NCBI RefSeq assembly: GCF_011492945.1
Contig: NZ_CP045119.1
Location: forward strand, 1,302,001 to 1,366,000
Length of the DNA: 64,000 nt
DNA from: Rubrobacter tropicus
GTDB taxonomy: Bacteria > Actinomycetota > Rubrobacteria > Rubrobacterales > Rubrobacteraceae
Direction: 5' to 3'
Position numbers and translations under genes: made by a program. The notes below the pieces were generated by a model. The model was not told the origin of the DNA. It searched no databases and worked only from the letters and a program-made list of their open reading frames with translations. Below, piece by piece: positions 1 to 64,000 of the stretch. Positions within the stretch are counted from its first letter, which is position 1. Each line of letters opens with the position of its first letter.

Positions 1-92
1 CCGGAGCGTGCTGACAAGCTGGTAAAGCCAGCGTGCTGTAAAATCCCGTTACTAGAATGAGGGTTTCGTTTGGGATCGAGGGAGGTAATTTC

Positions 93-293
93 TTGCGTTT
101 CAAGAGGGCGAAGAGGGACCGTTGGTTGCTCGGCGTGTGTGGCGGGCTGGCCCGGTCTCAGGGGTGGAACCCGAACGTGGTGCGGCTGGTGACGGCCGTG
201 CTCGCGATCGCGATCCCGGGTTTCAGCCTCATCCCGGTGCTCATCATCTACATCATCCTCGGCGCCGTTTTGCCGGAGAGCGACGAGTTCTAG
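93..293 (+). CDS. PspC-domain small membrane protein
   Basis: The 66-residue product has the PspC-family pattern: a basic N-terminus, the segment RWLLGVCGGLA, then a long hydrophobic stretch forming one or two membrane segments and a short acidic tail. PspC proteins are inner-membrane stress-response components; here only the PspC core is present, with no regulator or effector domain. I place the start at TTG 93 because GGAGGT at 81-86 lies seven bases before it; an in-frame ATG at 57 has no such site. It ends three bases before the next gene, so the two are probably co-transcribed. Family assignment is by sequence pattern; the exact role is not evident. Confidence 0.8.
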   Translation: MRFKRAKRDRWLLGVCGGLARSQGWNPNVVRLVTAVLAIAIPGFSLIPVLIIYIILGAVLPESDEF

Positions 294-296
294 GGC

Positions 297-923
297 TTGG
301 AGTTCGCCGAGGCCCAGAAGGAGGCTTTGGGCTGCACGAAGTGCGGCCTTTGCCAGTCGAGGACGCAGGTCGTTTTCGGGGAGGGGCCGCTGAACGCGGG
401 CCTCTTCGTCGTCGGCGAGGCGCCCGGCTTCAACGAGGACGCGCAGGGGAAGCCTTTCGTCGGCGCCTCGGGGATGCTTCTGGACCGGCTGCTCGACTCG
501 GTCGGCGTCGGCCGCGACAGGGCCTACCTGACCACGCTCGTCAAGTGCCGGCCGCCGGGGGCTTTCCCCAGGCCTCCGAAGCCGTCCGAGGTGAGCTCCT
601 GCCGGCCCTACCTCCTCTCCCAGCTCGCCGCCGTCGACCCGCTCGTGGTGGTGGCGATGGGGGATTTGGCGAGCCGGGTTCTCACCGGGAGAAAGGAGTC
701 CGCCGCCCGCATCCGGGGCCGGGCAATACCGCTCGACGGCCGCTACGTCTTCCCGACCCTCTCGCTCGCGCGGGCGCTCTACACACCGGCCGACCGGGCG
801 CTCCTGCTGTCGGACTTCTCCCGCCTGCCGGAGCTCCTCGCGGCCGAGCGCCCCTCCACCTACGAAACCCTCAACGTCACCCGCTCCGAGGAACCCGAAC
901 CCCTACAGCCGGGGCTCTGGTAG
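297..923 (+). CDS. Family 4 type uracil-DNA glycosylase (variant)
   Basis: The 208-residue protein matches family 4 (UDGa) uracil-DNA glycosylases, which remove uracil from DNA in base-excision repair. Visible are the four cysteines expected for the [4Fe-4S] cluster (C13, C16, C84, C102) and the motif GEAPGFNEDAQGKPFVG at 40-56, which holds the active-site loop. The second motif, normally with a histidine (HPAAL or HPSPL type), reads LSLARAL near residue 155, so the usual catalytic-loop histidine is absent. The stretch after KCRPPG is also changed (AF instead of NR). The start is TTG 297, three bases after the PspC stop. The fold call is safe; activity on uracil is less certain because of the motif 2 change. 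Confidence 0.85.
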   Translation: MEFAEAQKEALGCTKCGLCQSRTQVVFGEGPLNAGLFVVGEAPGFNEDAQGKPFVGASGMLLDRLLDSVGVGRDRAYLTTLVKCRPPGAFPRPPKPSEVSSCRPYLLSQLAAVDPLVVVAMGDLASRVLTGRKESAARIRGRAIPLDGRYVFPTLSLARALYTPADRALLLSDFSRLPELLAAERPSTYETLNVTRSEEPEPLQPGLW

Positions 924-940
924 GAACGAAAGATCCCGCC

Positions 941-1384
941 CTGAAGTTCGCCGGCCTCGACGAGGCCGCGCTCGCGGACCTCGCAGCCCGCGTAGCCGCC
1001 GTGCTCGCCCCCGGCGACGTCGTGGTCCTCTCCGGGGAGGTGGGGGCGGGCAAGACCACCTTCGTCAGGGCCGCCGCCCGCACTTTAGGCGTCGGGGAGC
1101 GGGTAACGAGCCCGACCTACCAGTTCGCCCGCGGTTACGAGGCAGAAGTTCGCGGACGCCCGCTCACCGTCAACCACCTGGACCTCTACAGGCTAGAAGG
1201 CATCGAGGCGCCGGACGTCCTGGAGATAGACGACTACCTCGGGGAGGACGCCGTCACGTTCATAGAGTGGGCAGAGCCCGCGCTCGGCGTGCTGAAGCGG
1301 CCGACCGTCGTCGAGCTCGACCACGAGACCCCTGGGACCCGCCGCGTAACCGTTACGGGTCCGGTCGCGGGGCGCCTGTGCTGA
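941..1384 (+). CDS. tsaE: tRNA t6A biosynthesis ATPase TsaE
   Basis: TsaE is the small ATPase that works with TsaB and TsaD to make threonylcarbamoyl-adenosine in tRNAs decoding ANN codons. The 147-residue product shows the Walker A motif GEVGAGKTT, the family signature TSPTYQFARGYE, the metal-site segment NHLDLYRLEG and the FIEWAE motif. No ATG, GTG or TTG exists in frame where the family begins; CTG 941 gives the expected N-terminus (about seven residues before the conserved helix) and has GAAAG eight bases upstream. CTG 917 is an alternative. The end overlaps tsaB by seven bases (GTGCTGA). The function is secure; the start is not. Confidence 0.85.
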   Translation: MKFAGLDEAALADLAARVAAVLAPGDVVVLSGEVGAGKTTFVRAAARTLGVGERVTSPTYQFARGYEAEVRGRPLTVNHLDLYRLEGIEAPDVLEIDDYLGEDAVTFIEWAEPALGVLKRPTVVELDHETPGTRRVTVTGPVAGRLC

Positions 1385-2079
1385 TCCTGGCGCTCGACGC
1401 CTCGACCCCCGTTACGACGGTCGCCCTCGCCAGGGCAGAAGCCGGGGCTGACGCCGAGACGGACGACCGGGAGGTTCTGGTCGAGATCTCCGTCTCGGCC
1501 GGCGGGCCCTCGGGCGGCGCCTCAGAAGCCCTGCTAACGGCCGTCCACGCCGCGCTCGGTTTCGCCGGCGAGGACCTCTCCTCGGTCGGGCGCGTGCTCT
1601 GCGGGGTCGGCCCGGGCACCTTCACCGGCATCCGCATAGCGGCCGCCACCGCCCGCGCCCTCTCTTTCGGCACGGGCGCGGCCCTCGCCGGGAACTCGAC
1701 CCTGGACGCCCTCGCGGCGCCCGCGCTCTCGTGCAGCGGTGACGTCCTGGCGGTCATAGATGCGAAGAGGGGCGAGATCTTCGTCAGGCGGTTCTCGGCG
1801 GACGGTCCGACTACCGGCATCGGTTGCGTGAGGCCCGAAGAGCTTTCCGTAGAAGGGTCTCCGCTCATCGTTGGGGATGGGGCTGTCCGTTACAGGGGGG
1901 CACTCGAAGGGCTCGGTTCCATTCCCCCGGATGGGTCGCCGCTGCACAGGGTCTCGGCGATCGGGCACGTGATCTCGGCCGACCTCACCCCGGTCGCAGC
2001 CCCAGACCTCGTGCCCATCTACGTCCGCGAGCCCGACGCCGAGGTCCGCCGGGACCTGAACCCGTGGGGCCGTTCGTGA
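1378..2079 (+). CDS. tsaB: tRNA t6A biosynthesis protein TsaB
   Basis: TsaB is the non-catalytic ASKHA-fold partner of TsaD. The 233-residue product begins LILALDAST and has the family hallmark GVGPGTFTGIRIA at about residues 80-92, followed by VIDAKRGEIF. GTG 1378 is chosen because it overlaps the tsaE stop and places the first beta strand at the N-terminus as in the family. There is an acidic insert (residues 17-30) between the first two strands. Tight overlaps with tsaE and rimI imply translational coupling in one transcript. Confidence 0.92.
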   Translation: MLILALDASTPVTTVALARAEAGADAETDDREVLVEISVSAGGPSGGASEALLTAVHAALGFAGEDLSSVGRVLCGVGPGTFTGIRIAAATARALSFGTGAALAGNSTLDALAAPALSCSGDVLAVIDAKRGEIFVRRFSADGPTTGIGCVRPEELSVEGSPLIVGDGAVRYRGALEGLGSIPPDGSPLHRVSAIGHVISADLTPVAAPDLVPIYVREPDAEVRRDLNPWGRS

Positions 2080-2540
2080 GGGAGCCCGAGAAGGAGCCGT
2101 TCCTGCGCCGGATGAGGCTTTCGGATCTCGGGGCCGCCATGGAGGTGGACAGGCGCTCGTTGCCGAAGCCGTGGAGCGAGAGGATCTGGCGCGACGAGCT
2201 CGACAGCCCCTTCGGCCTCTACCTCGTCCTGGAGCAAGACGGACGCGTGATCGGGCAGATAGGCGTCCGGAGCGTGCTCGACGAGTTGCACATCACCACC
2301 ATCGCCGTCCTGCCCGAGCACCGCCGCCGCGGCCACGCCCGGGCCCTGATCGGGGCGGCCCTCGCGGCCTACCCCGACGCCCGCTTCGTCCACCTGGAGG
2401 TCAGGCCGACAAACCGGACGGCCCGCGCCCTCTACGCCTCGCTCGGCTTCAGGGAGACCGGGCGCAGGCCCCGCTACTACGGGGACGAGGACGCCTTGCT
2501 CATGACCCTCGACCTTTCGGAGGGTCCTTTCGGGGGGTGA
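2076..2540 (+). CDS. rimI: Ribosomal protein S18-alanine N-acetyltransferase RimI-like (GNAT)
   Basis: This GNAT acetyltransferase of 154 residues has the acetyl-CoA pyrophosphate-binding segment LPEHRRRGHARALI and the C-terminal pattern VRPTNRTARALYASLGF. RimI acetylates the N-terminus of ribosomal protein S18, and it commonly sits between tsaB and tsaD as here. The GTG start at 2076 overlaps the tsaB stop (GTGA), indicating translational coupling. The 3' end overlaps a convergent small membrane gene by 41 bases. Position supports RimI over other GNAT substrates, but substrate is inferred. Confidence 0.88.
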   Translation: MREPEKEPFLRRMRLSDLGAAMEVDRRSLPKPWSERIWRDELDSPFGLYLVLEQDGRVIGQIGVRSVLDELHITTIAVLPEHRRRGHARALIGAALAAYPDARFVHLEVRPTNRTARALYASLGFRETGRRPRYYGDEDALLMTLDLSEGPFGG

Positions 2541-2766
2541 ACCCGCGCTGCCGCGCCCGCTCGCGGCGGGCCTCCTTGCGCCGGCGCAACTCATCCGGCG
2601 GGTCGAAGGGTTTGAGCAGGAGCAGCGCGGGGGCAGCGCAGGCCAGGAACGAGACGAAGAGGCCGCCCGCGATCAGGGGGTCGACGGGCCCCCGGAACAC
2701 GTAGATCGAGAACATCACCAGCATTACCAGCGAGATCAGGGCAAAAAGGAGCGCGTAGGTCCGCAT
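2500..2766 (-). CDS. Hypothetical two-helix membrane protein
   Basis: The 88-residue product starts at the ATG in 2764-2766. It has two predicted membrane helices (about residues 3-24 and 31-51) joined by a short loop containing GPVDPL, and a strongly basic C-terminal tail (RRRKEARRERARQRG) expected to face the cytoplasm. I do not recognise the family. It converges on and overlaps the end of rimI by 41 bases, and its upstream region holds the long inverted repeat at 2835-2897. Confidence 0.6.
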   Translation of the reverse strand: MRTYALLFALISLVMLVMFSIYVFRGPVDPLIAGGLFVSFLACAAPALLLLKPFDPPDELRRRKEARRERARQRGFTPRKDPPKGRGS

Positions 2767-2834
2767 GGAACGAGTATAGCGCCCAGGCCCGCCCGTCCGG
2801 GCAAGGGCCTTCACACCGCGGCGCTACAGAAATA

Positions 2835-2897
2835 AAGAAGCCTCCCGGCGTGTTGTGCAAGCGGAGGGGGAATCCCTGCTTCGCCGGGGGGCTTCTT
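2835..2897. other. Long inverted repeat in the divergent intergenic region
   Basis: Two 16-base arms (2835-2850 and 2882-2897) are complementary except for one G-T position, with a 31-base loop that itself contains a partial inner hairpin. Read on the minus strand the stem is followed by a T-rich run (2824-2836), which is terminator-like and would lie in the leader of the minus-strand membrane gene. It could be an attenuator, a small RNA or a terminator; sequence alone does not decide. Confidence 0.5.
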
Positions 2898-3004
2898 CCG
2901 CATTATGGCGCCGAGGCGTTAAGGCAGGGTGACGGTCGTGTATCGATTTTGTTGCGGCGCTGAATTTCTCGGGAACCTGAGCCCAAGAAGACCGAAGTAC
3001 CGGG

Positions 3005-3013
3005 TGCTATAAC
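3005..3013 (+). promoter_or_regulatory. Extended -10 promoter for tsaD, near-leaderless
   Basis: TGCTATAAC forms an extended -10 element (TG-N-TATAAC). It ends eight bases before the tsaD ATG, so the transcript would begin at or within a base or two of the start codon. There is no Shine-Dalgarno sequence between, which fits leaderless translation. Confidence 0.55.
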
Positions 3014-3020
3014 CCCTCCC

Positions 3021-4007
3021 ATGATCCTCGCCATAGAGACCTCCTGCGACGACACCTGCGCCGCTGTAATACGGCCCGACGGCCGCAAAGCCCTCTCGAA
3101 CGTGGTCCACACCCAGACCGAGCACGCCCGCTACGGCGGCGTCGTCCCCGAGGTCGCATCGCGTGCCCACCTCGAACGGCTGGACGGGGTGATCGAAAAA
3201 GCGCTCGCTGACGCCGGCACGGACCTCGAAGGAATTACCGGCGTCGCCGTGACGGTGAGGCCCGGTCTCATAGGGGCGCTCCTGGTCGGCGTCGCGGCCG
3301 CGAAGGGGATCGCCTACGCCCGCCGGCTGCCGCTCGTCCCCGTCAACCACCTGGAGGGCCACGTCGCGGCGGCCTACCTCGCGCAGCCCGACCTGGAACC
3401 CCCGTTCGTGGCCCTGATCGCCTCCGGCGGGCACACCGCCCTCTACTCCGTGAACGGCGAGGGCATGAGCCTCCTGGGTGAAACGCTGGACGACGCGGCG
3501 GGGGAAGCGCTGGACAAGGGGGCCAGGATGCTCGGCCTCGGCTTCCCCGGTGGGCCTGAGATCTCACGCGCCGCCGCAAACGGCGACCCGGCCCGCCACG
3601 AGTTTCCCGTGGGACTCAGGGACAAGAACAACCTCGACTTCAGCTTCTCGGGTCTCAAGACGAGCCTCCTCTACAAGCTCAAAGCCCTGGACGAGGATGG
3701 GGCGCGCGAGGAGCTGCCGCACCTGGCCGCCGGCTACGAGCACGCCGTGGTCGAAGCCCTCTCCCGCAAGCTCCTGCGCGCCGCCGAAGCCGGAGACGCG
3801 CAGACGGTCGTGGTCGCGGGGGGCGTCGCGGCAAACGGGCTCTTGCGCCGCACCCTGGAAGAAGAGTGCGGACGGCGCGGCCTCAGGCTCGTGATCCCGC
3901 CCCCCGGGTTGTGTACGGATAACGCCGCCATGATCGGGGCCGCGGCCCCGCTCTCGCGCGCCGTCCCCTTCCCCGAATACCTGACGCTAAATGCCCGGAG
4001 CGTGTAG
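3021..4007 (+). CDS. tsaD: tRNA N6-adenosine threonylcarbamoyltransferase TsaD
   Basis: TsaD transfers the threonylcarbamoyl group to A37 of tRNAs. The 328-residue protein starts MILAIETSCDDTCAAV, carries the iron/zinc-binding pair H110 and H114 in NHLEGH, the ASGGHTAL segment, and the late metal residue in TDNAAMIG, and is of normal family length. The ATG has no ribosome site and follows an extended -10 closely. It is separated from tsaE-tsaB-rimI by a convergent small gene, so it has its own promoter. Its TAG stop lies inside the REP-like hairpin that starts at 4004. Confidence 0.96.
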   Translation: MILAIETSCDDTCAAVIRPDGRKALSNVVHTQTEHARYGGVVPEVASRAHLERLDGVIEKALADAGTDLEGITGVAVTVRPGLIGALLVGVAAAKGIAYARRLPLVPVNHLEGHVAAAYLAQPDLEPPFVALIASGGHTALYSVNGEGMSLLGETLDDAAGEALDKGARMLGLGFPGGPEISRAAANGDPARHEFPVGLRDKNNLDFSFSGLKTSLLYKLKALDEDGAREELPHLAAGYEHAVVEALSRKLLRAAEAGDAQTVVVAGGVAANGLLRRTLEEECGRRGLRLVIPPPGLCTDNAAMIGAAAPLSRAVPFPEYLTLNARSV

Positions 4008-4032
4008 GGGCGGGCTTCAAACCCGCCCCTAC
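4004..4032. repeat. REP-like hairpin, copy R1
   Basis: A perfect hairpin with arms GTAGGGGCGGG and its complement around a short TTCAA-type loop. It supplies the TAG stop of tsaD. A second copy lies at 5401-5424, again on a stop codon. It probably also works as a transcription terminator or RNA-stabilising element. Confidence 0.75.
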
Positions 4033-4102
4033 GTCCTTGACGGGTGGGGGACTATCTGTGAGAGTGGTCGCGTCTGTTGGAGCGCCGGGAAAGGGGTGAT
4101 GG

Positions 4103-5404
4103 GTGCCGCGGTTCGGCTGGATGAGGCTCGCGTACTTGTTCCTGATCCTGACGATCCTCGTGGCCCTGGCCCGGTTCGGAGACCCCGACGCCGAGGCCCG
4201 CTCCCTGTCCGCGCGTACGCCCGACGCCCCGAAAGCCCCAACGGTACAGGAGAATCCCGAGGCCCCGCGGTTGACGGAGGAAGTAGTCTCGTCCCTGGAA
4301 GACATACGCGGGAGCACGGGGCGGCCGAACGTGGGCCCGGATATCACCGAGCCTCGCCTGCCAGCGGCCCGGATCCCGCACGGGTCAGAACCGTCGGCTA
4401 GAGACGAGCAGAAGCCGGAGGTCGAAGAAACGCAGGCCTCCGCGACCGAACCGCCCGTCTTCTACCGTCCTTCGGTCCCGGACGCCGGACCCGATTCCGG
4501 ACCCGTCTGCGGGAACGTCGGTGGGGCCCCGAAGGACGGCAGGATCGTGTTCCCCCTGGAGAAGCGTTTCTACTACTCCTACGACGACACCTGGGGGGCG
4601 CCGCGCGCGCAGGGCGGACACGAGGGGACGGACCTGATGACCCCGCCGGGCGTGCCCGAGTACGCCATCACCGACGGCACCGTGGTCCCGGTCGCCGGGT
4701 CCGACGCGGACGGATGGAACACCCTCGGCGGCCACACGGTGATGGTCCGGGCCGACTACTCGATAGGCCCGATCCGTCAGGGCGACCTCTTCTATTACGC
4801 CCACCTGGAGCGGGAGAGCGCGCTACCCATCGGCGCCAGGGTCCAGGCCGGCCAGGTCGTCGGCTACGCGGGCGACACGGGACAGGGCCCGCCCGTGACC
4901 CGTGGCCTCTTCCCGCCCCACCTGCACCTCGGCTGGTACGACGGGACCGGCGACCGGCAAGAAGCCGACTCCGGCGCCATGAACCCGTACCCGCTCCTCG
5001 AATGGATCAAGTCCAACGGCGGCGCCGTCACCGGCGACTCCGACGCCCGCTTCTGCGAGGCCCCGAGCCCCACCCCGCCCCCCCCCTCGAACCCGGGCAT
5101 CAGCCCCGACCTGGACACCGGCTCGAACGACCCGAAGCCGAGCCCGGCCCAAAAAGATGCCCGCCAAGAGAACCCGAAACCCGCCGCCAAGCCCGACCGC
5201 CAGAACCGTCCCGAAAAACAGCCCCGCAAAGATCCCACAACCGCCCCCGCAAAACCCCAGCACACAAACCGACCGGACGACACCAAGCCCACCAAGCCCG
5301 ATCAACCCAAGCCGAACCCCGTAAAACCCGAACCCCCCACCCAGCCAGGGCCGTCGCACGAACAATACGCCGCCGCGGGAGCAACCCTCAAACCGCACCC
5401 GTAG
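4103..5404 (+). CDS. Secreted or membrane-anchored M23 family metallopeptidase
   Basis: The 433-residue protein has an N-terminal hydrophobic segment (residues 7-23, signal peptide or anchor), a low-complexity linker, and an M23 (LytM) domain at about 150-310. Zinc ligands are visible: HEGTD (first His and Asp) and PHLHLGWY (HxH). M23 enzymes cut peptidoglycan cross-bridges or act as activators of other hydrolases. The C-terminal 100 residues are rich in Pro, Lys and Asp, typical of a wall-associating tail. GTG 4103 follows AAAGGGG; the ATG at codon 7 is an alternative. The stop codon lies within the REP-like hairpin R2. Confidence 0.88.
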   Translation: MPRFGWMRLAYLFLILTILVALARFGDPDAEARSLSARTPDAPKAPTVQENPEAPRLTEEVVSSLEDIRGSTGRPNVGPDITEPRLPAARIPHGSEPSARDEQKPEVEETQASATEPPVFYRPSVPDAGPDSGPVCGNVGGAPKDGRIVFPLEKRFYYSYDDTWGAPRAQGGHEGTDLMTPPGVPEYAITDGTVVPVAGSDADGWNTLGGHTVMVRADYSIGPIRQGDLFYYAHLERESALPIGARVQAGQVVGYAGDTGQGPPVTRGLFPPHLHLGWYDGTGDRQEADSGAMNPYPLLEWIKSNGGAVTGDSDARFCEAPSPTPPPPSNPGISPDLDTGSNDPKPSPAQKDARQENPKPAAKPDRQNRPEKQPRKDPTTAPAKPQHTNRPDDTKPTKPDQPKPNPVKPEPPTQPGPSHEQYAAAGATLKPHP

Positions 5405-5424
5405 GGGCGGGTTTCAAACCCGCC
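5401..5424. repeat. REP-like hairpin, copy R2
   Basis: GTAGGGGCGGGTTTC followed by the complementary AAACCCGCC matches R1 at 4004-4032 apart from the last arm bases. It provides the TAG stop of the M23 gene and lies between two convergent genes, where it can serve as a terminator in both directions. Confidence 0.7.
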
Positions 5425-5483
5425 CGCGAACCCAAGACCCGCCCCAACACAACCCCCCGCCACCAGGAACCGTCCGCCGGAGC

Positions 5484-5729
5484 CTACCGTGAACCGAAAA
5501 CCCTCTCGCGCTCTTCGCCGGTAAGCACCGTGCTCCGGGCGCATTCCATGCAGGTCGCTTGCAGGTTTTTGGGGTGGTCCTTGAGGTAGACGAAGACAAG
5601 CTTCTTCGGGACCCGGTAGAGGATGTGCCGGGTTTCGGTGCCGCAGCGGTCGCAGGGGCGTTGCTCGCGGCCTAGCTCTGTCGGGATCCTGCTGAGGCCC
5701 GGTATCCTGTCTGTTCGGAAGACGCCCAC
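5484..5729 (-). CDS. Small zinc-ribbon-like protein divergent to groEL
   Basis: The 81-residue product has two CxxC pairs (CDRCG and CMEC) separated by about 33 residues with a central beta-rich segment ([15 protein letters not shown]), consistent with a zinc ribbon. No specific family recognised. GTG 5729 is taken as the start because further upstream the frame runs through the groEL promoter and operator. It is divergent from groEL and shares the 115-base regulatory region, so heat-shock control is possible. Confidence 0.6.
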
Positions 5730-5732
5730 GGT

Positions 5733-5761
5733 TTGAATTGTACCCCGGCCAAGACTATACT
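5733..5761 (+). promoter_or_regulatory. Sigma-A type promoter of groEL
   Basis: TTGAAT (5733-5738) and TATACT (5756-5761) are separated by 17 bases, a near-consensus housekeeping promoter. The expected start point is about 5768, immediately before the CIRCE element. Confidence 0.85.
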
Positions 5762-5768
5762 TTCGCCG

Positions 5769-5795
5769 CTGGCACTCGTAGGACGAGAGTGCCAA
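5769..5795. promoter_or_regulatory. CIRCE operator (HrcA binding site)
   Basis: CTGGCACTC and GAGTGCCAA form an inverted repeat with exactly nine bases between, matching the CIRCE consensus apart from the outermost positions. It overlaps the predicted transcription start, as expected for repression by HrcA at normal temperature. Confidence 0.93.
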
Positions 5796-5843
5796 ACGCG
5801 GGAAAGCGATCGCGTGTTGCGTAGTCTAGCAGAGGAGGCAGCA

Positions 5844-7466
5844 GTGGCGCATAAGGAGCTAAGGTTCAATACCGAGGCGCGTCGGGCGCTGGAGGCGGGC
5901 GTCAACAAGCTCGCCGAGGCGGTCAAGATCACGCTCGGGCCGAAGGGTCAGTACGTGGTGCTCGACAAGAAGTTCGGCTCGCCGACCATCACCAACGACG
6001 GCGTAACGATCGCCAGGGAGATCGAGCTCGAGGACATCTTCGAGAACCAGGGCGCCCAGCTCGTCAAGGAAGTCGCCACCAAGACCAACGACGTCGCGGG
6101 CGACGGGACGACCACGGCCACCGTGCTCGCCCAGACCATCGTGCGCGAGGGCCTCAAGAACGTCGCCGCCGGCGCCAACCCGGTCATCCTCCGGGCGGGC
6201 ATCGACAAGGCCGTAGCCGTCGCCGTCGAGGCCGTCAAGAACCAGTCGCAGGAGATCTCGGGTCGCGATGAGATCTCGCGGGTCGGCGCGATTTCCGCCC
6301 GCTCGGACGAGATCGGCAACGTCATAGCCGACGCCATAGACAAGGTCGGCAAGGACGGCGTCGTGAACGTCGAGGAGGGCCAGACCTTCGGGATGGACCT
6401 CGAGTTCACCGAGGGTATGCAGTTCGACAAGGGCTACCTCTCCCCGTACTTCGTCACCGACCAGGAGCGCATGGAGGCCGTCCTCGACGACCCCTACGTC
6501 CTGATCGCCAACCAGAAGATCGGCAACGTCCAGGACGTGCTGCCGGTCCTCAACCAGGTGATGCAGTCCAACCGCCCGCTCCTCATAGTCTCCGAGGACG
6601 TCGAGGGCGAGGCTTTGGCCACCCTCATCGTCAACAAGCTGCGCGGCACCTTCAACGCGGCCGCGGTCAAGGCCCCCGGCTTCGGTGATCGGCGCAAGAG
6701 GATGCTCGAGGACATCGCCATCCTTACCGGTGGCGAGGTCATCACCGAGGAGCTCGGCCTCAAGCTCGAGAACACCCAGCTCAACCAGCTCGGCAGCGCG
6801 AGGCGCGTCGTCATCACCAAGGACAACACGGTCATCGTGGACGGCGCCGGTGACGTGGAGGCCATCAAGGGCCGCATCAACCAGATCCGCTCGGAGATAG
6901 AGTCCACCGACTCTGACTTCGACCGCGAGAAGCTGCAGGAGCGTCTGGCGAAGCTGGCCGGCGGTGTCGCCGTCATCAAGGTCGGCGCGGCCACCGAGAC
7001 GGAGCTCAAGGAGCGCAAGCACCGCGTCGAGGACGCCCTGTCCGCGACCCGGGCCGCCCTGGAAGAGGGCATCGTTCCCGGCGGTGGCGTGGCGCTGCTC
7101 AAGGCGCAGTCCCCGGTCGGCGACCTCGTGGAGCAGCTCGACGGCGACGAGAGGACCGGTGCCCGCATCGTGCATCGCGCCCTCGAGGAGCCGATCCGTC
7201 AGATCGCCTTCAACGCCGGCGCCGACGGCTCTATCGTCGTCGACAAGGTCCGCAACCAGGCCGACTCCCAGGGCTTCAACGCCCTGACCGGCGAGTACGA
7301 GGACCTGGTCCAGGCCGGCGTCATCGATCCTGCCATGGTCACCAGGAGCGCGTTGCAGAACGCCGCCTCCATCGGTTCGCTCATCGTCACCACCAACGTG
7401 GTCGTCGCCGAGCCCGAGGAGGACGCGCCCGCCATGCCCGCAGGCGGCATGGGCGGCATGATGTAA
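5844..7466 (+). CDS. groEL: Chaperonin GroEL (60 kDa)
   Basis: The 540-residue protein carries the standard GroEL features: [19 protein letters not shown] near the N-terminus, the ATPase segment [13 protein letters not shown], and the C-terminal GGMGGMM tail. It forms the double-ring folding chamber. GTG 5844 follows GAGGAGG with normal spacing and gives the family N-terminus (AHKELRFN). No groES precedes or follows it, so it is an isolated groEL copy of the kind common in Actinobacteria. Control is by the CIRCE/HrcA site and the promoter at 5733-5761; a terminator follows at 7491. Confidence 0.98.
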
Positions 7467-7490
7467 GGTTCCCAAACGGGAACACTTTCA

Positions 7491-7519
7491 GCGGCGCCCC
7501 TCCGGGGGCGCCGCTTTTT
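7491..7519 (+). terminator. Rho-independent terminator after groEL
   Basis: GCGGCGCCCC and its complement flank a three- to four-base loop and are followed directly by TTTTT. This is a textbook intrinsic terminator 24 bases after the groEL stop. Confidence 0.93.
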
Positions 7520-8064
7520 CGTTGCTCTTCTCCGCCGACCGGATCGCGTTTGGTTCCGGACTCGTCGTTGTCTTGGGCCGGTTCTTATTCGCCGTGCTGG
7601 GCTTCGTGCCCTAGAACGATTGTTGTCCGTTTCTGGCATTCACTGGTTGTTACTGTCCAGGATGCGCAAGCCTTCGGGCCTTGCACCAGATCACACGCGG
7701 CCACCTTGCGACAGCTTCGGGCTCGATCCCTTGCCGGCCTTATCGTTGCCGTTTGTGGGGTAATACTTCGCTTCCCACGCTGCACTTACCTTTCGGGGAC
7801 GGTCTCTTAGGACTCTCCACTTCCCGCCGGCGTTCATCTGGGCTCTGCCGGGAATCGTTGTCCTCTACTGGGCCCCGAGGAATGTGCCCCTCTACCCGTT
7901 CTTGTTGCTCGCCCCCTGATCCTACGGAACTCTCAGAGGTCTCAGGCGGGTTACGCGGCGTAACCATCCGAGTTTCGCCGGGGTCTCAAAGGGTATATAT
8001 TGGCGCTAGGCCGGTTACCGGGCGAGGGAGAAAGGGGAGAGAGATAGGCAGGGGACTTGGCATC
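7520..8064. other. Long intergenic region without a recognisable gene
   Basis: The stretch between the groEL terminator and the first small peptide is less GC-rich than its surroundings and its open frames show no domain, no repeat and no actinobacterial codon bias. It holds a perfect palindrome at 7950-7966 and a TATATT-like -10 candidate near 7996. I see no tRNA, rRNA or known RNA motif in it. Confidence 0.6.
7950..7966. promoter_or_regulatory. Perfect 17-base palindrome, candidate operator
   Basis: GGTTACGC, one central G, then GCGTAACC. It sits about 30 bases before a TATATT-like -10 (7996-8001) and about 100 bases before the three small-peptide genes, the usual position for a regulator binding site. 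The regulator is unknown. Confidence 0.5.
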
Positions 8065-8127
8065 ATGGTGGTTGTTCTGGTCGTAGTTCTGCTGATCGTG
8101 CTCGGTTTGCCGTTCATCGTAGGGTAG
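8065..8127 (+). CDS. Tiny hydrophobic peptide 1 (20 aa)
   Basis: An ATG-started frame of 20 residues, almost wholly Val/Leu/Ile (MVVVLVVVLLIVLG then LPFIVG), that could form one membrane helix. AGGCAGGGG lies about ten bases upstream. It is the first of three similar tiny frames in a row (gaps 27 and 41 bases). Evidence for translation is the ribosome site, the repeated design and the unusual bias to hydrophobic codons in otherwise non-coding DNA. Confidence 0.5.
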   Translation: MVVVLVVVLLIVLGLPFIVG

Positions 8128-8154
8128 GATTTTTCCGAACAGGGAGGTGAGGAC

Positions 8155-8235
8155 ATGCGGGGCGGGCTTATACCGATACTTGTGGTGATTATTCTGGTGA
8201 TCGTGGCCATACTGCTACTGTCGCGCCTTCTCTAA
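8155..8235 (+). CDS. Tiny hydrophobic peptide 2 (26 aa)
   Basis: The frame starts at ATG 8155 after a strong GGGAGGTGA site and encodes a short polar start (MRGG) followed by a single continuous hydrophobic segment (LIPILVVIILVIVAILLL) and a basic end (SRLL). This is a plausible one-helix membrane peptide. It lies in tandem with peptides 1 and 3. No family recognised. Confidence 0.6.
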   Translation: MRGGLIPILVVIILVIVAILLLSRLL

Positions 8236-8276
8236 TACCGGCTCACTGATCCGAGTAGGTATTTAGGGGAGGTATC

Positions 8277-8366
8277 TTGGGCGGCAACAACCTGGTAACC
8301 ATTATCGTGGTCGTCATAATCGTGGTGGTGATACTGGGCCTTCTGGGGTTCATACCGCTGTTCTGA
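8277..8366 (+). CDS. Tiny hydrophobic peptide 3 (29 aa)
   Basis: TTG 8277 follows GGGGAGGT. The 29-residue product has a short polar start (MGGNN), then one hydrophobic segment rich in Ile and Val, and ends GFIPLF. Design and spacing match peptides 1 and 2, and together they look like a small operon of membrane peptides. No function can be assigned. Confidence 0.55.
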   Translation: MGGNNLVTIIVVVIIVVVILGLLGFIPLF

Positions 8367-8448
8367 GTGCCCGGCCCGCTGCTTGACCGCCGCGCCGGTC
8401 GCGGTGTAGCATAAGCTGGATTTGCAGCGGTTGACGGAAAAGTTTATC

Positions 8449-8480
8449 GAGGCCCACGGGGAACCTGCCCCGTGGGCCTC
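8449..8480 (+). other. Strong hairpin in the guaB3 leader
   Basis: Thirteen-base perfect arms (8449-8461 and 8468-8480) with a six-base loop. It can end transcripts of the small-peptide genes or act as an attenuator in the guaB3 leader. A weak promoter pair TTGCAG (8422-8427) and TATCGA (8445-8450), 17 bases apart, would start transcription close to the hairpin. There is no clear U-run, so termination is not certain. Confidence 0.5.
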
Positions 8481-8524
8481 GTCTTGCTTGCCTTCGAAGA
8501 GCGGAAAGGAGCCCTGTTTTCCTT

Positions 8525-9685
8525 ATGGATATTGAGATAGGACGCGGAAAGACGGCCCGCCGGGCGTACGGACTCGATGAGATCGCCATAGTGCCGAGCC
8601 GGAGGACCCGCGACCCCGAAGACATAGACATCTCCTGGTCTTTGGGGGACCTGCGCCTGGACCTGCCGTGCCTGGCCTCGGCGCTCGACGCGGCCGTGGA
8701 CCCTGCGACGGCAGGCATGATCGGGGACCTCGGCGGCCTCGCCGTCCTCAACCTCGAAGGCCTCCAGACGCGCTACGAGGACCCGGGCCCGGTCTTCGAG
8801 GAGATAGCGAGCCTGCCGGAGCACAAGGCCACCCGCGTCATGCAGGAGCTCTACACCGAGCCCATCAAGGAAGAGCTGATCTTCCGCCGCGTCCAGGAGA
8901 TAAAGGACCGCGGCGTCATAGCCGCCGCATCCCTGACCCCCCAGCGGGTCGAGCGCTACCACCGGGCGGCCATAGAAGCCGGGCTGGACGTGCTGGTCAT
9001 TCAGGGCACCGTCGTCTCCGCCGAGCACGTCTCCCGCACGGTCGAGCCCCTGAATCTCATGGAGTTCGTGCCGGCCTTGAACGTGCCCGTGATAGTGGGC
9101 GGGTGCGCGAGCTACTCGACGGCGCTGCACCTCATGCGGACCGGGGCCGTGGGCGTGCTCGTCGGGGTCGGCCCCGGCAGGATCTGCACGACCCGGGGCG
9201 TCATAGGGGTCGGGGTGCCGCAGGCGACCGCCGTCTCGGACGCCGCCGCAGCACGGATGCGCCACTACCTGGAGACCGGCGAGTACGTCAACGTCATAGC
9301 CGACGGCGGGATGCGGACCGGGGGAGAGATCGCCAAGGCCATAACCTGCGGCGCCGACGCCGTCATGCTCGGCAGCGCTTTTGCGAAAGCGGAAGAGGCG
9401 CCGGGCCGGGGTTACTCCTGGGGGATGGCGACGTTCCATCCCACGCTGCCGCGCGGGACGCGCATCCAGACCAAGATCACGGGCACCATAGAGGAGATCC
9501 TGGTGGGACCCGCCCGCGAGAACGACGGGACCCTCAACCTCATGGGCGCCCTCAAGATGAGCATGGCGACCACCGGCTACCAGAACATAAAGGAGTTCCA
9601 GAAGGCCGAGGTGATGTTCGCGCCCTCGCTCGCGACGGAGGGAAAGGCCGAGCAGTCCGCCCAGCGCGTCGGGATGGGCAAGTAA
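8525..9685 (+). CDS. guaB3: GuaB3 family IMP dehydrogenase-related protein
   Basis: The 386-residue protein has the IMPDH/GMP reductase barrel without CBS domains, as in the GuaB3 family widespread in Actinobacteria. Visible are the nucleotide-binding glycine-rich loop and catalytic cysteine segment [20 protein letters not shown], and the phosphate-binding segment [17 protein letters not shown] followed by [12 protein letters not shown]. The enzyme is expected to act on IMP or GMP in guanine nucleotide supply. It is followed after three bases by guaA, which makes the next step of GMP synthesis, supporting an IMP dehydrogenase role. Start ATG 8525. Confidence 0.92.
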
Positions 9686-9688
9686 GCG

Positions 9689-11209
9689 GTGATCCTGGTC
9701 CTCGACTTCGGCGGTCAGTACTCCCAACTCATAGCCAGGCGGGTCCGCGAGTGCCGCGTCTTCTCCGAGATGATCCCGTACGACACGCCGGTAGAGGAGA
9801 TCAGACGCCGCAACCCCGAGGGCATCATCCTCTCCGGCGGCCCGAACTCCGTCTACGGCGAGGGCGCCCCGCGCGTGGAAGATGACCTCTTCGACCTCGA
9901 CGTTCCCATGCTCGGCATCTGCTACGGGATGCAGCACATGGCGCTCTCTTTGGGCGGGGAGGTTGGCGCCGTCCAGATCCGGGAGTACGGCCGCTCCGAC
10001 CTCTTGGTCAAGGACCACGAGGGTCTCTTCGCCGGCACCCCGGACGGCCAGAAGGCCTGGACGAGCCACGGTGACGCGGTCCTCGCCGCGCCGGAAGGTT
10101 TCACCGTAACGGCGGAGACGCCCTCCGTGCCGATCATCGCCTTTGAAGAGCCGGAACGGGGACGCTTCGGCGTCCAGTTCCATCCCGAGGTCCGCCACAC
10201 GGAATACGGGATGGAGATCCTCAAGAACTTCCTCTTCGAGGCGTGCGGCTGCAAGCCCGACTGGACGCCGGTCAACATCATCACCGACGCCGTCGAGAGG
10301 ATCAGGGCCCAGGTCGGCGAGCGGAAGGTCATCTGCGGCCTCTCCGGCGGGGTAGATTCTTCCACCGCCGCGATGCTCGTCCACAGGGCTATCGGGGACA
10401 ACCTGACGTGCGTCTTCGTCGACCACGGGTTACTGCGCCAGAACGAGGCCGAGCAGGTGATCGAGGCGTTCGGGGAGAACTCGGAGGTTCCGCTCATCCA
10501 CGTGGACTCCAAGGGGCGTTTCCTGGACAAGCTCGCCGGGGTCACGGACCCCGAGGCGAAGCGCAAGATCATCGGCGAGGAGTTTATCCGCACCTTCGAA
10601 GAGGAGGCCAGGGGGATAGAGGACGCCACCTTCCTCGTCCAGGGCACCCTATATAGCGACGTCATAGAGAGCGGTACCCGGGACGCGGCGAAGATAAAGA
10701 GCCACCACAACGTCGGAGGTCTGCCCGAGGTCATGGACCTCGACCTCGTCGAACCCTTACGGAACCTGTTCAAAGACGAGGTCCGCGTGGTCGCGGCGGA
10801 GCTCGGGATGCCCGAGCGGCTCGTGTGGCGCCAGCCGTTCCCCGGGCCCGGGCTCGCGATCCGGGTAATAGGCGACGTCACGGCGGAGAGGTTGGAGATA
10901 CTGCGCCGGGCCGACGCCGTGCTGCAGGAGGAGATCCGGGCCGCGGGCCTCTACCGCGACCTCTGGCAGAGCTTCGCCGTCCTCCCCGCCATCCACTCCG
11001 TGGGCGTCATGGGCGACGCCCGAACCTACGCCTACCCCGTGGTCATAAGGGCCGTGACCTCGGACGACGCCATGACCGCCGACTGGGCCCGCCTCCCCTA
11101 CGACCTGCTCGAAAAGATAAGCAACCGCATCATCAACGAGGTCCCGGGCGTGAACCGCGTCGCCCTGGACATCACGAGCAAGCCGCCAGGCACCATCGAG
11201 TGGGAGTGA
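9689..11209 (+). CDS. guaA: GMP synthase (glutamine-hydrolysing)
   Basis: The 506-residue GuaA converts XMP to GMP using glutamine and ATP. The N-terminal class I amidotransferase shows the nucleophile segment [11 protein letters not shown] and the His/Glu pair in [11 protein letters not shown]. The ATP-pyrophosphatase domain begins with the P-loop [18 protein letters not shown], and the C-terminal dimerisation domain ends in the usual [21 protein letters not shown] 9689 starts three bases after the guaB3 stop, so the two form an operon. Confidence 0.97.
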
Positions 11210-11216
11210 AGCGTGC

Positions 11217-11404
11217 CAGCATCTCAGCAGGTCAGCATCTCAGCAGGTCAGCATCTCAGCAGGTCAGCATCTCAGCAGGTCAGCCTTTTGACGGGGTTTC
11301 GTAGCCGAGCTCGATGAGGCTACCGGGGTAGTCCTATCGGACGTTTCTTGGGCCAAAAAGAGGGGTGGGGCGTGGCCTGTTTGCTGACCGGCTGACCGGC
11401 TGAA
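11217..11404. repeat. Intergenic long palindrome A1 with four 16-base tandem repeats
   Basis: CAGCATCTCAGCAGGT occurs four times head to tail (11217-11280). After about 100 bases comes GCTGACCG twice followed by GCTGA (11383-11404), nearly complementary to the repeated unit, so the region can fold into a long imperfect hairpin. It begins eight bases after the guaA stop. This is one of several such elements in the window. Confidence 0.75.
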
Positions 11405-11418
11405 ATGCCGACGAGCCA

Positions 11419-11447
11419 TTTAACTTCGATTTAGCGTGGAGTTTACA
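11419..11447 (+). promoter_or_regulatory. Pho-box-like direct repeats upstream of pstS
   Basis: TTTAAC (11419), TTTAGC (11430) and GTTTAC (11441) recur at 11-base steps, one helical turn, as in binding sites of PhoB/PhoP response regulators. The AT-rich repeat stands out in high-GC DNA and lies about 95 bases before pstS. Phosphate-starvation control is inferred from this and from the operon it precedes. Confidence 0.6.
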
Positions 11448-11541
11448 TAACTGCAACTAAATGCCTGTCCCGATCCCATATCATCCTGCCTTGAACGTCG
11501 AAGGACAGTCTTCAGTAGTCGGAGTCCAAGGAGGATACGGG

Positions 11542-12591
11542 TTGAGTAGGATCTTGCGCGCGAGGTTCGTTGTAGTGGCGGCTCTGGTGCTGGCCTTGTC
11601 GCTCGTCGTGGCCGCTTGCGGTGGCGGTGGCGGCGGAGGTCAGGGTGGAGGCGGCGGTGGCGGTGAGGAGGTCTCCGGCGAGATCTCCATCCAGGGATCG
11701 AGCACGGTGCAACCGATAACCCAGGCTGCGGCGGAGTTGTTCCGGGAGCAGAACCCGGAAGCGCGCATCCAGGTCGGCGGCGCGGGCACCAGCGACGGCT
11801 TCGAGGCCTTCTGCCAGGGCGACACCGAGATCTCCGACGCATCCAGGCCCATAGACGTGGCCGAGGAGGTCCCGGTGTGCGAGGAGAACGGGGTGGAGTT
11901 CATCGAGATCCCGGTCGCCTTCGACGGCATCTCCGTGGTGGTCAACTCCGAGAACGATTTCGCGACGGACGTCACTGCCGAGCAGCTCAAGACGCTGTGG
12001 GAGCCCGCCGCCGAGGGGCAGGTCACGCGGTGGAGTCAGGTCAACCCCGAGTGGCCCGACCAGGAGATCAGCCTCTACGGCCCCGGCACGGAGTCCGGCA
12101 CCTACGAGTTCTTCAACGAGGCCATCATCCAGAACGAGGAGGAGACGAGCCGGCTCTCCGACGTCGAGACCAGCGAGGATGACAACGTGCTCGTCCAGGG
12201 CGTCTCTGGCGACCAGAACGCGCTCGGCTACTTCGGCTACTCCTACTACGAGAACAACAGGGACAGCCTCAAGGCGCTGTCCATCGACGGGGTTTCGCCC
12301 AGCGCGGATACCATCCGCTCCGGCGAGTACCTGCTCTCCCGTCCCCTGTTCATCTACGTAAGCACGCAGGCGCTGGAGAACAACGACGCGGTCCAGCCGT
12401 TCGTGGACTTCTATCTCGCGGAAGGGAACCTGAACAGGCTCGTGGAGGCCGCGAAGTACGTGACCCTCCCCGACAGCCTGGCGCAGGAGTCGCGGGCCCA
12501 GTACGAGGACCGTACCACCGGCACCGTGTTCACCGAGGAGGGCGAGCCCAAGGGCGGCGACCTGCAGGCGGCGCTCGAGCAGGCGCAGTAA
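11542..12591 (+). CDS. pstS: Phosphate ABC transporter substrate-binding lipoprotein PstS
   Basis: The 349-residue protein has a lipoprotein signal ending LVVAAC, a glycine-rich linker, and the PstS domain with GSSTVQPITQAAAELF and the phosphate-binding segment GGAGTSDGFEAFCQGDTEISDASRPI. It captures phosphate outside the membrane. TTG 11542 is preceded by GGAGG at 11530; longer in-frame starts have no ribosome site. It is the first gene of a pst operon and is followed by a hairpin before pstC that could keep pstS mRNA in excess. Confidence 0.95.
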   Translation: MSRILRARFVVVAALVLALSLVVAACGGGGGGGQGGGGGGGEEVSGEISIQGSSTVQPITQAAAELFREQNPEARIQVGGAGTSDGFEAFCQGDTEISDASRPIDVAEEVPVCEENGVEFIEIPVAFDGISVVVNSENDFATDVTAEQLKTLWEPAAEGQVTRWSQVNPEWPDQEISLYGPGTESGTYEFFNEAIIQNEEETSRLSDVETSEDDNVLVQGVSGDQNALGYFGYSYYENNRDSLKALSIDGVSPSADTIRSGEYLLSRPLFIYVSTQALENNDAVQPFVDFYLAEGNLNRLVEAAKYVTLPDSLAQESRAQYEDRTTGTVFTEEGEPKGGDLQAALEQAQ

Positions 12592-12614
12592 CGTTTTGCC
12601 GGTGGGCCGGAGGT

Positions 12615-12660
12615 TGCTAAAATAGGGACTATCGACGGGGGCCGGTGGCAAGCCGGCCCC
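12615..12660 (+). promoter_or_regulatory. Internal promoter and hairpin between pstS and pstC
   Basis: TGCTAAAAT (12615-12623) is an extended -10 element. GGGGCCGG (12638-12645) and CCGGCCCC (12653-12660) make a perfect eight-pair stem with a seven-base loop. The hairpin could partly stop pstS transcripts or protect their 3' end, while the promoter could add separate pstCAB transcription. Confidence 0.5.
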
Positions 12661-12733
12661 TCGTCCTACGTATTTTGTTCGGGCTCTACCGGCACTTGCC
12701 GGGCAGATAAAGGAAACGTTGGAGGGATCGAGA

Positions 12734-13666
12734 TTGGCCGTCGAGGCGCGAGGAGCGAGGTCCAGGGAGGGCGACTGGCGGCGTAACAGCCGCGCCCGGG
12801 AGGTCAGAGAGCGGGTGGTAAAGGTGCTGCTCACGGCCTGCGCCTACCTGTCGATCTTCACCACGGTCGGGATCGTCATCGTCCTCTTCGAAGAGACCGT
12901 CCGGTTCTTTCTCGACGTCTCCGTCTGGGAGTTCTTGACCTCCACGCGGTGGGTGCCCTCCAGGGGCGAGTTCGGCGTCTTGCCGCTCGTGTACGGCACG
13001 CTGATGGCCACCTTTATCGCCATAGCCGTCGCGCTACCGATCGGGCTGCTCACGGCAATCTACCTGAGCGAGTACGCCCCGAACTCCCTGCGGCGGTGGC
13101 TCAAGCCGGCGCTCGAGATCCTCGCCGGCGTTCCCACCGTGGTCTACGGTTACTTTGCCCTAACTTTCATCACGCCGTTTTTCAAGGACAGCCTGTTCCC
13201 CGGCATGGACACGTTCAACGCGCTCGCCCCCGGCCTCATCATGGGCGTCATGATCATCCCGACGGTGGCCTCGGTCAGCGAGGACGCCATCTACGCCGTG
13301 CCGCGCAGCTTGCGGGAGGGCGCCTACGCGCTCGGCGCCACCAGGCGCGAGACGGCCACCAAGATCGTCATACCCGCGGCGCTCTCGGGGATAGTGGCGG
13401 CGGTGATCCTCGGGGTCTCGCGGGCCATCGGGGAGACCATGATCGTGACCATCGCGATGGGCGCCCAGGCGAACTGGCTCGGGAGCCCCCTGGAGGGCAT
13501 GCAGGCGATGACGGCGTACATCGTGCAGGTGGTGGGCGGCGAGACGCCGCGCGGGTCGGTGGCCTTCAAGTCCATCTTCGCGGTAGGGTCGGCGTTGTTC
13601 CTCATGACCCTGGCCCTCAACCTCATCAGCTACTGGTTTGTCCGGCGATTCAGGGAGATCTACTAA
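12734..13666 (+). CDS. pstC: Phosphate ABC transporter permease PstC
   Basis: The 310-residue integral membrane protein has about six membrane segments and the permease loop near residues 195-215 ([25 protein letters not shown]) that contacts the ATPase. The motif [17 protein letters not shown] is typical for PstC. TTG 12734 follows GGAGGG; TTG 12719 is an in-frame alternative. Its stop overlaps the pstA ATG (TAATG). Confidence 0.94.
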
Positions 13667-14589
13667 TGGCCCAGGGAAGCAGACGGGCGGAAGGATCGAA
13701 AGAGGGGACCGGAGGGCCGCACTTCAAGGCCAACATGGCCGCCCGATACGGCTTTGACCGGGTCTTCACCGTGGTGGTGACCGTGGCGGCGCTGTTGGGC
13801 ATCGCCGTGCTGGCGGTGCTGCTGGTGGACGTGGTCAGGGACGGCTCCGGCATGCTGAGCCCGGGCTTCCTGACGAGCTTCCCGTCCCAGATCTTCCCGG
13901 AGAACGGCGGGATCTACCCGGCGCTCGTCGGCTCGCTGTGGCTCCTCGGCCTGACGTTTTTGATAAGCGTGCCGCTCGGGCTCGGGGCGGCGGTGTACCT
14001 CGAGGAGTACGCCGAGGATACGCGCATCAACCGCATGATCGAGATCAATATATCGAACCTGGCCGGGGTGCCGTCTGTGATCTACGGGCTGCTGGGGCTG
14101 GGCATCTTCGTGCAGTTGCTGGCGCCGGTAACCGGTGGGGCGAGCGTCCTCTCGGGCGCGCTCACGTTGAGCTTGTTGATCCTGCCGGTGATCATCGTCG
14201 CCACCAGGGAGGCCCTGCGGGCCATCCCGCGCGCCATACGGGAGGGCGGCTACGCGCTCGGGGCCACCAGGTGGGAGGTGATCCGGAGCCACCTGCTGCC
14301 GATGGCGTTGCCCGGAGCGCTGACGGGCATCATCCTGGCGCTCTCGCGGGCCATAGGGGAGGCCGCCCCGATCCTGGTCGTCGGCGTGGCCCTCTACCAG
14401 ACCTACGCCACCGCCGGCCCACTCGACGGCTACATGGCGCTTCCCACGCAGATTTACGACTGGATCAGCCGCCCGCAGCAGGTCTTTCAGGATTCGGCCG
14501 CGGCCGGGATAGTGGTGATCATGGTGGTGCTACTCGTCGCGAACTCCGCGGCTATAGTGCTGCGTAACAGGTACCAGAGGCGTAGTTGA
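13666..14589 (+). CDS. pstA: Phosphate ABC transporter permease PstA
   Basis: The 307-residue partner permease has six membrane segments, the conserved PGFLTSFPS and GGIYPALVGSLWLLGLT regions, and the ATPase-contact loop EALRAIPRAIREGGYALGATRWEV. It pairs with PstC to form the channel. The ATG overlaps the pstC stop by one base, indicating coupled translation. Confidence 0.95.
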   Translation: MAQGSRRAEGSKEGTGGPHFKANMAARYGFDRVFTVVVTVAALLGIAVLAVLLVDVVRDGSGMLSPGFLTSFPSQIFPENGGIYPALVGSLWLLGLTFLISVPLGLGAAVYLEEYAEDTRINRMIEINISNLAGVPSVIYGLLGLGIFVQLLAPVTGGASVLSGALTLSLLILPVIIVATREALRAIPRAIREGGYALGATRWEVIRSHLLPMALPGALTGIILALSRAIGEAAPILVVGVALYQTYATAGPLDGYMALPTQIYDWISRPQQVFQDSAAAGIVVIMVVLLVANSAAIVLRNRYQRRS

Positions 14590-14625
14590 TGGGATGCCCA
14601 CGCGCGAAGGAAAGGTGTTAGCCTA

Positions 14626-15495
14626 GTGGAGTTTCAGAAGACCAGGGAGGGGCGCAGGGTGTCCGAAGTTTCCGAGGAGCGCAGAGAAGTGAAGCCGGGA
14701 GGCGACGGCGCGGCCCAGGGAGACGGCTCCACGTTGGGCATGAAGATAGGAGACCTCGCCGCGTTCTACGGCGGGTTTCGGGCCGTAACCGACGTGAGCA
14801 TGGACATCCAGGCGAACAAGGTGACCGCCCTCATCGGGCCTTCGGGCTGTGGGAAGAGCACGTTTATCCGCTGCCTGAACCGGATGCACGAGGTCATCCC
14901 CGGGGCCCGGGCCGAAGGGACGGTGACGCTGGGGGACCAGGACATCTACGCCAAGGACGCCGACCCCGTGGTGATCCGGCGGAGGGTGGGCATGGTCTTC
15001 CAGAAACCGAACCCGTTCTCGAAATCCATCTACGACAACGTCGCCTGGGGGGCCAAGATCAACGGCTTCAGGGGCGACCTGGACGAGCTCGTAGAACGTT
15101 CCTTGCGCCAGGCGGCCCTCTGGGACGAGGTCAAGGACCGCCTGAAGGAGAGCGGCTACGGCCTCTCCGGCGGTCAGCAGCAGCGTCTGTGCATCGCCAG
15201 GACGCTCGCGGTGGAGCCCGAGGTGATTCTCATGGACGAGCCCGCCTCCGCGCTCGACCCGGTCTCGACGCAGAAGATCGAGGACACCATGGCCGAGCTG
15301 AAGAAGAGCTACACGGTCGTGATCGTGACGCACAACATGCAGCAGGCCGCCCGCATCTCGGACTACACGGGCTTTTTCTACATAGTGAATATGGGTGATC
15401 CGGGCCGCCTGTGGGAGTTCGACGAGACGGAGAAGATCTTCTCGAACCCCGACCGGAAGGAGACGGAGGATTACGTCACGGGACGGTTCGGCTAG
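14626..15495 (+). CDS. pstB: Phosphate ABC transporter ATP-binding protein PstB
   Basis: The 289-residue ATPase shows Walker [10 protein letters not shown], the signature [14 protein letters not shown], Walker [14 protein letters not shown] and the switch histidine in [14 protein letters not shown]. It drives phosphate uptake with PstC and PstA. GTG 14626 gives a charged N-terminal extension of about 37 residues before the ABC core; GTG 14659 is an alternative. It ends three bases before phoU. Confidence 0.95.
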
Positions 15496-15498
15496 CCC

Positions 15499-16191
15499 AT
15501 GCCTCGAGAGAGTTTTCAACACGAGCTCGACCAGCTCATAACCGACATCCTGAACCTCGGCGGGGAGGTGAGCGCCTCGCTGGAGAACATGGTCAGGGCG
15601 ATGGAGACCCGCGACGCGGACCTGGCCGCCAAGGAGCTCGGGGTGGACCTCGGCTTCAAGGCCCGCGGGGCCGAGCTCGAGCGCGATTCGATGATCCTGC
15701 AGGCCCGTCAGGCCCCGGTCGCCCGCGACCTCAGGCTCCTCTACACCGCCCAATCCCTGACCAACCACCTCGTCCGCTCGGGCGCCCTCACGGAGCACAT
15801 CTGCCAGGCGCTGGTGGAGACGGCCGAATCCGAGCGGGACGAGGACCTGGAGGCCGCCCTCCTGGAGATGGCCCGCACGGCCCGGAACATCTTCAACGAG
15901 GGCCTCGACATCTTCAGGGACAGGGACATAGAGCGCGCCCGGAACCTGCAGGCCAAAGACGACAAGGTCGACCTCCTCTACTCCGAGGCGATGAACCTCA
16001 TAGCAAACCCCTCCGACGCGGGCGCGGGCTCCCCCGAGTGGCGGATGCGGGCCGCCCTCATCGTCCACTACCTCGAACGCATAGCCGACCACGGCGTCGA
16101 CGTCGGGGGCAGCACCGTCTTTCTCGTCACCGGCGAACGCATAGAAGACGCCATGCGCCAGTACCTCGAAAGGGACATAGGCCCGGAATAG
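15499..16191 (+). CDS. phoU: Phosphate signalling protein PhoU
   Basis: The 230-residue all-helical protein consists of two PhoU repeats, each with the metal-binding acidic pattern seen as ESERDEDLEAALLEMARTARNIFNEGLDIF and HYLERIADHGVDVG. PhoU links Pst transporter state to the PhoR/PhoB-type sensor and restrains the phosphate regulon. It closes the pst operon. Downstream, CCCTACGG (16199-16206) and CCGTAGGG (16239-16246) form an inverted repeat that may end the transcript. Confidence 0.94.
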   Translation: MPRESFQHELDQLITDILNLGGEVSASLENMVRAMETRDADLAAKELGVDLGFKARGAELERDSMILQARQAPVARDLRLLYTAQSLTNHLVRSGALTEHICQALVETAESERDEDLEAALLEMARTARNIFNEGLDIFRDRDIERARNLQAKDDKVDLLYSEAMNLIANPSDAGAGSPEWRMRAALIVHYLERIADHGVDVGGSTVFLVTGERIEDAMRQYLERDIGPE

Positions 16192-16259
16192 CACGCTGCC
16201 CTACGGACAGCTTGTCAGCCCGCTTCGCCCCAAGACGACCGTAGGGAGGAGCCTGCGTC

Positions 16260-16268
16260 TGTTACAAT
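16260..16268 (+). promoter_or_regulatory. Extended -10 promoter for the Rrf2 regulator
   Basis: TGTTACAAT is an extended -10 (TG-N-TACAAT) 38 bases before the regulator ATG, in the short region after phoU. No convincing -35 is present, as is usual for extended -10 promoters. Confidence 0.5.
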
Positions 16269-16306
16269 CGTCGGTAATACGTTTCGCAAGTGGATGGTGT
16301 TGTGGC

Positions 16307-16756
16307 ATGAGGCTTACGCAGAAGAGCAAGTACGCGGTTAGGGCGCTGGTCGAGCTCGCCGTTAGCGGTCACGAAGGGACCCTGGGCGTGGCGGAGATCG
16401 CGCGCCTGCAGCGCATTCCCGAGAGGTTTTTGGAGCAGATACTCTGCGAGCTGCGGAGGGAAGGGCTGCTCGAAAGCCGGCGCGGGGCGCATGGTGGGTA
16501 CCGGTTCGCGATGCCGCCCGAGGAGATCTCGGTTTTGGACGTCGTGGAGATCCTGGACGGCGCCGTCCGTCCGGCCCGTTGCTCCGCAGGCGGCGTCTGT
16601 TACATGTCCGACGCCCCTTTGTGCGTGACGAGCAAGGTCTGGGACGAGGCCAGGGAGGCGTTGGAGTCCGTCTTCGGCCGCTACAGCATAGCCCAGCTCG
16701 CCGAGACCGAGCGCGAGAGCCGCGCCGGGCACGAGGCCGCCCACGCGAGTCGATAG
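16307..16756 (+). CDS. Rrf2 family transcriptional regulator with Fe-S-type cysteines
   Basis: The 149-residue protein starts MRLTQKSKYAVRALVELA, the Rrf2 winged-helix signature, followed by the recognition helix region IPERFLEQILCELRREGLLESRRGAHGGYRFA. C92, C98 and C106 are positioned like the [Fe-S] ligands of IscR/RsrR-type members, so it probably senses iron-sulphur or redox state. No Isc/Suf gene is adjacent; the next gene is a methyltransferase. The targets cannot be seen from the window. Confidence 0.9.
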   Translation: MRLTQKSKYAVRALVELAVSGHEGTLGVAEIARLQRIPERFLEQILCELRREGLLESRRGAHGGYRFAMPPEEISVLDVVEILDGAVRPARCSAGGVCYMSDAPLCVTSKVWDEAREALESVFGRYSIAQLAETERESRAGHEAAHASR

Positions 16757-16757
16757 C

Positions 16758-17417
16758 CTGAAGGCCCACCTCAAGGGCCGTACGGACCTTGCCGAATCGA
16801 CCGTAGAGGTAGGGGAGAGGCGCTACCGCATTACCCACCCTTCGGTCGCCGACGCCCTGATCGACGAGCGGGAGTTCGACGAGGACGACAGGCTCCCGTA
16901 CTGGGCCGAGATCTGGCCGAGCGCCATAGCCCTGGCCCGCCGCCTCTCGGGCGACGATCTGGCCGGCAGACGAACCATCGAGCTGGGGTGCGGTGTCGGG
17001 CTCGCGACCGTCGCCGCGATGGAAGGCGGCGCCAGCGTCCTCGCCACCGATTATTACGAAGCGGCCCTCGACTTTACCCGCCACAACGCCCGGACGAACG
17101 TCGGGAGTTCGCCCGCAACCTCCCTGCTCGACTGGCGCGCCCCGGACGTGGGAGACCACGGGCCTTTCGACCTGGTATTCGCGGCCGACGTGCTCTATGA
17201 AGAGGGCAGCGCGCGGGCGCTGGCGGGCCTCGTGCCCGGGCTGTTGAAACCCGGTGGCGAGGCGCTCTTCGCCGACCCCGGTCGCAGGTGGGAGCCGCTC
17301 TTCAGGGAGCTTATGGGGGAGGCCGGTTTTTCCTTCGAGACGGAGGAGGCGACGGTCGACGTCGAAGGGCAGGAGAGGGACGTCACGGTGCTGCTGCACC
17401 GGGTCCGCGGGGGGTGA
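16758..17417 (+). CDS. Class I SAM methyltransferase, METTL20/21-like (CTG start?)
   Basis: The 219-residue frame has LPYWAEIWPSAIALARRL, typical of the lysine methyltransferase group including ETFB methyltransferase and Nnt1-like proteins, then the SAM motif ELGCGVGLATVAA, ATDYY as the acidic loop, and the post-I motif FDLVFAADVLYEE. There is no ATG, GTG or TTG in frame upstream of the SAM domain; an in-frame stop lies at 16689 and CTG 16758 is the only reasonable start before the conserved region. It begins one base after the Rrf2 stop. The substrate is unknown. Confidence 0.78.
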   Translation: MKAHLKGRTDLAESTVEVGERRYRITHPSVADALIDEREFDEDDRLPYWAEIWPSAIALARRLSGDDLAGRRTIELGCGVGLATVAAMEGGASVLATDYYEAALDFTRHNARTNVGSSPATSLLDWRAPDVGDHGPFDLVFAADVLYEEGSARALAGLVPGLLKPGGEALFADPGRRWEPLFRELMGEAGFSFETEEATVDVEGQERDVTVLLHRVRGG

Positions 17418-17445
17418 GCCCCCGGCGGGAACGGGTGGGCCGTGC

Positions 17446-17454
17446 TGCTATACT
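17446..17454 (+). promoter_or_regulatory. Extended -10 promoter for pcrA, near-leaderless
   Basis: TGCTATACT is an extended -10. It ends nine bases before the pcrA ATG and no ribosome site intervenes, so the transcript likely starts within a few bases of the start codon. Confidence 0.55.
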
Positions 17455-17463
17455 TTTTCCCCA

Positions 17464-19613
17464 ATGCTTCTGGAATCCTTAAACCCGACGCAACTAGACG
17501 CCGTAGAGAGCACAGAGGGTCCGCTACTGATCCTGGCCGGCGCCGGCAGCGGGAAGACCCGCGTGCTCACCCACCGCGTCGCCTACCTCATCGACCAGGG
17601 GCTGGCCGCGCCCGAGGAGATCCTCGCCATAACCTTCACCAACAAGGCGGCCCGCGAGATGAAGGAGCGCGTGGCCCTCCTCGTGGGACCGGATTCGAGG
17701 AAGATGTGGGTCTCGACTTTCCACGCCTTCTGCGCCCGCATCCTCAGGGTCCACGCCGAGAAACTCGGCTACAAGCGCGAGTTCACCATCTACGACGGCG
17801 CGGACCAGGTCCGCCTCGTAAAACGGTGCATCGTCGAACTCGGCAAGGACCCCAAAAGGTTCAACCCGCGCTCCTTCCAGGCCCAGATAAGCTCCGCCAA
17901 GAACGTCCTGATGTCGCCCGACGACTTTCTCCGCAACACCGAAGGCTACATCGCCGAGAACGTCGCCGAGGTCTACGACCTCTACCAGCGCCGCCTCTAC
18001 GAGAACAACGCGATGGACTTCGACGACCTCATCATGCAGACCGTCGCCCTGCTCGAACTCTTCCCCGAGGTCCGCGACCGCTACCAGACCCGCTTCAAGT
18101 ACGTCCACGTAGACGAGTATCAGGACACAAACCACGCCCAGTACCGCCTCGTCAACACCCTCGCAGCAAAACATCGTAACTTATGTGTCGTTGGCGATGA
18201 CGATCAGTCAGTGTACAGCTGGCGCGGAGCGGATATTCGGAACATCCTCGACTTCGAGCGGGACTATCCCGAGGCGAAGGTGGTGAAGCTGGAGCAGAAC
18301 TACCGTTCCACGCAGACCATTTTGGACGCGGCGAACGCGGTTGTGGCGAACAACGCCTCGCGCAAGGCCAAAGAGCTCTGGACGGCAGGGGGCGAGGGGG
18401 AGCGCATTCGGGTGTTCGCGGCCACGGACGAGTACGCGGAGGCGCGGTTCGTCGTGGCGGAGATCGAGAAGCTGACGGGGCGGGGGGCTTCGCCGCGGGA
18501 CATCGCGGCGTTCTACAGGACCAACGCCCAGAGCCGGGCCTTGGAGGACGTGCTCGTGCGGGAGGGGGTTCCGTACCAGATCGTCGGCGGGGTCCGCTTC
18601 TACGAGCGGGCCGAGATCAAGGACGCCATGGCCTACCTCGCCGTCGTCTCCAACCCCGCGGACTCGGTAGGGCTGGAACGGATAATAAACGTCCCGAAAC
18701 GGGGCCTCGGCAACACTTCCGTGGCGAAGCTCCAGGACCACGCCCGCCGCAACGAGATCTCCCTGTACGAGACGTTGGCCGAAGCCTCTGCTGCGGGTCT
18801 GGCCGGAAAGGCGGCGAAGGCGTGCGCGTCCTTACGGGGGCTGTTCGAGGGCTGGCGGGTCGCGGCGCGGGAGGTGCCGCCGGCCGAGCTTATCGGGGCG
18901 GTCCTGGACGAGTCCGGGTACCGGGGGAGCTCAAGGCCGAGAACACTATCGAGTCCGAGTCCAGGCTGGAGAACCTCGAAGAGCTAATAAACGCGGCCCG
19001 CGAGTACGAGCGGGTCGAGCCCGAGCCCACGCTCGACGGCTTTTTGCAGGAGCAGGCGCTCTACACCCAGCAGGACGCCCTCACCTCTGAGGGGGGGAGC
19101 GTTACGCTGATGACGCTGCACAACGCGAAGGGGCTGGAGTACGACCACGTGTTCGTGGTCGGGATGGAGGAGGGGACGTTCCCGCACGCGCGTTCCCTGG
19201 ACGAGCAGAACCTGGAGGAGGAGCGCAGGCTCGCTTACGTCGGCATCACGCGGGCCAAGAAGACGCTCACGCTCACGCACGCCAAGCTCAGGAGCAACTG
19301 GGGCGAGCGGGAGTACAGGATGCCTTCCCGTTTCCTGTCGGAGATCCCGGACGAGTACAAGTCCGGCGCGGTGCCGACCGGGTCGGCCGCGGGACGCGGC
19401 GGCTGGGGGGTGGCCTCGTTCGGGCGGAGCGGCGGGGGAGGGTTCCAGAAGGCCGCGTCCGCCGGGGTCGACTACAGCGCCGGGGAGACCGTCAGGCACG
19501 CCAAGTTCGGGGTCGGGCAGGTGGTCGAGGCTGGCGGTGGGAAGGTCGTCGTCAGGTTCGGGGCGGAGGAGAAGACCTTTATCCCCGAGATGGCCCCGTT
19601 GAGCAAGGTGTGA
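17464..19613 (+). CDS. pcrA: ATP-dependent DNA helicase PcrA/UvrD, broken by a frameshift
   Basis: Helicase motifs run in order: motif I AGAGSGKTR (residues 25-33), Ia TFTNKAAREMKER, II VDEYQDTN, III GDDDQSVYSWRGAD, IV EQNYRST, then in a second frame V TLMTLHNAKGLEYDHVFVVGMEEG and VI ERRLAYVGITRAKK. The frames join at the G5 run 18923-18927: the first frame ends at 18987, the second is read from about 18930. Adding one G restores a single protein of about 716 residues, normal for PcrA. The unwinding enzyme serves repair and replication fork rescue. A sequencing error is more likely than a real loss of this core gene. Confidence 0.92.
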
Positions 19614-19652
19614 TCCCGGCCCCATAACAGATAGCTTGACAGGAGAGTCGCG

Positions 19653-21274
19653 ATGCCTCACGTCTACGTTACAGGACACAAGAACCCGGACACCGACACC
19701 ATAGCGTCGGCCATCGGGTACGCGGAGTTCAAGAACCTCGTCGACCCCGAAAACGAGTACGCGCCGGCCCGGCTGGGCGACGTCAACCCGCAGACCGAGT
19801 GGGCTTTAGAGAAGAGCGGGGCGAGATCCCCGAAGAAGATCCGGCACATCATGCTCCGCGTGAAGGACGTTATGGCCCGCGACGTGGCCATCGCCCACAA
19901 GTACGATCCGCTTCGCAACGTGGGACTTACGATGGCCCAGCGCAACATAAGCCAGCTTCCCGTGGTGGACGATGACGGCTCGCTCGTCGGCATCATCACC
20001 GAGCGGAACCTGGCGCGCATGTACGTCAGGGAGTCGAGGGGGGCCTCCTCCTTCAAGGACAGCCCGGTGAGCGTGGGGCGATGGTCGAGGTGCTCGAAGG
20101 GGAGTTGCTCGCCGGGGAGGACCGCGAGAGCTCGGGGCAGCTGTGGGTGATCTCGATGGGCGTGGACTCGATGGGCAAATCGATGAAACAGGGCGACATA
20201 GTGGTCGTCGGGGACCGGCCCGAGGCCCAGAGGCGGGCGATAGAGCTCGGGGCGGGCGTCGTCGTGATCTCCAACGGGGTAAGGCCCGAGGACGAGGTAC
20301 TCGAGATGGCCGGGGAGCAGGGGACCACGGTGGTCCTCTCGCCGCTGGACTCCTACGTCACGAGCCGCCTCATACAGCTCTCCGTGCCGTGCTGGGAGGT
20401 GATGAGCGAGAACCCCCTGACGGTCCACCCGGACGACCTCCTGACCGAGATAACCGAGCAGGTGATGGAGGTCCACTACCGCGCGGCGGTCGTCGTCGAC
20501 GAGAACAAGGTGCCGATCGGCGTCGTCACCAGGACCGACCTCTTGAACCCGAAGCCCAGGCGCGTGTTGCTGGTCGACCACGCGGAGATCGGCCAGAGCG
20601 TCAAGGGCGTCGAGAAGGCCGACGTCGTGGAGATCCTGGACCACCACCACGTCGGCGACATAGAGACGACCTCCCCCATACTGGCCACCTTCGACCCCGT
20701 GGGCTCCACGGCGACCCTCATAGTCGAGCGCTTCAAGGCCGCCGGCCTGCGCCCCGAGGAATCAACCGCGAAGATGCTGCTGGCGGCCATCCTCTCCGAC
20801 ACCGTGATCCTCAACTCCCCGACAACCACCGACCGCGACCGCGAGGTCGTCAAGGTCCTGGAAGAGCTGCTGGACCTCGACGCGGAAGACTTCGGCCGGG
20901 AGATGTTCGAGGCTTCCTCGGACGTGTCGGACCTCGCGGCCGAGGAGATCGTCAACCGCGACGCCAAGGAGTACGGGACGAGCTCCGGCGACAAGGTGAG
21001 CGTCTCCCAGATAGAGACCGTCGGCACGGGCCTCCTCGAACGCAAGGACGATCTCCTCGAAGCCCTCGAAGGGCTCCGCGCCCAGAACAACTACGTGTTC
21101 TCCGCGCTGATGGTCACGGACATAACCGAGGGCGGTACGCAACTGCTCTGCGTCGGGAACTGCACCCCCGTCGAGAAGGCCTTCGACGCCCGGGCAAGAG
21201 AGGGCGCCATAGACCTGCCCGGCGTAATGAGCCGCAAAAAGCAGGTGGCGCCAGCGTTGCTGGCGATTTTGTAG
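19653..21274 (+). CDS. Family II inorganic pyrophosphatase with CBS and DRTGG domains, broken by a frameshift
   Basis: The N-terminal DHH segment GHKNPDTDTIASAIGYAEF supplies H9, D13 and D15 metal ligands. A CBS domain (about 68-130), a DRTGG region and a second CBS domain follow, then the DHH motif EILDHHHVGD and the C-terminal DHHA2 substrate domain. This is the nucleotide-regulated CBS-PPase class that hydrolyses pyrophosphate with Mn or Co. The reading frame changes at the G4 run 20075-20078; one extra G joins SVG to AMVEVLEGE and gives about 540 residues. As in pcrA, an under-called homopolymer is the likely cause. ATG 19653 follows GGAGAG. Confidence 0.9.
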
Positions 21275-21277
21275 GTA

Positions 21278-21420
21278 GGCTTCGGGCTACAGGTGTCAGG
21301 CATCAGCGGTTGGGGAGCGACCCCGCCCGAAAGCCGGCCCCAGGGATTCAAAGGACGCCCGGGTTGCCGTTACGGGCATCGAACCTTGCCCCTGAAACCT
21401 GTAACCTGAAGCCTGATACC
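21278..21420. repeat. Intergenic long palindrome B1
   Basis: Arms 21278-21300 and 21391-21413 are complementary at about 19 of 23 positions and consist of units of the type CAGGTTTCAGG and CCTGAAACCTG. The 90-base loop is unique sequence. It begins within four bases of the pyrophosphatase stop and precedes the gat genes. Confidence 0.7.
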
Positions 21421-21458
21421 TTACAAGACAGCGTTACGACTACAGCGAAAGGTTGCGG

Positions 21459-21740
21459 ATGATATCCGAGGAACAGGTGCGACACGTGGCGAGCCTGGCG
21501 CGGCTTGGTTTGACGGAGGAGGAGGTGAGGGAGATGGGGGGGCAGCTCGACGCTATCCTCGACAGCATCGAGAAGATTCGGGAGCTCGACCTCGCGGACA
21601 CCCCGCCGACGGCGAACCCCCTGAACCTCTCGAACGTCCTGCGCCCGGACGAGCCCCGGCCCGAGCTTCCCAAAGAAGAGGCCCTCGCCCCCGCGCCCGA
21701 CCCGGTCGACGACCTCTTCGCCGTTCCAAGGATCGACTGA
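21459..21740 (+). CDS. gatC: Aspartyl/glutamyl-tRNA amidotransferase subunit C
   Basis: The 93-residue protein has the GatC pattern: EEQVRHVASLARLGLTEEEV at the start, the helix QLDAILDSIEKIRELD, then the extended segment with NVLRPDEPRP that wraps the GatA subunit. ATG 21459 follows GAAAGG by seven bases; TTG 21453 is possible. Its stop overlaps the gatA ATG (TGATG). Confidence 0.94.
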   Translation: MISEEQVRHVASLARLGLTEEEVREMGGQLDAILDSIEKIRELDLADTPPTANPLNLSNVLRPDEPRPELPKEEALAPAPDPVDDLFAVPRID

Positions 21741-23188
21741 TGGCGGATCTTCTGAGCCTCACCGCCCACGAACTCTCCGGGAAGCTGGACGCCGGCGAGG
21801 TATCCGTCCGGGAGGCCGCCGAGGCGGCCAACAGGCGCGTCGAGGAGGTGGACGGCGACCTCAACTCCTTCGTCACGACGACGCCCGAGCTGGCGCTGGA
21901 GCGGGCCGGCAGGGTGGACGGGCTGCTTCGGAACGGCGGCGTGAGGCCGTGGGAGGGCGTGCCGATCGCCGTAAAGGACGTCCTCTCCACGCGCGGGGTC
22001 AGGACGACGTGCGGGTCGAAGATCCTGGAAGAGTTCACGCCACTCTACGACGCCTCGGCGCTCAAAAACTTCGGCGATGCCCCGGTGATGGTCGGAAAGG
22101 CGAACATGGACGAGTTCGCCATGGGCTCCTCGACGGAGAACTCCGCCTACGGCCCGACGAAGAACCCGTGGGACCTGAACCGGGTCCCTGGCGGTTCTTC
22201 CGGCGGCTCGGCGGCGGCCGTGGCCGCGGGCGAGGGATGGTGGGCTCTCGGGACGGATACCGGCGGGTCCGTGCGGCAGCCGGCGGCGCTGTGCGGCATC
22301 GTGGGATTGAAACCAACCTACGGGCGGGTCTCCCGCTATGGCCTGATCTCCTTCGGCTCATCCCTCGATTGCATAGGCCCGATGACCCGCGACGTCAGGG
22401 ACTCCGCGCTGCTCCTGCAGGCCATAGCAGGCCACGATCCCCGCGACTCCACGAGCGCCAACGTCGAGGTCCCCGACTACCTGGCGGGGCTTGACGCCGG
22501 CGTCGAAGGCCTGCGGGTCGGCGTCGTAACGGAGCTCATGGACGAGCGCATCGACGCCGGCGTGCGCGAGGTGGTGAGCAAGGTCGCCGCGGGGCTCGAG
22601 GCCGCCGGGGCCGAGGTTGGGGAGGTGAGCCTGCCACACGCCTACTACGCGCTTGAGGCCTACTACATCATCGCGCCCGCCGAGGTCTCGTCCAACCTGG
22701 CCCGCTTCGACGGGGTCAGGTACGGCCTCAGGGTGCAGGCGGACGGCGTCCACGAGATGTACCGCAAGACGAGGGAGGCCGGTTTCGGGGCGGAGGCGAA
22801 GCGGCGAATAATGCTGGGCACCTACGCCCTCTCCTCCGGCTACTACGACGCCTACTACGCCCAGGCCCAGAAGGTGAGGACGAAGATAGTCGAGGACTTC
22901 CGCGACGCGTACGCCCGCTACGACGTCCTCGTCTCCCCGACCTCGCCGTCTGTGGCGTTCGAGATCGGGGCCAAGACCGACGACCCGCTCGCGATGTACC
23001 TCCAGGACATCTGCGCCGTCCCGGCGAGCCTCGCCGGCGTACCCGCCATAAGCATCCCCGGCGGCCTCGCCGACGGCCTCCCCGTCGGCGTGCAGCTCAT
23101 GGGCGACCACTTCACCGAGCCGATGCTCCTCCGCGCCGCCCGCGCCGCCGAACAGGCGGCCGGCTTCGAGTTCGCGCCGAGGCCGTAG
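21740..23188 (+). CDS. gatA: Aspartyl/glutamyl-tRNA amidotransferase subunit A
   Basis: The 482-residue amidase-signature protein releases ammonia from glutamine for tRNA amidation. The catalytic triad is visible: Lys in PIAVKDVLSTRG, the cis-Ser and nucleophile Ser in PGGSSGGSAAAVAAGEGWWALGTDTGGSVRQPAA. Length is normal. It is translationally coupled to gatC by overlapping start and stop. A gap of about 180 bases with an extended -10 separates it from gatB. Confidence 0.97.
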   Translation: MADLLSLTAHELSGKLDAGEVSVREAAEAANRRVEEVDGDLNSFVTTTPELALERAGRVDGLLRNGGVRPWEGVPIAVKDVLSTRGVRTTCGSKILEEFTPLYDASALKNFGDAPVMVGKANMDEFAMGSSTENSAYGPTKNPWDLNRVPGGSSGGSAAAVAAGEGWWALGTDTGGSVRQPAALCGIVGLKPTYGRVSRYGLISFGSSLDCIGPMTRDVRDSALLLQAIAGHDPRDSTSANVEVPDYLAGLDAGVEGLRVGVVTELMDERIDAGVREVVSKVAAGLEAAGAEVGEVSLPHAYYALEAYYIIAPAEVSSNLARFDGVRYGLRVQADGVHEMYRKTREAGFGAEAKRRIMLGTYALSSGYYDAYYAQAQKVRTKIVEDFRDAYARYDVLVSPTSPSVAFEIGAKTDDPLAMYLQDICAVPASLAGVPAISIPGGLADGLPVGVQLMGDHFTEPMLLRAARAAEQAAGFEFAPRP

Positions 23189-23322
23189 CCGGTGTCCCTG
23201 GGCGCGGAAGACCACCTGGAGGTGGAGAAGGCGGCGGCCGCCGGCAACGAGCACGTCGCCGGTGGGGTCTACGGGGGGCGGTAGGAGCGGGTTCGCGGAG
23301 GCATCTGGTGCCCGGTACCCGG

Positions 23323-23331
23323 TGCTAGAAT
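23323..23331 (+). promoter_or_regulatory. Extended -10 promoter upstream of gatB
   Basis: TGCTAGAAT (TG-N-TAGAAT) lies 38 bases before the preferred gatB start. It would allow gatB transcription separately from gatC-gatA. Confidence 0.45.
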
Positions 23332-23368
23332 TGTGCGATCAGGCAACGCGCGGTGGAGGGTTAACGTT

Positions 23369-24826
23369 TTGCAGACACAGCAGAGACGGACTTACCAGGC
23401 GGTCATAGGGCTCGAGTTCCACGTCCACCTGGCGACGAGGACGAAGATGTTCTGCGGTTGCCGGGTGACGTACGGCGAGCCGCCCAACACACACACCTGT
23501 CCCGTCTGCCTCGGGCACCCTGGCGCCCTGCCGGTCGCGAACGAGAGGGCCATAGAGCTCGGGGTGATGGCCGGGCTCGCGCTGAATTGCGACGTTTCGG
23601 AGCGGGCCGTCTTCGCGCGCAAGAACTACTTCTACCCCGACTTGCCGAAGGGGTACCAGATCAGCCAGTTCGACGAGCCGATCTGCCTGGGCGGGCATCT
23701 GGACGTGCCGTTCGGCGACGAGACGATCAGGGTCGGCATCACGCGCCTGCACCTCGAAGAGGACGCGGCGAAGAACGTCCACGTCGGCACCTCGGGCCGG
23801 ATGCACGGCTCGGTCGGCTCGCTGGTCGACTTCAACCGCGGCGGCACGCCGCTCATGGAGATCGTCACCGAGCCGGACATCCCTTCCCCCGAAGCGGCCC
23901 GCGCCACGGCCAACCACCTCAAGGATATCCTGCGGGCGATAGGCGTCTCGGAGGCGGACATGGAGAAGGGCCAACTCCGGTGCGACGCCAACGTCTCGAT
24001 CCGCAACCCGGACGGCTCCTTCGGCACCAAGACCGAGCTCAAGAACATGAACTCCTTCCGGTTCGTCGAGAAGGGCATAGCCGCGGAGCTCCAGCGGCAG
24101 GAGGAGATCCTGGCCGGCGGGGGCCGCGTGGAGCAGACGACCCTCCACTACGACCCCGAGACCGACGAGGTCCACGAGCTGCGCAGCAAGGAGTTCGCCC
24201 ACGACTACCGCTACTTCCCCGAGCCGGACCTGTTGCCGCTGGAGCTCTCGGCTTCCTACGTCGGGGAGATAGGGGAGAGGATGCCCGAGTTGCCCGACGC
24301 GATGCGCGCCCGGTTCGTCGAGCGGTACGGCCTCTCTCCGTACGAAGCGGGCGTCATGGTCTCGGACAGGGAACTCGCCGCGTTCTACGAAGAGGTCGCC
24401 TCCGAGGCCGACCCCAAGCAGGCCTCCAATTGGATCTCGGGAGATTTCAGGGCTCTTCTCAACGAGTCGGGGACGGGCGTCTCCGACTCGAAGGTGACGC
24501 CTGGGCACATGGTAGAGCTGATCGGGCTGGTGGGCAGCGGCAAGGTCTCCCGCTCCGCCGCGAGGACCGTGCTCGACGTGGTCTTCAAGACGGGTGAACG
24601 CCCCTCCGAGGTCGTGGAGCGCGAGGGGCTCGGTTCCGTGGAGGCGGACGAGCTCGACGGGGTGGTGGATGGCGTGATCTCCTCCAACCCAGACGAGGCC
24701 GAGCGCGTCCGAAACGGGGACAAGAAGGTGGTCGGCTTCCTTATGGGCCAGGTCATGAAAGCAACCCGGGGCAACGCCGACGGGGGACGCGCCCGCGAGC
24801 TCCTCCTCCGGAAACTGGGCTCCTGA
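23369..24826 (+). CDS. gatB: Aspartyl/glutamyl-tRNA amidotransferase subunit B
   Basis: The 485-residue protein has the GatB kinase-like catalytic domain (YQAVIGLEFHVHLATRTKMFC, the cysteines at CGC and CPVC for zinc, the motif LHLEEDAAKNVH) and the C-terminal YqeY-type tRNA-binding domain ending with GFLMGQVMKATRGNADGG. With GatA and GatC it turns Glu-tRNA(Gln) or Asp-tRNA(Asn) into the amidated forms. TTG 23369 is preferred because GGAGGG at 23354 precedes it; GTG 23333 would lie on top of the predicted promoter. Confidence 0.96.
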   Translation: MQTQQRRTYQAVIGLEFHVHLATRTKMFCGCRVTYGEPPNTHTCPVCLGHPGALPVANERAIELGVMAGLALNCDVSERAVFARKNYFYPDLPKGYQISQFDEPICLGGHLDVPFGDETIRVGITRLHLEEDAAKNVHVGTSGRMHGSVGSLVDFNRGGTPLMEIVTEPDIPSPEAARATANHLKDILRAIGVSEADMEKGQLRCDANVSIRNPDGSFGTKTELKNMNSFRFVEKGIAAELQRQEEILAGGGRVEQTTLHYDPETDEVHELRSKEFAHDYRYFPEPDLLPLELSASYVGEIGERMPELPDAMRARFVERYGLSPYEAGVMVSDRELAAFYEEVASEADPKQASNWISGDFRALLNESGTGVSDSKVTPGHMVELIGLVGSGKVSRSAARTVLDVVFKTGERPSEVVEREGLGSVEADELDGVVDGVISSNPDEAERVRNGDKKVVGFLMGQVMKATRGNADGGRARELLLRKLGS

Positions 24827-24833
24827 TCACCCC

Positions 24834-26054
24834 TTGACGCCCCCGGCGCCCGCCGTCGGTATACCGTTCTTCGAACCCTCCGGCCACCCCGACGCCGTCC
24901 TCGCCGCAGGGGCCGAGCCCGTCCCCCTTCGCCTGCCGAAGGCCAGGCCGGCCGGAGGCGTCGCCCTCGCGCGGGAGTGGGTGGCCGACGCCGCGGAGAT
25001 CTCCTGCGCCGACACCGACCTCCAGGCCCTGCTCCTCGCCCCGGCCGACCCGGAGGAGATCTTCGGTATGCTCCTCGCCGCCGCCAGGCTCGGCCTGCCG
25101 ACGGTCTGCGCCGCCCCGCCCGGCGCCCCTCTCTCGGCCACCCTGACGGCGCTCGGGTTCGTGCCTTTGTCGGGGGACGCTGCGGACGCGGTGGCGGGGA
25201 TCTCGCGCGGCGGAGGGCCGCGTCCCGGCGAACTGCTGGACAATTTCTCGCTCGCGAACGCGCTGCGGGCGGGCGTGGCGGCCGGCGGCGGGCCGGGACT
25301 CCTCGTCCACCTCTCCGCCCTAGCCCGGGAGGCCGGCGTCGCGGGGTTCTCGCAGATGGCCCGCGTGCTCGCGCCGGAGACCCCTTCCACGGACCCAGGA
25401 TGGGTCGCTGAGCACGGGGTCCCCACCCTCCTCACCTCGCTCGGCGATGCGCTGCACGACGTTCCGACGGTCTCGGGAAGGCTGAAAGAAGGCCTGCCGC
25501 CGGCCGCGCCGGTCCCGGGCGGTAAACACCGCTTCGCCTTCGTTCGGGCGAGGGCTTCCGGGGCCGAGGCCGTCTGCCGGGCCCCCGACGGGGTCTCGGA
25601 GGTGGCCGGCGGGTGTCGCGTCTTCGTCGGTGAGGGGGCCGCCGTTCGCGCGGTGCGTGGGGGAGGGGTGGGTGCCGACGACTTGCTCGTCGTGCTCGGG
25701 TGCGGGCCGCGCGGGGGGCCGGGGCTTCTCGGGTTGGACGATCTGGGGGCGGCGCTCGGGGAGGCGGGCTTGGGTACGCCGGTGGTCACCGACGGCCTCG
25801 CACCGGAGGGCGTCGCGGGGGTTTGGGCCTCGCTCTTCTCGCCCGAGGCGGCGGCGGGGGGCGTGATCGGGAGGTTGCGCGACGGGGACCGGCTGCGGCT
25901 GGACCTCGACGGCGGGAGCATCCGCACCGACGTCGGGGCGGACGAGTTCCGGTCGAGGGAGCCGTTGGAGATACCCCTTTGCGCCGGCGGCGGCTACGCG
26001 GCCCGCTACGTCCGCCAGGCGCTGCCCGCCCTGGAGGGGGCCGGTTTCGGGTAG
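24834..26054 (+). CDS. Shortened IlvD/Edd dehydratase-family homologue
   Basis: The 406-residue product resembles dihydroxy-acid/6-phosphogluconate dehydratases in its second half: NFSLANALRAGVAAGGGPGLLVHLSALAREAGV, GCGPRGGPGLL, PVVTDGLAPEGVAG and SPEAAAGGVIGRLRDGDRLRLDLDGG align in order with IlvD landmarks. It is about 150 residues shorter than IlvD and lacks the N-terminal cysteine motifs that bind the iron-sulphur cluster, so dehydratase activity is doubtful. TTG 24834 starts seven bases after gatB, suggesting co-transcription. It may be a non-catalytic paralogue or a decaying gene; the long uninterrupted frame with normal codon bias favours a maintained protein. Confidence 0.7.
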   Translation: MTPPAPAVGIPFFEPSGHPDAVLAAGAEPVPLRLPKARPAGGVALAREWVADAAEISCADTDLQALLLAPADPEEIFGMLLAAARLGLPTVCAAPPGAPLSATLTALGFVPLSGDAADAVAGISRGGGPRPGELLDNFSLANALRAGVAAGGGPGLLVHLSALAREAGVAGFSQMARVLAPETPSTDPGWVAEHGVPTLLTSLGDALHDVPTVSGRLKEGLPPAAPVPGGKHRFAFVRARASGAEAVCRAPDGVSEVAGGCRVFVGEGAAVRAVRGGGVGADDLLVVLGCGPRGGPGLLGLDDLGAALGEAGLGTPVVTDGLAPEGVAGVWASLFSPEAAAGGVIGRLRDGDRLRLDLDGGSIRTDVGADEFRSREPLEIPLCAGGGYAARYVRQALPALEGAGFG

Positions 26055-26237
26055 TCTCGGTAAGGGCGGTGCGTAAGGGTTTCTCGCGCGCTTCGCGAAA
26101 CGCCTGGGCTGATCCGGGCCTGTGTGTACCTACGTACAAAGCCGAGAACGAGGATGTGTTGTATTCGTCGGGGTTGCGGAATACGGGCCGGCGCGCCTTT
26201 CGGAAGCCGGCCAGGGACATTGAGATGAGGATCATAG

Positions 26238-29200
26238 ATGAACAACCATGAGATGCTGGCGCACGTCGGGTGGGACCCCTGGCTGGTGGCGCTCTCCTAC
26301 GTGGTCGCGGTCTTCGCGTCCTACGCGGCGTTGGACCTTGCGGGCCGCGTCGCGACCTCGGGCGGAAGGACGAGGAAGTTGTGGCTGGCCGGCGGCGCCC
26401 TGGCCATGGGCGCGGGCATCTGGTCCATGCACTTCACGGGGATGCTCGCCTTCAAGATGGGGATGTCCGTCACCTACCACGTCCCGACGACCCTGCTCTC
26501 CGTCGTAGTGGCCGTGGCCGCCTCCGGGCTCGCGCTCCTGGTGGTGGCGCGCGGCCTGTCGGGGTGGCTCCCTTTGCTCGTGGCGGGCCCGGTCATGGGC
26601 GTCGGCATCGCGGGGATGCACTACACGGGCATGGCCGCGATGCGGATGGCGGCGACGGTCGGGTACGATCTCGCCCTCGTCGCGCTCTCGGTCGCCATAG
26701 CCGTGGTCGCCTCGGTGGCGGCGCTGTACCTCTCTTTCCGCCTCAACAGGGAGGGCGGGCGCGGGGCGCTCGCGCTCAAGGGGGTGGGCGCGCTGGTCAT
26801 GGGGGCCGCCATCGTCGGGATGCACTACGTCGGCATGTGGGCTGTGGACTTCACGCCGACCCGCGCCGCCGGGGTCTCTTCCGACCTCGACCGTTTCGCG
26901 CTCGGCGTCGGCATCGGGCTCGCGACCCTGATCGTGCTCGGCCTCGTCCTCCTCGCCTCCTTCGTGGACCGGAGGTTCTCGGCCCAGGCCGACGACCTGC
27001 GCGAGAGCGAGGAGGCGCTGCGCGAGAGCGAGGAGCGCGCCAGCGCCCTCTCCGACGCGGCCTTCGAGGGGATCGTGATCGTCGAGGACGGGCGGGTGCT
27101 GGTGGCGAACCGGGCCTTCGTGGAGATGTTCGGGTACGAACCCGGGGAGGTCGTCGGAATGGCCGCGACGGACTTCGTCGCCCCGGAATCTCGCGGGCTC
27201 GTGGCGGCCAGGATCCGGGAGGAGTCCGAGGAGCCTTACGAGGTCACCGTCTCGAGGAAGGACGGCACTCCCTTCGAGGCGCAGGTGCGGGCCCGTCCCT
27301 CGGTCTACAAGAACAGGCCCGTCAGGATAACGGCCATCACGGACGTCACCGAGCGCAAGCGGGCCGAGGAGGCCCTGCTCAAGAGCGAGGCGCGCAACCG
27401 GGCCGTCGTCGAGACGGCCCAGGACGCGATCATCACGATGACCTCGGACGGCCGGGTCCGGTCCTTCAACCCCGCCGCGCAGCGGACCTTCGGCTACGAC
27501 GCCAACGAGGTGGTCGGCCAGCCCTTGAGCGTTCTGATGCCGGCGCGCTTCCGGGGCTCGCACGAGGCCGGGTTCCGCCGCTATCTCGGGGGCGGGGAGG
27601 CCCACGTCGTCGGCATGGGTCCGGTCGCCCTGGCCGGCCTGAGGAAAAACGGCGAGGAGTTTCCCCTGGAGCTCTCGATCGGGGAGATGCGCGAGGATGG
27701 AGACATCCTCTTCACCGGCATCATCCGCGACACCACCGAGCGAAAAAGGTACGAGGAAGAGTTGGAGGTCGCCAGGGACGCCGCAGAGGAGGCTAGCCGG
27801 GCCAAGAGCGACTTTTTGGCGAACATGTCCCACGAGATACGCACCCCCATGAACGGCATCATCGGCATGACCGAGTTGCTCCTCGACACTGGGCTCGACG
27901 AGGAGCAGCGGGAGTACGCGAAGACGGTCGCGACGTCGGCCGAGAACCTGCTGGTGATCATCAACGACATCCTGGACTTCTCCAAGATCGAGGCGGGCAA
28001 GGTCTCGCTCGAGGAGTTGGACTTCGACCTGCGGGCGACCGTCGAGGACGTCGTCGGCATGCTCGCCGGACGGGCGCAGGAGAAGGGGCTGGAGATGATC
28101 AACTTCGTCGAGTACGACGTGCCCACCAACCTGACCGGGGACCCGTTCCGCCTGCGCCAGGTCCTGACGAACCTCCTCGGCAACGCCATCAAGTTCACCG
28201 AAGAGGGGGAGGTGGTGGTCCGCACGAGCCTCGTGGAGGAGACGCCAAAGGGCGCGACCGTGCGCATCTCGGTCCAGGATACCGGCATCGGCATGACCGA
28301 GGAGCAGAGGGGTCGCCTGTTTCAATCCTTCTCCCAGGCTGACGCCTCGACGACGCGGCGCTACGGCGGCACGGGCCTGGGCCTCGCCATAAGCAAGCGC
28401 CTGGTCGAGCTCATGGGGGGCGAGATAGGCGTACAGAGCGAGCCCGGCGCCGGCAGCACCTTCCACTTCTCGCTGCCCCTCGGGAAGCAGGACGACTCGT
28501 CCGCGCCGGCGCCGGGGGTGGGTTTCGAACCGAGGGAGCTGCGCGGGCTGCGCGTCCTGATCGTGGACGACAACGCCACCAACCGCAGGATCCTCGAGAA
28601 GCAGACGGCCTCTTGGGGGATGGAGTCCTGCAGCGTCGACGGCGGCCCCGCCGCCCTCGAAGAGCTTCGGGTGGCGGCTTCGCGCGGCAGGCATTACGAC
28701 CTCGCGCTGCTGGACATGCAGATGCCCGGCATGGACGGCGTGCAGCTCGCGCGCCGGGTCCGGGCCACCCCGGACCTCCCGGCGCCGAGGCTCGTCATGC
28801 TGACCTCCATCGGGCAGCGGGGCGACGGCGAGGAGGCCAGGCGCGCGGGCATAGAGGCCTACCTGACCAAACCCGTAAAGCAGAGCGAGCTTAGGGGCGC
28901 GATCCTGGCGGTCATGGACCTCGCCCGCGATGCCGACGGGGCCGCCGAGCGCCCCCTGGTAACGCGCCACACCCTGCGCGAGAACGCGGCCTTCTCCCGG
29001 TCCCGCGTGCTGCTCGCCGAGGACAATCCCATCAACCGGAAGGTCGCGACGCTCATGCTGGAGAACCTCGGCTACCGCGTCGACGTCGTCCCCGACGGCT
29101 GCCGGGCCGTGGAGGCGGTCTCGAAGGGCGAGTACGCGGCCGTCCTGATGGACGTGCAGATGCCGGAGCTTGACGGCTACGAGGCGACCGCGGCCATTCG

Positions 29201-29759
29201 AAACCTGCAGGGCGAGAAGAGGCGCACCCCCATCATAGCCATGACGGCGAACGCCATGGCCGGCGACCGGGAGAAGGCGCTCTCGGCCGGCATGGACGAC
29301 TACGTCTCCAAACCCGTCAAGACCGAGGACCTGGACGCCGTCCTCGAACGCTGGACCCGCCCCCCCGCCGAGAGGGGCGAATCTCCACCACCGGAGCCCG
29401 ACGGCCGATCCGTGCTCGACGACGCCGTCCTCGAAAATCTCCGTAGCCTGCAAGAGGAAGGCGACCCGGACCTCCTGACCGAGCTGGTCGAGGTCTTCGA
29501 GGAGGATACCCCGCCGCGGCTGGCAACCCTGCGGGAGGCCCTCGAAAGGGAAGACGCCGGGACGGTGGAACGCGCGGCCCACACCCTCAAGGGAAGCTCG
29601 GGCAACCTCGGCGCGACGAGGATGTCCGAGACGGCCAGGCTCCTCGAAGAGGCGGGCCGCGACAGCGACCTCTCGACCGCCCCGGCGCTCCTGGACAGGC
29701 TCGAAACCGACTTCGAAGAAGCCCGCGCCGAGTTCTCGACGCTCCTGCTCAAAGGCTGA
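26238..29759 (+). CDS. Hybrid sensor histidine kinase: MHYT-PAS-PAS-HisKA-HATPase-REC-REC-HPt
   Basis: In the 1173-residue protein the N-terminus has seven membrane segments with three MHYT motifs (MHFTGM, MHYTGM, MHYVGM), a family proposed to sense oxygen, CO or NO through metal. Two PAS domains (about 270-375 and 385-500) follow, then the kinase core with H532 in [10 protein letters not shown] and ATP-binding DTGIGM and GTGLGLAI boxes, two receivers with phospho-acceptors D826 and D972, and a C-terminal HPt with H1115 in [11 protein letters not shown]. It is a complete internal phosphorelay; no dedicated response regulator is beside it. Confidence 0.95.
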
Positions 29760-29762
29760 ACC

Positions 29763-29791
29763 GGGCCTGCAGGCCCGCCCCTCAGGCGGGC
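29763..29791. terminator. Overlapping palindromes between convergent genes
   Basis: GGGCCTGCAGGCCC is a perfect 14-base palindrome, overlapping a second hairpin with arms GCCCGCC and GGCGGGC. It lies directly after the kinase stop and covers the last codons of the convergent methyltransferase, fitting a two-way terminator, although no T-run is present. Confidence 0.55.
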
Positions 29792-30570
29792 TTGCTCGCC
29801 CGGACGTGCAGGAACAACGCGAAGACCTGGGCGTTCTGCAGCCGCGGGCGTTCCCTGACGGCCGCGTCGGTCGGATAAGGCTCTCCGAATCGGTCCAGCA
29901 CGAAACCGGCCTCGACGAGGAGGTTCAACCATTCGCCCAGGGTCCGCGTGAAGCGGGGGACGCGGAAGGGACGTGTTCTCTCGCGGACCTCCGGCGGGGC
30001 GGCGCTGAAGGTCCACTCTTGCGCCTCTCCGTTCGACCTCTGAAAGTATCGTCCCACTTCTCTGGCGTAGGCGCGTCCCCGTTCGTCCCGAAGGGTCCTG
30101 CTGTGCGGGGTAGCAAAGCACGGATGCTCTATCGAGAACTGGAAAAACCCGCCGGGCTTCAGCACGCGGAAGACCTCGGCGAGCACGAGATCCGTCTCGG
30201 GTATGTCCATGAGGCTCATGAAAGCCGTGGCGAAGTCGAACGTTTCATCTTTGAAGGGGAGTTTCACGGCGCTCGCCCGCTCGTAACGGATGCCGAGCGG
30301 TTCGTCTTCTTCCGCCTCCGCGGCGTGTCGGATAAAGGTTTCGGAGATGTCGATGCCGGTCATTTGAGCCCCACGGCCGGCCAGAAGCCTGGTGTTGTGT
30401 CCCTCGCCGCACCCGACGTCGAGGCCGGAGAGGCCGGCGACGTCCGGCAGCATCTGCAGGAAAGCCGGCGTGTTCAGGCCGTCGCGGTAGTGGTCGTAGC
30501 CGGCGCGGACCAGCTCCGTCCACGCCTCGGCGTTCTCGTCCCAGTAACGGCCTACTTCCTCGTGGTTCAT
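29782..30570 (-). CDS. Class I SAM-dependent methyltransferase
   Basis: The 262-residue protein shows the SAM-binding motif LDVGCGEGHNTRLLA, TGIDIS as the acidic loop, FDFATAFMSLMDIP (motif II region) and VLKPGGFFQFSIEHPCF, the pattern of methyltransferase-11 family enzymes. The start is placed at ATG 30568-30570 (MNHEEVGRYW), just downstream of palindrome B2, rather than at the longer in-frame ATG at 30612 that would translate the repeat. Substrate unknown. Confidence 0.85.
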   Translation of the reverse strand: MNHEEVGRYWDENAEAWTELVRAGYDHYRDGLNTPAFLQMLPDVAGLSGLDVGCGEGHNTRLLAGRGAQMTGIDISETFIRHAAEAEEDEPLGIRYERASAVKLPFKDETFDFATAFMSLMDIPETDLVLAEVFRVLKPGGFFQFSIEHPCFATPHSRTLRDERGRAYAREVGRYFQRSNGEAQEWTFSAAPPEVRERTRPFRVPRFTRTLGEWLNLLVEAGFVLDRFGEPYPTDAAVRERPRLQNAQVFALFLHVRASKPA

Positions 30571-30571
30571 A

Positions 30572-30675
30572 GGCATCAGGTTACAGGCATCAGATGTCGT
30601 GGTCGTGGCCAAGTCCCGACTTCCTACCCCTGAAGCCTGAGAGCCCCCGAAAGGGGCGACCCGAAGCCCGAAGCC
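30572..30675. repeat. Intergenic long palindrome B2
   Basis: GGCATCAGGTTACAGGCATCAG (arm, about 30572-30593) faces CCTGAAGCCTGAGAGCC and CCCGAAGCCCGAAGCC (30630-30675) across a short loop. The units match those of B1 and B3. It fills the whole gap between the methyltransferase start and the P450 stop. Confidence 0.65.
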
Positions 30676-30676
30676 T

Positions 30677-31903
30677 CTAAAACACCACCGGCAGCGAGTC
30701 GGGGCCGCGGTTGGCTGCGTTGCGGTACCACTTTATCTCTCGGTCGTCGTCCAGGCGCAGGTCCGGCATGCGGCGGAAGAGGGTCGCCAGCGAGATCCTG
30801 GCCTCCTCCATCGCGAGCAGCGCCCCCAGGCAGCCGTGCGGGCCGTGGCCGAAGCTGAGGGTGGGACCGCGTTTCTTCGTGATGTCGAAGCGGTCCGGGT
30901 CGGGGAAGCGGGCGGCGTCGCGGTTGGCCGAGGCGATGCTCAGCTGCACGATCTGGCCGGCGTGGATGGTCTCGCCGCCCATCTCGACGTCTTCCAGGGC
31001 TATGCGGGGGATCAGGGTAACGGGCGGCTCGTAGCGGAGGGTCTCCTCTATCGCGCCGTCGAGCAGGGATGGGTCTTCTTTCAGCTTTGCGAACTGGTCG
31101 GGGTGGGTGAGGAGCAAGTAGACGGCGTTGCCGATCAGGTTCCTCGGGGCGACGTGGCCCGCGAGCAGCAAGAGCATCGCGTTCGCGACCACCTCTTCCT
31201 CGGAGATCTCGGCCGGGTCCGCGCCGGCAAGCAGCCCGAGAAAGTCCTCCCGCGGGTGCTCCCGCCTCTCGGCGAGGAGTTCTTTGGTGTACCCGATCAT
31301 CTCCGTGGCGCTTCGCACCATGTCGCGGGTCGTCTCGACCGTTATCGGCACGACGTTGAAGAACCCTATGAAGTCGACGGACCACTGCACCACCCTGTCC
31401 CTGTCCTTCTCGGGGAAACCGAGAAAGTCAGAGAGCACGTACGCCGGCAACAGGAAGGCGAAATCAGCCGAGTCGTCCAGCCTTCCAGTCTCCCGCACCC
31501 GGTCCAGAAGCTCGTCGGCGATCTGCTGGATCTGACCCCGGAGGCCCCGTATGGCCTCCGCATTGAAGCCGCGGTGCAGGAACTTCCGAAGCCTGGCGTG
31601 GTCGGGCTCGTCGTTCATGAGCACGAACATCTCCAGGTACGGCGCGACTTTTCTCAGATCCTCCCTGACCTCCTCGGGCGCCGCGTCTACGAACCCCTTC
31701 ATCCGGTCTGCGCTCATCCTCGGGTCCGAGAAGAGCTTCGAGACGTCCTCGTGCCCGAAGGCGAACCACTGGTCCAGCGTCTCGTGGTAGAAGATGGGCC
31801 TGTTCTCCCTGAAGTACGCGAGGTCGGGGAACGGGTCGTCGAGCTTCTCCGGGACGTTCAGAAAGAACTCGTCGGTCTCCCTGGCGTCGATCCTCTCGGT
31901 CAC
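30677..31903 (-). CDS. Cytochrome P450 lacking the usual acid-alcohol pair
   Basis: The 408-residue protein has the haem-binding loop FGHGPHGCLGALLA, the K-helix EETLRYEPP (ExxR) and normal class I bacterial P450 length. In the I-helix, where most P450s have AGHETT or AGxDTT for oxygen activation, this one reads AGHVAPRN, so neither the acid nor the threonine is present. Such changes are known in P450s with atypical chemistry. No ferredoxin or reductase gene is adjacent. The ATG at 31901-31903 follows a GGAGG site. Confidence 0.9.
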   Translation of the reverse strand: MTERIDARETDEFFLNVPEKLDDPFPDLAYFRENRPIFYHETLDQWFAFGHEDVSKLFSDPRMSADRMKGFVDAAPEEVREDLRKVAPYLEMFVLMNDEPDHARLRKFLHRGFNAEAIRGLRGQIQQIADELLDRVRETGRLDDSADFAFLLPAYVLSDFLGFPEKDRDRVVQWSVDFIGFFNVVPITVETTRDMVRSATEMIGYTKELLAERREHPREDFLGLLAGADPAEISEEEVVANAMLLLLAGHVAPRNLIGNAVYLLLTHPDQFAKLKEDPSLLDGAIEETLRYEPPVTLIPRIALEDVEMGGETIHAGQIVQLSIASANRDAARFPDPDRFDITKKRGPTLSFGHGPHGCLGALLAMEEARISLATLFRRMPDLRLDDDREIKWYRNAANRGPDSLPVVF

Positions 31904-32014
31904 CTGGCCTCCTCGCTCCCGCGAACGAAACGGTCGTCCTTTCGACGCCGGGCAGTATACAGAAGGGGCGGTTCCCGGGCGAAAGCAACAGTTTGTTAGA
32001 GGTCTGCGCCATCA

Positions 32015-32045
32015 TGTAGCCATTGGAAAGGATCATGGCTACAAT
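32015..32045. promoter_or_regulatory. Inverted repeat overlapping a promoter upstream of the serine operon
   Basis: TGTAGCCAT (32015-32023) and ATGGCTACA (32035-32043) are perfectly complementary with 11 bases between. The second arm overlaps a TACAAT -10 candidate (32040-32045) and the first overlaps the -35 position, so a repressor bound here would block transcription. Alternatively the arms may form an RNA hairpin. Confidence 0.5.
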
Positions 32046-32088
32046 GGGGCATCGAGTAGTCCGCAGCAAGAGAGGAACCTCCGAAACC

Positions 32089-33246
32089 ATGATGAACAAG
32101 TACCGTCTCATGTCGCCCGGACCGACGCCGATACCGCCGGAGGTCTCGGCGGCGGGGGCGTTGCCGATCATCCACCACAGGACGCCCGAGTTCGGCGAGG
32201 TCTTTACCAGGGTCAACGAGGCCCTGAAAAGGGTCTTTTTGACGGAGAACGACGTGTTCACGTACGCGGCGAGCGGGACGGGGGCCTTCGAGGGCGCCGT
32301 CCAGAACCTGTTCTCGCCCGGGGACAAGATCCTGGTCGTCAATAACGGCAACTTCGGCGGTCGCTGGGTGAAGGTCGGCAAGGCCTTCGGCCTCGAGGTG
32401 ACGGAACTGAAGTACGACTGGGGCCAGAAGGCGGACAACGACGAGGTCGCGGAGGCCCTGGCGAACGACCCGGAGATAAAGGCCGCCGTCTGCGTGCTCT
32501 CGGAGACCTCGACCGGCACCGTCAACGACATCGAGGGCTTCGCGAAGGCCGCGTCGAACGTCGTGACCATCGTGGACGCGGTCTCTGGCCTCGGGGCGTG
32601 CGAGCTGCGCACCGACGACTGGGGCATCGACGTGGTGGTCGCGGGCTCGCAGAAGGCCCTGATGACGCCGCCCGGCCTCGGGTTCGTGAGCGTCAGCGAA
32701 CGGGCGATGCGGATGCACGAAGAGGCAAAGATGCCCCGCTTCTACTTCGACTGGACGGCGGCCAAGAAGGCCTACGCCAAGGACCCGGCCCAGACCGCCT
32801 GGACGCCCGCCGTAAGCCTCATCATCCAGCTCGACGTCGCCCTGCGGCAGCTTCTTGACGAGGGGGTGGAGAACGTTTTCGGGCGCCACGTACTGCTCGG
32901 GCGCGCCTCGCGCGAGGGCATAAAGGGGATGGGGCTCTCGCTCTTCGGGCCGGACGAGGATCTGAATAGCGCCGTTACGGCGGCGTGGGTGCCAGAGGGG
33001 GTTGATGGGAAGCAATTGGTCCGCATGATCTTCCGGGAGCACGGGATCCAGATCGCCGGCGGCCAGGCGGACATGGCCGGCAGGATCTTCCGCATCGGCC
33101 ACTGCGGCTACTTCGACGCCTTCGACATTATCGCCACGATAGCCGCCACGGAGCTTGCGCTCGAATCGCTGGACTTCCCCGTCGAGCTTGGGAAGGGCGT
33201 CGGCGCGGCCCAGCGGGTCTTCTCCAAGAGCGGGGTGACCGCTTGA
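32089..33246 (+). CDS. Class V aminotransferase, likely phosphoserine aminotransferase role
   Basis: The 385-residue PLP enzyme begins with LMSPGPTPIPPEV, typical of the alanine-glyoxylate/serine-pyruvate aminotransferase branch, and has the PLP-lysine segment VVVAGSQKALMTPPGLGF and the pocket DAVSGLGACEL. Because serA follows with a four-base overlap, it probably supplies the transamination step from 3-phosphohydroxypyruvate to phosphoserine; this role is inferred from context. Two adjacent ATGs (32089, 32092) follow AGAGAGG. Confidence 0.88.
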   Translation: MMNKYRLMSPGPTPIPPEVSAAGALPIIHHRTPEFGEVFTRVNEALKRVFLTENDVFTYAASGTGAFEGAVQNLFSPGDKILVVNNGNFGGRWVKVGKAFGLEVTELKYDWGQKADNDEVAEALANDPEIKAAVCVLSETSTGTVNDIEGFAKAASNVVTIVDAVSGLGACELRTDDWGIDVVVAGSQKALMTPPGLGFVSVSERAMRMHEEAKMPRFYFDWTAAKKAYAKDPAQTAWTPAVSLIIQLDVALRQLLDEGVENVFGRHVLLGRASREGIKGMGLSLFGPDEDLNSAVTAAWVPEGVDGKQLVRMIFREHGIQIAGGQADMAGRIFRIGHCGYFDAFDIIATIAATELALESLDFPVELGKGVGAAQRVFSKSGVTA

Positions 33247-34823
33247 AGGTCCTGATCCCCGAGAAGCTCGCCGAACCGGGCATCGAGCTTCTGAAGAAGG
33301 ACTTCGACGTGGACGTCCTCCTCGACCTGAGCGCGGACGAGCTGTTGGAGAAGATCGGCGAGTACGACGGCCTCATCATCCGCAGCGCCACCCGGGTGAC
33401 GGCCGAGGTGATAGACCGGGCGGACAACCTGAAGGCCATAGGCCGCGCCGGCATCGGCGTGGACAACATAGACATAGAGGCGGCCACCAAGCGCGGCGTC
33501 ATCGTCGCCAACGCCCCGGAGAGCAACACCGTTGCCGCGGCCGAGCACACTTTAGGCCTCATGCTCGCCGCCGCCAGGCGCATCCCCGCGGCCGACGCCT
33601 CGCTCAAAAACGGGGAGTGGAAGCGGAGCGCGTTCAAGGGTGTCGAGGTCAGGGAGAAGACGCTGGGGCTCGTGGGCCTCGGCCACGTCGGGGCCATCGT
33701 CGCCCGCGGCGCCATAGGCATGGGGATGAAGGTCCTGGCCTACGACCCTTACGTCTCGGAGGATAGGATGCGCTCGATGAACGTCGAGCGGGCCGAGACC
33801 ACCGACGAGGTCTTCGAGAACGCCGACTTTATCTCCCTGCACGTCCCGCGCACGCCGCAGACGATGGGGCTCGTGAACGAGCAGTCCCTCGCGAAGATGA
33901 AGCCAACCGCCTACCTGATAAACGTGGCGCGCGGGGGCATCGTGGACGAGACGGCGCTCTACAACGCTCTGAAAGAGGGCGTTGTAGGCGGGGCCGCGCT
34001 CGACGTCTTCGCCGAGGAGCCCACGACGGAGTCCCCGATCTTCTCCCTCCCCAACGTCGTGGTCACCCCGCACCTCGGCGCCAGCACGGCGGAAGCCCAG
34101 GACCGGGCCGGCATCACGGCCGCCGAACAGGTGGCCACCGCGCTCAGGGGACAGGTCCCGATGCACGCCATAAACGCCCCCGTGCCGGTCGGGGAAGGCG
34201 CGGAGTTCGTGGCCCAGTTCTCCGGGCTGTGCGAGGAACTGGGCAGCCTGCTCTACCAGCTAACCGACCGCCCCGGGGACACGCTCAAGGTCGAGTACAG
34301 GGGCGAGGTGGCGAACTTCGACACCCGCCTGCTCGACGTCTCGGCCCAGAAGGGCCTGCTTGCGCCGATGGTCTTCGAGCCGCTCAACTTCGTGAACACC
34401 CCCATCCTCGCGAAGGAGAGGGGCCTGCGCCTGGAGACCGCCAGGATCTCCGAGAGCCACGACTACACGAGCCTCGTCGTGCTCAGGCTCGACGGCGAGG
34501 GCGGGGAGAACGTGGTGAGCGGGACTTTGAGCGGCCCGAAGATGCAGCCTCGGCTGGTCGAGGCGATGGGCTTCGACTTCGACGTGGTGCCCGAGAAGCA
34601 CATGCTCTTCATCCGGAACGAGGACGTGCCCGGTATGATCGGCAGGGTCGGCACCATCCTCGGCGAGCACGGCATAAACATCGGCAACATGGCGGTGGGC
34701 CGTGGCGAGCCGGGCTCCCGCGCCGCGATGGCCGTCACCGTCGACGAGCCCGTCCCCGACGACGTCCTCAAGACCTTCCTCCAGACGCCGGGCTTCAACG
34801 AGGCCCGCGCGGTAACGCTGTGA
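33243..34823 (+). CDS. serA: D-3-phosphoglycerate dehydrogenase
   Basis: The 526-residue SerA oxidises 3-phosphoglycerate, the first step of serine synthesis. The substrate domain starts VLIPEKLAEPGIELL, the NAD site shows LGLVGLGHVGAIVARGA, the catalytic Arg/Glu/His region is NVARGGIVDE and TPHLGAST, and the C-terminus carries the allosteric ASB domain and an ACT domain (FIRNEDVPGMIGRVGTILGEHGINIGNM). It belongs to the long form with serine feedback. TTG 33243 overlaps the aminotransferase stop (TTGA). Confidence 0.96.
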   Translation: MKVLIPEKLAEPGIELLKKDFDVDVLLDLSADELLEKIGEYDGLIIRSATRVTAEVIDRADNLKAIGRAGIGVDNIDIEAATKRGVIVANAPESNTVAAAEHTLGLMLAAARRIPAADASLKNGEWKRSAFKGVEVREKTLGLVGLGHVGAIVARGAIGMGMKVLAYDPYVSEDRMRSMNVERAETTDEVFENADFISLHVPRTPQTMGLVNEQSLAKMKPTAYLINVARGGIVDETALYNALKEGVVGGAALDVFAEEPTTESPIFSLPNVVVTPHLGASTAEAQDRAGITAAEQVATALRGQVPMHAINAPVPVGEGAEFVAQFSGLCEELGSLLYQLTDRPGDTLKVEYRGEVANFDTRLLDVSAQKGLLAPMVFEPLNFVNTPILAKERGLRLETARISESHDYTSLVVLRLDGEGGENVVSGTLSGPKMQPRLVEAMGFDFDVVPEKHMLFIRNEDVPGMIGRVGTILGEHGINIGNMAVGRGEPGSRAAMAVTVDEPVPDDVLKTFLQTPGFNEARAVTL

Positions 34824-35035
34824 TGGCGAGCCTGGACGAGATCCTTGCCCGCTACCGCTCGTACGGCCCGACCTTCAGGCCGGGTGAGAAGGCCCCGTTC
34901 TCCGGCACCTTCGTCTGCGATCGGGGGACGATGCTGCCCCCTATCCGGGTCCAGCTGGCCAAGGGCGAGGAGTTCCCGGAGGCCGAGAACCTCGGAGAGC
35001 ACACCCGCTGGAGGCAGACGAACATCCAGGCGTAG
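34823..35035 (+). CDS. YjzC-like small protein in the serine operon
   Basis: The 70-residue product has the pattern FRPGEKAPFSGTF at its centre and GEEFPEAENLGEHTRW near the end, resembling the YjzC-like family of about 60 residues known from Bacillus (PG-x-KAP, G-x-FP-x-x-N). Its ATG overlaps the serA stop (TGATG), so it is translationally coupled to serA. No function is known for the family; one cysteine is present. Confidence 0.65.
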   Translation: MASLDEILARYRSYGPTFRPGEKAPFSGTFVCDRGTMLPPIRVQLAKGEEFPEAENLGEHTRWRQTNIQA

Positions 35036-35038
35036 GGT

Positions 35039-35147
35039 AGGCATCAGGCCGCAGGTATCAGCAGTCAGGTGAAGTCATCCCGGTTGCGATTGTGGTCCGG
35101 GCAACGTCGCATAAGCACCCTCTGAAGCCTGATGCCTGAAACCTGTA
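35039..35147. repeat. Intergenic long palindrome B3
   Basis: AGGCATCAGGCCGCAG (35039-35054) is complementary at 14 of 16 positions to 35122-35137; further units of the same CAGG/CCTG type extend both arms. The loop is about 65 bases. It starts a few bases after the stop of the YjzC-like gene. Confidence 0.7.
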
Positions 35148-35197
35148 CGTTCGGGGTACTCTAGCGGGGTCGAGTAACGTCTTTACCGGGAGGCTCT

Positions 35198-36148
35198 ATG
35201 AAGGTCGGATATTTCCTTTCTTGCGAAGAGTTCGGGCCGGGGGAGTTGGTAGAGCAGGCGCGGATGGCCGAGGAGGCGGGGTTCGAGGCGCTGTGGATCA
35301 GCGACCATTACCATCCCTGGGTCGAGGCGCAGGGCAACAGCCCGTTCGTGTGGAGCGTGATAGGGGGCCTCTCCCAGACGACGGCGCTGCCCGTTACTAC
35401 CGCCGTCACCTGCCCGACGATGCGTATCCACCCGGCCGTTATCGCGCAGGCCGCCGCGACCTCCGCCGTGATGCTCGGGGGGCGCTTCAACCTGGGCATC
35501 GGCACCGGAGAGGCGCTGAACGAGCACATCTTCGGCGACGCGTGGCCCTCGGCCGACGTGAGGCTCGAGATGCTTGAGGAGTCGGTGGAGGTCATGCGCC
35601 TCTTGTGGGAGGGCGGCACGAAGGACTACGAGGGCCGGCACTACGTCGTGGAGAACGCCAGAATCTACACGCTGCCCGACGAGCCGCCGCCCGTTCTCAT
35701 CTCCGGGTTCGGCCCGAAGGCCGTGCGGCTTGCGGCGGAGATCGGGGACGGTTACGTGAACGTCGGCCCCGACGCGGAGCTTCTGGAACTCTACCGTTCT
35801 TCGGGCGGCGGGAACAAGCCCGCGCACAGCGCCTTCAAGGCCTGCTACGGGGACGACGAGGCGGAGTGCGTGAGGACGGCGCACCGCACTTGGCCGAACG
35901 AGGGGCTGCCCGGGGAGCTGGCGCAGGTCCTGCCGACGCCTCGGCACTTCGAGCAGGCCAGCCAACTCGTTACGGAGGAGATGATGGCCGAGGCGGTGCC
36001 CTGCGGGCCGGACCCCGAGAAGTATCGTGGGATGCTGCGGCAGTTCGCCGAGGCCGGCTACGACGAGGTCTACGTGCAGCAGATCGGCCCCAACCAGAAA
36101 GCCTTCTTCGACTTCTTCGGCAAGGAGATCCTGCCGGAGTTCGGCTAG
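35198..36148 (+). CDS. F420-type luciferase-like oxidoreductase (glucose-6-phosphate dehydrogenase-related)
   Basis: The 316-residue protein belongs to the luciferase-like monooxygenase fold. ALWISDHYHPWVEAQGNSPFVWSVIG, PTMRIHPAVIAQAAAT and GRFNLGIGTGEALNEHIFG are typical of the F420-dependent glucose-6-phosphate dehydrogenase-like group. It would reduce coenzyme F420 or use it for a redox reaction in the cytoplasm; the substrate cannot be told from sequence. ATG 35198 follows GGGAGG. Confidence 0.88.
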   Translation: MKVGYFLSCEEFGPGELVEQARMAEEAGFEALWISDHYHPWVEAQGNSPFVWSVIGGLSQTTALPVTTAVTCPTMRIHPAVIAQAAATSAVMLGGRFNLGIGTGEALNEHIFGDAWPSADVRLEMLEESVEVMRLLWEGGTKDYEGRHYVVENARIYTLPDEPPPVLISGFGPKAVRLAAEIGDGYVNVGPDAELLELYRSSGGGNKPAHSAFKACYGDDEAECVRTAHRTWPNEGLPGELAQVLPTPRHFEQASQLVTEEMMAEAVPCGPDPEKYRGMLRQFAEAGYDEVYVQQIGPNQKAFFDFFGKEILPEFG

Positions 36149-36184
36149 AGAAAACCCTTCAAGACCTTCCTCCCCGCGCCCGGA

Positions 36185-36190
36185 TATAAT
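36185..36190 (+). promoter_or_regulatory. Consensus -10 box upstream of the DUF4230 gene
   Basis: A perfect TATAAT 38 bases before the GTG start, with no clear -35 at 16-18 bases upstream. Confidence 0.45.
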
Positions 36191-36227
36191 CCGCAGGAAT
36201 TCTTCTTTTCTCGCGGGGAGGTCGGTT

Positions 36228-36863
36228 GTGGGCAAAAAAGGCGGGAGTTTCGCTACCACGTTCGTTCTGGCGCTGGTCATCGTCGTCTTGAGCGTGGGGC
36301 TCGGCGTCGGGATCAGCCGCTTCGACTTCGCCGAGAGGGTGCCTTTGTTGGGTCCGCTCCTGCAGGAGAGGCCGGCCCGGACGACCACGAGCCCGGTCGT
36401 CGTCGAGGGGGTCAGGGAGCTCGATCAACTCGCCACCGTGCGCACTACCGAGTCGATCATAGTGACGCGTGAGAGCGGAGGAGACTTTCTGGAGCGTCTG
36501 TTCTCCGGCGAGGAAGTCCTCCTTGTGGCGTCCGGGAACGTCGAGGCGGGGGTGGATCTCTCGGAGATAGGCGACGGTGACGTGGAGGTCAGGGACGACA
36601 CCGTCACGATTCGCCTGCCCGAGCCGGAGGTCCTCTCCGCCAGCCTGGACGAAGACAGGACCCGCGTCTACGACCGCGACTACAGCCTCCTGAACGTGCG
36701 GCCCGACGACGACCTGGTGGAAGAGGCCCGCGCCACGGCGGAGGAGAGGATCGAGGCAGCCGCCCGCGAGAACGGCGTCCTCGGCACCGCGGAGACGAAC
36801 GCCGAGAACTCGATCCGTGCTTTCGTAGAGGTTCTGGGCTTCAAAGAGGTGCGTTTCGAGTAA
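36228..36863 (+). CDS. DUF4230 membrane-anchored protein
   Basis: The 211-residue product has a single N-terminal membrane helix (about 9-27) and an extracytoplasmic DUF4230-type domain with VRELDQLATVRTTESIIVTRE, VLLVASGNVEAGVDLSEI and EVRDDTVTIRLPEPEVLSASLD in order, ending with a helix and short strand. GTG 36228 follows GGGGAGG by six bases. DUF4230 has no established function. The gene stands alone between the oxidoreductase and the LuxR regulator. Confidence 0.82.
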   Translation: MGKKGGSFATTFVLALVIVVLSVGLGVGISRFDFAERVPLLGPLLQERPARTTTSPVVVEGVRELDQLATVRTTESIIVTRESGGDFLERLFSGEEVLLVASGNVEAGVDLSEIGDGDVEVRDDTVTIRLPEPEVLSASLDEDRTRVYDRDYSLLNVRPDDDLVEEARATAEERIEAAARENGVLGTAETNAENSIRAFVEVLGFKEVRFE

Positions 36864-36950
36864 GGTGCTCCGGTTCGGGGGTGCGTTCGGCGTCTTTGGG
36901 CTGTAACCTGTAGGCGGCACGGACCCCGACGGGAGTCGGAGCGCCAGGCG

Positions 36951-39413
36951 ATGACGGCACCGCGCAGCACCGGAGGAAACCCCACGCGGACTTTTGCCCG
37001 GCCGGGCCGGACGGGCGGTTCGCCGCTGCAGCTGTCGAGCTTTGTGGGGCGGGAGAGGGAGATCGGGGAGGTCGAGCACCTCCTCGAACAGACCCGCCTG
37101 CTCACGTTGACGGGCTCGGGCGGCGCTGGCAAGACCCGCCTCGCGCTCGCGGCCGTGGACCGGGTCGCCTACAGGTTCGCAGACGGTGTGGCGTGGGTGT
37201 GGCTCTCCGGGATCTCTGAGGGGGACCTCGTACCCGGCGCCGTCGCGTCGGCCGTTGGCGCGCGGGAGGCGCCGGGGCTCTCGCCCGTCGAGTCAGCCGT
37301 CGAGTGCCTGGAGGACGGGGAGTTTCTCCTCGTCCTGGACAACTGCGAGCATCTGGTGGAGGAGTGCGCGGCCCTGGCCGACCTGCTGCTGCGGTCCTGC
37401 CCTGGGTTGAAGCTCCTGACCACCAGCCGGGAGCTCCTGAACGTGGCGGGTGAGGTCGCCTGGCGGGTGCCTTCGCTCTCACTTCCGGACCCGAAAAGCG
37501 CGCAGGACCCCGCGGACCTCTTGCGCTTCGGGGCCGTCAGGCTCTTCGTCGAGCGGGCCGCGGCGGCGGCGCCCGGCTTCGCGCTGGACAAAGACAACGC
37601 GGCGGCGGTCGTGGACGTCTGCGAGAGGCTCGACGGTATACCCCTCGCCATAGAGTTGGCGGCGGCCCGGGTGAAGGTGCTTTCGGTGGAGCAGGTCGAC
37701 CGCCGCCTCGACGACGCCCTCGGGCTTCTCACGGAAGGAAGGAGGTCCGCCGTTCCCCGTCACAGGACCTTGCGCGGCGCGCTCGACTGGAGCCACGAGT
37801 TGCTCCCGGAGCAGGAGCGGGTCCTTTTTCGCCGGCTCGCGGTGTTCGTGGACGGGTTCGGGATAGGGATGGCCGAGAAGGTCTGCGCGGGCGACGGCCT
37901 GGAAGAGGACGCCGTGTTGCTCTTGCTCTCGCGCCTGGTGGATAAATCCCTGGTCTACGTGGTCGACAGGGACGGGGAAGCCCGCTACAGGCTGCTGGCG
38001 ATGGTCCGCCAGTACGCGCAGGAGAAGCTCGGATACTCTTCGGAAGGGCCGGGGATCCGGCGCCGGCACGCCGCCTCTTTCGTGGAGTTCGCCGAACGCG
38101 CGGAGCCGGAACTCCTCGGCGCCGGCCAGGAGGCCTGGCTCGACCGCCTGGAGTCGGACCTCGGCAACCTCCGGGCGGCGATGGGCTGGGCCCTCGGCCC
38201 GGCCGGGCGCGACGCCGAGACGGGGCTGAGGCTGGCCGGCGCCCTGTGGCGCTTCTGTTACCTGCGCGGCCACTACGGGCAGGGCCGCGGCTGGCTCGAG
38301 GGGGCGCTCGCGCTAGAAGGGCCGGCCCCCGCGGCGGCGCGCGCGAAGGCCCTCACCGGGGCCGGCGTCCTCGCCCTGCTCCGGTGCGACTACGAACGGG
38401 CCGAAGAGCGGCTTGGGGAGGGGCTCACGCTCCACCGGGAGCTCGGCGACCGGCCCGGCGAGGCCTCGGCCCTGCAGATGCTCGGTAGCGTGGCGCGGGA
38501 GCGCGGCCGGTACGCCCGGGCCGAGGCGTACCACGAGGAGAGCCTGGCGTTGTGGCGCGGGCTCGGCGACGGATACGAGGCCGCCCGCTCGCTCAACTAC
38601 CTCGGGTTCGTGGCCTGGTTGCAAGAAAAATACGCTCGGACCGTGGAGCTGTGCGAGTCGTCCCTGGAGACTTTTCGGGATCTCGGGGATGCGGAGGGGG
38701 TTACGTGGGCCCTGATCAACCTCGGCTCCGCCGCGCTTTACGGCGGAGAGCCCGACAGGGCCAGGACGCTCCTCGAAGAAGCCCTCTCCGCCGCCCGCCG
38801 CGTGGGCTACAGGGAGGGTGTGGCCTGGTCCCTGAACCAGCTCGGCGCCGCCGCGCACCGTAGTGGGGATGGCCCCGGTGCCGGGAAGATGCTGCGGGAG
38901 AGCCTGAAGGTGCATCGGGAACTGGGCGACCGGTGGCGGATCGCCAGCGTGATCGAAGGCCTCGCAACAGCGGCGCGGGTCCTCCCGGAGCGGTCCGCGA
39001 GGCTCTTCGGGGCGGCGGAGGCCCTGCGCGAGAGCCTCTCCGCCCCGATACCCCCCGTGGAGCGGGCCGACCGCGACGACGGGCTCGCCGCCGCGCGCGC
39101 CGCCCTTGGCGAAGAGCGGTTCGAGAAGGCGCTGGCCGCGGGACGGGCGGTGGGCCTCGAAGAGGCCACGGCCCTCGCCATGCAAGAAGCGCCGGCCCCC
39201 CGCTCGGCCGCCCCGATGCCGCACGGCTTGAGCGCGCGCGAGGTCGAGGTCCTGGGATTGGTCGCAGAGGGGCTCACGAACGCCGAGGTAGCCGAGAAGC
39301 TGTTCCTGAGCCCCCGCACCGTGGGCCACCATCTCCGAACCATCTACAGAAAACTCGGCGTCCCCTCGCGGGCCGCCGCCGCCAAAGCCGCGCTCGAACG
39401 AGGGCTGATCTAG
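36951..39413 (+). CDS. STAND ATPase-TPR-LuxR transcriptional regulator 1
   Basis: In the 820-residue protein an NB-ARC/AfsR-like NTPase comes first (FVGREREI, Walker A GSGGAGKTRLA at about 56-66, Walker B FLLVLDNCEHL, TTSRELLNVAGE sensor), then a winged-helix linker, about six TPR repeats (GRYARAEAYHEESLALWRGLGD type) and a C-terminal GerE/LuxR HTH (GLSAREVEVLGLVAEGLTNAEVAEKLFLSPRTVGHHLRTIYRKLGV). Such proteins are signal-dependent activators. It precedes the SnoaL-CDO-DoxX-cupin cluster. A 133-base stretch (37473-37605) is almost identical to the second regulator at 43020-43152. Confidence 0.93.
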   Translation: MTAPRSTGGNPTRTFARPGRTGGSPLQLSSFVGREREIGEVEHLLEQTRLLTLTGSGGAGKTRLALAAVDRVAYRFADGVAWVWLSGISEGDLVPGAVASAVGAREAPGLSPVESAVECLEDGEFLLVLDNCEHLVEECAALADLLLRSCPGLKLLTTSRELLNVAGEVAWRVPSLSLPDPKSAQDPADLLRFGAVRLFVERAAAAAPGFALDKDNAAAVVDVCERLDGIPLAIELAAARVKVLSVEQVDRRLDDALGLLTEGRRSAVPRHRTLRGALDWSHELLPEQERVLFRRLAVFVDGFGIGMAEKVCAGDGLEEDAVLLLLSRLVDKSLVYVVDRDGEARYRLLAMVRQYAQEKLGYSSEGPGIRRRHAASFVEFAERAEPELLGAGQEAWLDRLESDLGNLRAAMGWALGPAGRDAETGLRLAGALWRFCYLRGHYGQGRGWLEGALALEGPAPAAARAKALTGAGVLALLRCDYERAEERLGEGLTLHRELGDRPGEASALQMLGSVARERGRYARAEAYHEESLALWRGLGDGYEAARSLNYLGFVAWLQEKYARTVELCESSLETFRDLGDAEGVTWALINLGSAALYGGEPDRARTLLEEALSAARRVGYREGVAWSLNQLGAAAHRSGDGPGAGKMLRESLKVHRELGDRWRIASVIEGLATAARVLPERSARLFGAAEALRESLSAPIPPVERADRDDGLAAARAALGEERFEKALAAGRAVGLEEATALAMQEAPAPRSAAPMPHGLSAREVEVLGLVAEGLTNAEVAEKLFLSPRTVGHHLRTIYRKLGVPSRAAAAKAALERGLI

Positions 39414-39455
39414 GCCGATAGCCGTCGGCTTTCAGCCATCAGCTTTCAGCAAGAC
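39414..39455. repeat. Short type A intergenic repeat A2
   Basis: Right after the regulator stop come units GGCTTTCAGCC, ATCAGCTTTCAGC of the type A family (compare 50613 and 54527). No clear second arm was found, so this may be a half element. Confidence 0.5.
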
Positions 39456-39677
39456 CGGAAATCGAGGGCAGGCGCCGCTTCTTTCTACGACGTTTGCGTT
39501 ACGCATTCCTGCCTGGCCAACCGATTTCGCCTTCGGAATGAAGTTGCGTAGGTCTACCGATGGACGGGCACCCCCTCGCTCCTAACATCTTTCTGCAAGC
39601 TCCCGAAAAGTTTTCAAGCCTGAGTCGGACGGAGGAGACGAGGTCGGTCGGCGAGGGCCACAGAGAAAGGAAAGCGC

Positions 39678-40130
39678 GTGTCGAAAGAAGAGAACAAGAG
39701 GACTATCCGGCGCATCTACGACGAGCTTTGGAACGAACGGAAGCTGGAGGTAGCCGACGAGCTGATCGCCAGAGGTGCCGTCAACTACGATACCGGGTTC
39801 GTCGCGCAGCCGTTCGGCCCCGAAGAGATGAAAAGGACCGTCAGGGTGGTCACCGTCGGCTTCCCGGACAACCGCCACGAGGTGGAAGAGGTGGTGGCCG
39901 AGGGCGACGCGGTCGTCTTGCGCTGCACCCTGACCGGCACCCACGAGGGGGAGTTCATGGGCATGCCGCCGACCGGCAGGAGGATAGAGGTGGGCGAGAT
40001 CCACATCTACCGCTTGAGGGAAGGCAAGGCTGTCGAGCACCGCGTCGGCCGCGACGACCTGGGCGCCATGCGCCAGCTTGGCGTCATCCACGCCCCCGAA
40101 CCGTCCATCGACGCGGCAAGGAGCGCGTAA
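39678..40130 (+). CDS. SnoaL-like / ester cyclase family protein
   Basis: The 150-residue protein has the SnoaL/NTF2-like fold pattern: IRRIYDELWNERKLEVADELI at the N-terminus, GPEEMKRTVRVVTVGFPDNRHEVEEVVAEGDAVVLRCTLTGTHEGEFMGMPPTGRRIEVGEIHIYRLREGKAVEHRVGRDD reduced here to its key marks FMGMPPTGR and HIYRL. GTG 39678 follows AGAAAGGAAA. Members act on small polyketide-like or other hydrophobic substrates or bind ligands. The stop overlaps the next gene's ATG (TAATG), so both are coupled. Confidence 0.82.
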   Translation: MSKEENKRTIRRIYDELWNERKLEVADELIARGAVNYDTGFVAQPFGPEEMKRTVRVVTVGFPDNRHEVEEVVAEGDAVVLRCTLTGTHEGEFMGMPPTGRRIEVGEIHIYRLREGKAVEHRVGRDDLGAMRQLGVIHAPEPSIDAARSA

Positions 40131-40780
40131 TGGGCATCTTTTCGAAGTGCCGCAACGGCGGCCTCAAGCTGTTGTGTCCGGTGGCGCGTCGGACTACCCC
40201 GTTCGCGCCCGACGTCGACGGGTTGCAAGAGATCTCCGCGCTTTCCACGGAAACGGCCCTGCGAAAGGCCGTCCCGTTCCTGGAAGATCTCGCAGAGGAC
40301 CCCTCCTTTCTGGAGGTCGAGGTCCCCTCGATCCTGAATGAGGCGGAGGGGGCCGAGAACTGGTACGTGGCCCGTCGCCACGAGGGCGACGCCTACTCCC
40401 TGCAGGTCTTCGTCTGGCCCTCGGGTACGGGGACCAGGGTCCACGACCACTCCTCCTGGGGCGTCTACCGCTGCGTCGCGGGCTCCTTGCTGGAGAAACG
40501 CTACACGCGCCTCGACGACGGCTCCCGCCCCGACCACGCCCGTCTGGAGAAGGCGTGGCAGATCCGGTGGAGCCCGGATGACGGTGCCTCGACCGTGCTG
40601 CCGGGCGATGGAGGCATCCACAGCATGACGAACCTGGGAGACGAGACCGCCGTCTCGGTCCACCTCTACGGTCCGAGAACGGCGGGGATCGACGGCCGGG
40701 ACTACGACCCCTCCCGCGACCACGTCTGCGACCGGGCAGAAGATCCGGGAGAAGCCGGCGGGCAGTCCAGGGCCGCGTAG
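40130..40780 (+). CDS. Cysteine dioxygenase-like cupin
   Basis: The 216-residue protein resembles cysteine dioxygenases and related thiol dioxygenases: YSLQVFVWPSGTGTRVHDHSSWGVYRCVAG gives the two iron-binding histidines in HDH, and VSVHLYGP gives the third. The reaction would oxidise cysteine or a similar thiol to its sulfinic acid. The ATG overlaps the SnoaL stop. The C-terminal tail is acidic. Substrate identity is inferred only from family. Confidence 0.8.
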   Translation: MGIFSKCRNGGLKLLCPVARRTTPFAPDVDGLQEISALSTETALRKAVPFLEDLAEDPSFLEVEVPSILNEAEGAENWYVARRHEGDAYSLQVFVWPSGTGTRVHDHSSWGVYRCVAGSLLEKRYTRLDDGSRPDHARLEKAWQIRWSPDDGASTVLPGDGGIHSMTNLGDETAVSVHLYGPRTAGIDGRDYDPSRDHVCDRAEDPGEAGGQSRAA

Positions 40781-40821
40781 GGCGACCCCGCAGAATCAGA
40801 ATCTTTGCCGGGGGAGAACCT

Positions 40822-41015
40822 TTGAAAAACCAGGAGAAGATCGAAAAAACGACGAGCGCCGCGAAGCGACGAACCTACAACCCGGTTCAGAAAGATTACG
40901 CGACATTCCTCGAGACGGGCGGCGAGCGCTCCCTGGGATGCGCAGGATGATGGGGATCATAGGCAGGCACATGGAAGTCTTGCCGCCGGACGAGGTTCGG
41001 GAAAGGGTTGAATGA
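40822..41015 (+). CDS. Small protein before doxX, broken by a frameshift
   Basis: TTG 40822 follows GGGGGAG. The first frame reads about 38 residues (MKNQEKIEK through TYNPVQKDYATFLETGGERSLG) and stops at about 40950. A second frame continues with MRRMMGIIGRHMEVLPPDEVRERVE and its TGA overlaps the doxX ATG (ATGATGA). Adding one G to the run 40935-40937 joins both into a 64-residue product with correct length. The N-terminal part resembles the start of small cupins, but no metal site follows. The tight overlap with doxX supports a real gene. Confidence 0.5.
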
Positions 41016-41380
41016 TGAACACACTCTTGTGGACGATGCAGGCGATGCTGGCCTTCGTGTTTCTGGCGCACGGGCTGCTATTCCTGTTCCCCTCGAAAGC
41101 GATGCGCAAGATCAAGGAGCAGTCGCCGTTCCCGGCCGGGTTGATGCAGCTTATCTACGTGGCTGAGGTCCTCGCGCCGTTCGGCCTCATCTTGCCCGGC
41201 CTGACCGGGCTTCTTCCCTGGCTTACCCCGCTGGCGGCGGCCGGCCTCGTGCCCATCATGTGCGGCGCGGTGCCTTTCCACCTGTCGCGCGGGGAGGTTC
41301 CGCCGACCGTTATCACCGCCGTTTTGCTCGCGCTCGCGGCTTTCGTGGCGTACGCGAGATGGTTCGCGCTCCCGCTCTAA
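41012..41380 (+). CDS. DoxX family membrane protein
   Basis: The 122-residue protein has four membrane segments with the family pattern MQAMLAFVFLAHGLLFLFPS and LIYVAEVLAPFGLILPGLTG. DoxX-type proteins are small inner-membrane proteins often linked to redox stress or thiosulfate/sulfur metabolism. Here it is coupled to the small gene upstream and lies beside a thiol dioxygenase-like gene, so a thiol or redox role is plausible. Confidence 0.85.
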   Translation: MMNTLLWTMQAMLAFVFLAHGLLFLFPSKAMRKIKEQSPFPAGLMQLIYVAEVLAPFGLILPGLTGLLPWLTPLAAAGLVPIMCGAVPFHLSRGEVPPTVITAVLLALAAFVAYARWFALPL

Positions 41381-41413
41381 CAAGTACACCAGACTCGAAA
41401 AAAAGGAGAAGTT

Positions 41414-42049
41414 ATGAGCCGTGCAGGAGACGTACACGAAAATCCGGTGACCGGCGAGTACGTGGTCGTCCGCGTCGGTTCCGAGGAGTCCGGCGGGAGG
41501 CTGGCAATCGCCGACCTCTACGTCAGCCCGGGCGGGGCGGTGGCCGGGGAGCACGTCCACCCGGCCATCGAGGAGGTCTTCACGGTGGTCGCGGGTAGCG
41601 TCGGCTTTCGGGTCGACGGGCGCGAGGACGTGGCCGGACCGGGTCGCAGGCTCGTCGTCCCGCCCGGGGTCGCCCATTACTGGTGGAATGCCGGGGACGA
41701 GGAGGCGCACGTCGTCGTCGAGCTGCGGGGCGAGGCGCGTCTGCTCGATGGTTTCGTAACCATGCTCTCCAACCTCTTCGGGATGGCCCGCGAGGGCAAG
41801 ACGGACGCGAAGGGCAGGCCGAACCTCTTGCGGGCCGCGCTCCTCGCCAGGGAGTTCGACGACGTGATCCGCTTCGTCCAGCCCCCGCGGGCGCTGCAGA
41901 AGGTCCTGTTCGGGGTCCTCGCGCCCGTCGCGAGGCTCCTCGGTTACCGGGCCGTCTACCCCGGGTACGGACCTTCGGGGTTCGTCGAGGTCGAGCCCTG
42001 GCCCGGGTACGGGCGGTCCGGATCTTCTCGGCAACCGCAAACGGGCTGA
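41414..42049 (+). CDS. Cupin-domain protein with helical C-terminal extension
   Basis: In the 211-residue protein the cupin motifs are GEHVHPAIEEVFTVVAGSVGFRVDG and PPGVAHYWWNAGDEEAHVVVELRG (about residues 45-110), giving three possible metal ligands. The C-terminal 95 residues are predicted largely helical and contain NLLRAALLAREFDDVIRF. AAGGAG lies ahead of ATG 41414. It closes the cluster that follows LuxR regulator 1. No specific substrate can be named. Confidence 0.83.
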   Translation: MSRAGDVHENPVTGEYVVVRVGSEESGGRLAIADLYVSPGGAVAGEHVHPAIEEVFTVVAGSVGFRVDGREDVAGPGRRLVVPPGVAHYWWNAGDEEAHVVVELRGEARLLDGFVTMLSNLFGMAREGKTDAKGRPNLLRAALLAREFDDVIRFVQPPRALQKVLFGVLAPVARLLGYRAVYPGYGPSGFVEVEPWPGYGRSGSSRQPQTG

Positions 42050-42500
42050 TTCGACCGCGTAGCCCGTAACGTCGACGGAACCGTCCACGGGCGTCGTGAT
42101 GCCCGACGGACCACGGCGGTCCTTGCGCGTCGCATCCGGGACCCGTGAGGGAAGCACTCACCCGCGGGCCTCCCGCCGCACCCGGGTTTACAGCGGTTTG
42201 CGGAAGGATGGGGCCCATCGCGAACGGGCCACGAGTTGCGGAGGTTTTGGGACTTTCAGGTTCTTAGGCTTTTAGGGGTGGAGGGTCGGGGTCCCCTTCC
42301 GGTTTCGAGACGCGCCCCTCAAAACCTTGATGCCTCAAAACCCCAAAACCTTTATAACCTCCGGGTTCGGTCCTCGTGCAACCCGGTATATCTGGAAGAT
42401 CACGCGTTTGGGTGATGCGCGGCGGCATCCGGGGCTTCAAGATACTTGGGTGCGGTCGCCGACCGACGTCGTTCCGGTGCCCGCGGAAGGATGGTTAGCA
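42050..42500. other. 450-base intergenic region with palindrome C
   Basis: Between the cupin stop and the second LuxR regulator I see no coding frame with support. It contains the long palindrome C (42241-42362) and otherwise unique sequence. A promoter for the regulator is expected in 42363-42490 but no strong -10/-35 pair is evident. Confidence 0.6.
42241..42362. repeat. Intergenic long palindrome C
   Basis: The left arm (42241-42278) is made of units like GGTTTTGGGA and TTCTTAGGCTTTTAGG; the right arm (42315-42362) of CCTCAAAACC, CCCCAAAACC units, complementary in register with mismatches. The loop is about 36 bases. The design equals palindromes A and B but with a different base unit. 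Confidence 0.65.
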
Positions 42501-44954
42501 GTGTCGGGCAACGCGGTGATGGATACGAAACGGGCGCGGGGACGCCCGCCCGGCACCCCGCCGTTCGAGGTAAGCAGCCTGGTAGGACGCGGGCGGGAGC
42601 TGGCCGAGGTAAGCTCCCTGCTCGTCTCGGGCCGGCTCCTGACGCTCGTCGGACCGGGGGGATGCGGCAAGACGCGGCTCGCGCTCGCCGCCGCCAACGC
42701 GGTCGCGAACGCGGCCGGGGGTTTCCGGGACGGGGTCTTCTGGGTCGAGCTCGACGCCCTCTCGGACCCGGCGCTCCTGCCCGAGGCCGCAGCACGGGTC
42801 CTCGGTGTGCGATGGGGGACGGGCGAGTCGCCGACGGCGGCGATGCTGGACCACCTGAAGACCAGGGAGTCGCTGGTGGTGCTGGACAACTGCGAGCACC
42901 TGATCGAGGCTTGCGCCGATCTCGTAGACGCCCTGCTCCGCTCCTGTCCGGGGTTGACGGTCCTGACCACCAGCCGCGAAGCGCTCCGCCTGGCGGGTGA
43001 GGTCGCCTGGCCCGTCCCCTCGCTCTCACTTCCGGACCCGAAAAGCGCCCAGGACCCCGCGGACCTCTTGCGCTTCGGGGCCGTCAGGCTCTTCGTCGAG
43101 CGGGCCGCGGCGGCGGCGCCCGGCTTCGCGCTGGACAAAGACAACGCGGCGGACGTCGTCAGGATCTGCGGCAGGCTCGACGGCATACCCCTTGCCATCG
43201 AGCTCGCCGCCGCGAGGGTCAGGGTGCTCTCGCCGGCCCAGATCTCCGCCCGCCTCGACGACCGGTTCCTCCTGCTCACCGGCGGCGGCCGGACCGTGAT
43301 GCCCCGCCACAGGACCCTGAAAGCCACCATGGACTGGAGCTACGGGCTGCTGGCCCCGGAAGAAAAGTTGCTCTTCCGCAGGCTCTCTGTGTTCGCGGGC
43401 GGTTTCTCGCTCGGGGCCGCCGAGGCGGTGGGCGCGGGCGGCGCCGTCGAGGGGAACGAGGTCCTCGGGTTGCTGTCCTGCCTGGTGGACAAGTCGCTGG
43501 TCGTCGCGGTTCCCGGCGGGGACGAGGTCCGCTACCGGATGCTCGAGACCGTGCTCCGTTACGCCGCGGAGAAGCTGGAGGAGTCGGGGGAGGCCTGTGC
43601 CGTCAGGACCAGGCACGCGGGCTTCTTCCTGGAGTTGTCCGGGGAGGCCGGCACGGGGCTTCTCGGGGAGCATCAGGTCGCGTGGCTCGGGAGGCTCGAT
43701 GTCGACCAGGGCAACCTCCGCGCTGCTTTGGGATGGTACGCGAACGGGGAGGACCCCGCCCCGGCCCTGCGGATGTCGGGCGCGCTGTGGTGGTTCTGGT
43801 TTTTACGCGGGCGCTACGACGAGGGGCGCGGTTGGCTCGACGCGGCGCTCACCGCGGGCGATGACGCTCCGGCCCCGCTGCGCGCGAAGGCGCTCGTGGC
43901 GGCGGGGTATTTCGCTTTCCTGCGCTCCGAGTACGCGCCGGCGAGGTGGCGCATCGAGGAAGGCCTTGCCCTCTACCGGAGCCTCGACGACGCCCCGGGC
44001 GTCGCCGGCGCCGTACGGGTGCTCGGGAGCATCGCGCGCGAGCAGGGCCGCTACGCGGAGGCCGAGACTCTCCACTCCGAGAGCCTGGCGCTGTGCCGCG
44101 AGCACGGCGACGCCCGGGGCGTCGCCCAGTCCCTCAACCACCTCGGCTTCGTGGCCTGGCTCCGGGGGGATCTCGGCCGGGCGGAAGACCTTTGCTCGGA
44201 GGCCCTGGATGCCTTCAGGAACCTCGGCGACGGCGAAGGCGTTGCCTGGTCCTTGATGAACCTCGGGTTCGCGGCGCTCTATGGTGGAGATCACACCAGG
44301 GCGGCCGCCCTGCTGGATGAGGGCCTGGCGCTCTCCAGGAGGGCCGGTTACCGGGAGGCCGCCGCCTGGTCGCTGAACGGGCTTGGCGTCCTGGCGCGGC
44401 GCGAGGATCGGCCCGGCCGGGCGGCGGAGCTGCTTGGCGAGAGCCTGGCCCTGCACCGGGACCTCGGCGACCGGTGGCGCACGGCCAGCCTGTTCGAGGA
44501 ACTGGCGGGGACCTCCGCCGACCCCGAGCGGGCGGCGATCCTGCTGGGCGCGGCCGGAGGGCTGCGCGAGGTTCTCTCGGACCCCGTGCCGCCCTGCGAG
44601 CGGCCAGACCGCGAACGCGACGCCGCGGTCGCGAGGGCCGCGCTCGGCGAGGATTCCTTCGCCGGGGCAAGGGCGAAAGGCGCGGCGATGGACCTGCACC
44701 ACGTCTACGAGTACGCCCTCGAGGCGGAGGTCCGCGCGGCCCCGAACGGCGCCGACCCGGCGATGGGTCTCAGCGCCCGCGAGGTCGAGGTGCTCGGCTT
44801 CGTGGCCGAGGGTTTCACCGACCATCAGGTGGCGGGCAAGCTCTACCTCAGCCCCCGCACCGTCGGCCAGCACCTCAGGAACGTCTACCGCAAGCTCGGC
44901 GTCAACTCCCGCACCGCCGCCACGCGCGCGGCGATCGAGCACGGCCTCATCTAG
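42501..44954 (+). CDS. STAND ATPase-TPR-LuxR transcriptional regulator 2
   Basis: The 817-residue paralogue of regulator 1 has VGRGRELAEV, Walker A GPGGCGKTRLA, LVVLDNCEHL, winged helix, TPR repeats and C-terminal HTH GLSAREVEVLGFVAEGFTDHQVAGKLYLSPRTVGQHL. GTG 42501 follows GGAAGG; ATG 42519 is an alternative and a longer in-frame ORF begins inside palindrome C. It precedes the second cluster of small genes in the same orientation. The near-identical 133-base patch shared with regulator 1 contrasts with strongly diverged flanks. Confidence 0.92.
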   Translation: MSGNAVMDTKRARGRPPGTPPFEVSSLVGRGRELAEVSSLLVSGRLLTLVGPGGCGKTRLALAAANAVANAAGGFRDGVFWVELDALSDPALLPEAAARVLGVRWGTGESPTAAMLDHLKTRESLVVLDNCEHLIEACADLVDALLRSCPGLTVLTTSREALRLAGEVAWPVPSLSLPDPKSAQDPADLLRFGAVRLFVERAAAAAPGFALDKDNAADVVRICGRLDGIPLAIELAAARVRVLSPAQISARLDDRFLLLTGGGRTVMPRHRTLKATMDWSYGLLAPEEKLLFRRLSVFAGGFSLGAAEAVGAGGAVEGNEVLGLLSCLVDKSLVVAVPGGDEVRYRMLETVLRYAAEKLEESGEACAVRTRHAGFFLELSGEAGTGLLGEHQVAWLGRLDVDQGNLRAALGWYANGEDPAPALRMSGALWWFWFLRGRYDEGRGWLDAALTAGDDAPAPLRAKALVAAGYFAFLRSEYAPARWRIEEGLALYRSLDDAPGVAGAVRVLGSIAREQGRYAEAETLHSESLALCREHGDARGVAQSLNHLGFVAWLRGDLGRAEDLCSEALDAFRNLGDGEGVAWSLMNLGFAALYGGDHTRAAALLDEGLALSRRAGYREAAAWSLNGLGVLARREDRPGRAAELLGESLALHRDLGDRWRTASLFEELAGTSADPERAAILLGAAGGLREVLSDPVPPCERPDRERDAAVARAALGEDSFAGARAKGAAMDLHHVYEYALEAEVRAAPNGADPAMGLSAREVEVLGFVAEGFTDHQVAGKLYLSPRTVGQHLRNVYRKLGVNSRTAATRAAIEHGLI

Positions 44955-44998
44955 AGCTGTCAGCCATCGGCTTTCGGAAGCTGGTTGCTTCTGAGGGG
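44955..44998. repeat. Type A intergenic repeat A3
   Basis: AGCTGTCAGCC, ATCGGCTTTCGG and AAGCTGG follow the regulator stop codon without a gap. The units match A4 and A5. Only a short imperfect hairpin can be drawn. Confidence 0.5.
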
Positions 44999-45173
44999 TG
45001 CTCTAGAACAGCCCCTTTGGAGGCCTTAGTAATGCATCGGTACTAGGCGCACCTACCACGCGCGGACTTCGCGCGATTACGTAGTTCGCGCGATGCGCAG
45101 GTGTGTCGCCGGGGGCATGCTGAGATCCGACGTTAAGGAAACAGGCCAGACAAGGTCGAAGGAGGTGAACGGC

Positions 45174-45377
45174 ATGCGGGAGAGTTGCTACTGCGGCCGG
45201 GCGGGCGAGATCGAGGACAGAGAGCCCGTTACGGACGGCGACGGAAGGCGGGCGCTCAAGTGTCCCGATTGCGGCCATCTGGACCACCTGTCGTGGCTGT
45301 CCGCGGACGCCAGGGTCCGCGTGTTCGAAGAGGCGAAGCGCCGCGAAGCCGACCGGAGGATGCCGCTCACGGCGTGA
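45174..45377 (+). CDS. Small zinc-finger-like protein
   Basis: The 67-residue product has CYCG near the N-terminus and CPDCGHLDH in the middle, four cysteines (plus histidines) that can bind one zinc, followed by an amphipathic helix (DARVRVFEEAKRREADRR). GGAGGTG lies seven bases before ATG 45174, a strong site. Longer in-frame starts (45093) have none. Family not recognised. Confidence 0.7.
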   Translation: MRESCYCGRAGEIEDREPVTDGDGRRALKCPDCGHLDHLSWLSADARVRVFEEAKRREADRRMPLTA

Positions 45378-45441
45378 AGAGGCGGTATTGGCCGGGGCCG
45401 GAACGCCCCGGCCCTTCTCGAACGATATGGGGTGACACAAG

Positions 45442-45939
45442 ATGAAAAAGATGGCGGTCCTTGCGCTCGTGACGATGCTCGTACTGGTTCCGGCCGGGGC
45501 GGCGATGGCGGCAAACCTCGTCGGTACCAGCGCGCCCGAGACAATATCGGGCACCGGTTCAAAAGACGTGATCAAGGGCCTTGGGGGCGGCGACGCGCTC
45601 CACGGCCTGGGCGGCGCGGACGGCGTCTACGGCGGCTTCGGTGACGACCTGATCCGGGGCGGCCCCGGCGGGGACAACCCCGGCTTCGACATCGGCCCCA
45701 ACGTTCCCGGCCTCTACGGCAGCTTCGGCGACGACCGGGTCGAGGGCAACGGCGGTGACGACCTGATAGTGGGCGGGTCGGGCGCCGACCTCTTGCTCGG
45801 CGGTGCCGGCGACGACCGGATCGGCGACCCGGGTCCGGATTCTGTCGACGTGATCCGCTGCGGAACCGGCGAGGATTTCGTGGAAGCCGGCCACAACGAC
45901 GTCGTGGACCCCGACTGCGAGAGGGTGAACCGCTCGTAG
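45442..45939 (+). CDS. Secreted RTX-like calcium-binding repeat protein
   Basis: The 165-residue protein has a signal peptide (MKKMAVLALVTMLVLVPAGAAMA) and then hemolysin-type nonapeptide repeats GGxGDD/GGxGAD (GLGGADGVYGGFGDD, GNGGDDLIVGGSGADLLLGGAGDD). The C-terminus has two cysteines (RCGTGEDFVEAGHNDVVDPDCERV). It would fold as a calcium-bound beta roll outside the cell. A related C-terminal motif occurs in the truncated gene at 63699-64000. Confidence 0.85.
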   Translation: MKKMAVLALVTMLVLVPAGAAMAANLVGTSAPETISGTGSKDVIKGLGGGDALHGLGGADGVYGGFGDDLIRGGPGGDNPGFDIGPNVPGLYGSFGDDRVEGNGGDDLIVGGSGADLLLGGAGDDRIGDPGPDSVDVIRCGTGEDFVEAGHNDVVDPDCERVNRS

Positions 45940-45962
45940 GGGAGATCGGAAGGAGAACGGAC

Positions 45963-46238
45963 ATGAAAGAGTCGGTAAAGCACGCCGGGATCATCGGCAG
46001 CGTCCCCGGTGCGGCCGGGCGCGAGGTCCCGTCGAAGTCGGGCTGGATCTCCCTGATAGACGATACCGCGCGTCGGCTGACGCGCCGCGAACCACGCACC
46101 ACCGCGGTCGATACGGACACGCGGACCGGGGAGCGAAACGCGCGCGACCCCGGTACGTCCCGTTCCGCGCTAGACGCGGGCCTTACAGGGGGCATGACGT
46201 TCCTGTTCGACGGGTCCGGGAAGGGCCGGAGGCGCTGA
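45963..46238 (+). CDS. Hypothetical protein, 91 aa
   Basis: ATG 45963 follows AAGGAG by seven bases, 24 bases after the RTX-like gene, so co-transcription is likely. The product has no recognised domain, is rich in Arg, Thr and Gly, and contains SKSGWISLIDDTARRLTRREPR as its most ordered part. The C-terminal third looks less protein-like, so a frame error near the end cannot be excluded. Confidence 0.45.
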   Translation: MKESVKHAGIIGSVPGAAGREVPSKSGWISLIDDTARRLTRREPRTTAVDTDTRTGERNARDPGTSRSALDAGLTGGMTFLFDGSGKGRRR

Positions 46239-46388
46239 CGCCGGGGGTTCCGGGAGTCACCACCGCCAGGACCGGATCTGTAATCGGCGCGGTCCAAGAC
46301 CACGGCGCGGCTATCTCCGCCCGCCTCCGCGATCCCGACGCAAACGGCGTCGCGTCGTACCGATGCACGCGAAGACGAGGAGAACCTC

Positions 46389-46898
46389 ACGAATACCAAA
46401 GACGAGAAGCTGATCGGCCCGGGCGAGGGTGCGTATCTTCCGGTCCTGGACATAGTCCACAAGGTCACGGCGGGGGCCACCGGCGGTTCGCTCGTGATCG
46501 ACGAGTGGGGCCTGCCCCCGGGGCGGATGATCCCCCCGCACACCCACGCCCGCGAGGACGAATGCTCGTTCGTGCTGGAGGGCGAGCTCACGTGCTACGT
46601 CGGCGGCGAGGTCGTGGTGGCCCCGGCCGGCTCCTACGTCGTCAAGCCGCGGGCGGTACCCCACGCCTTCTACAACGCGGGCACGAAGACGGTCAGGATC
46701 ATGGAGATCCTCACACCCGGCGGAAGGTTCGAGGGTTACTTCGACGAATACGAGGAGATCGTCTCGGGCGCGTTGGACGAAGACGAGCGTCGGAAAGCTC
46801 GGGCCGGGCTTGGCGAGCGCCACGGGATAACCTGGCACGACGCTCTCATCCCCGAGGTCGGCGCGCGTTTCGGCATCGAGGGCCGGGGCGACGGTTGA
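46389..46898 (+). CDS. Cupin-domain protein with ACG in place of the start codon
   Basis: The 169-residue frame has the cupin motifs PPHTHAREDECSFVLEGELTCYVGG and VVKPRAVPHAFYNAGTKTVRIMEIL, giving the usual His/Glu metal site. The conserved N-terminus (NTKDEKLIGPGEGAYLPVLDIVHKVTAG) is in frame upstream of the first GTG at 46494. At its head stands ACG 46389, seven bases after GAGGAG, where an ATG would be expected. Either ACG is used, or the base is a mutation or an error. GTG 46494 would cut away the first beta strands. Confidence 0.75.
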   Translation, partial: TNTKDEKLIGPGEGAYLPVLDIVHKVTAGATGGSLVIDEWGLPPGRMIPPHTHAREDECSFVLEGELTCYVGGEVVVAPAGSYVVKPRAVPHAFYNAGTKTVRIMEILTPGGRFEGYFDEYEEIVSGALDEDERRKARAGLGERHGITWHDALIPEVGARFGIEGRGDG

Positions 46899-46933
46899 TC
46901 CGGGTGGGGGATGTCGTTTCGAAAGGAGTAGAG

Positions 46934-47293
46934 ATGTACCAGGAGACGGACGGCGTCGCGGCGGCGGGGGATGGTCCCGCGCGGTCACTCGTGGAAGGCG
47001 AACGACTCAAGGTCGTCCGGCTGGGCTCTGGAGCCCGCGAGGTCCCGCAGGGCGTACTGGGCCTGGACGCGATCTCGCACGCTGCCGTGGGCTCGGGGGG
47101 CATGATGAGGAGAGACGAGCAACGGCTGCGTGGCGCCCGCGCGGTGGATGAGCGTGGGGTGGCCCGTTTCTCGTCCGGGTCCATGCCTGACCGCCGTGTC
47201 CCTGACCCTGGGCCAGCAAAGCAAACGGGCATCCGCCAGGGGCCGGCGTCCGCGTGGTTTCGTTTCCTCGTGCCAGATCGGGGGGCGCGGTGA
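46934..47293 (+). CDS. Hypothetical protein, 119 aa, coupled to the SDR gene
   Basis: ATG 46934 follows a strong GAAAGGAG and the TGA stop overlaps the next gene's GTG (GTGA), so translation is likely. The first half (residues 1-55, SLVEGERLKVVRLGSGAREVPQG) looks protein-like; the second half is Arg- and Pro-rich and may be out of frame because of an unseen error. No family recognised. Confidence 0.45.
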   Translation: MYQETDGVAAAGDGPARSLVEGERLKVVRLGSGAREVPQGVLGLDAISHAAVGSGGMMRRDEQRLRGARAVDERGVARFSSGSMPDRRVPDPGPAKQTGIRQGPASAWFRFLVPDRGAR

Positions 47294-48189
47294 CAGCCGG
47301 GGCGGGGGAGCGGGTCTCGCTCGTGACCGGCGGGACGGGCGGGATCGGCCGGACCGTGGCGCTCGGGCTCGCCCGCGGCGGCGACCGAGTCCTGTTCGTC
47401 GGCCGCAGCGAGGAGCGCGGATCTCGGGTGCTGGACGAACTGCGTCAGGCACTCCCCGGGGTGGACCACGTCTTCCTGCCGGCGGACCTCTCGCTTCTCT
47501 CGGAGACGGCCCGCGTGGCCGATAGGGTGGCACGTCTCTCCGACCGGCTTGACGCGGCGGTGTTCTGCGCCGGCATTCTGTCCACCATACCGGAGTGGAC
47601 GTCCGAGGGCCTCGAGCGCAACTTCGTTCTCAACTACCTCACCCGCTACCTGCTGGCGCGGCGGCTGTTGCCCGTCTTGACCGAAGCGCCCTCGGGACGT
47701 CTGGTCCTCGTCTCGAACGCGGGGATGTACGGGGACAGCCTGGACTTCGACGACCTGCAGCACCGTCGGGGTAGGCCCGGGACGCGGGTGGCAGGCCGCA
47801 CCCAGTTCGCAAACGACCTGCTGTGCGTGGAGCTGGCTGACCGGCTGCGCGGCACACGGGTGGAGGTGACGTGCGTATTCCCCGGCGTGACGGACACCGG
47901 CGTCTTCCGCAACGCCCGCGGCCTGCCACGGGTTATGCGCGCCCTGGCGCCTGTGGTCCTGCGCCTGCTGGCGTCGTCGCCCGAAACGGCGGCCCGCACA
48001 CCGGTCTACCTTGCGCAGGATGCTCGGGCCACGGGCACCGGGGGCCGCTTCTACGGCCCGAAGCTGGAAGAGCGCAAGGTCCCGAAGCGCGCGCAAAGAC
48101 AGGAAAGGCGGAGCGGGTTGTGGGCCGCCAGCGAGAAACTCGTGCGGCCGTACCTGGAACAGGTCGGATCTAAAGGAGAGACGAAATGA
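47290..48189 (+). CDS. Short-chain dehydrogenase-like protein lacking the catalytic Tyr and Lys
   Basis: The 299-residue Rossmann protein has the NAD(P) motif SLVTGGTGGIGRTVAL (residues 10-25) and the LVSNAGMYGDS serine region. Where active SDRs of this group have Y-G-x-S-K-L-A-N, this protein has A168-G-R-T-Q172-F-A-N, so both the catalytic tyrosine and lysine are missing; the NNAG motif is also changed to FCAG. It may bind cofactor without catalysing oxidoreduction. Start and stop overlap the neighbours on both sides (GTGA, ATGA). Confidence 0.85.
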   Translation: MTAGAGERVSLVTGGTGGIGRTVALGLARGGDRVLFVGRSEERGSRVLDELRQALPGVDHVFLPADLSLLSETARVADRVARLSDRLDAAVFCAGILSTIPEWTSEGLERNFVLNYLTRYLLARRLLPVLTEAPSGRLVLVSNAGMYGDSLDFDDLQHRRGRPGTRVAGRTQFANDLLCVELADRLRGTRVEVTCVFPGVTDTGVFRNARGLPRVMRALAPVVLRLLASSPETAARTPVYLAQDARATGTGGRFYGPKLEERKVPKRAQRQERRSGLWAASEKLVRPYLEQVGSKGETK

Positions 48190-48635
48190 CGAAGCAACGG
48201 ACGACCGATCTCGAAAAGATGAACGAACAGGAAGCGGCCCGCTTCCTGACCGGGCTGCTGTCCAGGCTCGACCCCGAAGAGGAATACGACGCGCGGCACC
48301 CGGAAGACTACGTGATGGAGATGCCCCAGTCCGGGGAGCGTTTTCGGGGCAGGGAGAACCTGCGAATGATGCAGGAGGCCTACCCCACCACCCAACCTCC
48401 ATCCGTCCGGTTGCGCCGGGTGCTGGTCAGGGAGGGGCTGTGGGTCGTCGAGGGGGTCAGCTACTACGGGGACAGGCGAGCATCCGACGTGGTGATGATC
48501 TCCGAGCTGCGCGACGGGAGGATGTGGCGGGACAGGTGGTACTTCGCCGAGCCGTTCGAGGCCCCGGAGTGGCGGGCGCGGTGGGTCGAGAGGATGGGGC
48601 GTGACGCGTTTGAGACCCGGCCTAGCGGCTACTGA
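48186..48635 (+). CDS. SnoaL/NTF2-like protein
   Basis: The 149-residue product has the NTF2-like pattern: EYDARHPEDYVMEMPQSGERFRGRENLRMMQEAYP, VREGLWVVEGVSYYGDRRASDVVMISELRDGRMWRDRWYFAEPFEAPEWR, reduced here to the marks GRENLRMMQ and DGRMWRDRWYFAEPFE that define the family. ATG 48186 overlaps the SDR stop (ATGA). The coupled SDR-NTF2 pair suggests a shared small-molecule substrate or ligand. Confidence 0.78.
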   Translation: MTKQRTTDLEKMNEQEAARFLTGLLSRLDPEEEYDARHPEDYVMEMPQSGERFRGRENLRMMQEAYPTTQPPSVRLRRVLVREGLWVVEGVSYYGDRRASDVVMISELRDGRMWRDRWYFAEPFEAPEWRARWVERMGRDAFETRPSGY

Positions 48636-48676
48636 ACACACCCATGGCTCTAAGCAGCGATCAAAGGAGGCCGGTT

Positions 48677-48853
48677 TTGTACGGCATGAGTGAGTACCTG
48701 CTGATCATGCACGAGGTCCAGAAGGCCCGCATGGCGCGCCACCGGAATGAGAGGGCGTGTCCGAAGAGGAGCGTGCCCGAAGGGGGAAAGCTGCGACGCG
48801 CAGGCCCGAGGGTGGTTCCACCCTGTCCAGCATACGTCGCGCATCGTCCATGA
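48677..48853 (+). CDS. Small hypothetical protein, 58 aa
   Basis: TTG 48677 follows AAAGGAGG (48663-48670), one of the strongest ribosome sites in the window. The N-terminal 25 residues (YGMSEYLLIMHEVQKARMARHRNER) are helical and likely the functional part; the remainder is Pro- and Arg-rich. No family recognised. Confidence 0.45.
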   Translation: MYGMSEYLLIMHEVQKARMARHRNERACPKRSVPEGGKLRRAGPRVVPPCPAYVAHRP

Positions 48854-48877
48854 GAGACAAAATCGAAAGGAAGCGTC

Positions 48878-49330
48878 GTGGACTTCTCTCACTTGTTTTT
48901 GATCGCCTGGACGGGCTTGATTTTCGCCGTTCTCGGTGAGATCTGGCTGGTCCAGATCGTCGTCTACCCCTTGTTCGGGAAGGTTGGGGAGGCCGAGTAC
49001 ACCGCCTACCACAAGTTCTACAGCAGCCGCATCCCGCTGCCCGTGATCGTCCCCGGTTTTGCCAGCTTTCTCTTGACGATACCGCTTGTCTTCCTCGCGC
49101 CGGAATCCGTGCCGCTCTGGATGTTGCTCGCGAACCTCGCGTGCGGGGTGGTCGGCCTGCTGGTCACCGTTGCGCTCGAAATACCGCGCCACGCCAGGCT
49201 GGAGAACGGCGGCAAGCAGGTGAAGGTGATCCGGGAGCTCGTCCGCTACAACTGGCCCCGAACCTTCTCCATCACGGGCTCGGCCTTACTGACTTTGCTG
49301 ATGCTCCTCTCGGCCTTCCGGCCGGCGTGA
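48878..49330 (+). CDS. Four-helix membrane protein
   Basis: The 150-residue protein has about four membrane segments with conserved-looking loops (EIWLVQIVVYPLFGKVGEAEYTAYHKFYSSRI and WPRTFSITGSALLTLLMLL), resembling DUF1772-type integral membrane proteins. GTG 48878 follows GAAAGGAAG. The stop overlaps the ATG of the next membrane gene (TGATG). Confidence 0.75.
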   Translation: MDFSHLFLIAWTGLIFAVLGEIWLVQIVVYPLFGKVGEAEYTAYHKFYSSRIPLPVIVPGFASFLLTIPLVFLAPESVPLWMLLANLACGVVGLLVTVALEIPRHARLENGGKQVKVIRELVRYNWPRTFSITGSALLTLLMLLSAFRPA

Positions 49331-50022
49331 TGGCGGCGCGGGCGGGCTCGGGGGGTTCTCCCGCCCCTGGAGGGCCCCCGCCCCGGAATGCGGGCGTTAC
49401 GCTGTTGCGGGTGGCCTGGCTCGCCGTCGCGCTCGGCCTTGCGATGGAGGGGCTGTTGCTGCTGCTCGCCGCCGGGTTTGGGGAGGCTCTTGGTCTCAAG
49501 GCGCTCGTGGCTGACGTGATCCGGAACGTCACCTGGTCCGTCTTTGTGTGCGTGGGCCTCGCCGTCGGGACGACGATCTCGAGGATCCAGGTTCCCGCGA
49601 TGGGTCTCTTCGGGCTCCTCGCGGCACCCCTGGCCTTCGAGGTCTCCCGGACCGTCCACAAGGGAACCCTCCAGGCGCTCGCCGTCTCAGGCGCCGAGGG
49701 TGCCGCGGCCTCGCCGGTGCTGCTCGCCTTCGTCAAGGGCGTCGAGTACGGGTGCCTCGGGCTCCTGGTCGGCTGGCTCGGGAACCGCTCCTGGGGAGGG
49801 GCGCTGGCGCACGTCGGGGTAGGCCTCGCCGTCGGGCTCGTTTTCGGCGGCACGATCCTGGCCCTCACCCTCGGCGCTTCGCCGGGCCCCGTGCCGACGG
49901 CCGATCTTTTATCCCAGGGCCTCAACGAGCTCCTCTTTCCCGTAGGCTGCTCCCTCGTGCTCTTCTCCGCCGGCGCGCTGGGGAGGAGGATGCCGCCCCA
50001 GGGTTCTCGAGCAGCTTCTTGA
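49330..50022 (+). CDS. Polytopic membrane protein, unknown
   Basis: The 230-residue product has about six membrane segments, a Gly/Pro-rich N-terminal region and a segment EVSRTVHKGTLQALAVSG between helices. No family recognised with confidence. It is coupled to the preceding membrane gene, and the two may form a complex. Confidence 0.7.
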   Translation: MAARAGSGGSPAPGGPPPRNAGVTLLRVAWLAVALGLAMEGLLLLLAAGFGEALGLKALVADVIRNVTWSVFVCVGLAVGTTISRIQVPAMGLFGLLAAPLAFEVSRTVHKGTLQALAVSGAEGAAASPVLLAFVKGVEYGCLGLLVGWLGNRSWGGALAHVGVGLAVGLVFGGTILALTLGASPGPVPTADLLSQGLNELLFPVGCSLVLFSAGALGRRMPPQGSRAAS

Positions 50023-50058
50023 GGATCGCGAGCCTACGCCCGAAGAGAGGAACCAGAG

Positions 50059-50613
50059 ATGGACGTATCGGGACCCGCGCCCACCCTAAAGACGGAGCGG
50101 CTTACGCTGCGACCGCTCGGCGCGGCCGACCTCGAAGACCTGCACCGCATCTCGAACGAGCCGGCGGTGCGCCGCCACCTGTGGGACGACGAGCCCGTGT
50201 CCAGGGCCGCTCTCCGGGCTCTCATCGCCCGGAGCCGGCGTACTTTCTCTTCGCGGAACGTCGGCCTCTTCGGCGTGAGGTTTCGCAGTGGGGCTGACCT
50301 GCTCGGTTTCTGCGGCCTGGTCCGTCTGGACGGCATGGAAGAGATGGAACTCGCGTACGAGTTGACACGGGAGGTCTGGGGCAGGGGGCTCGCGACGGAG
50401 GCGGCGCTTGCCTGCCTGCGGCACGCCTTCGAAGAGGCGGGGCTGGAGCGCGTGATCGCCGGCGCCGACCCGCCCAACACGGCCTCGCTCCGCGTCATCG
50501 AGAAGCTCGGCATGAAGCCCGCCGGCAACCTCAACCCCCTGGCCCCGGACGAGCCCTACTACGCCCTCCACCGGACGGAGCTCCCGCACAAGACGAACGA
50601 TCAGAACAAATAA
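50059..50613 (+). CDS. GNAT acetyltransferase, RimJ/RimL type
   Basis: The 184-residue protein has the RimJ/RimL pattern: LKTERLTLRPLGAADLEDLHRI at the start, VWGRGLATEAALACLRHAFEEAGLERVIAGADPPNTASLRVIEKLGMKPAG later, here marked by GRGLATEA (acetyl-CoA site) and NTASLRVIEKLGM. Such proteins acetylate N-terminal amines of proteins or small amines. AGAGAGGA precedes ATG 50059. It lies at the end of the accessory cluster. Confidence 0.85.
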   Translation: MDVSGPAPTLKTERLTLRPLGAADLEDLHRISNEPAVRRHLWDDEPVSRAALRALIARSRRTFSSRNVGLFGVRFRSGADLLGFCGLVRLDGMEEMELAYELTREVWGRGLATEAALACLRHAFEEAGLERVIAGADPPNTASLRVIEKLGMKPAGNLNPLAPDEPYYALHRTELPHKTNDQNK

Positions 50614-50720
50614 AGCTATCAGCGGTCTGCTATCAGCTTTCGGCCATGGACAAGAAAGCTGAGGGCTGAGAGCGCAGGCCGCCAGGCCGAAGCGGGCTGA
50701 TCGCTGACGGCGCGGTTTTC
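50613..50720. repeat. Intergenic long palindrome A4
   Basis: AGCTATCAGCGGTCTGCTATCAGC begins directly at the GNAT stop; GCTGAGGGCTGAGAGC and GCGGGCTGATCGCTGAC (to 50709) are the opposite arm. It separates convergent GNAT and metH and may end both transcripts. Confidence 0.65.
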
Positions 50721-50733
50721 GTGAACGCTGCTG

Positions 50734-54513
<3,780 letters not shown>

Positions 54514-54526
54514 ATGCCTCTATTCT

Positions 54527-54593
54527 AGCTGTCAGCTTTCAGCCATCAGCCAAAAACGACTAGCCGACAGCTGACCGCTGAGTGCTGATAGCT
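54527..54593. repeat. Palindrome A5 between the fusion gene and metH
   Basis: AGCTGTCAGCTTTCAGCC... (54527-54550) pairs imperfectly with 54570-54593 across a 19-base loop. The second arm is translated: it encodes the last residues of the upstream fusion protein, whose TAG stop (54560-54562) lies in the loop. Confidence 0.7.
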
Positions 54594-56422
54594 TCGATCA
54601 CTTCCCCCGCCAAGTCCGGGGCGCTCGCCGGCGGCATTATGTACGCGCCGTTTACTAGCGGTTGGGCTTTGGCGAGTATGTTCTGGGCCACTTCTACCCC
54701 GTATTTCGGGGCGTCTTCGGGGGAGAGGGTGGCTAGCTTTTCGCGGACGGGTTTCGGGATGTCCACCCCTGGGACTTCGTGGTGGAGGAACTCGGCCTGG
54801 CGGGCGCTTCGCAGGGGCATCAGGCCGAGGAGGAGACAGGGGTCGAGGTCGCCGAGGCGTTCGAGGGCTACTTCGAGGGCTCCTATCTCGAAGACCGGCT
54901 GGGTCCAGAAGGCGTGGGCCCCGGCCCCGATCTTGCGCCTGAGCTTCTCGATCTCGCCGTCGAGGTCCTCGGCCGTCGGGTTGAAGGCGGAGCCTATGAG
55001 GAAGCCGGCGGGCCCGCCGATGGAGTTGCCCGCCAAATCTTCGCCCCGGTTCATCCTGGAGAGGATGTGAACCAGGCCCGCGGAGTCCGTGTCGAAGACG
55101 CCCGTGGCCTCGGGGTAGTCCCCGATCTGGGTAGGGTCGCCCGTTACCGCGAGGATGTTCTTTACCCCGAGGGCCGCGGCCCCTAGGAAGTCCGCCTGCA
55201 ACCCTATGATGTTCCGGTCTCTACAGGAGATGTGCGCGACGACCTCGATGCCGACCTCTTCCTGCACGATCCTGGCCGCCGCGACGGGGTGCATCCTGAG
55301 GCGCGCCCGCGCCCCGTCTGAGATGTCTATGGCGTCCACGCCGCGCTCCTTGAGCCGCCGCGACGCCTCGACCACCCTGGTGATGTCGTTGCCCCGCGGC
55401 AGGTCCACCTCGACGGCCACCGCGAAGCCGGTCCGAAGCTTCTCCGCGAGGTCCGTGGAGGGCCCGTCGAGGACCTCTTGCGGCTTCTCTTCTTCCACCG
55501 TTCTCACGGACACGCCGCGGTTCGGGGTGGTCCCGGGGCGGAAGTCGCGGAGGGCGTCCGCCAGGGCCTTTACGTGCTCCGGCGTCGTGCCGCAGCAGCC
55601 GCCGACGAGGCGGGCGCCGGCCTCCGCCAGCTTGCGGCCGTAGAGGGCGAAATGGTCCACGTCGCGGCGGAAGCGGACCTTGCCGTCCACGAGCTGGGGG
55701 AGGCCGGGGTTCGGGAAAGCGGCGACGGGGCCGACCTCCGCAGACATGCCTTCTATGATGCCGACCATCCGTTGCGGGCCGACCGTGCAGTTCGAGCCCG
55801 AGAGGTCCACGCCGAGGGCGGAGATCTCGCGCGCCGCCCGTCCCGGCAGGCCCTCGGACAAGGTCTCGCCGTCCTCGACGAAGGTCTTGTACGCGACTAT
55901 CGGGACCCCGAGGCCCCTGACGGCCTCGTGGGCGAGGCGGAGCTCGACGAGGTCGGTGAAGGTCTCCAGGACGAGGGCGTCGGCGCCGCCTTCCAGCAGC
56001 GCCTCGGCCTGTTCCAAAAAGACTGCGCGGGCCTCGGCCTCCGTGACCGGGCCGACGGGGCAGAGGGGGCGGCCGAGGGGGCCGATGGCGCCGAGAACCA
56101 GCGCCTTGCTCCCGTTGGTCCCTGCAATATCCGCGGCCTTGCGGGCCAGGCGGGCGCCCGCCTCGTTTACCTCGCGCACGCGGTCTTCCAGCTCGTGGAC
56201 CTCGAGTTTGAAGCGGTTGGCGGAGAAGGTGTTGGTCTCGATCACGCCGGCGCCGGCCCGGATGTACTCCTCGTGGATGCCGGCCACCATCTCGGGGTGG
56301 GTGACGTTGGCGCGGGCGTAGGGGTGGCCGAAGCCGACGCCGCGTTCGGCGAGGAGGGTGCCCATCGCGCCGTCCCCGATCAGGACGCCGGAGCCTGTCA
56401 TCTCCCTGAGATCGAAACTCAA
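54560..56422 (-). CDS. Homocysteine methyltransferase / methylenetetrahydrofolate reductase fusion
   Basis: The 620-residue protein joins an N-terminal homocysteine S-methyltransferase domain (1-300; LIGDGAMGTLLAERG, zinc cysteines in GSNCTVG and [10 protein letters not shown]) to a C-terminal MetF domain (about 325-610; EVDLPRGNDITRV, HISCRDRNIIGLQADFLGAAALGVKNILAVTGDP, FWTQPVFE). It supplies methyltetrahydrofolate and possibly transfers methyl to homocysteine, as in YitJ-type proteins. The TTG start (56420-56422) has GAGGAGAGAGG upstream, which lies in the 3' arm of the riboswitch expression hairpin. Confidence 0.95.
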   Translation of the reverse strand: MSFDLREMTGSGVLIGDGAMGTLLAERGVGFGHPYARANVTHPEMVAGIHEEYIRAGAGVIETNTFSANRFKLEVHELEDRVREVNEAGARLARKAADIAGTNGSKALVLGAIGPLGRPLCPVGPVTEAEARAVFLEQAEALLEGGADALVLETFTDLVELRLAHEAVRGLGVPIVAYKTFVEDGETLSEGLPGRAAREISALGVDLSGSNCTVGPQRMVGIIEGMSAEVGPVAAFPNPGLPQLVDGKVRFRRDVDHFALYGRKLAEAGARLVGGCCGTTPEHVKALADALRDFRPGTTPNRGVSVRTVEEEKPQEVLDGPSTDLAEKLRTGFAVAVEVDLPRGNDITRVVEASRRLKERGVDAIDISDGARARLRMHPVAAARIVQEEVGIEVVAHISCRDRNIIGLQADFLGAAALGVKNILAVTGDPTQIGDYPEATGVFDTDSAGLVHILSRMNRGEDLAGNSIGGPAGFLIGSAFNPTAEDLDGEIEKLRRKIGAGAHAFWTQPVFEIGALEVALERLGDLDPCLLLGLMPLRSARQAEFLHHEVPGVDIPKPVREKLATLSPEDAPKYGVEVAQNILAKAQPLVNGAYIMPPASAPDLAGEVIEAISTQRSAVG

Positions 56423-56429
56423 AAGAAAA

Positions 56430-56471
56430 CCTCTCTCCTCTTCGGTTGTGCGTCGGCGCGGGGGAGAGAGG
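56430..56471 (-). promoter_or_regulatory. Expression platform of the SAM riboswitch
   Basis: On the minus strand CCTCTCTCCCC (from 56461-56471) pairs with GGAGAGAGG (from 56430-56438), followed by TTTTC. The 3' arm is also the ribosome site of the fusion gene. The hairpin can therefore act as a terminator, as a ribosome-site blocker, or both. Confidence 0.75.
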
Positions 56472-56490
56472 CCAGTCGATGCGGTTCCGA

Positions 56491-56597
56491 CTCATCTCTC
56501 GGAGTATCCTCCGCGGGAGTTGGCACCTGCCACGGGGCTTTTACCCCGCCGGTCGCCGCGGCTTCAAAGGGCCCATCCCTCCACCGCTCTCGATGAG
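56491..56597 (-). ncRNA. SAM-I riboswitch (S-box)
   Basis: Read on the minus strand the element starts with CTCATCGAGAG, then GGTGGAGGGA, GGCCC, TGAAGCC, later GGTGCCAACTCC, and closes with GAGAGATGAG. P1 is CTCATC paired with GATGAG; the kink-turn and SAM-binding cores match the S-box consensus. It senses S-adenosylmethionine and turns off the downstream methionine genes when SAM is high. It ends about 70 bases before the start codon. Confidence 0.93.
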
Positions 56598-56632
56598 CGT
56601 CCGGGCCGGCAGTGCCAACCCCAGACCCACGA

Positions 56633-56661
56633 ATTACAGCACGGCAGGGGCGCCATTTCAA
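56633..56661 (-). promoter_or_regulatory. Promoter of the methionine operon
   Basis: Minus strand: TTGAAA (56656-56661), 17 bases, TGTAAT (56633-56638) preceded by TGC. The start point would be about 56626, some 30 bases before the riboswitch. Confidence 0.8.
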
Positions 56662-56682
56662 TTCGGAAGGGCGGAAGGCCCG

Positions 56683-57612
56683 TCAGCGGCGGGAGATCGA
56701 ACGGGTCAGCATCTCGCGCGGGTCCCGCGCCGCCACCCGCGCGGCCACCAGGAGTTTCTTCGGCCGCGAGGTCTCGGCCCGGCCGGTGTACACGTCGTAG
56801 CCGCGCGCCTCTATGCGGTCGAGTATCCCCGCGTACAGCTCCCGCGCGACCATCACGGGCCACCGCCGGCCGCGGGGTATGTACTTCATCCCCTCGTCGG
56901 CGTACGCGTAAAGCCGCCGCGCCCGCCCTATCTGGAAGCGCATCAACGCCACGAACCGCCCGTCGACGACACCGGCCGCAAGGTCCTCTTCCCCGTACCC
57001 GAAGCGCTTCAAATCTTCGAGCGGCAGGTAGACCCTTCCGCGGCGCCAGTCCTCGGCGACGTCGCGCAAAAAGTTGGAGAGCTGCATGGCGACGCCCAGA
57101 GCTTCGGCGTGGGGATCGGCCATCCTGTCGGCGGCGCCGAGCACCCGGCACATCATCAGTCCGACGACGGCCGCGCTCCCGTAGGTGTAGACCTCCAGGT
57201 CCTCGAACGTCTCGTAGCGGAAGACGCGGGTGTCCATCTTCATGCTCTCCATGAAGGCCGTAATGTGGGCCGGCTCTATGCCGCTCCTTCTCACGGTGTC
57301 CGCGTAGGCCCGGAGCACGGGGTTCGAGACGGGCTCGCCGGCCACGGCGGCCATCGTCTCCCGTTCGAAGGCTTCGAGGCCCCCCAGTTGCTCCTCCAGG
57401 TTCGTGGCGCCGGGGTTGTCCACGATCTCGTCGGCGTAGCGCATGAAGGCGTAGAGCGCGTGCACCCTGGGCCGGACGCGCCGCGGGAAGAACCGGGTCG
57501 AGAAGTAGTAGGTCCTGCTGTGCGCCTTCTGGACCCGCCGGCACAACTCGTAGCTCTCGGCGAGCGAGAGCCCGCCGTCGAGCTTCACGCCGCTCGCGGG
57601 GTCGAGCCTCAA
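56683..57612 (-). CDS. crtB: Phytoene/squalene synthase family protein
   Basis: The 309-residue protein condenses two prenyl diphosphates head to head. Visible are the first aspartate motif YADEIVDNPG, the second DVAEDWRRGRVYLP, and the HSRTYYFSTRFFP start. TTG 57612 overlaps the crtI stop (TTGA), and crtI-crtB order supports phytoene rather than squalene synthesis. Carotenoids would protect against light and radiation in a Rubrobacter-like host. Confidence 0.92.
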   Translation of the reverse strand: MRLDPASGVKLDGGLSLAESYELCRRVQKAHSRTYYFSTRFFPRRVRPRVHALYAFMRYADEIVDNPGATNLEEQLGGLEAFERETMAAVAGEPVSNPVLRAYADTVRRSGIEPAHITAFMESMKMDTRVFRYETFEDLEVYTYGSAAVVGLMMCRVLGAADRMADPHAEALGVAMQLSNFLRDVAEDWRRGRVYLPLEDLKRFGYGEEDLAAGVVDGRFVALMRFQIGRARRLYAYADEGMKYIPRGRRWPVMVARELYAGILDRIEARGYDVYTGRAETSRPKKLLVAARVAARDPREMLTRSISRR

Positions 57613-59117
57613 ACCCCGACCTCGCGCCCGATCCGCTCGGCCGCGAGCCGCGCGCCGATGGTGACCAGGGGCACGCCCGTGCCCGGCCGCGTGCTCGCCC
57701 CGACAAAGTACATGCCCTCCACGCTGCGGGAGACCATCGGCGGGCGGAAGTACCCGACCTGGAGGATGCCGTGCCCGATCCCGAACGCCGCGCCTTCTTC
57801 GAGGTTGTAGTCGTCCCGCCAGTCGAGAGGCGTCTTTACCTCTTCGTAGACGACCCTGCTCCGGTCGAGCCCGCAACGCCGCTCCAGCATCCCGTAGACC
57901 TTCTCCTTGAACGCGGGACCTTCCCGCTCCCAGTCCACGCCCGGCCCCAGGTGGGGCACCGGCACGAGCACGAACAGGGCGTCTTTCCCTTCCGGTGCCA
58001 TGCCCGGCTCTGTCTTTGACGGGACGACCGCGTAGAAAGATGGGTCGTCGGGGAGCCTGCCGTCGCGGAAGATGGCCTCGAAGTTCTCCCCGTAATCCGG
58101 GGAGAGGTAGAAGTTGTGGTGGAGCATCTCGTCGAGCTTGCCGTCTACGCCGAGGTAGAGCATGAACGCCGAGGCCGTGTACCGAAGCTTCTCGCGCCGG
58201 CGGAGCCTGAAGTCCGAGTCGGCTTGGCCGCCGAGCAGCTCGCGGTAGGCGTAGGGGAGGTCCGCGTTGGCGAGGACGGCGTCCGCCCCTATCTCCTCGC
58301 CGCCGGCTTCGCCCCCCACCCGCACGCCGCGGGCCTTGCCCTTCGTCACGACGACGTTCTCGACGGGGCTGTTCAAACGGAACTTCACGCCGAGCTCGAC
58401 CGCCAGCCTCTCCATGGCCTCGACGAGGGCGTACATGCCGCCCCGGGGGAACCAGAGGCCGTCCTCGGCCAACTCGGTGTAGGGGAGCAGCGCGTAGACG
58501 GCGGGCGCCGAGAAGGGGGAGAGGCCGAGGTACATAGTCTGGAGGCTGAACGCCTGGCGGAGTTTCTCGGTCTTGAAAAACTTCGAGACCTGCCGGTAGT
58601 AGTTGTTTACGGCCTTTGTCTTTAGCAAAAGCCGCAAGTTTCTGAGGCCGAAGAAGTCTTTGGCCTTGTCGAAATCGCGTTCGACGAACTCGCTGCGGCC
58701 GAGGCGGTACTTGTGGCAGGCGTCTTCCAGGAAGCGGTAAAAGCGCGGGGTGACGCCCGGTTCTATCCGCTCCAGTTCCCGGATCATCTCGGGCAGCGCC
58801 CGCCGCGTGGTCAGCGTGTCCCCGTCCCCGAAGGTCACGCGGTAGTCCCCATCGAGCGGGATGAGCTTCACGTAATCGTCGAGGTCCCGGCCCGCGAAGG
58901 CGAAGAGCTCGCGGTAGGTGTCGGTCATGAGCAGCAGGGAGGGCCCGGTGTCGAAAGAGAAGCCTTCGGCCTCCAGGCGGCCCATCCGGCCGCCGACCTG
59001 GCCGTTCTTCTCGAAGACCTCGACCTCGAAGCCCATGGTGGCCAGCCGGATCGCCGCCGCCAGGCCGCCCATGCCGGCCCCCACAACCGCAACCCGCCTC
59101 TTCGCCGCAGACGCCAG
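57609..59117 (-). CDS. crtI: CrtI-type phytoene desaturase (CTG start?)
   Basis: The FAD-dependent desaturase shows VAVVGAGMGGLAAAIRLA, the GQVGGRMGRLEAEGFSFDTGPS segment and the C-terminal GASTRPGTGVPLVTIGARLAAERI. The first in-frame GTG (59084) lies inside the FAD motif and would remove its first beta strand; upstream, the frame has no ATG/GTG/TTG before a stop. CTG 59117 restores MASAAKRRVAVVGAG and has AGAAGGA ahead of it, giving 502 residues. Alternatively one C is missing near 59115, which would link to a GTG. Desaturates phytoene in the membrane. Confidence 0.9.
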   Translation of the reverse strand: MASAAKRRVAVVGAGMGGLAAAIRLATMGFEVEVFEKNGQVGGRMGRLEAEGFSFDTGPSLLLMTDTYRELFAFAGRDLDDYVKLIPLDGDYRVTFGDGDTLTTRRALPEMIRELERIEPGVTPRFYRFLEDACHKYRLGRSEFVERDFDKAKDFFGLRNLRLLLKTKAVNNYYRQVSKFFKTEKLRQAFSLQTMYLGLSPFSAPAVYALLPYTELAEDGLWFPRGGMYALVEAMERLAVELGVKFRLNSPVENVVVTKGKARGVRVGGEAGGEEIGADAVLANADLPYAYRELLGGQADSDFRLRRREKLRYTASAFMLYLGVDGKLDEMLHHNFYLSPDYGENFEAIFRDGRLPDDPSFYAVVPSKTEPGMAPEGKDALFVLVPVPHLGPGVDWEREGPAFKEKVYGMLERRCGLDRSRVVYEEVKTPLDWRDDYNLEEGAAFGIGHGILQVGYFRPPMVSRSVEGMYFVGASTRPGTGVPLVTIGARLAAERIGREVGV

Positions 59118-59241
59118 GGCGCCACCGTCCTTCTCTAGGGGTATCTCGTGAAGTATACGCCGCCGATGCTAGCAGCGTTCGACCGGGAGCCGGGTAAAGG
59201 GGCTTACAGGCGGGGGCCCCAACCGCCCGAAACGGGCCCCG

Positions 59242-60690
59242 TCACGGCGCGGCCGGGGGCGGGAAGGTCGGGGCGTTCTCGGCGGCCTGGCACTCCTGCC
59301 CGGAGCAGGCGCGGATCTCGTCAATCCGTCGCTCCCAGTGGTCGCGCGTCTCTGCCGAGACGGCCCCCGGATCGCTGTCGACCTCGTGGGGGTCGGTGGC
59401 AAGATCGTAGTATTCCCTGGCGCCGTTCTGGAAGCGGATGTACTTCTGGTTCTGCATCCTGAGAACTCCCCACTGTGGCGGCGGGTTCAGGTCGGGTTCG
59501 CGGATGCTCAGGACCGCGGTCCTTGGCCACGCGGTCGCCGCGCCCGTCGCCAGCGGCATCACCGAGCGTCCGTCGACGAAGGCGGGGGCCTGGGCGTTCG
59601 CCATGTCCGCGATCGTGGGGGCTATGTCGTGGTTGCCGACCAGGCCGGGCTCGACCACGTTGCTGCGAATGCCCGGGCCGCGCAGGATCAGGGGGAAGTT
59701 TATGTCCTCTTCGTAGGGCTGAAGCTTGCCGTGGGTGAGCCGGTGCTGGCCGAAGTGGGCCCCGTTGTCCGTGTAGAAGACGAAGTAGGTGTCGTCCATC
59801 TCCCCGTGCCTGCGAAGGATGTCGGAGGCGTTCCCGATAAAGCGGTCGACCCTTTGTAGGGAACGCAGGCTCTGGCGGTACTGGGAGTCGAGGTCGGAGA
59901 TCTCACCCCGCGAGAGCCTGTTCAGGTTCCGTATCGAGGGGTTCTTGTCCGAGACGTCGTCCTCGTTGAACGCCGGGGTGCGCGGGACGTTCAGCCCCTT
60001 GAACTTGTCGGCGTCTATGTCCGAGGAAGGGTACGGCTCGTGCATCGCCCCGAAGTTGACGAACGCGAAGACGGGGGCCGCGCCGTCCAGCCGGCTCTTG
60101 AGAAACGCGGTGGCTTTGTCCGCCACGAGCACGTCGGCCTGCTGGCGGTCGAGGTTCTTGACGTTTCCCTGGTCGTTGACCGAAGTCCAGCCCTGATCCA
60201 CGCCGTTCCAGGCGTACCAGCGGTCCCAGCCGGGCGGGATGAGCCTGTCGCGGTAGTTGTTCATGTACTTGCCGAAGAGGCCCGTCTGGTAGCCTGCGCC
60301 GTCGAGCCAGGTGGCGACCGTGTTCTGGTGCAGGCGCAGCCTCTGGAACTTCTCCCAGCCGCCCTGGGGCTCGGAGTTGCCGTAGATCTTGGTGTTGTGC
60401 GGGTACTGCCCGCGCTGGATGACCGCCCGCCCCGGGCAGCACAAAGGGTAGGTGCTCACCGTGTTGGAGAACTTCACGCCCCCGCGGACCAGGTTGTTCT
60501 GGAGCGCCGGCATCCGGTTCTCCGTGCCCGGCATCTGGTCGTCGGTGAGGACGAAGACGATGTTGGGCTTCACCTGCGCCCGGCCGGCCGGATTGCCGAG
60601 GCCCGCGTCGGCCCAGAGCGCGAACACGAGCGCGAGGCCGGCAAGCAAGGACAGTACGAAAGTCGCGGCGCTCTTGTGGGCTCTGTTCAT
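59242..60690 (-). CDS. Secreted sulfatase (arylsulfatase family)
   Basis: The 482-residue protein starts with a signal sequence (hydrophobic 9-27), then PNIVFVLTDDQ with metal ligands D50 and D51, and the sulfatase signature C84-C-P86-G-R88, where C84 would become formylglycine. YTDNGAHFGQHRLTHGK holds the second metal ligands. It cleaves sulfate esters outside the cell. ATG 60688-60690 stands nine bases after a TAGAAT -10, so it may be leaderless. No formylglycine-generating enzyme gene is in the window. Confidence 0.92.
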   Translation of the reverse strand: MNRAHKSAATFVLSLLAGLALVFALWADAGLGNPAGRAQVKPNIVFVLTDDQMPGTENRMPALQNNLVRGGVKFSNTVSTYPLCCPGRAVIQRGQYPHNTKIYGNSEPQGGWEKFQRLRLHQNTVATWLDGAGYQTGLFGKYMNNYRDRLIPPGWDRWYAWNGVDQGWTSVNDQGNVKNLDRQQADVLVADKATAFLKSRLDGAAPVFAFVNFGAMHEPYPSSDIDADKFKGLNVPRTPAFNEDDVSDKNPSIRNLNRLSRGEISDLDSQYRQSLRSLQRVDRFIGNASDILRRHGEMDDTYFVFYTDNGAHFGQHRLTHGKLQPYEEDINFPLILRGPGIRSNVVEPGLVGNHDIAPTIADMANAQAPAFVDGRSVMPLATGAATAWPRTAVLSIREPDLNPPPQWGVLRMQNQKYIRFQNGAREYYDLATDPHEVDSDPGAVSAETRDHWERRIDEIRACSGQECQAAENAPTFPPPAAP

Positions 60691-60699
60691 AATGGGGGC

Positions 60700-60705
60700 A
60701 TTCTA
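60700..60705 (-). promoter_or_regulatory. -10 element of the sulfatase gene, near-leaderless
   Basis: TAGAAT on the minus strand ends nine bases before the sulfatase ATG; no -35 is evident and no ribosome site lies between. Confidence 0.4.
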
Positions 60706-60759
60706 CGAGACCCCGGCGGTCGCCGTATGGGACCAGGGTCCCATTTTCGGCCGGCTCTT

Positions 60760-61419
60760 CTAGCCGTCCCTGCCGAGGCCCGCCTCGCGGGCGCGGACGA
60801 TGGCCTGGGCGCGGTTCGAGAACCCGAGCTTGGCGAAGATTCGGGAGATGTGGTTGCGCACGGTGTTGGGGCTCACGAAGAGGCGGGCCGCGATGGAGGC
60901 GTTGTCCCTGCCGGCGGCGATGAGGTCCAGGATCTCGCGCTCGCGGCCGGTGAGCTCGGGGAAGGCGGATGCGGGGTCCGGGCCGGGGTCGGCGAGAAAG
61001 CCGGTGAGCCTGCGCGCGATCTCCGGCCCGAACCGCGCCTCGCCGCGGGCGACGGAGCCTAGAGTGTTCAGAACCTCCGTGGGCCGCGCGCTCTTGAGCA
61101 CGTAGCCCCTCGCCCCCGCCTTCATCGCCGAGACCACCGATTCGTCGTCCTCGAACATGGTCAGGACCAGAACACCGACGCGCGGCTCCTTCCGGAGGAT
61201 CAGGCGCGTCGCCTCGATGCCGTTAATGCCGGGCATCTGGAGGTCCATCAAGACGACGTCTGGCGAGAGCGTCAGCGCCTTTTCCACGACCTCCCGCCCG
61301 TCCACCGCCTCGCCCACGACCTCGACGCCCGGCTCCGACGCAAGCAAGGCCGTCAGGCCGCGGCGGAAGCCCGGGTGGTCGTCCGCCACCAGCACGCGTA
61401 TCTTGGGTGTTTCAGGCAT
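60760..61419 (-). CDS. NarL/FixJ family response regulator
   Basis: The 219-residue protein has a receiver domain with acidic pocket D13/D14, phospho-acceptor D59 (VVLMDLQMPG) and lysine in YVLKSARPTE, and a C-terminal LuxR HTH (LTGREREILDLIAAGRDNASIAARLFVSPNTVRNHISRIFAKLGF). Its ATG lies nine bases after the kinase stop, so kinase and regulator are co-expressed partners. Confidence 0.94.
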   Translation of the reverse strand: MPETPKIRVLVADDHPGFRRGLTALLASEPGVEVVGEAVDGREVVEKALTLSPDVVLMDLQMPGINGIEATRLILRKEPRVGVLVLTMFEDDESVVSAMKAGARGYVLKSARPTEVLNTLGSVARGEARFGPEIARRLTGFLADPGPDPASAFPELTGREREILDLIAAGRDNASIAARLFVSPNTVRNHISRIFAKLGFSNRAQAIVRAREAGLGRDG

Positions 61420-61428
61420 CGGCCTCCC

Positions 61429-63702
61429 TCACGGCGCTCCCCCGTCTCTACCTGGCGCCTGATACCCGGCGCCGGAAACTTCCAACGGCAGCCGGGCGAG
61501 GACGCGGGTTCCCCCGTGGGGGGCATCCTCGATCGCGCAGGTTCCGCCCAACTCCTCCGCCCTCTCCCGCATCGAGGCCAGCCCCACGCCGGCGCCGCGG
61601 TTCTCCCCGAGCCCCACGCCGTCGTCGGTTACCTCCAGCTCCAGAACGTCTCTTCGCGGGGAGAGCCGCACCCGGCAGGAACGCGCCCCCGCGTGTCGGA
61701 CGACGTTCGTGAGGGCCTCCTGGGCGATCCGGTAGCAGGCGACCTCGACGGCCGCCGGCAGGGGCGGCAGTTCTTCTGGAGTCGCCACGGAGAACGCCAC
61801 GACGTTCTCCCCCAGGGCCGCCTCTTCGGTAAGCGAGCCGAAGGCCTCGGCCTGCTGACGGATGGCGGGTACGAGGCCGAGGTCGTCGAGGGCGGGGGGC
61901 CTGAGGCCGTAGACCAGGCGCCTGATGTTCACCACGGTCTCCTGCGTCTGTTCTTCGAGCTGGGCGAGCAGCTTCGTGGCGTCCTCCGGCCTCTCGTCCA
62001 CCAGGCGCCGCGCCGCCTCCAGCCCGAAGGAGAGGCCGGCGAGGGAGGGGCCGAGGCCGTCGTGCAGGTCGCGCCTGAGGCGGCGGCGCTCCTCCTCCCG
62101 CGTGGTGACCAGGCGTTCGCGGGAGCGCCTCAGGTCGGCCGTGAGCCGGACGGCGTAGACGGCCACCTCCGCCTGCCGGGCCAGGTCCCGGAGCAGGCGG
62201 TGATCCGCCTCCGAGAACGGCTCGTCCGGGGAAGGGGGGGAGAGGATGAGGCGCCCGATCTGGTCTTTCCCGTGCCTGAGGGTCAAGATCGTCGGGACGC
62301 CAGCCGGTGAGCCGTAGACCGATGCGGTCTCGAAACCGCCGTCTTTTTTTAGCGAGATCTCGGCGTGTGGAATCCCCATCGCCCGGGCAACGGTCTCCAC
62401 GATGGTCGGCAGGACCGCTTCGGGGACGAAAGCGGCCTCCAGACGTTCTCCGAGGCGCGAGAGCGCCGCGTACGGGTCGCGGCGCTGGCCGTACATCAGG
62501 CGGTCCACGCCGTCCTGTAGCCGGGCGCGCAGCGGTTGGAAGAGGACGGCGACCAGGCCGGTCGCGACGAGGGAGACAACCAGGTTGCCACCGGCCCCGA
62601 CCCGAAAGAGCGCGCCGAAAACCGCCACCAGCAGGACGTAGAGCGCGGCCACCACGGCGGTCAACGACCCGTAGACCAGGGCGCGGTTGATGACGGCGTC
62701 GACGTCGTAGAGCCGGTGGCGCAGGACGGCCACGCCCGTAAAGACGGGCACGAAGAAGAGCGCGACCACGATCAGAAGTTCCAGGGTCGTCTCCAGCCTG
62801 AGCTCGGCCAGAGGGCCGAGCGTGCGGTCTTGCCTGACGAAGACCCCGAAGCTGCCGGCGACCTGCAGAAGGGGCCTCACCGCCTGTCCGAAGAAGAGCA
62901 GCGAAAGTTTCTCCACGGCGCGGTCGAGCAGAAGCAGCATCCCACCGGCCAGCGCCGGGATGGCGGCGCAGGCGAACCACCCGAGCTGTTGGCGCCCGTC
63001 ACCCCCGGCCCGGCGCAGGCGAACGAGTAGCAAGACTATAGAGGCCGCGGAGGCAAGGGAGAGCAGCGCGCCGCCCGCGAGGTAGGAGGCGTCCAGAAGG
63101 CGCCTCACCGGAAGGCCGCCCGGGGCGTCGGCCAGCCCAAGCGGGTTGGAGACGAAGTAGTAGGCCGGAAGGGGGCCGAACCGGAGCGCCTCTGACAGGC
63201 AGATAAGGGCTGTCCCGCACACCGCTCCCCACGCCGCCCACTTCCAGGACCGCGACGGTGGCCGTCCTTCAGGGAAGAGGAGCGTAAGAAACACCCCGAA
63301 AGCCACCAGGAGCGGCAGGCCCAGGATCGTCGATGCCCAGGCGGAGAGATCCCCGCCAGGCAGAGACGGCCGGACGAGGAGGGCGTGGTCCGTGTACGCC
63401 GCGGCCAGGCGCCGGGCGCCGTAGATCAGGCCCACGCCGCAGAAGATCCAGCCCACGAGGTTCCTGGGAAGCCGCGAGACCACGAGGACCCCGATGGTCG
63501 GGCAGGCGAGCGAGAGCAGCGCCGTGAAGACCGCCAGCCCGAGCCCCGGCCGCTCGGGGGGCGCCAGGAGGTTTGGCGTGAGGGCGTCCAGCGCCAGGCT
63601 GGAAAAGATCATGACCGCGCACAAAGACCACAAGAACCACGCCGCCGTCAGGGGCCAATCTCGGGCCACGGACACGGTAGCTTTTTCGCGCGCGACGGTC
63701 AC
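61429..63702 (-). CDS. NarX-type sensor histidine kinase with membrane and GAF domains
   Basis: In the 757-residue protein the first half has about nine membrane segments, then a GAF domain (about 420-510), HisKA_3 with H547 in RRRLRRDLHDGLGPSLAG, and HATPase_c with VTDDGVGLGENRGAGVGLASMRERA. It phosphorylates the adjacent NarL-type regulator. GTG 63702 overlaps the TGA of the RTX-like gene (GTGA); GTG 63675 and 63669 are alternatives. A longer in-frame ORF exists only because the upstream RTX gene is frame-shifted. Ligand unknown. Confidence 0.9.
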   Translation of the reverse strand: MTVAREKATVSVARDWPLTAAWFLWSLCAVMIFSSLALDALTPNLLAPPERPGLGLAVFTALLSLACPTIGVLVVSRLPRNLVGWIFCGVGLIYGARRLAAAYTDHALLVRPSLPGGDLSAWASTILGLPLLVAFGVFLTLLFPEGRPPSRSWKWAAWGAVCGTALICLSEALRFGPLPAYYFVSNPLGLADAPGGLPVRRLLDASYLAGGALLSLASAASIVLLLVRLRRAGGDGRQQLGWFACAAIPALAGGMLLLLDRAVEKLSLLFFGQAVRPLLQVAGSFGVFVRQDRTLGPLAELRLETTLELLIVVALFFVPVFTGVAVLRHRLYDVDAVINRALVYGSLTAVVAALYVLLVAVFGALFRVGAGGNLVVSLVATGLVAVLFQPLRARLQDGVDRLMYGQRRDPYAALSRLGERLEAAFVPEAVLPTIVETVARAMGIPHAEISLKKDGGFETASVYGSPAGVPTILTLRHGKDQIGRLILSPPSPDEPFSEADHRLLRDLARQAEVAVYAVRLTADLRRSRERLVTTREEERRRLRRDLHDGLGPSLAGLSFGLEAARRLVDERPEDATKLLAQLEEQTQETVVNIRRLVYGLRPPALDDLGLVPAIRQQAEAFGSLTEEAALGENVVAFSVATPEELPPLPAAVEVACYRIAQEALTNVVRHAGARSCRVRLSPRRDVLELEVTDDGVGLGENRGAGVGLASMRERAEELGGTCAIEDAPHGGTRVLARLPLEVSGAGYQAPGRDGGAP

Positions 63703-64000
63703 GGGATCTCGCACCCGGACGTATCGTCTTCCGGGTCGACCGAGGCTATGTCGTTGTCCCCGGGGCCGCAGTCGACGGTCTCGTCGGGGACGCCGTCCGC
63801 CGCGTAGAGGAAATCGTCCCCGCCCCGCCGGAGAGGTCGTCGCGTCCCCCTCTCCGAAGATGGAGTCCCCGCCTTCGCCGCCGGCAAGCTCGTCGTTGCC
63901 CCGGCCGCCCTCCAGCCGGTCCGCGCCCGGACCCCCCTCCAGCCTGTCTACTTCCGTCGCGCCGTCCAGGCGGTCCCGGCCACGGCCCCCGGCCAACTCG
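63699..64000 (-). CDS. RTX-like calcium-binding repeat protein, 5' truncated and frame-shifted
   Basis: The gene runs off the window. It contains nonapeptide repeats (GGRGNDELAGGEGGDSIFGEG and GGPGADRLEGG type) in one frame and GGDDFLYAADG...DCGPGDNDIASVDPEDDTSGCEIP in another. Adding one base to each of two G/C runs (63846-63850 and 63818-63821) joins them into one repeat protein. The C-terminal cysteine-bearing segment resembles that of the gene at 45442. It is a likely secreted beta-roll protein, overlapping the kinase start. Confidence 0.75.

Follow-up and report, generated by a model that had tools for sequence, protein, structure and literature searches.

A conserved candidate unit of stress-associated single-helix peptide genes between groEL and guaB3 in the Rubrobacteraceae

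Tiny stress-induced membrane proteins are widespread, and their function is mostly obscure. Listeria Lmo0937, which represents a small membrane protein family, is longer than the peptides described here. Its expression is SigB-dependent (PMC7690807), as we propose for our locus, and none of the NCBIfam models of the Lmo0937 family matched the peptides. Another Listeria protein, Prli42, is a single-pass mini-protein linked to the SigB response; in contrast to the sORF peptides, which carry one arginine, it binds RsbR through a basic tail (K4, K5, R8) (PMC6614362). The toxins IbsC and ShoB, of 19 and 26 aa, likewise consist of one hydrophobic helix (PMC8309996), but an antisense RNA antitoxin pairs with them, whereas no minus-strand sigma-70-like promoter was found at the sORFs in a consensus scan of 7440-8560. 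The nearest functional comparison would be YohP of E. coli, a protein of 27 aa that lowers the membrane potential and silences metabolism, and that shares with the sORF peptides its size, its single transmembrane helix and a tie to starvation, stationary phase and stress (PMC12719787). YohP differs in being a single gene from another phylum with no SigB, and the comparison is one of size, helix and stress link.

The DNA analyzed here, referred to as the window, is a 64-kb stretch of a Rubrobacteraceae genome whose guaB3-based relatives include Rubrobacter marinus and R. taiwanensis. Three short frames (sORF1 to sORF3) lie between the end of groEL at 7466 and the start of guaB3 at 8525. The earlier note had described them as three frames with their own ribosome sites (ATG 8065-8127, ATG 8155-8235 and TTG 8277-8366), and Shine-Dalgarno sequences indeed precede all three. 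Among the ORFs of 18-40 aa on both strands of the whole 64 kb, the three sORF loci alone reach a mean hydropathy of 3.0 or more over 18 residues. The hydrophobic moments of their helices are low (0.15-0.49), and the helices are therefore plain hydrophobic rather than amphipathic. With fewer than 30 residues each, these tiny genes are of a kind that annotation pipelines would overlook. The features of the region are as follows.

7540-7920: a decayed zinc-ribbon CD225 gene and a decayed DUF2752 gene, recognized from intact copies in relatives
7972..7996, + strand: SigB-type promoter, with -35 GTTTCG at 7972-7977, a 13-nt spacer and -10 GGGTAT at 7991-7996
8044..8127, + strand: sORF1 in its probable 27-aa form, IGRGLGIMVVVLVVVLLIVLGLPFIVG, with an AUA start, the initiator presumably read as fMet
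8143..8150, + strand: sORF2 Shine-Dalgarno sequence GGAGGTGA, conserved in a nine-genome alignment
8155..8235, + strand: sORF2, MRGGLIPILVVIILVIVAILLLSRLL, 26 aa, predicted single transmembrane helix
8266..8273, + strand: sORF3 Shine-Dalgarno sequence GGGGAGGT, read from the sequence, GGGAGGT being kept within the genus
8277..8366, + strand: sORF3, TTG start, MGGNNLVTIIVVVIIVVVILGLLGFIPLF, 29 aa, predicted single transmembrane helix
8383..8412, + strand: guaB3 sigma-70-type promoter TTGACC-N18-TAGCAT, outside the sORF unit
8448..8481, + strand: guaB3-leader hairpin with a 13-pair stem and covariation in 16 genomes, one of them without sORFs

On comparative evidence, the three sORFs are conserved coding genes. 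Most of the loci upstream of guaB3 that were read in 29 Rubrobacteraceae genomes hold one to three short frames, each with a ribosome site, and the DNA separating the sORFs has diverged among loci, though the frames and ribosome sites persist. The differences within the frames are concentrated at third codon positions. A lack of conservation in relatives had been named as the outcome that would speak against the three frames; the comparison was run and found them conserved, with a synonymous bias. Profile A1, built from 28 family peptides, matches 32 of the 39 Rubrobacteraceae genomes, in 12 of the 13 genera, the lone match in g12 being marginal and partial, and the peptides are mostly located between groEL and guaB3. 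In a sample of the phylum beyond the Rubrobacteraceae, the profile matches seven genomes marginally and partially (E 0.001-0.07), with the N-terminal motif missing, and a relationship of these matches to the family is unproven. Loci differ in which peptides they encode and in how many, from one to three, and the sORFs are absent at the guaB3 locus from G019 (g12) and from three g2 species whose loci were read, which argues that the peptides are dispensable.

A profile search found no further copies in the genome of the window. Some genomes carry unlinked single peptides of the MRGG type or related to it (L075, L076, L078, L080, L087); no SigB-type motif was found before the six unlinked copies examined. 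One of them (L080, apparently also L087) adjoins a PRC-barrel-like gene, as judged by reading the sequence. The second copy in G028 (L079, about 970-1056) has a frame shift after MRGGT and, by its sequence, is a decaying paralog. Orphan tiny helices were also seen in other Actinomycetota, one with a good ribosome site (MLRTVITVLIVVILVIVLLRLL; L093, 986-1055) and one on a reverse strand (MNIVTILVIVLLVLAILYFARRV; L074, 984-1056); kinship of either to the sORF family is unproven.

The strictest conservation was observed in sORF2 (pN/pS 0.195; third-position excess, column-shuffle P 0.0002). Its peptide is identical in G000, G025 and G013, which represent two genera, despite 11-16 synonymous changes, and a constraint on hydrophobicity only would predict 9-13 hydrophobic swaps within this trio. 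Between G000 and G025, which belong to different genera, there are 16 synonymous and 0 nonsynonymous differences; no swap among V, I, L, M, F and A was observed, compared with about 13 expected under the same constraint, and sORF2 is therefore constrained beyond bulk hydrophobicity. A constraint at the level of single residues suggests a specific surface for packing. For sORF3, pN/pS is 0.28 and the third-position excess has P 0.0002 (four genomes, column shuffle), and its start in relatives is ATG or GTG. The body of sORF1 is under weaker constraint (pN/pS 0.55) and accepts many hydrophobic swaps.

The 20-residue frame proposed earlier for sORF1 (8065-8127) stands, but its start probably lies not at ATG 8065 but seven codons upstream, at ATA 8044. 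These codons (ATA GGC AGG GGA CTT GGC ATC) vary mainly at third positions across nine genomes (column-shuffle P 0.002), follow a purine-rich ribosome site, and encode (I/M)-(G/S/D)-(R/K)-x-L, which resembles the MGKG, MGRG and MRGG starts at other loci. In G002, GTA replaces the equivalent of ATG 8065 and an in-frame TGA stands directly upstream of ATA, so that AUG, GUG and UUG are unavailable before mid-helix. Because of the third-position bias in the seven codons and the lack of another start in G002, sORF1 probably begins at the near-cognate AUA and has 27 residues. The corresponding codon is ATG in G014 and AUC in G004. In Staphylococcus aureus, infC and ccpN are started at AUA with the help of extended SD sequences, at about 10-30% output (PMC13009471).

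Upstream of sORF1, the -10 candidate of the earlier note proved to be the GGGTAT box of a conserved SigB-type promoter. The Bacillus subtilis SigB consensus is GTTTAA-N15(+/-2)-GGGTAT, with spacers of N12-N17 considered (PMC9847131); the promoter agrees with this B. subtilis consensus at 10 of 12 positions, and its N13 spacer falls within that range. An element with N13 or N14 was found at 27 of 32 loci, in 11 genera, no more than 150 nt ahead of the first sORF, compared with a mean of 0.16 expected by chance from dinucleotide shuffles; the pattern counted was GTTT-N15/16-GGG[AT]A[TCA]. This count is partly circular, as the motif was defined on a subset of loci and then counted on all, and some first-sORF positions used for it were assigned by eye. 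The other five loci show CTTTCG or GTATCG variants, N15 spacing or a slightly more distant motif. The element reads GTTTCG-N13-GGGTAT in R. marinus (G030) and GTTTAA-N14-GGGTAA in G016 and G027; across genera the boxes and their spacing are retained, whereas the intervening sequence has diverged.

The NCBIfam cut-off for a SigBFG sigma factor (TIGR02980) is exceeded in G000 and in 33 of 39 genomes. Genome-wide, G000 shows no enrichment of the loose motif (32 sites, compared with 30 in a reversed control), and a search for an autoregulation motif found no SigB-type motif within 1.5 kb of sigB. The link to SigB therefore rests on resemblance and conservation, from which we infer that SigB may recognize the sORF promoter. 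At four other G000 sites (L230, L217, L219 and L033), a SigB-type motif stands 40-58 nt before genes for DJ-1/PfpI, ferritin-like, BON-domain and weakly phasin-like proteins, the first three being stress-type genes; these sites are a possible seed of a Rubrobacter SigB regulon.

The description of the region as otherwise without genes does not hold for 7540-7920, which contains degraded CD225 and DUF2752 genes; G003, G005 and G011 (L005, L004, L029) keep intact versions of both in the interval from groEL to the sORFs, the Pfam identification having been made on the G003 copies. The upstream palindrome (7949-7965), which the earlier note had pointed out, is not conserved even among sister species of the genus, and a role as an operator was rejected. 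The downstream hairpin had been pointed out likewise. It lies behind the promoter of guaB3, the sole sigma-70-like site detected in 7440-8560 by a consensus scan, and this promoter is conserved, including in genomes without sORFs. The arms of the hairpin (GCCCACGG and CCGTGGGC) carry compensatory changes at 7 of 13 pairs (window and L003-L031). Since it follows guaB3's conserved promoter and is kept where the sORFs are absent, the hairpin is an element of guaB3, and its reading as a terminator of the peptide operon was rejected. It may be an attenuator, or an RNA element of an unknown kind, serving guanine nucleotide synthesis, and an Rfam search returned no match for it; the single Rfam match of the window is a SAM riboswitch (RF00162) at 56489-56599 on the minus strand.

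Searches of the window peptides against Pfam, PHROGs and PADLOC gave no match at or above threshold, and NCBIfam and PDB sequences yielded no family for them. Weak matches to bacteriocin, SecE and SVM-signal models were rejected, as they fell far under the cut-offs. Five of the 28 family peptides weakly match NF041949 (Thivi_2564 family membrane protein; best E 8.7e-5), and two singly scanned peptides align with its C-terminal half. Membership was rejected at 17.5-17.9 bits for singly scanned members against a cut-off of 33, the model found nothing in the genome of the window, and the resemblance likely reflects shared helix composition. A search of the literature on Rubrobacter small membrane proteins found nothing relevant.

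The earlier reading of the locus as a small-peptide operon of membrane peptides is well backed by frame conservation, synonymous bias and the SigB-type promoter. The best fit among the roles suggested for it is to stress peptides or to regulators of a membrane complex. A type I toxin set is weaker, given the strictness of sORF2 and a consensus scan of 7440-8560 that showed no sigma-70-like promoter on the antisense strand. We consider it somewhat probable that the locus is a three-gene unit of stress-induced single-helix peptides acting on a specific membrane partner or on themselves. In such a scheme, a dedicated transcription unit of three genes would lie between groEL and guaB3, and SigB-type RNA polymerase, activated under stress, would initiate just after 7996. 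The single mRNA would yield three predicted single-pass peptides, 27, 26 and 29 residues long, each from its own ribosome site, with the near-cognate AUA start keeping the output of sORF1 low. Under stress, the peptides may enter the cytoplasmic membrane and pack helix to helix with specific partners, either another membrane protein or the peptides themselves, and a membrane activity would thereby be damped or stabilized. For these peptides, we infer both the insertion into the membrane and the engagement of a specific partner.

Other explanations have to be weighed against this one. Leader peptides of ilv genes are rich in Val, Ile and Leu, and the sORFs resemble them in this respect; attenuation through these codons is nevertheless rejected, as V, I and L interchange among relatives, which is incompatible with codon-specific attenuation, and the downstream gene, guaB3, has a promoter and leader of its own. 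Chance frames in a non-coding element would not display the coding constraint visible in the synonymous bias, and either version of this explanation is highly improbable. Type I toxin loci typically carry tandem copies, as does the present locus. A set of Ibs- or ShoB-like toxins, each silenced by an antisense RNA, would also account for the peptides' length and hydrophobicity, which match those of these membrane-depolarizing helices (PMC8309996). We regard it as unlikely: beside the minus-strand scan described above, the peptides share a stress-type promoter, have separate good ribosome sites and are inherited vertically at one locus, and frame-shifted IbsC remains toxic (PMC7192591), so that exact residue conservation is unexpected for such a toxin.

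Two further alternatives keep the link to stress. Prli42-like anchors would hold the stressosome at the membrane and act back on SigB, and the frequent MRGG N-terminus recalls the basic cytosolic N-terminus through which single-pass Prli42 binds RsbR (PMC6614362); this is very unlikely, since the peptides have at most one N-terminal Arg against three basic residues important in Prli42, a genome search found no RsbRD_N (PF14361) protein, and SigB persists in genomes without the peptides. A YohP-like bulk effect, in which stress-induced peptides without a dedicated partner dimerize, fill the bilayer non-specifically, lower its potential and fluidity and quiet metabolism, is doubtful. In size, single helix and stress-type promoter the peptides fit YohP (PMC12719787), copy number varies freely, a single peptide is enough in G016 and G027, and sORF1 tolerates many hydrophobic swaps; against it, sORF2 is kept residue by residue, beyond hydrophobicity.

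The unit would thus belong to a known kind, stress-induced single-helix mini-proteins, and its tandem, lineage-wide SigB-type arrangement and probable AUA start would be new. The Rubrobacteraceae include highly radiation- and desiccation-resistant bacteria. Tentatively, the locus may be an undescribed, lineage-specific multi-peptide stress arm, in which one SigB-type transcript encodes up to three different single-helix peptides, the first of them AUA-metered, each peptide has its own membrane partner, and the peptide ratio would tune the membrane under desiccation, heat or radiation stress. sORF1 is a probable instance of a conserved AUA start codon beyond infC. The sORF loci form a lineage-wide natural series of one to three peptides, with clear orthologs, residue-level constraint and a stress-type promoter, and this series offers a testable handle on the binding targets of such helices.

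Follow-up and report, generated by a model that had tools for sequence, protein, structure and literature searches.

Gene conversion in bacteria has long been known, and the pair of regulator genes described here, called A and B, is very probably a new example of this well-known process in a little-studied gene family. Work on the tufA and tufB genes of Salmonella (PMC5485169) describes non-reciprocal copying from one gene into another on a single chromosome, mostly as continuous tracts, which is also the pattern proposed here for A and B. The tuf genes have 12 differences over 1185 nt, whereas A and B differ at approximately 36% of positions and are alike in one short patch. The Salmonella data are well described by a model in which the walk extends 500 nt both ways, and by this measure the A/B tract is rather short. 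Short tracts between actinobacterial paralogues, as in A and B, are reported in a preprint on Mycobacterium tuberculosis (PMC13061034), with a median of 101 bp, so that the length of the A/B tract is ordinary. That work covers 151 isolates and has its hotspots in PE-PGRS, PPE and ESX genes, whereas the present case concerns regulator genes in one genome. Gene conversion in the STAND-LuxR family was not found among the matches listed for bacterial gene conversion, for LuxR/STAND proteins and for Rubrobacter LuxR proteins (titles and beginnings of abstracts, with subscription literature mostly outside the scope), and a term search of the text of a census of actinobacterial LuxR proteins (PMC3466318) gave no occurrence of "gene conversion".

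Genes A and B (Table 1) are paralogues in the same orientation, 5.5 kb apart, in the genome of a member of the Rubrobacteraceae. The genome consists of 4.58 Mb in two contigs, and the window, i.e. the whole 64 kb stretch of DNA that was analysed, is part of the contig of 4.38 Mb. The predicted proteins are 59% identical across residues 17-820 of A. For gene B, the ATG at position 42519, giving 811 amino acids, is preferred as the probable start over the upstream TTG. Both proteins have the architecture of MalT/LAL-like regulators, with an NTPase module that is weakly recognized by Pfam, TPR-type repeats and a C-terminal GerE/LuxR helix-turn-helix. In A, Pfam identified TPR_12 (3.2e-25) and GerE (8.9e-18), and the NTPase models nSTAND1, AAA_16 and NB-ARC gave matches which were all under the cut-off. 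In B, TPR_12 (6.8e-29) and GerE (9.4e-16) were found together with AAA_22 (3.3e-6), the sole NTPase model to pass in either protein, and narrowly so (27.9 against a cut-off of 27). With E up to 0.001, NCBIfam gave matches to 21 families for A and to 22 for B, none of which reached its cut-off. Neither protein passes as a MalT equivalog, since the NCBIfam model has a cut-off of 537 bits and the two scored 39.7 and 44.6, with the best matching stretch in the HTH part. An open reading frame located between A and B (39560-40780) has a match to cysteine dioxygenase type I in residues 278-374 of 406 (Pfam, 1.8e-9), preceded by about 270 unassigned residues, and a short open reading frame with RTX-type calcium-binding repeats (45442-45939) is found approximately 490 bases downstream of gene B.

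Table 1 Positions of the features discussed (window coordinates unless a contig is given)
Feature	Position	Strand	Remarks
Gene A, STAND-like ATPase / TPR / LuxR-type HTH regulator	36951..39413	+	820 aa; open frame
Gene B, paralogue of A	42327..44954	+	875 aa from TTG; open frame
Tract in gene A, very probably converted	37473..37605	+	one mismatch in 133 to 43020-43152; begins at residue 175 and covers 44 whole codons
Tract in gene B, very probably converted	43020..43152	+	1 of 133 differs from 37473-37605
Sole difference inside the tract	37502 (G) vs 43049 (C)	+	GCG/GCC, synonymous Ala
21-nt identical block 5' of the tract	37444..37464 (A) = 42991..43011 (B)	+	from the alignment
Two STAND-LuxR genes of genome G002, contig 66 (L263)	276-2828 and 3634-6192	minus	1457-nt block at 1255-2711 and 4622-6078
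MutS_V/MutL loci L261, L262 of the own genome	C1:189546-191488, C1:39436-41001		second MutL match over cut-off lies elsewhere from the MutS_V-MutL pair

An earlier note on this DNA had described a patch of 133 bases with a single difference between two otherwise clearly diverged regulator genes. Direct comparison of A and B gave the same count and located the mismatch (Table 1): in the alignment at offset 5547 the patch starts with an exact run of 29 nt (37473/43020), and after one mismatched base a second exact run of 103 nt (37503/43050) follows. It is in frame in both genes, and in gene A it is situated in the NTPase module, with a TTSRE stretch before and a GIPLAIELAA stretch after it, which probably correspond to the sensor-like motif and the GLPL-like motif known from STAND NTPases. 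On both sides of the patch the genes are 63-64% identical. The expectation that synonymous divergence would fall sharply in the patch held, since pS was 0.549 on the left, 0.042 in the patch (45 codons, of which the last is only partly inside the tract) and 0.549 on the right. Where A and B encode the same amino acid, the codons were identical at 49 of 94 positions on the left, 43 of 44 in the patch and 167 of 327 on the right, and none of 10000 shuffles of the synonymous positions matched the observed tract score. Outside the tract the amino acid identity of A and B was 0.56, about the level (up to 0.60) that each of them reaches with fragments of other genomes. The 21-nt identical block upstream is separated from the patch by 8 nt with four mismatches. 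The exchanged piece may be about 162 nt long if this block belongs to a discontinuous tract; alternatively, the block may be a chance identity in a conserved motif.

The patch was found at two places in its own genome, the third-best place being 69% identical, and it was not found in the 59 other genomes searched. In 17 of these there was a match with E up to 0.001; by E-value, the best one was 85% identical over 59 nt, and none was longer or better among the up to 14 candidates scored per genome. A 38-nt pattern from the patch had no exact match in a collection of named genomes, which may lack this genome and others very close to it; with 3 mismatches allowed it had 2 matches in the window and 0 in 100 shuffles. 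Among the homologues aligning over enough of the tract and its flanks (105 for A and 106 for B, from 109 others, with flanks of 150 residues on each side), the mean amino acid identity was 0.44 in the tract and 0.51 (A) or 0.54 (B) in the flanks. Equally high identity in distant species, which the earlier note had named as the observation that would speak for constraint, was thus absent from these genomes. Strong selection, whether it acts on the protein or on an intragenic DNA or RNA element, would hold the patch identical in both copies, and it is in keeping with this that the near-perfect identity extends to synonymous sites. Nevertheless, homologues vary more in the patch than in the flanks, the patch is shared by none of the 59 genomes, and the region 36000-46000 had no match to Rfam families even at E 1. 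The lack of conservation in relatives counts against selection, unless the element is species-specific, and constraint on the protein or on a nucleic-acid element, the latter being the other possibility raised in the earlier note, is an exceedingly improbable cause of the identity.

It is just as improbable that the assembler partly collapsed or joined two loci. Both copies of the patch lie in a 4.38 Mb contig, inside two open genes, and have diverged flanks on both sides, so that a chimera is unlikely; sequences of such low identity should not collapse, and with direct copies 5.5 kb apart there should be just one linear order in which no sequence is lost. A third source, either a lost paralogue or DNA of another strain, could instead have given the same piece to A and B independently. 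In favour of this, uneven identity in the family is also seen between genomes (see below), and the direction of transfer between A and B is not separable by codon usage: the log-likelihood difference of the tract was -1.2, compared with -0.6 (sd 1.8) for segments of A and 0.1 (sd 2.2) for segments of B, and GC3 was 0.884 in both genes. However, two events at one spot would be required, and a third close copy is found neither in the own genome nor in the 59 others, nor does the 38-nt pattern match the named genomes exactly, within the limits of that collection. A third source is thus very unlikely, though somewhat less so than selection or misassembly.

The A/B patch is very probably a recent ectopic gene-conversion tract. 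Conversion between neighbouring paralogues, as proposed in the earlier note, agrees with the fall in pS, with the shuffles, with the presence of only two copies in the genome and with the absence of conservation in homologues. A and B would be old duplicates. In the recent past, in the course of recombinational repair or of replication, one gene would have supplied a strand that paired with the other across their partial homology. About 130-160 bases would have been copied, presumably by RecA-type strand exchange and non-reciprocally, while the flanks were not exchanged. The conversion probably had no particular function. A strain in which A and B still have the sequences expected before such an exchange was not found.

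In one study (PMC5290159), MutS-MutL is described as missing in almost all Actinobacteria. The own genome has a MutS_V match well over the cut-off, directly followed by a MutL match which is also over the cut-off, and its best match to NucS_C was under the cut-off. The domain PF00488 is common to MutS and MutS2, and the MutS reading is favoured because MutL adjoins the MutS_V match. This suggests that the genome has mismatch repair, which would hinder exchange between sequences as diverged as A and B and thus counts against conversion. The idea that absent mismatch repair eased the exchange was not supported, as the MutS_V and MutL matches adjoin. Read as gene conversion, A and B would provide a clean natural case of exchange across a divergence of about 36%, and one from a genome that has matches to both MutS_V and MutL.

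To place A and B among their relatives, 135 loci of the own genome and its family were surveyed, all from the single gene family of STAND-LuxR regulators. Ten loci, namely L049, L059 and eight that belong to other families within the phylum, were left out, as were own-genome loci matching mainly in the HTH and two places in G015 (C62, C38). A tblastn match was obtained for 133 of the 135 loci, and 111 were kept once repeats had been removed. Of the 22 removed, 21 were identical over the overlap to a kept locus of the same genome; the remaining one, L144, is a real second gene and is absent from the pair counts. Exact runs were compared in all 429 within-genome and 5676 between-genome pairs. 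Ranked by the longest exact run within a genome, L150/L152 of G003 came first (168 nt) and A/B second (103 nt), and the 99th percentile was 59 nt within genomes versus 30 nt between genomes. The top between-genome runs (781, 198 and 181 nt) were among G009, G021 and G029, and these pairs are evidently orthologues. Of 404 within-genome pairs, 5 had a tract score of at least 20 and 3 a score of at least 35; for 5313 between-genome pairs the corresponding counts were 8 and 2. A strict criterion, which was fixed after the scores had been seen (a tract of at least 20 codons that is at least 90% identical, with at most 60% synonymous identity outside), selected 3 of 403 eligible within-genome and none of 5343 between-genome pairs (Fisher p 0.0003, as a guide only since the pairs are not independent). 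The excess within genomes is less marked when just the score is considered than under the strict criterion. Uneven synonymous identity occurred between genomes too, as among the 14 between-genome pairs listed six had 0 and one had 1 of 1000 shuffles reaching the observed value, and therefore not all mosaics in the family need within-genome exchange. The pair L089/L099 of G006, with a 72-nt exact run, a 391-codon stretch and 0.76 amino acid identity outside, was beyond the divergence filter.

Other members of the family in related genomes have probably undergone the same process. The exact 168-nt tract of L150/L152 in G003 has sharp edges, and the synonymous codons were identical at 55 of 55 positions inside it versus 160 of 282 outside. 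Outside the tract the two proteins have 0.52 amino acid identity to each other, less than each has to its nearest relatives among other loci (0.63 and 0.68 at most). In G002, L078 and L084 share an exact run of 72 nt, with a tract score that was reached in 2 of 1000 shuffles. Unlike the A/B patch, both regions are more alike than their flanks across homologues, with amino acid identities of 0.64 versus 0.52 for the G003 tract and 0.59 versus 0.37 for the 72-nt tract, and for this reason, and in the latter case also because of the shuffles, they give weaker support. The codon identity to homologues was, however, only 0.30 for the G003 tract and 0.33-0.34 for the 72-nt tract. G002 also contains two adjacent, otherwise diverged STAND-LuxR genes (L143/L144, Table 1) whose frames both contain a 1457-nt block that is exactly identical. 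At the borders of this block 64 of 100 and 48 of 100 bases are identical on the two sides, and the same genes have a second exact run of 47 nt (2801/6165) near their starts. The block reflects either conversion over a long tract or a mistake in the assembly, and as the assemblies of G002 and G003 are fragmented, errors are possible in both.

The mosaic structure of such genes can mislead trees and selection tests on the expanded STAND-LuxR family. The NTPase of plant NLR receptors is also of the STAND kind. According to work on the RPP8 family of NLR genes (PMC6771003), exchange occurs there among members of an expanded NTPase family, as proposed for A and B, although selection for diversity or a role in immunity is not in evidence for A and B. 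It is conceivable, but rather unlikely, that conversion between paralogues, in tracts both short and long and often within the NTPase module, keeps reshuffling the large family of STAND-LuxR regulators in the Rubrobacteraceae and gives chimeric regulators as among the plant receptors. Should such exchange be frequent, bacteria would offer a counterpart to the way in which NLR genes are reshuffled.

Relatives of the two genes were also found in other sequence collections. Among the best 80 of 475 relatives of gene B in named genomes, the top identity was 54%, in a Rubrobacteraceae metagenome-assembled genome. Relatives of gene A were present in 396 plasmid records, of which 388 were less than 60% identical and 8 were 60-80% identical, and none of the 80 pattern matches in viral contigs encoded a relative of gene A.

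Within the window, the 103-nt run shared by A and B is the longest exact repeat of at least 24 nt on either strand. The remaining repeats of this size were the 29-nt run of the patch itself, a 28-nt match (53537/55581) and a tandem array beginning at 11217. This array (11217-11284) has a 16-base unit, CAGCATCTCAGCAGGT, and is exact over 52 nt at an offset of 16.
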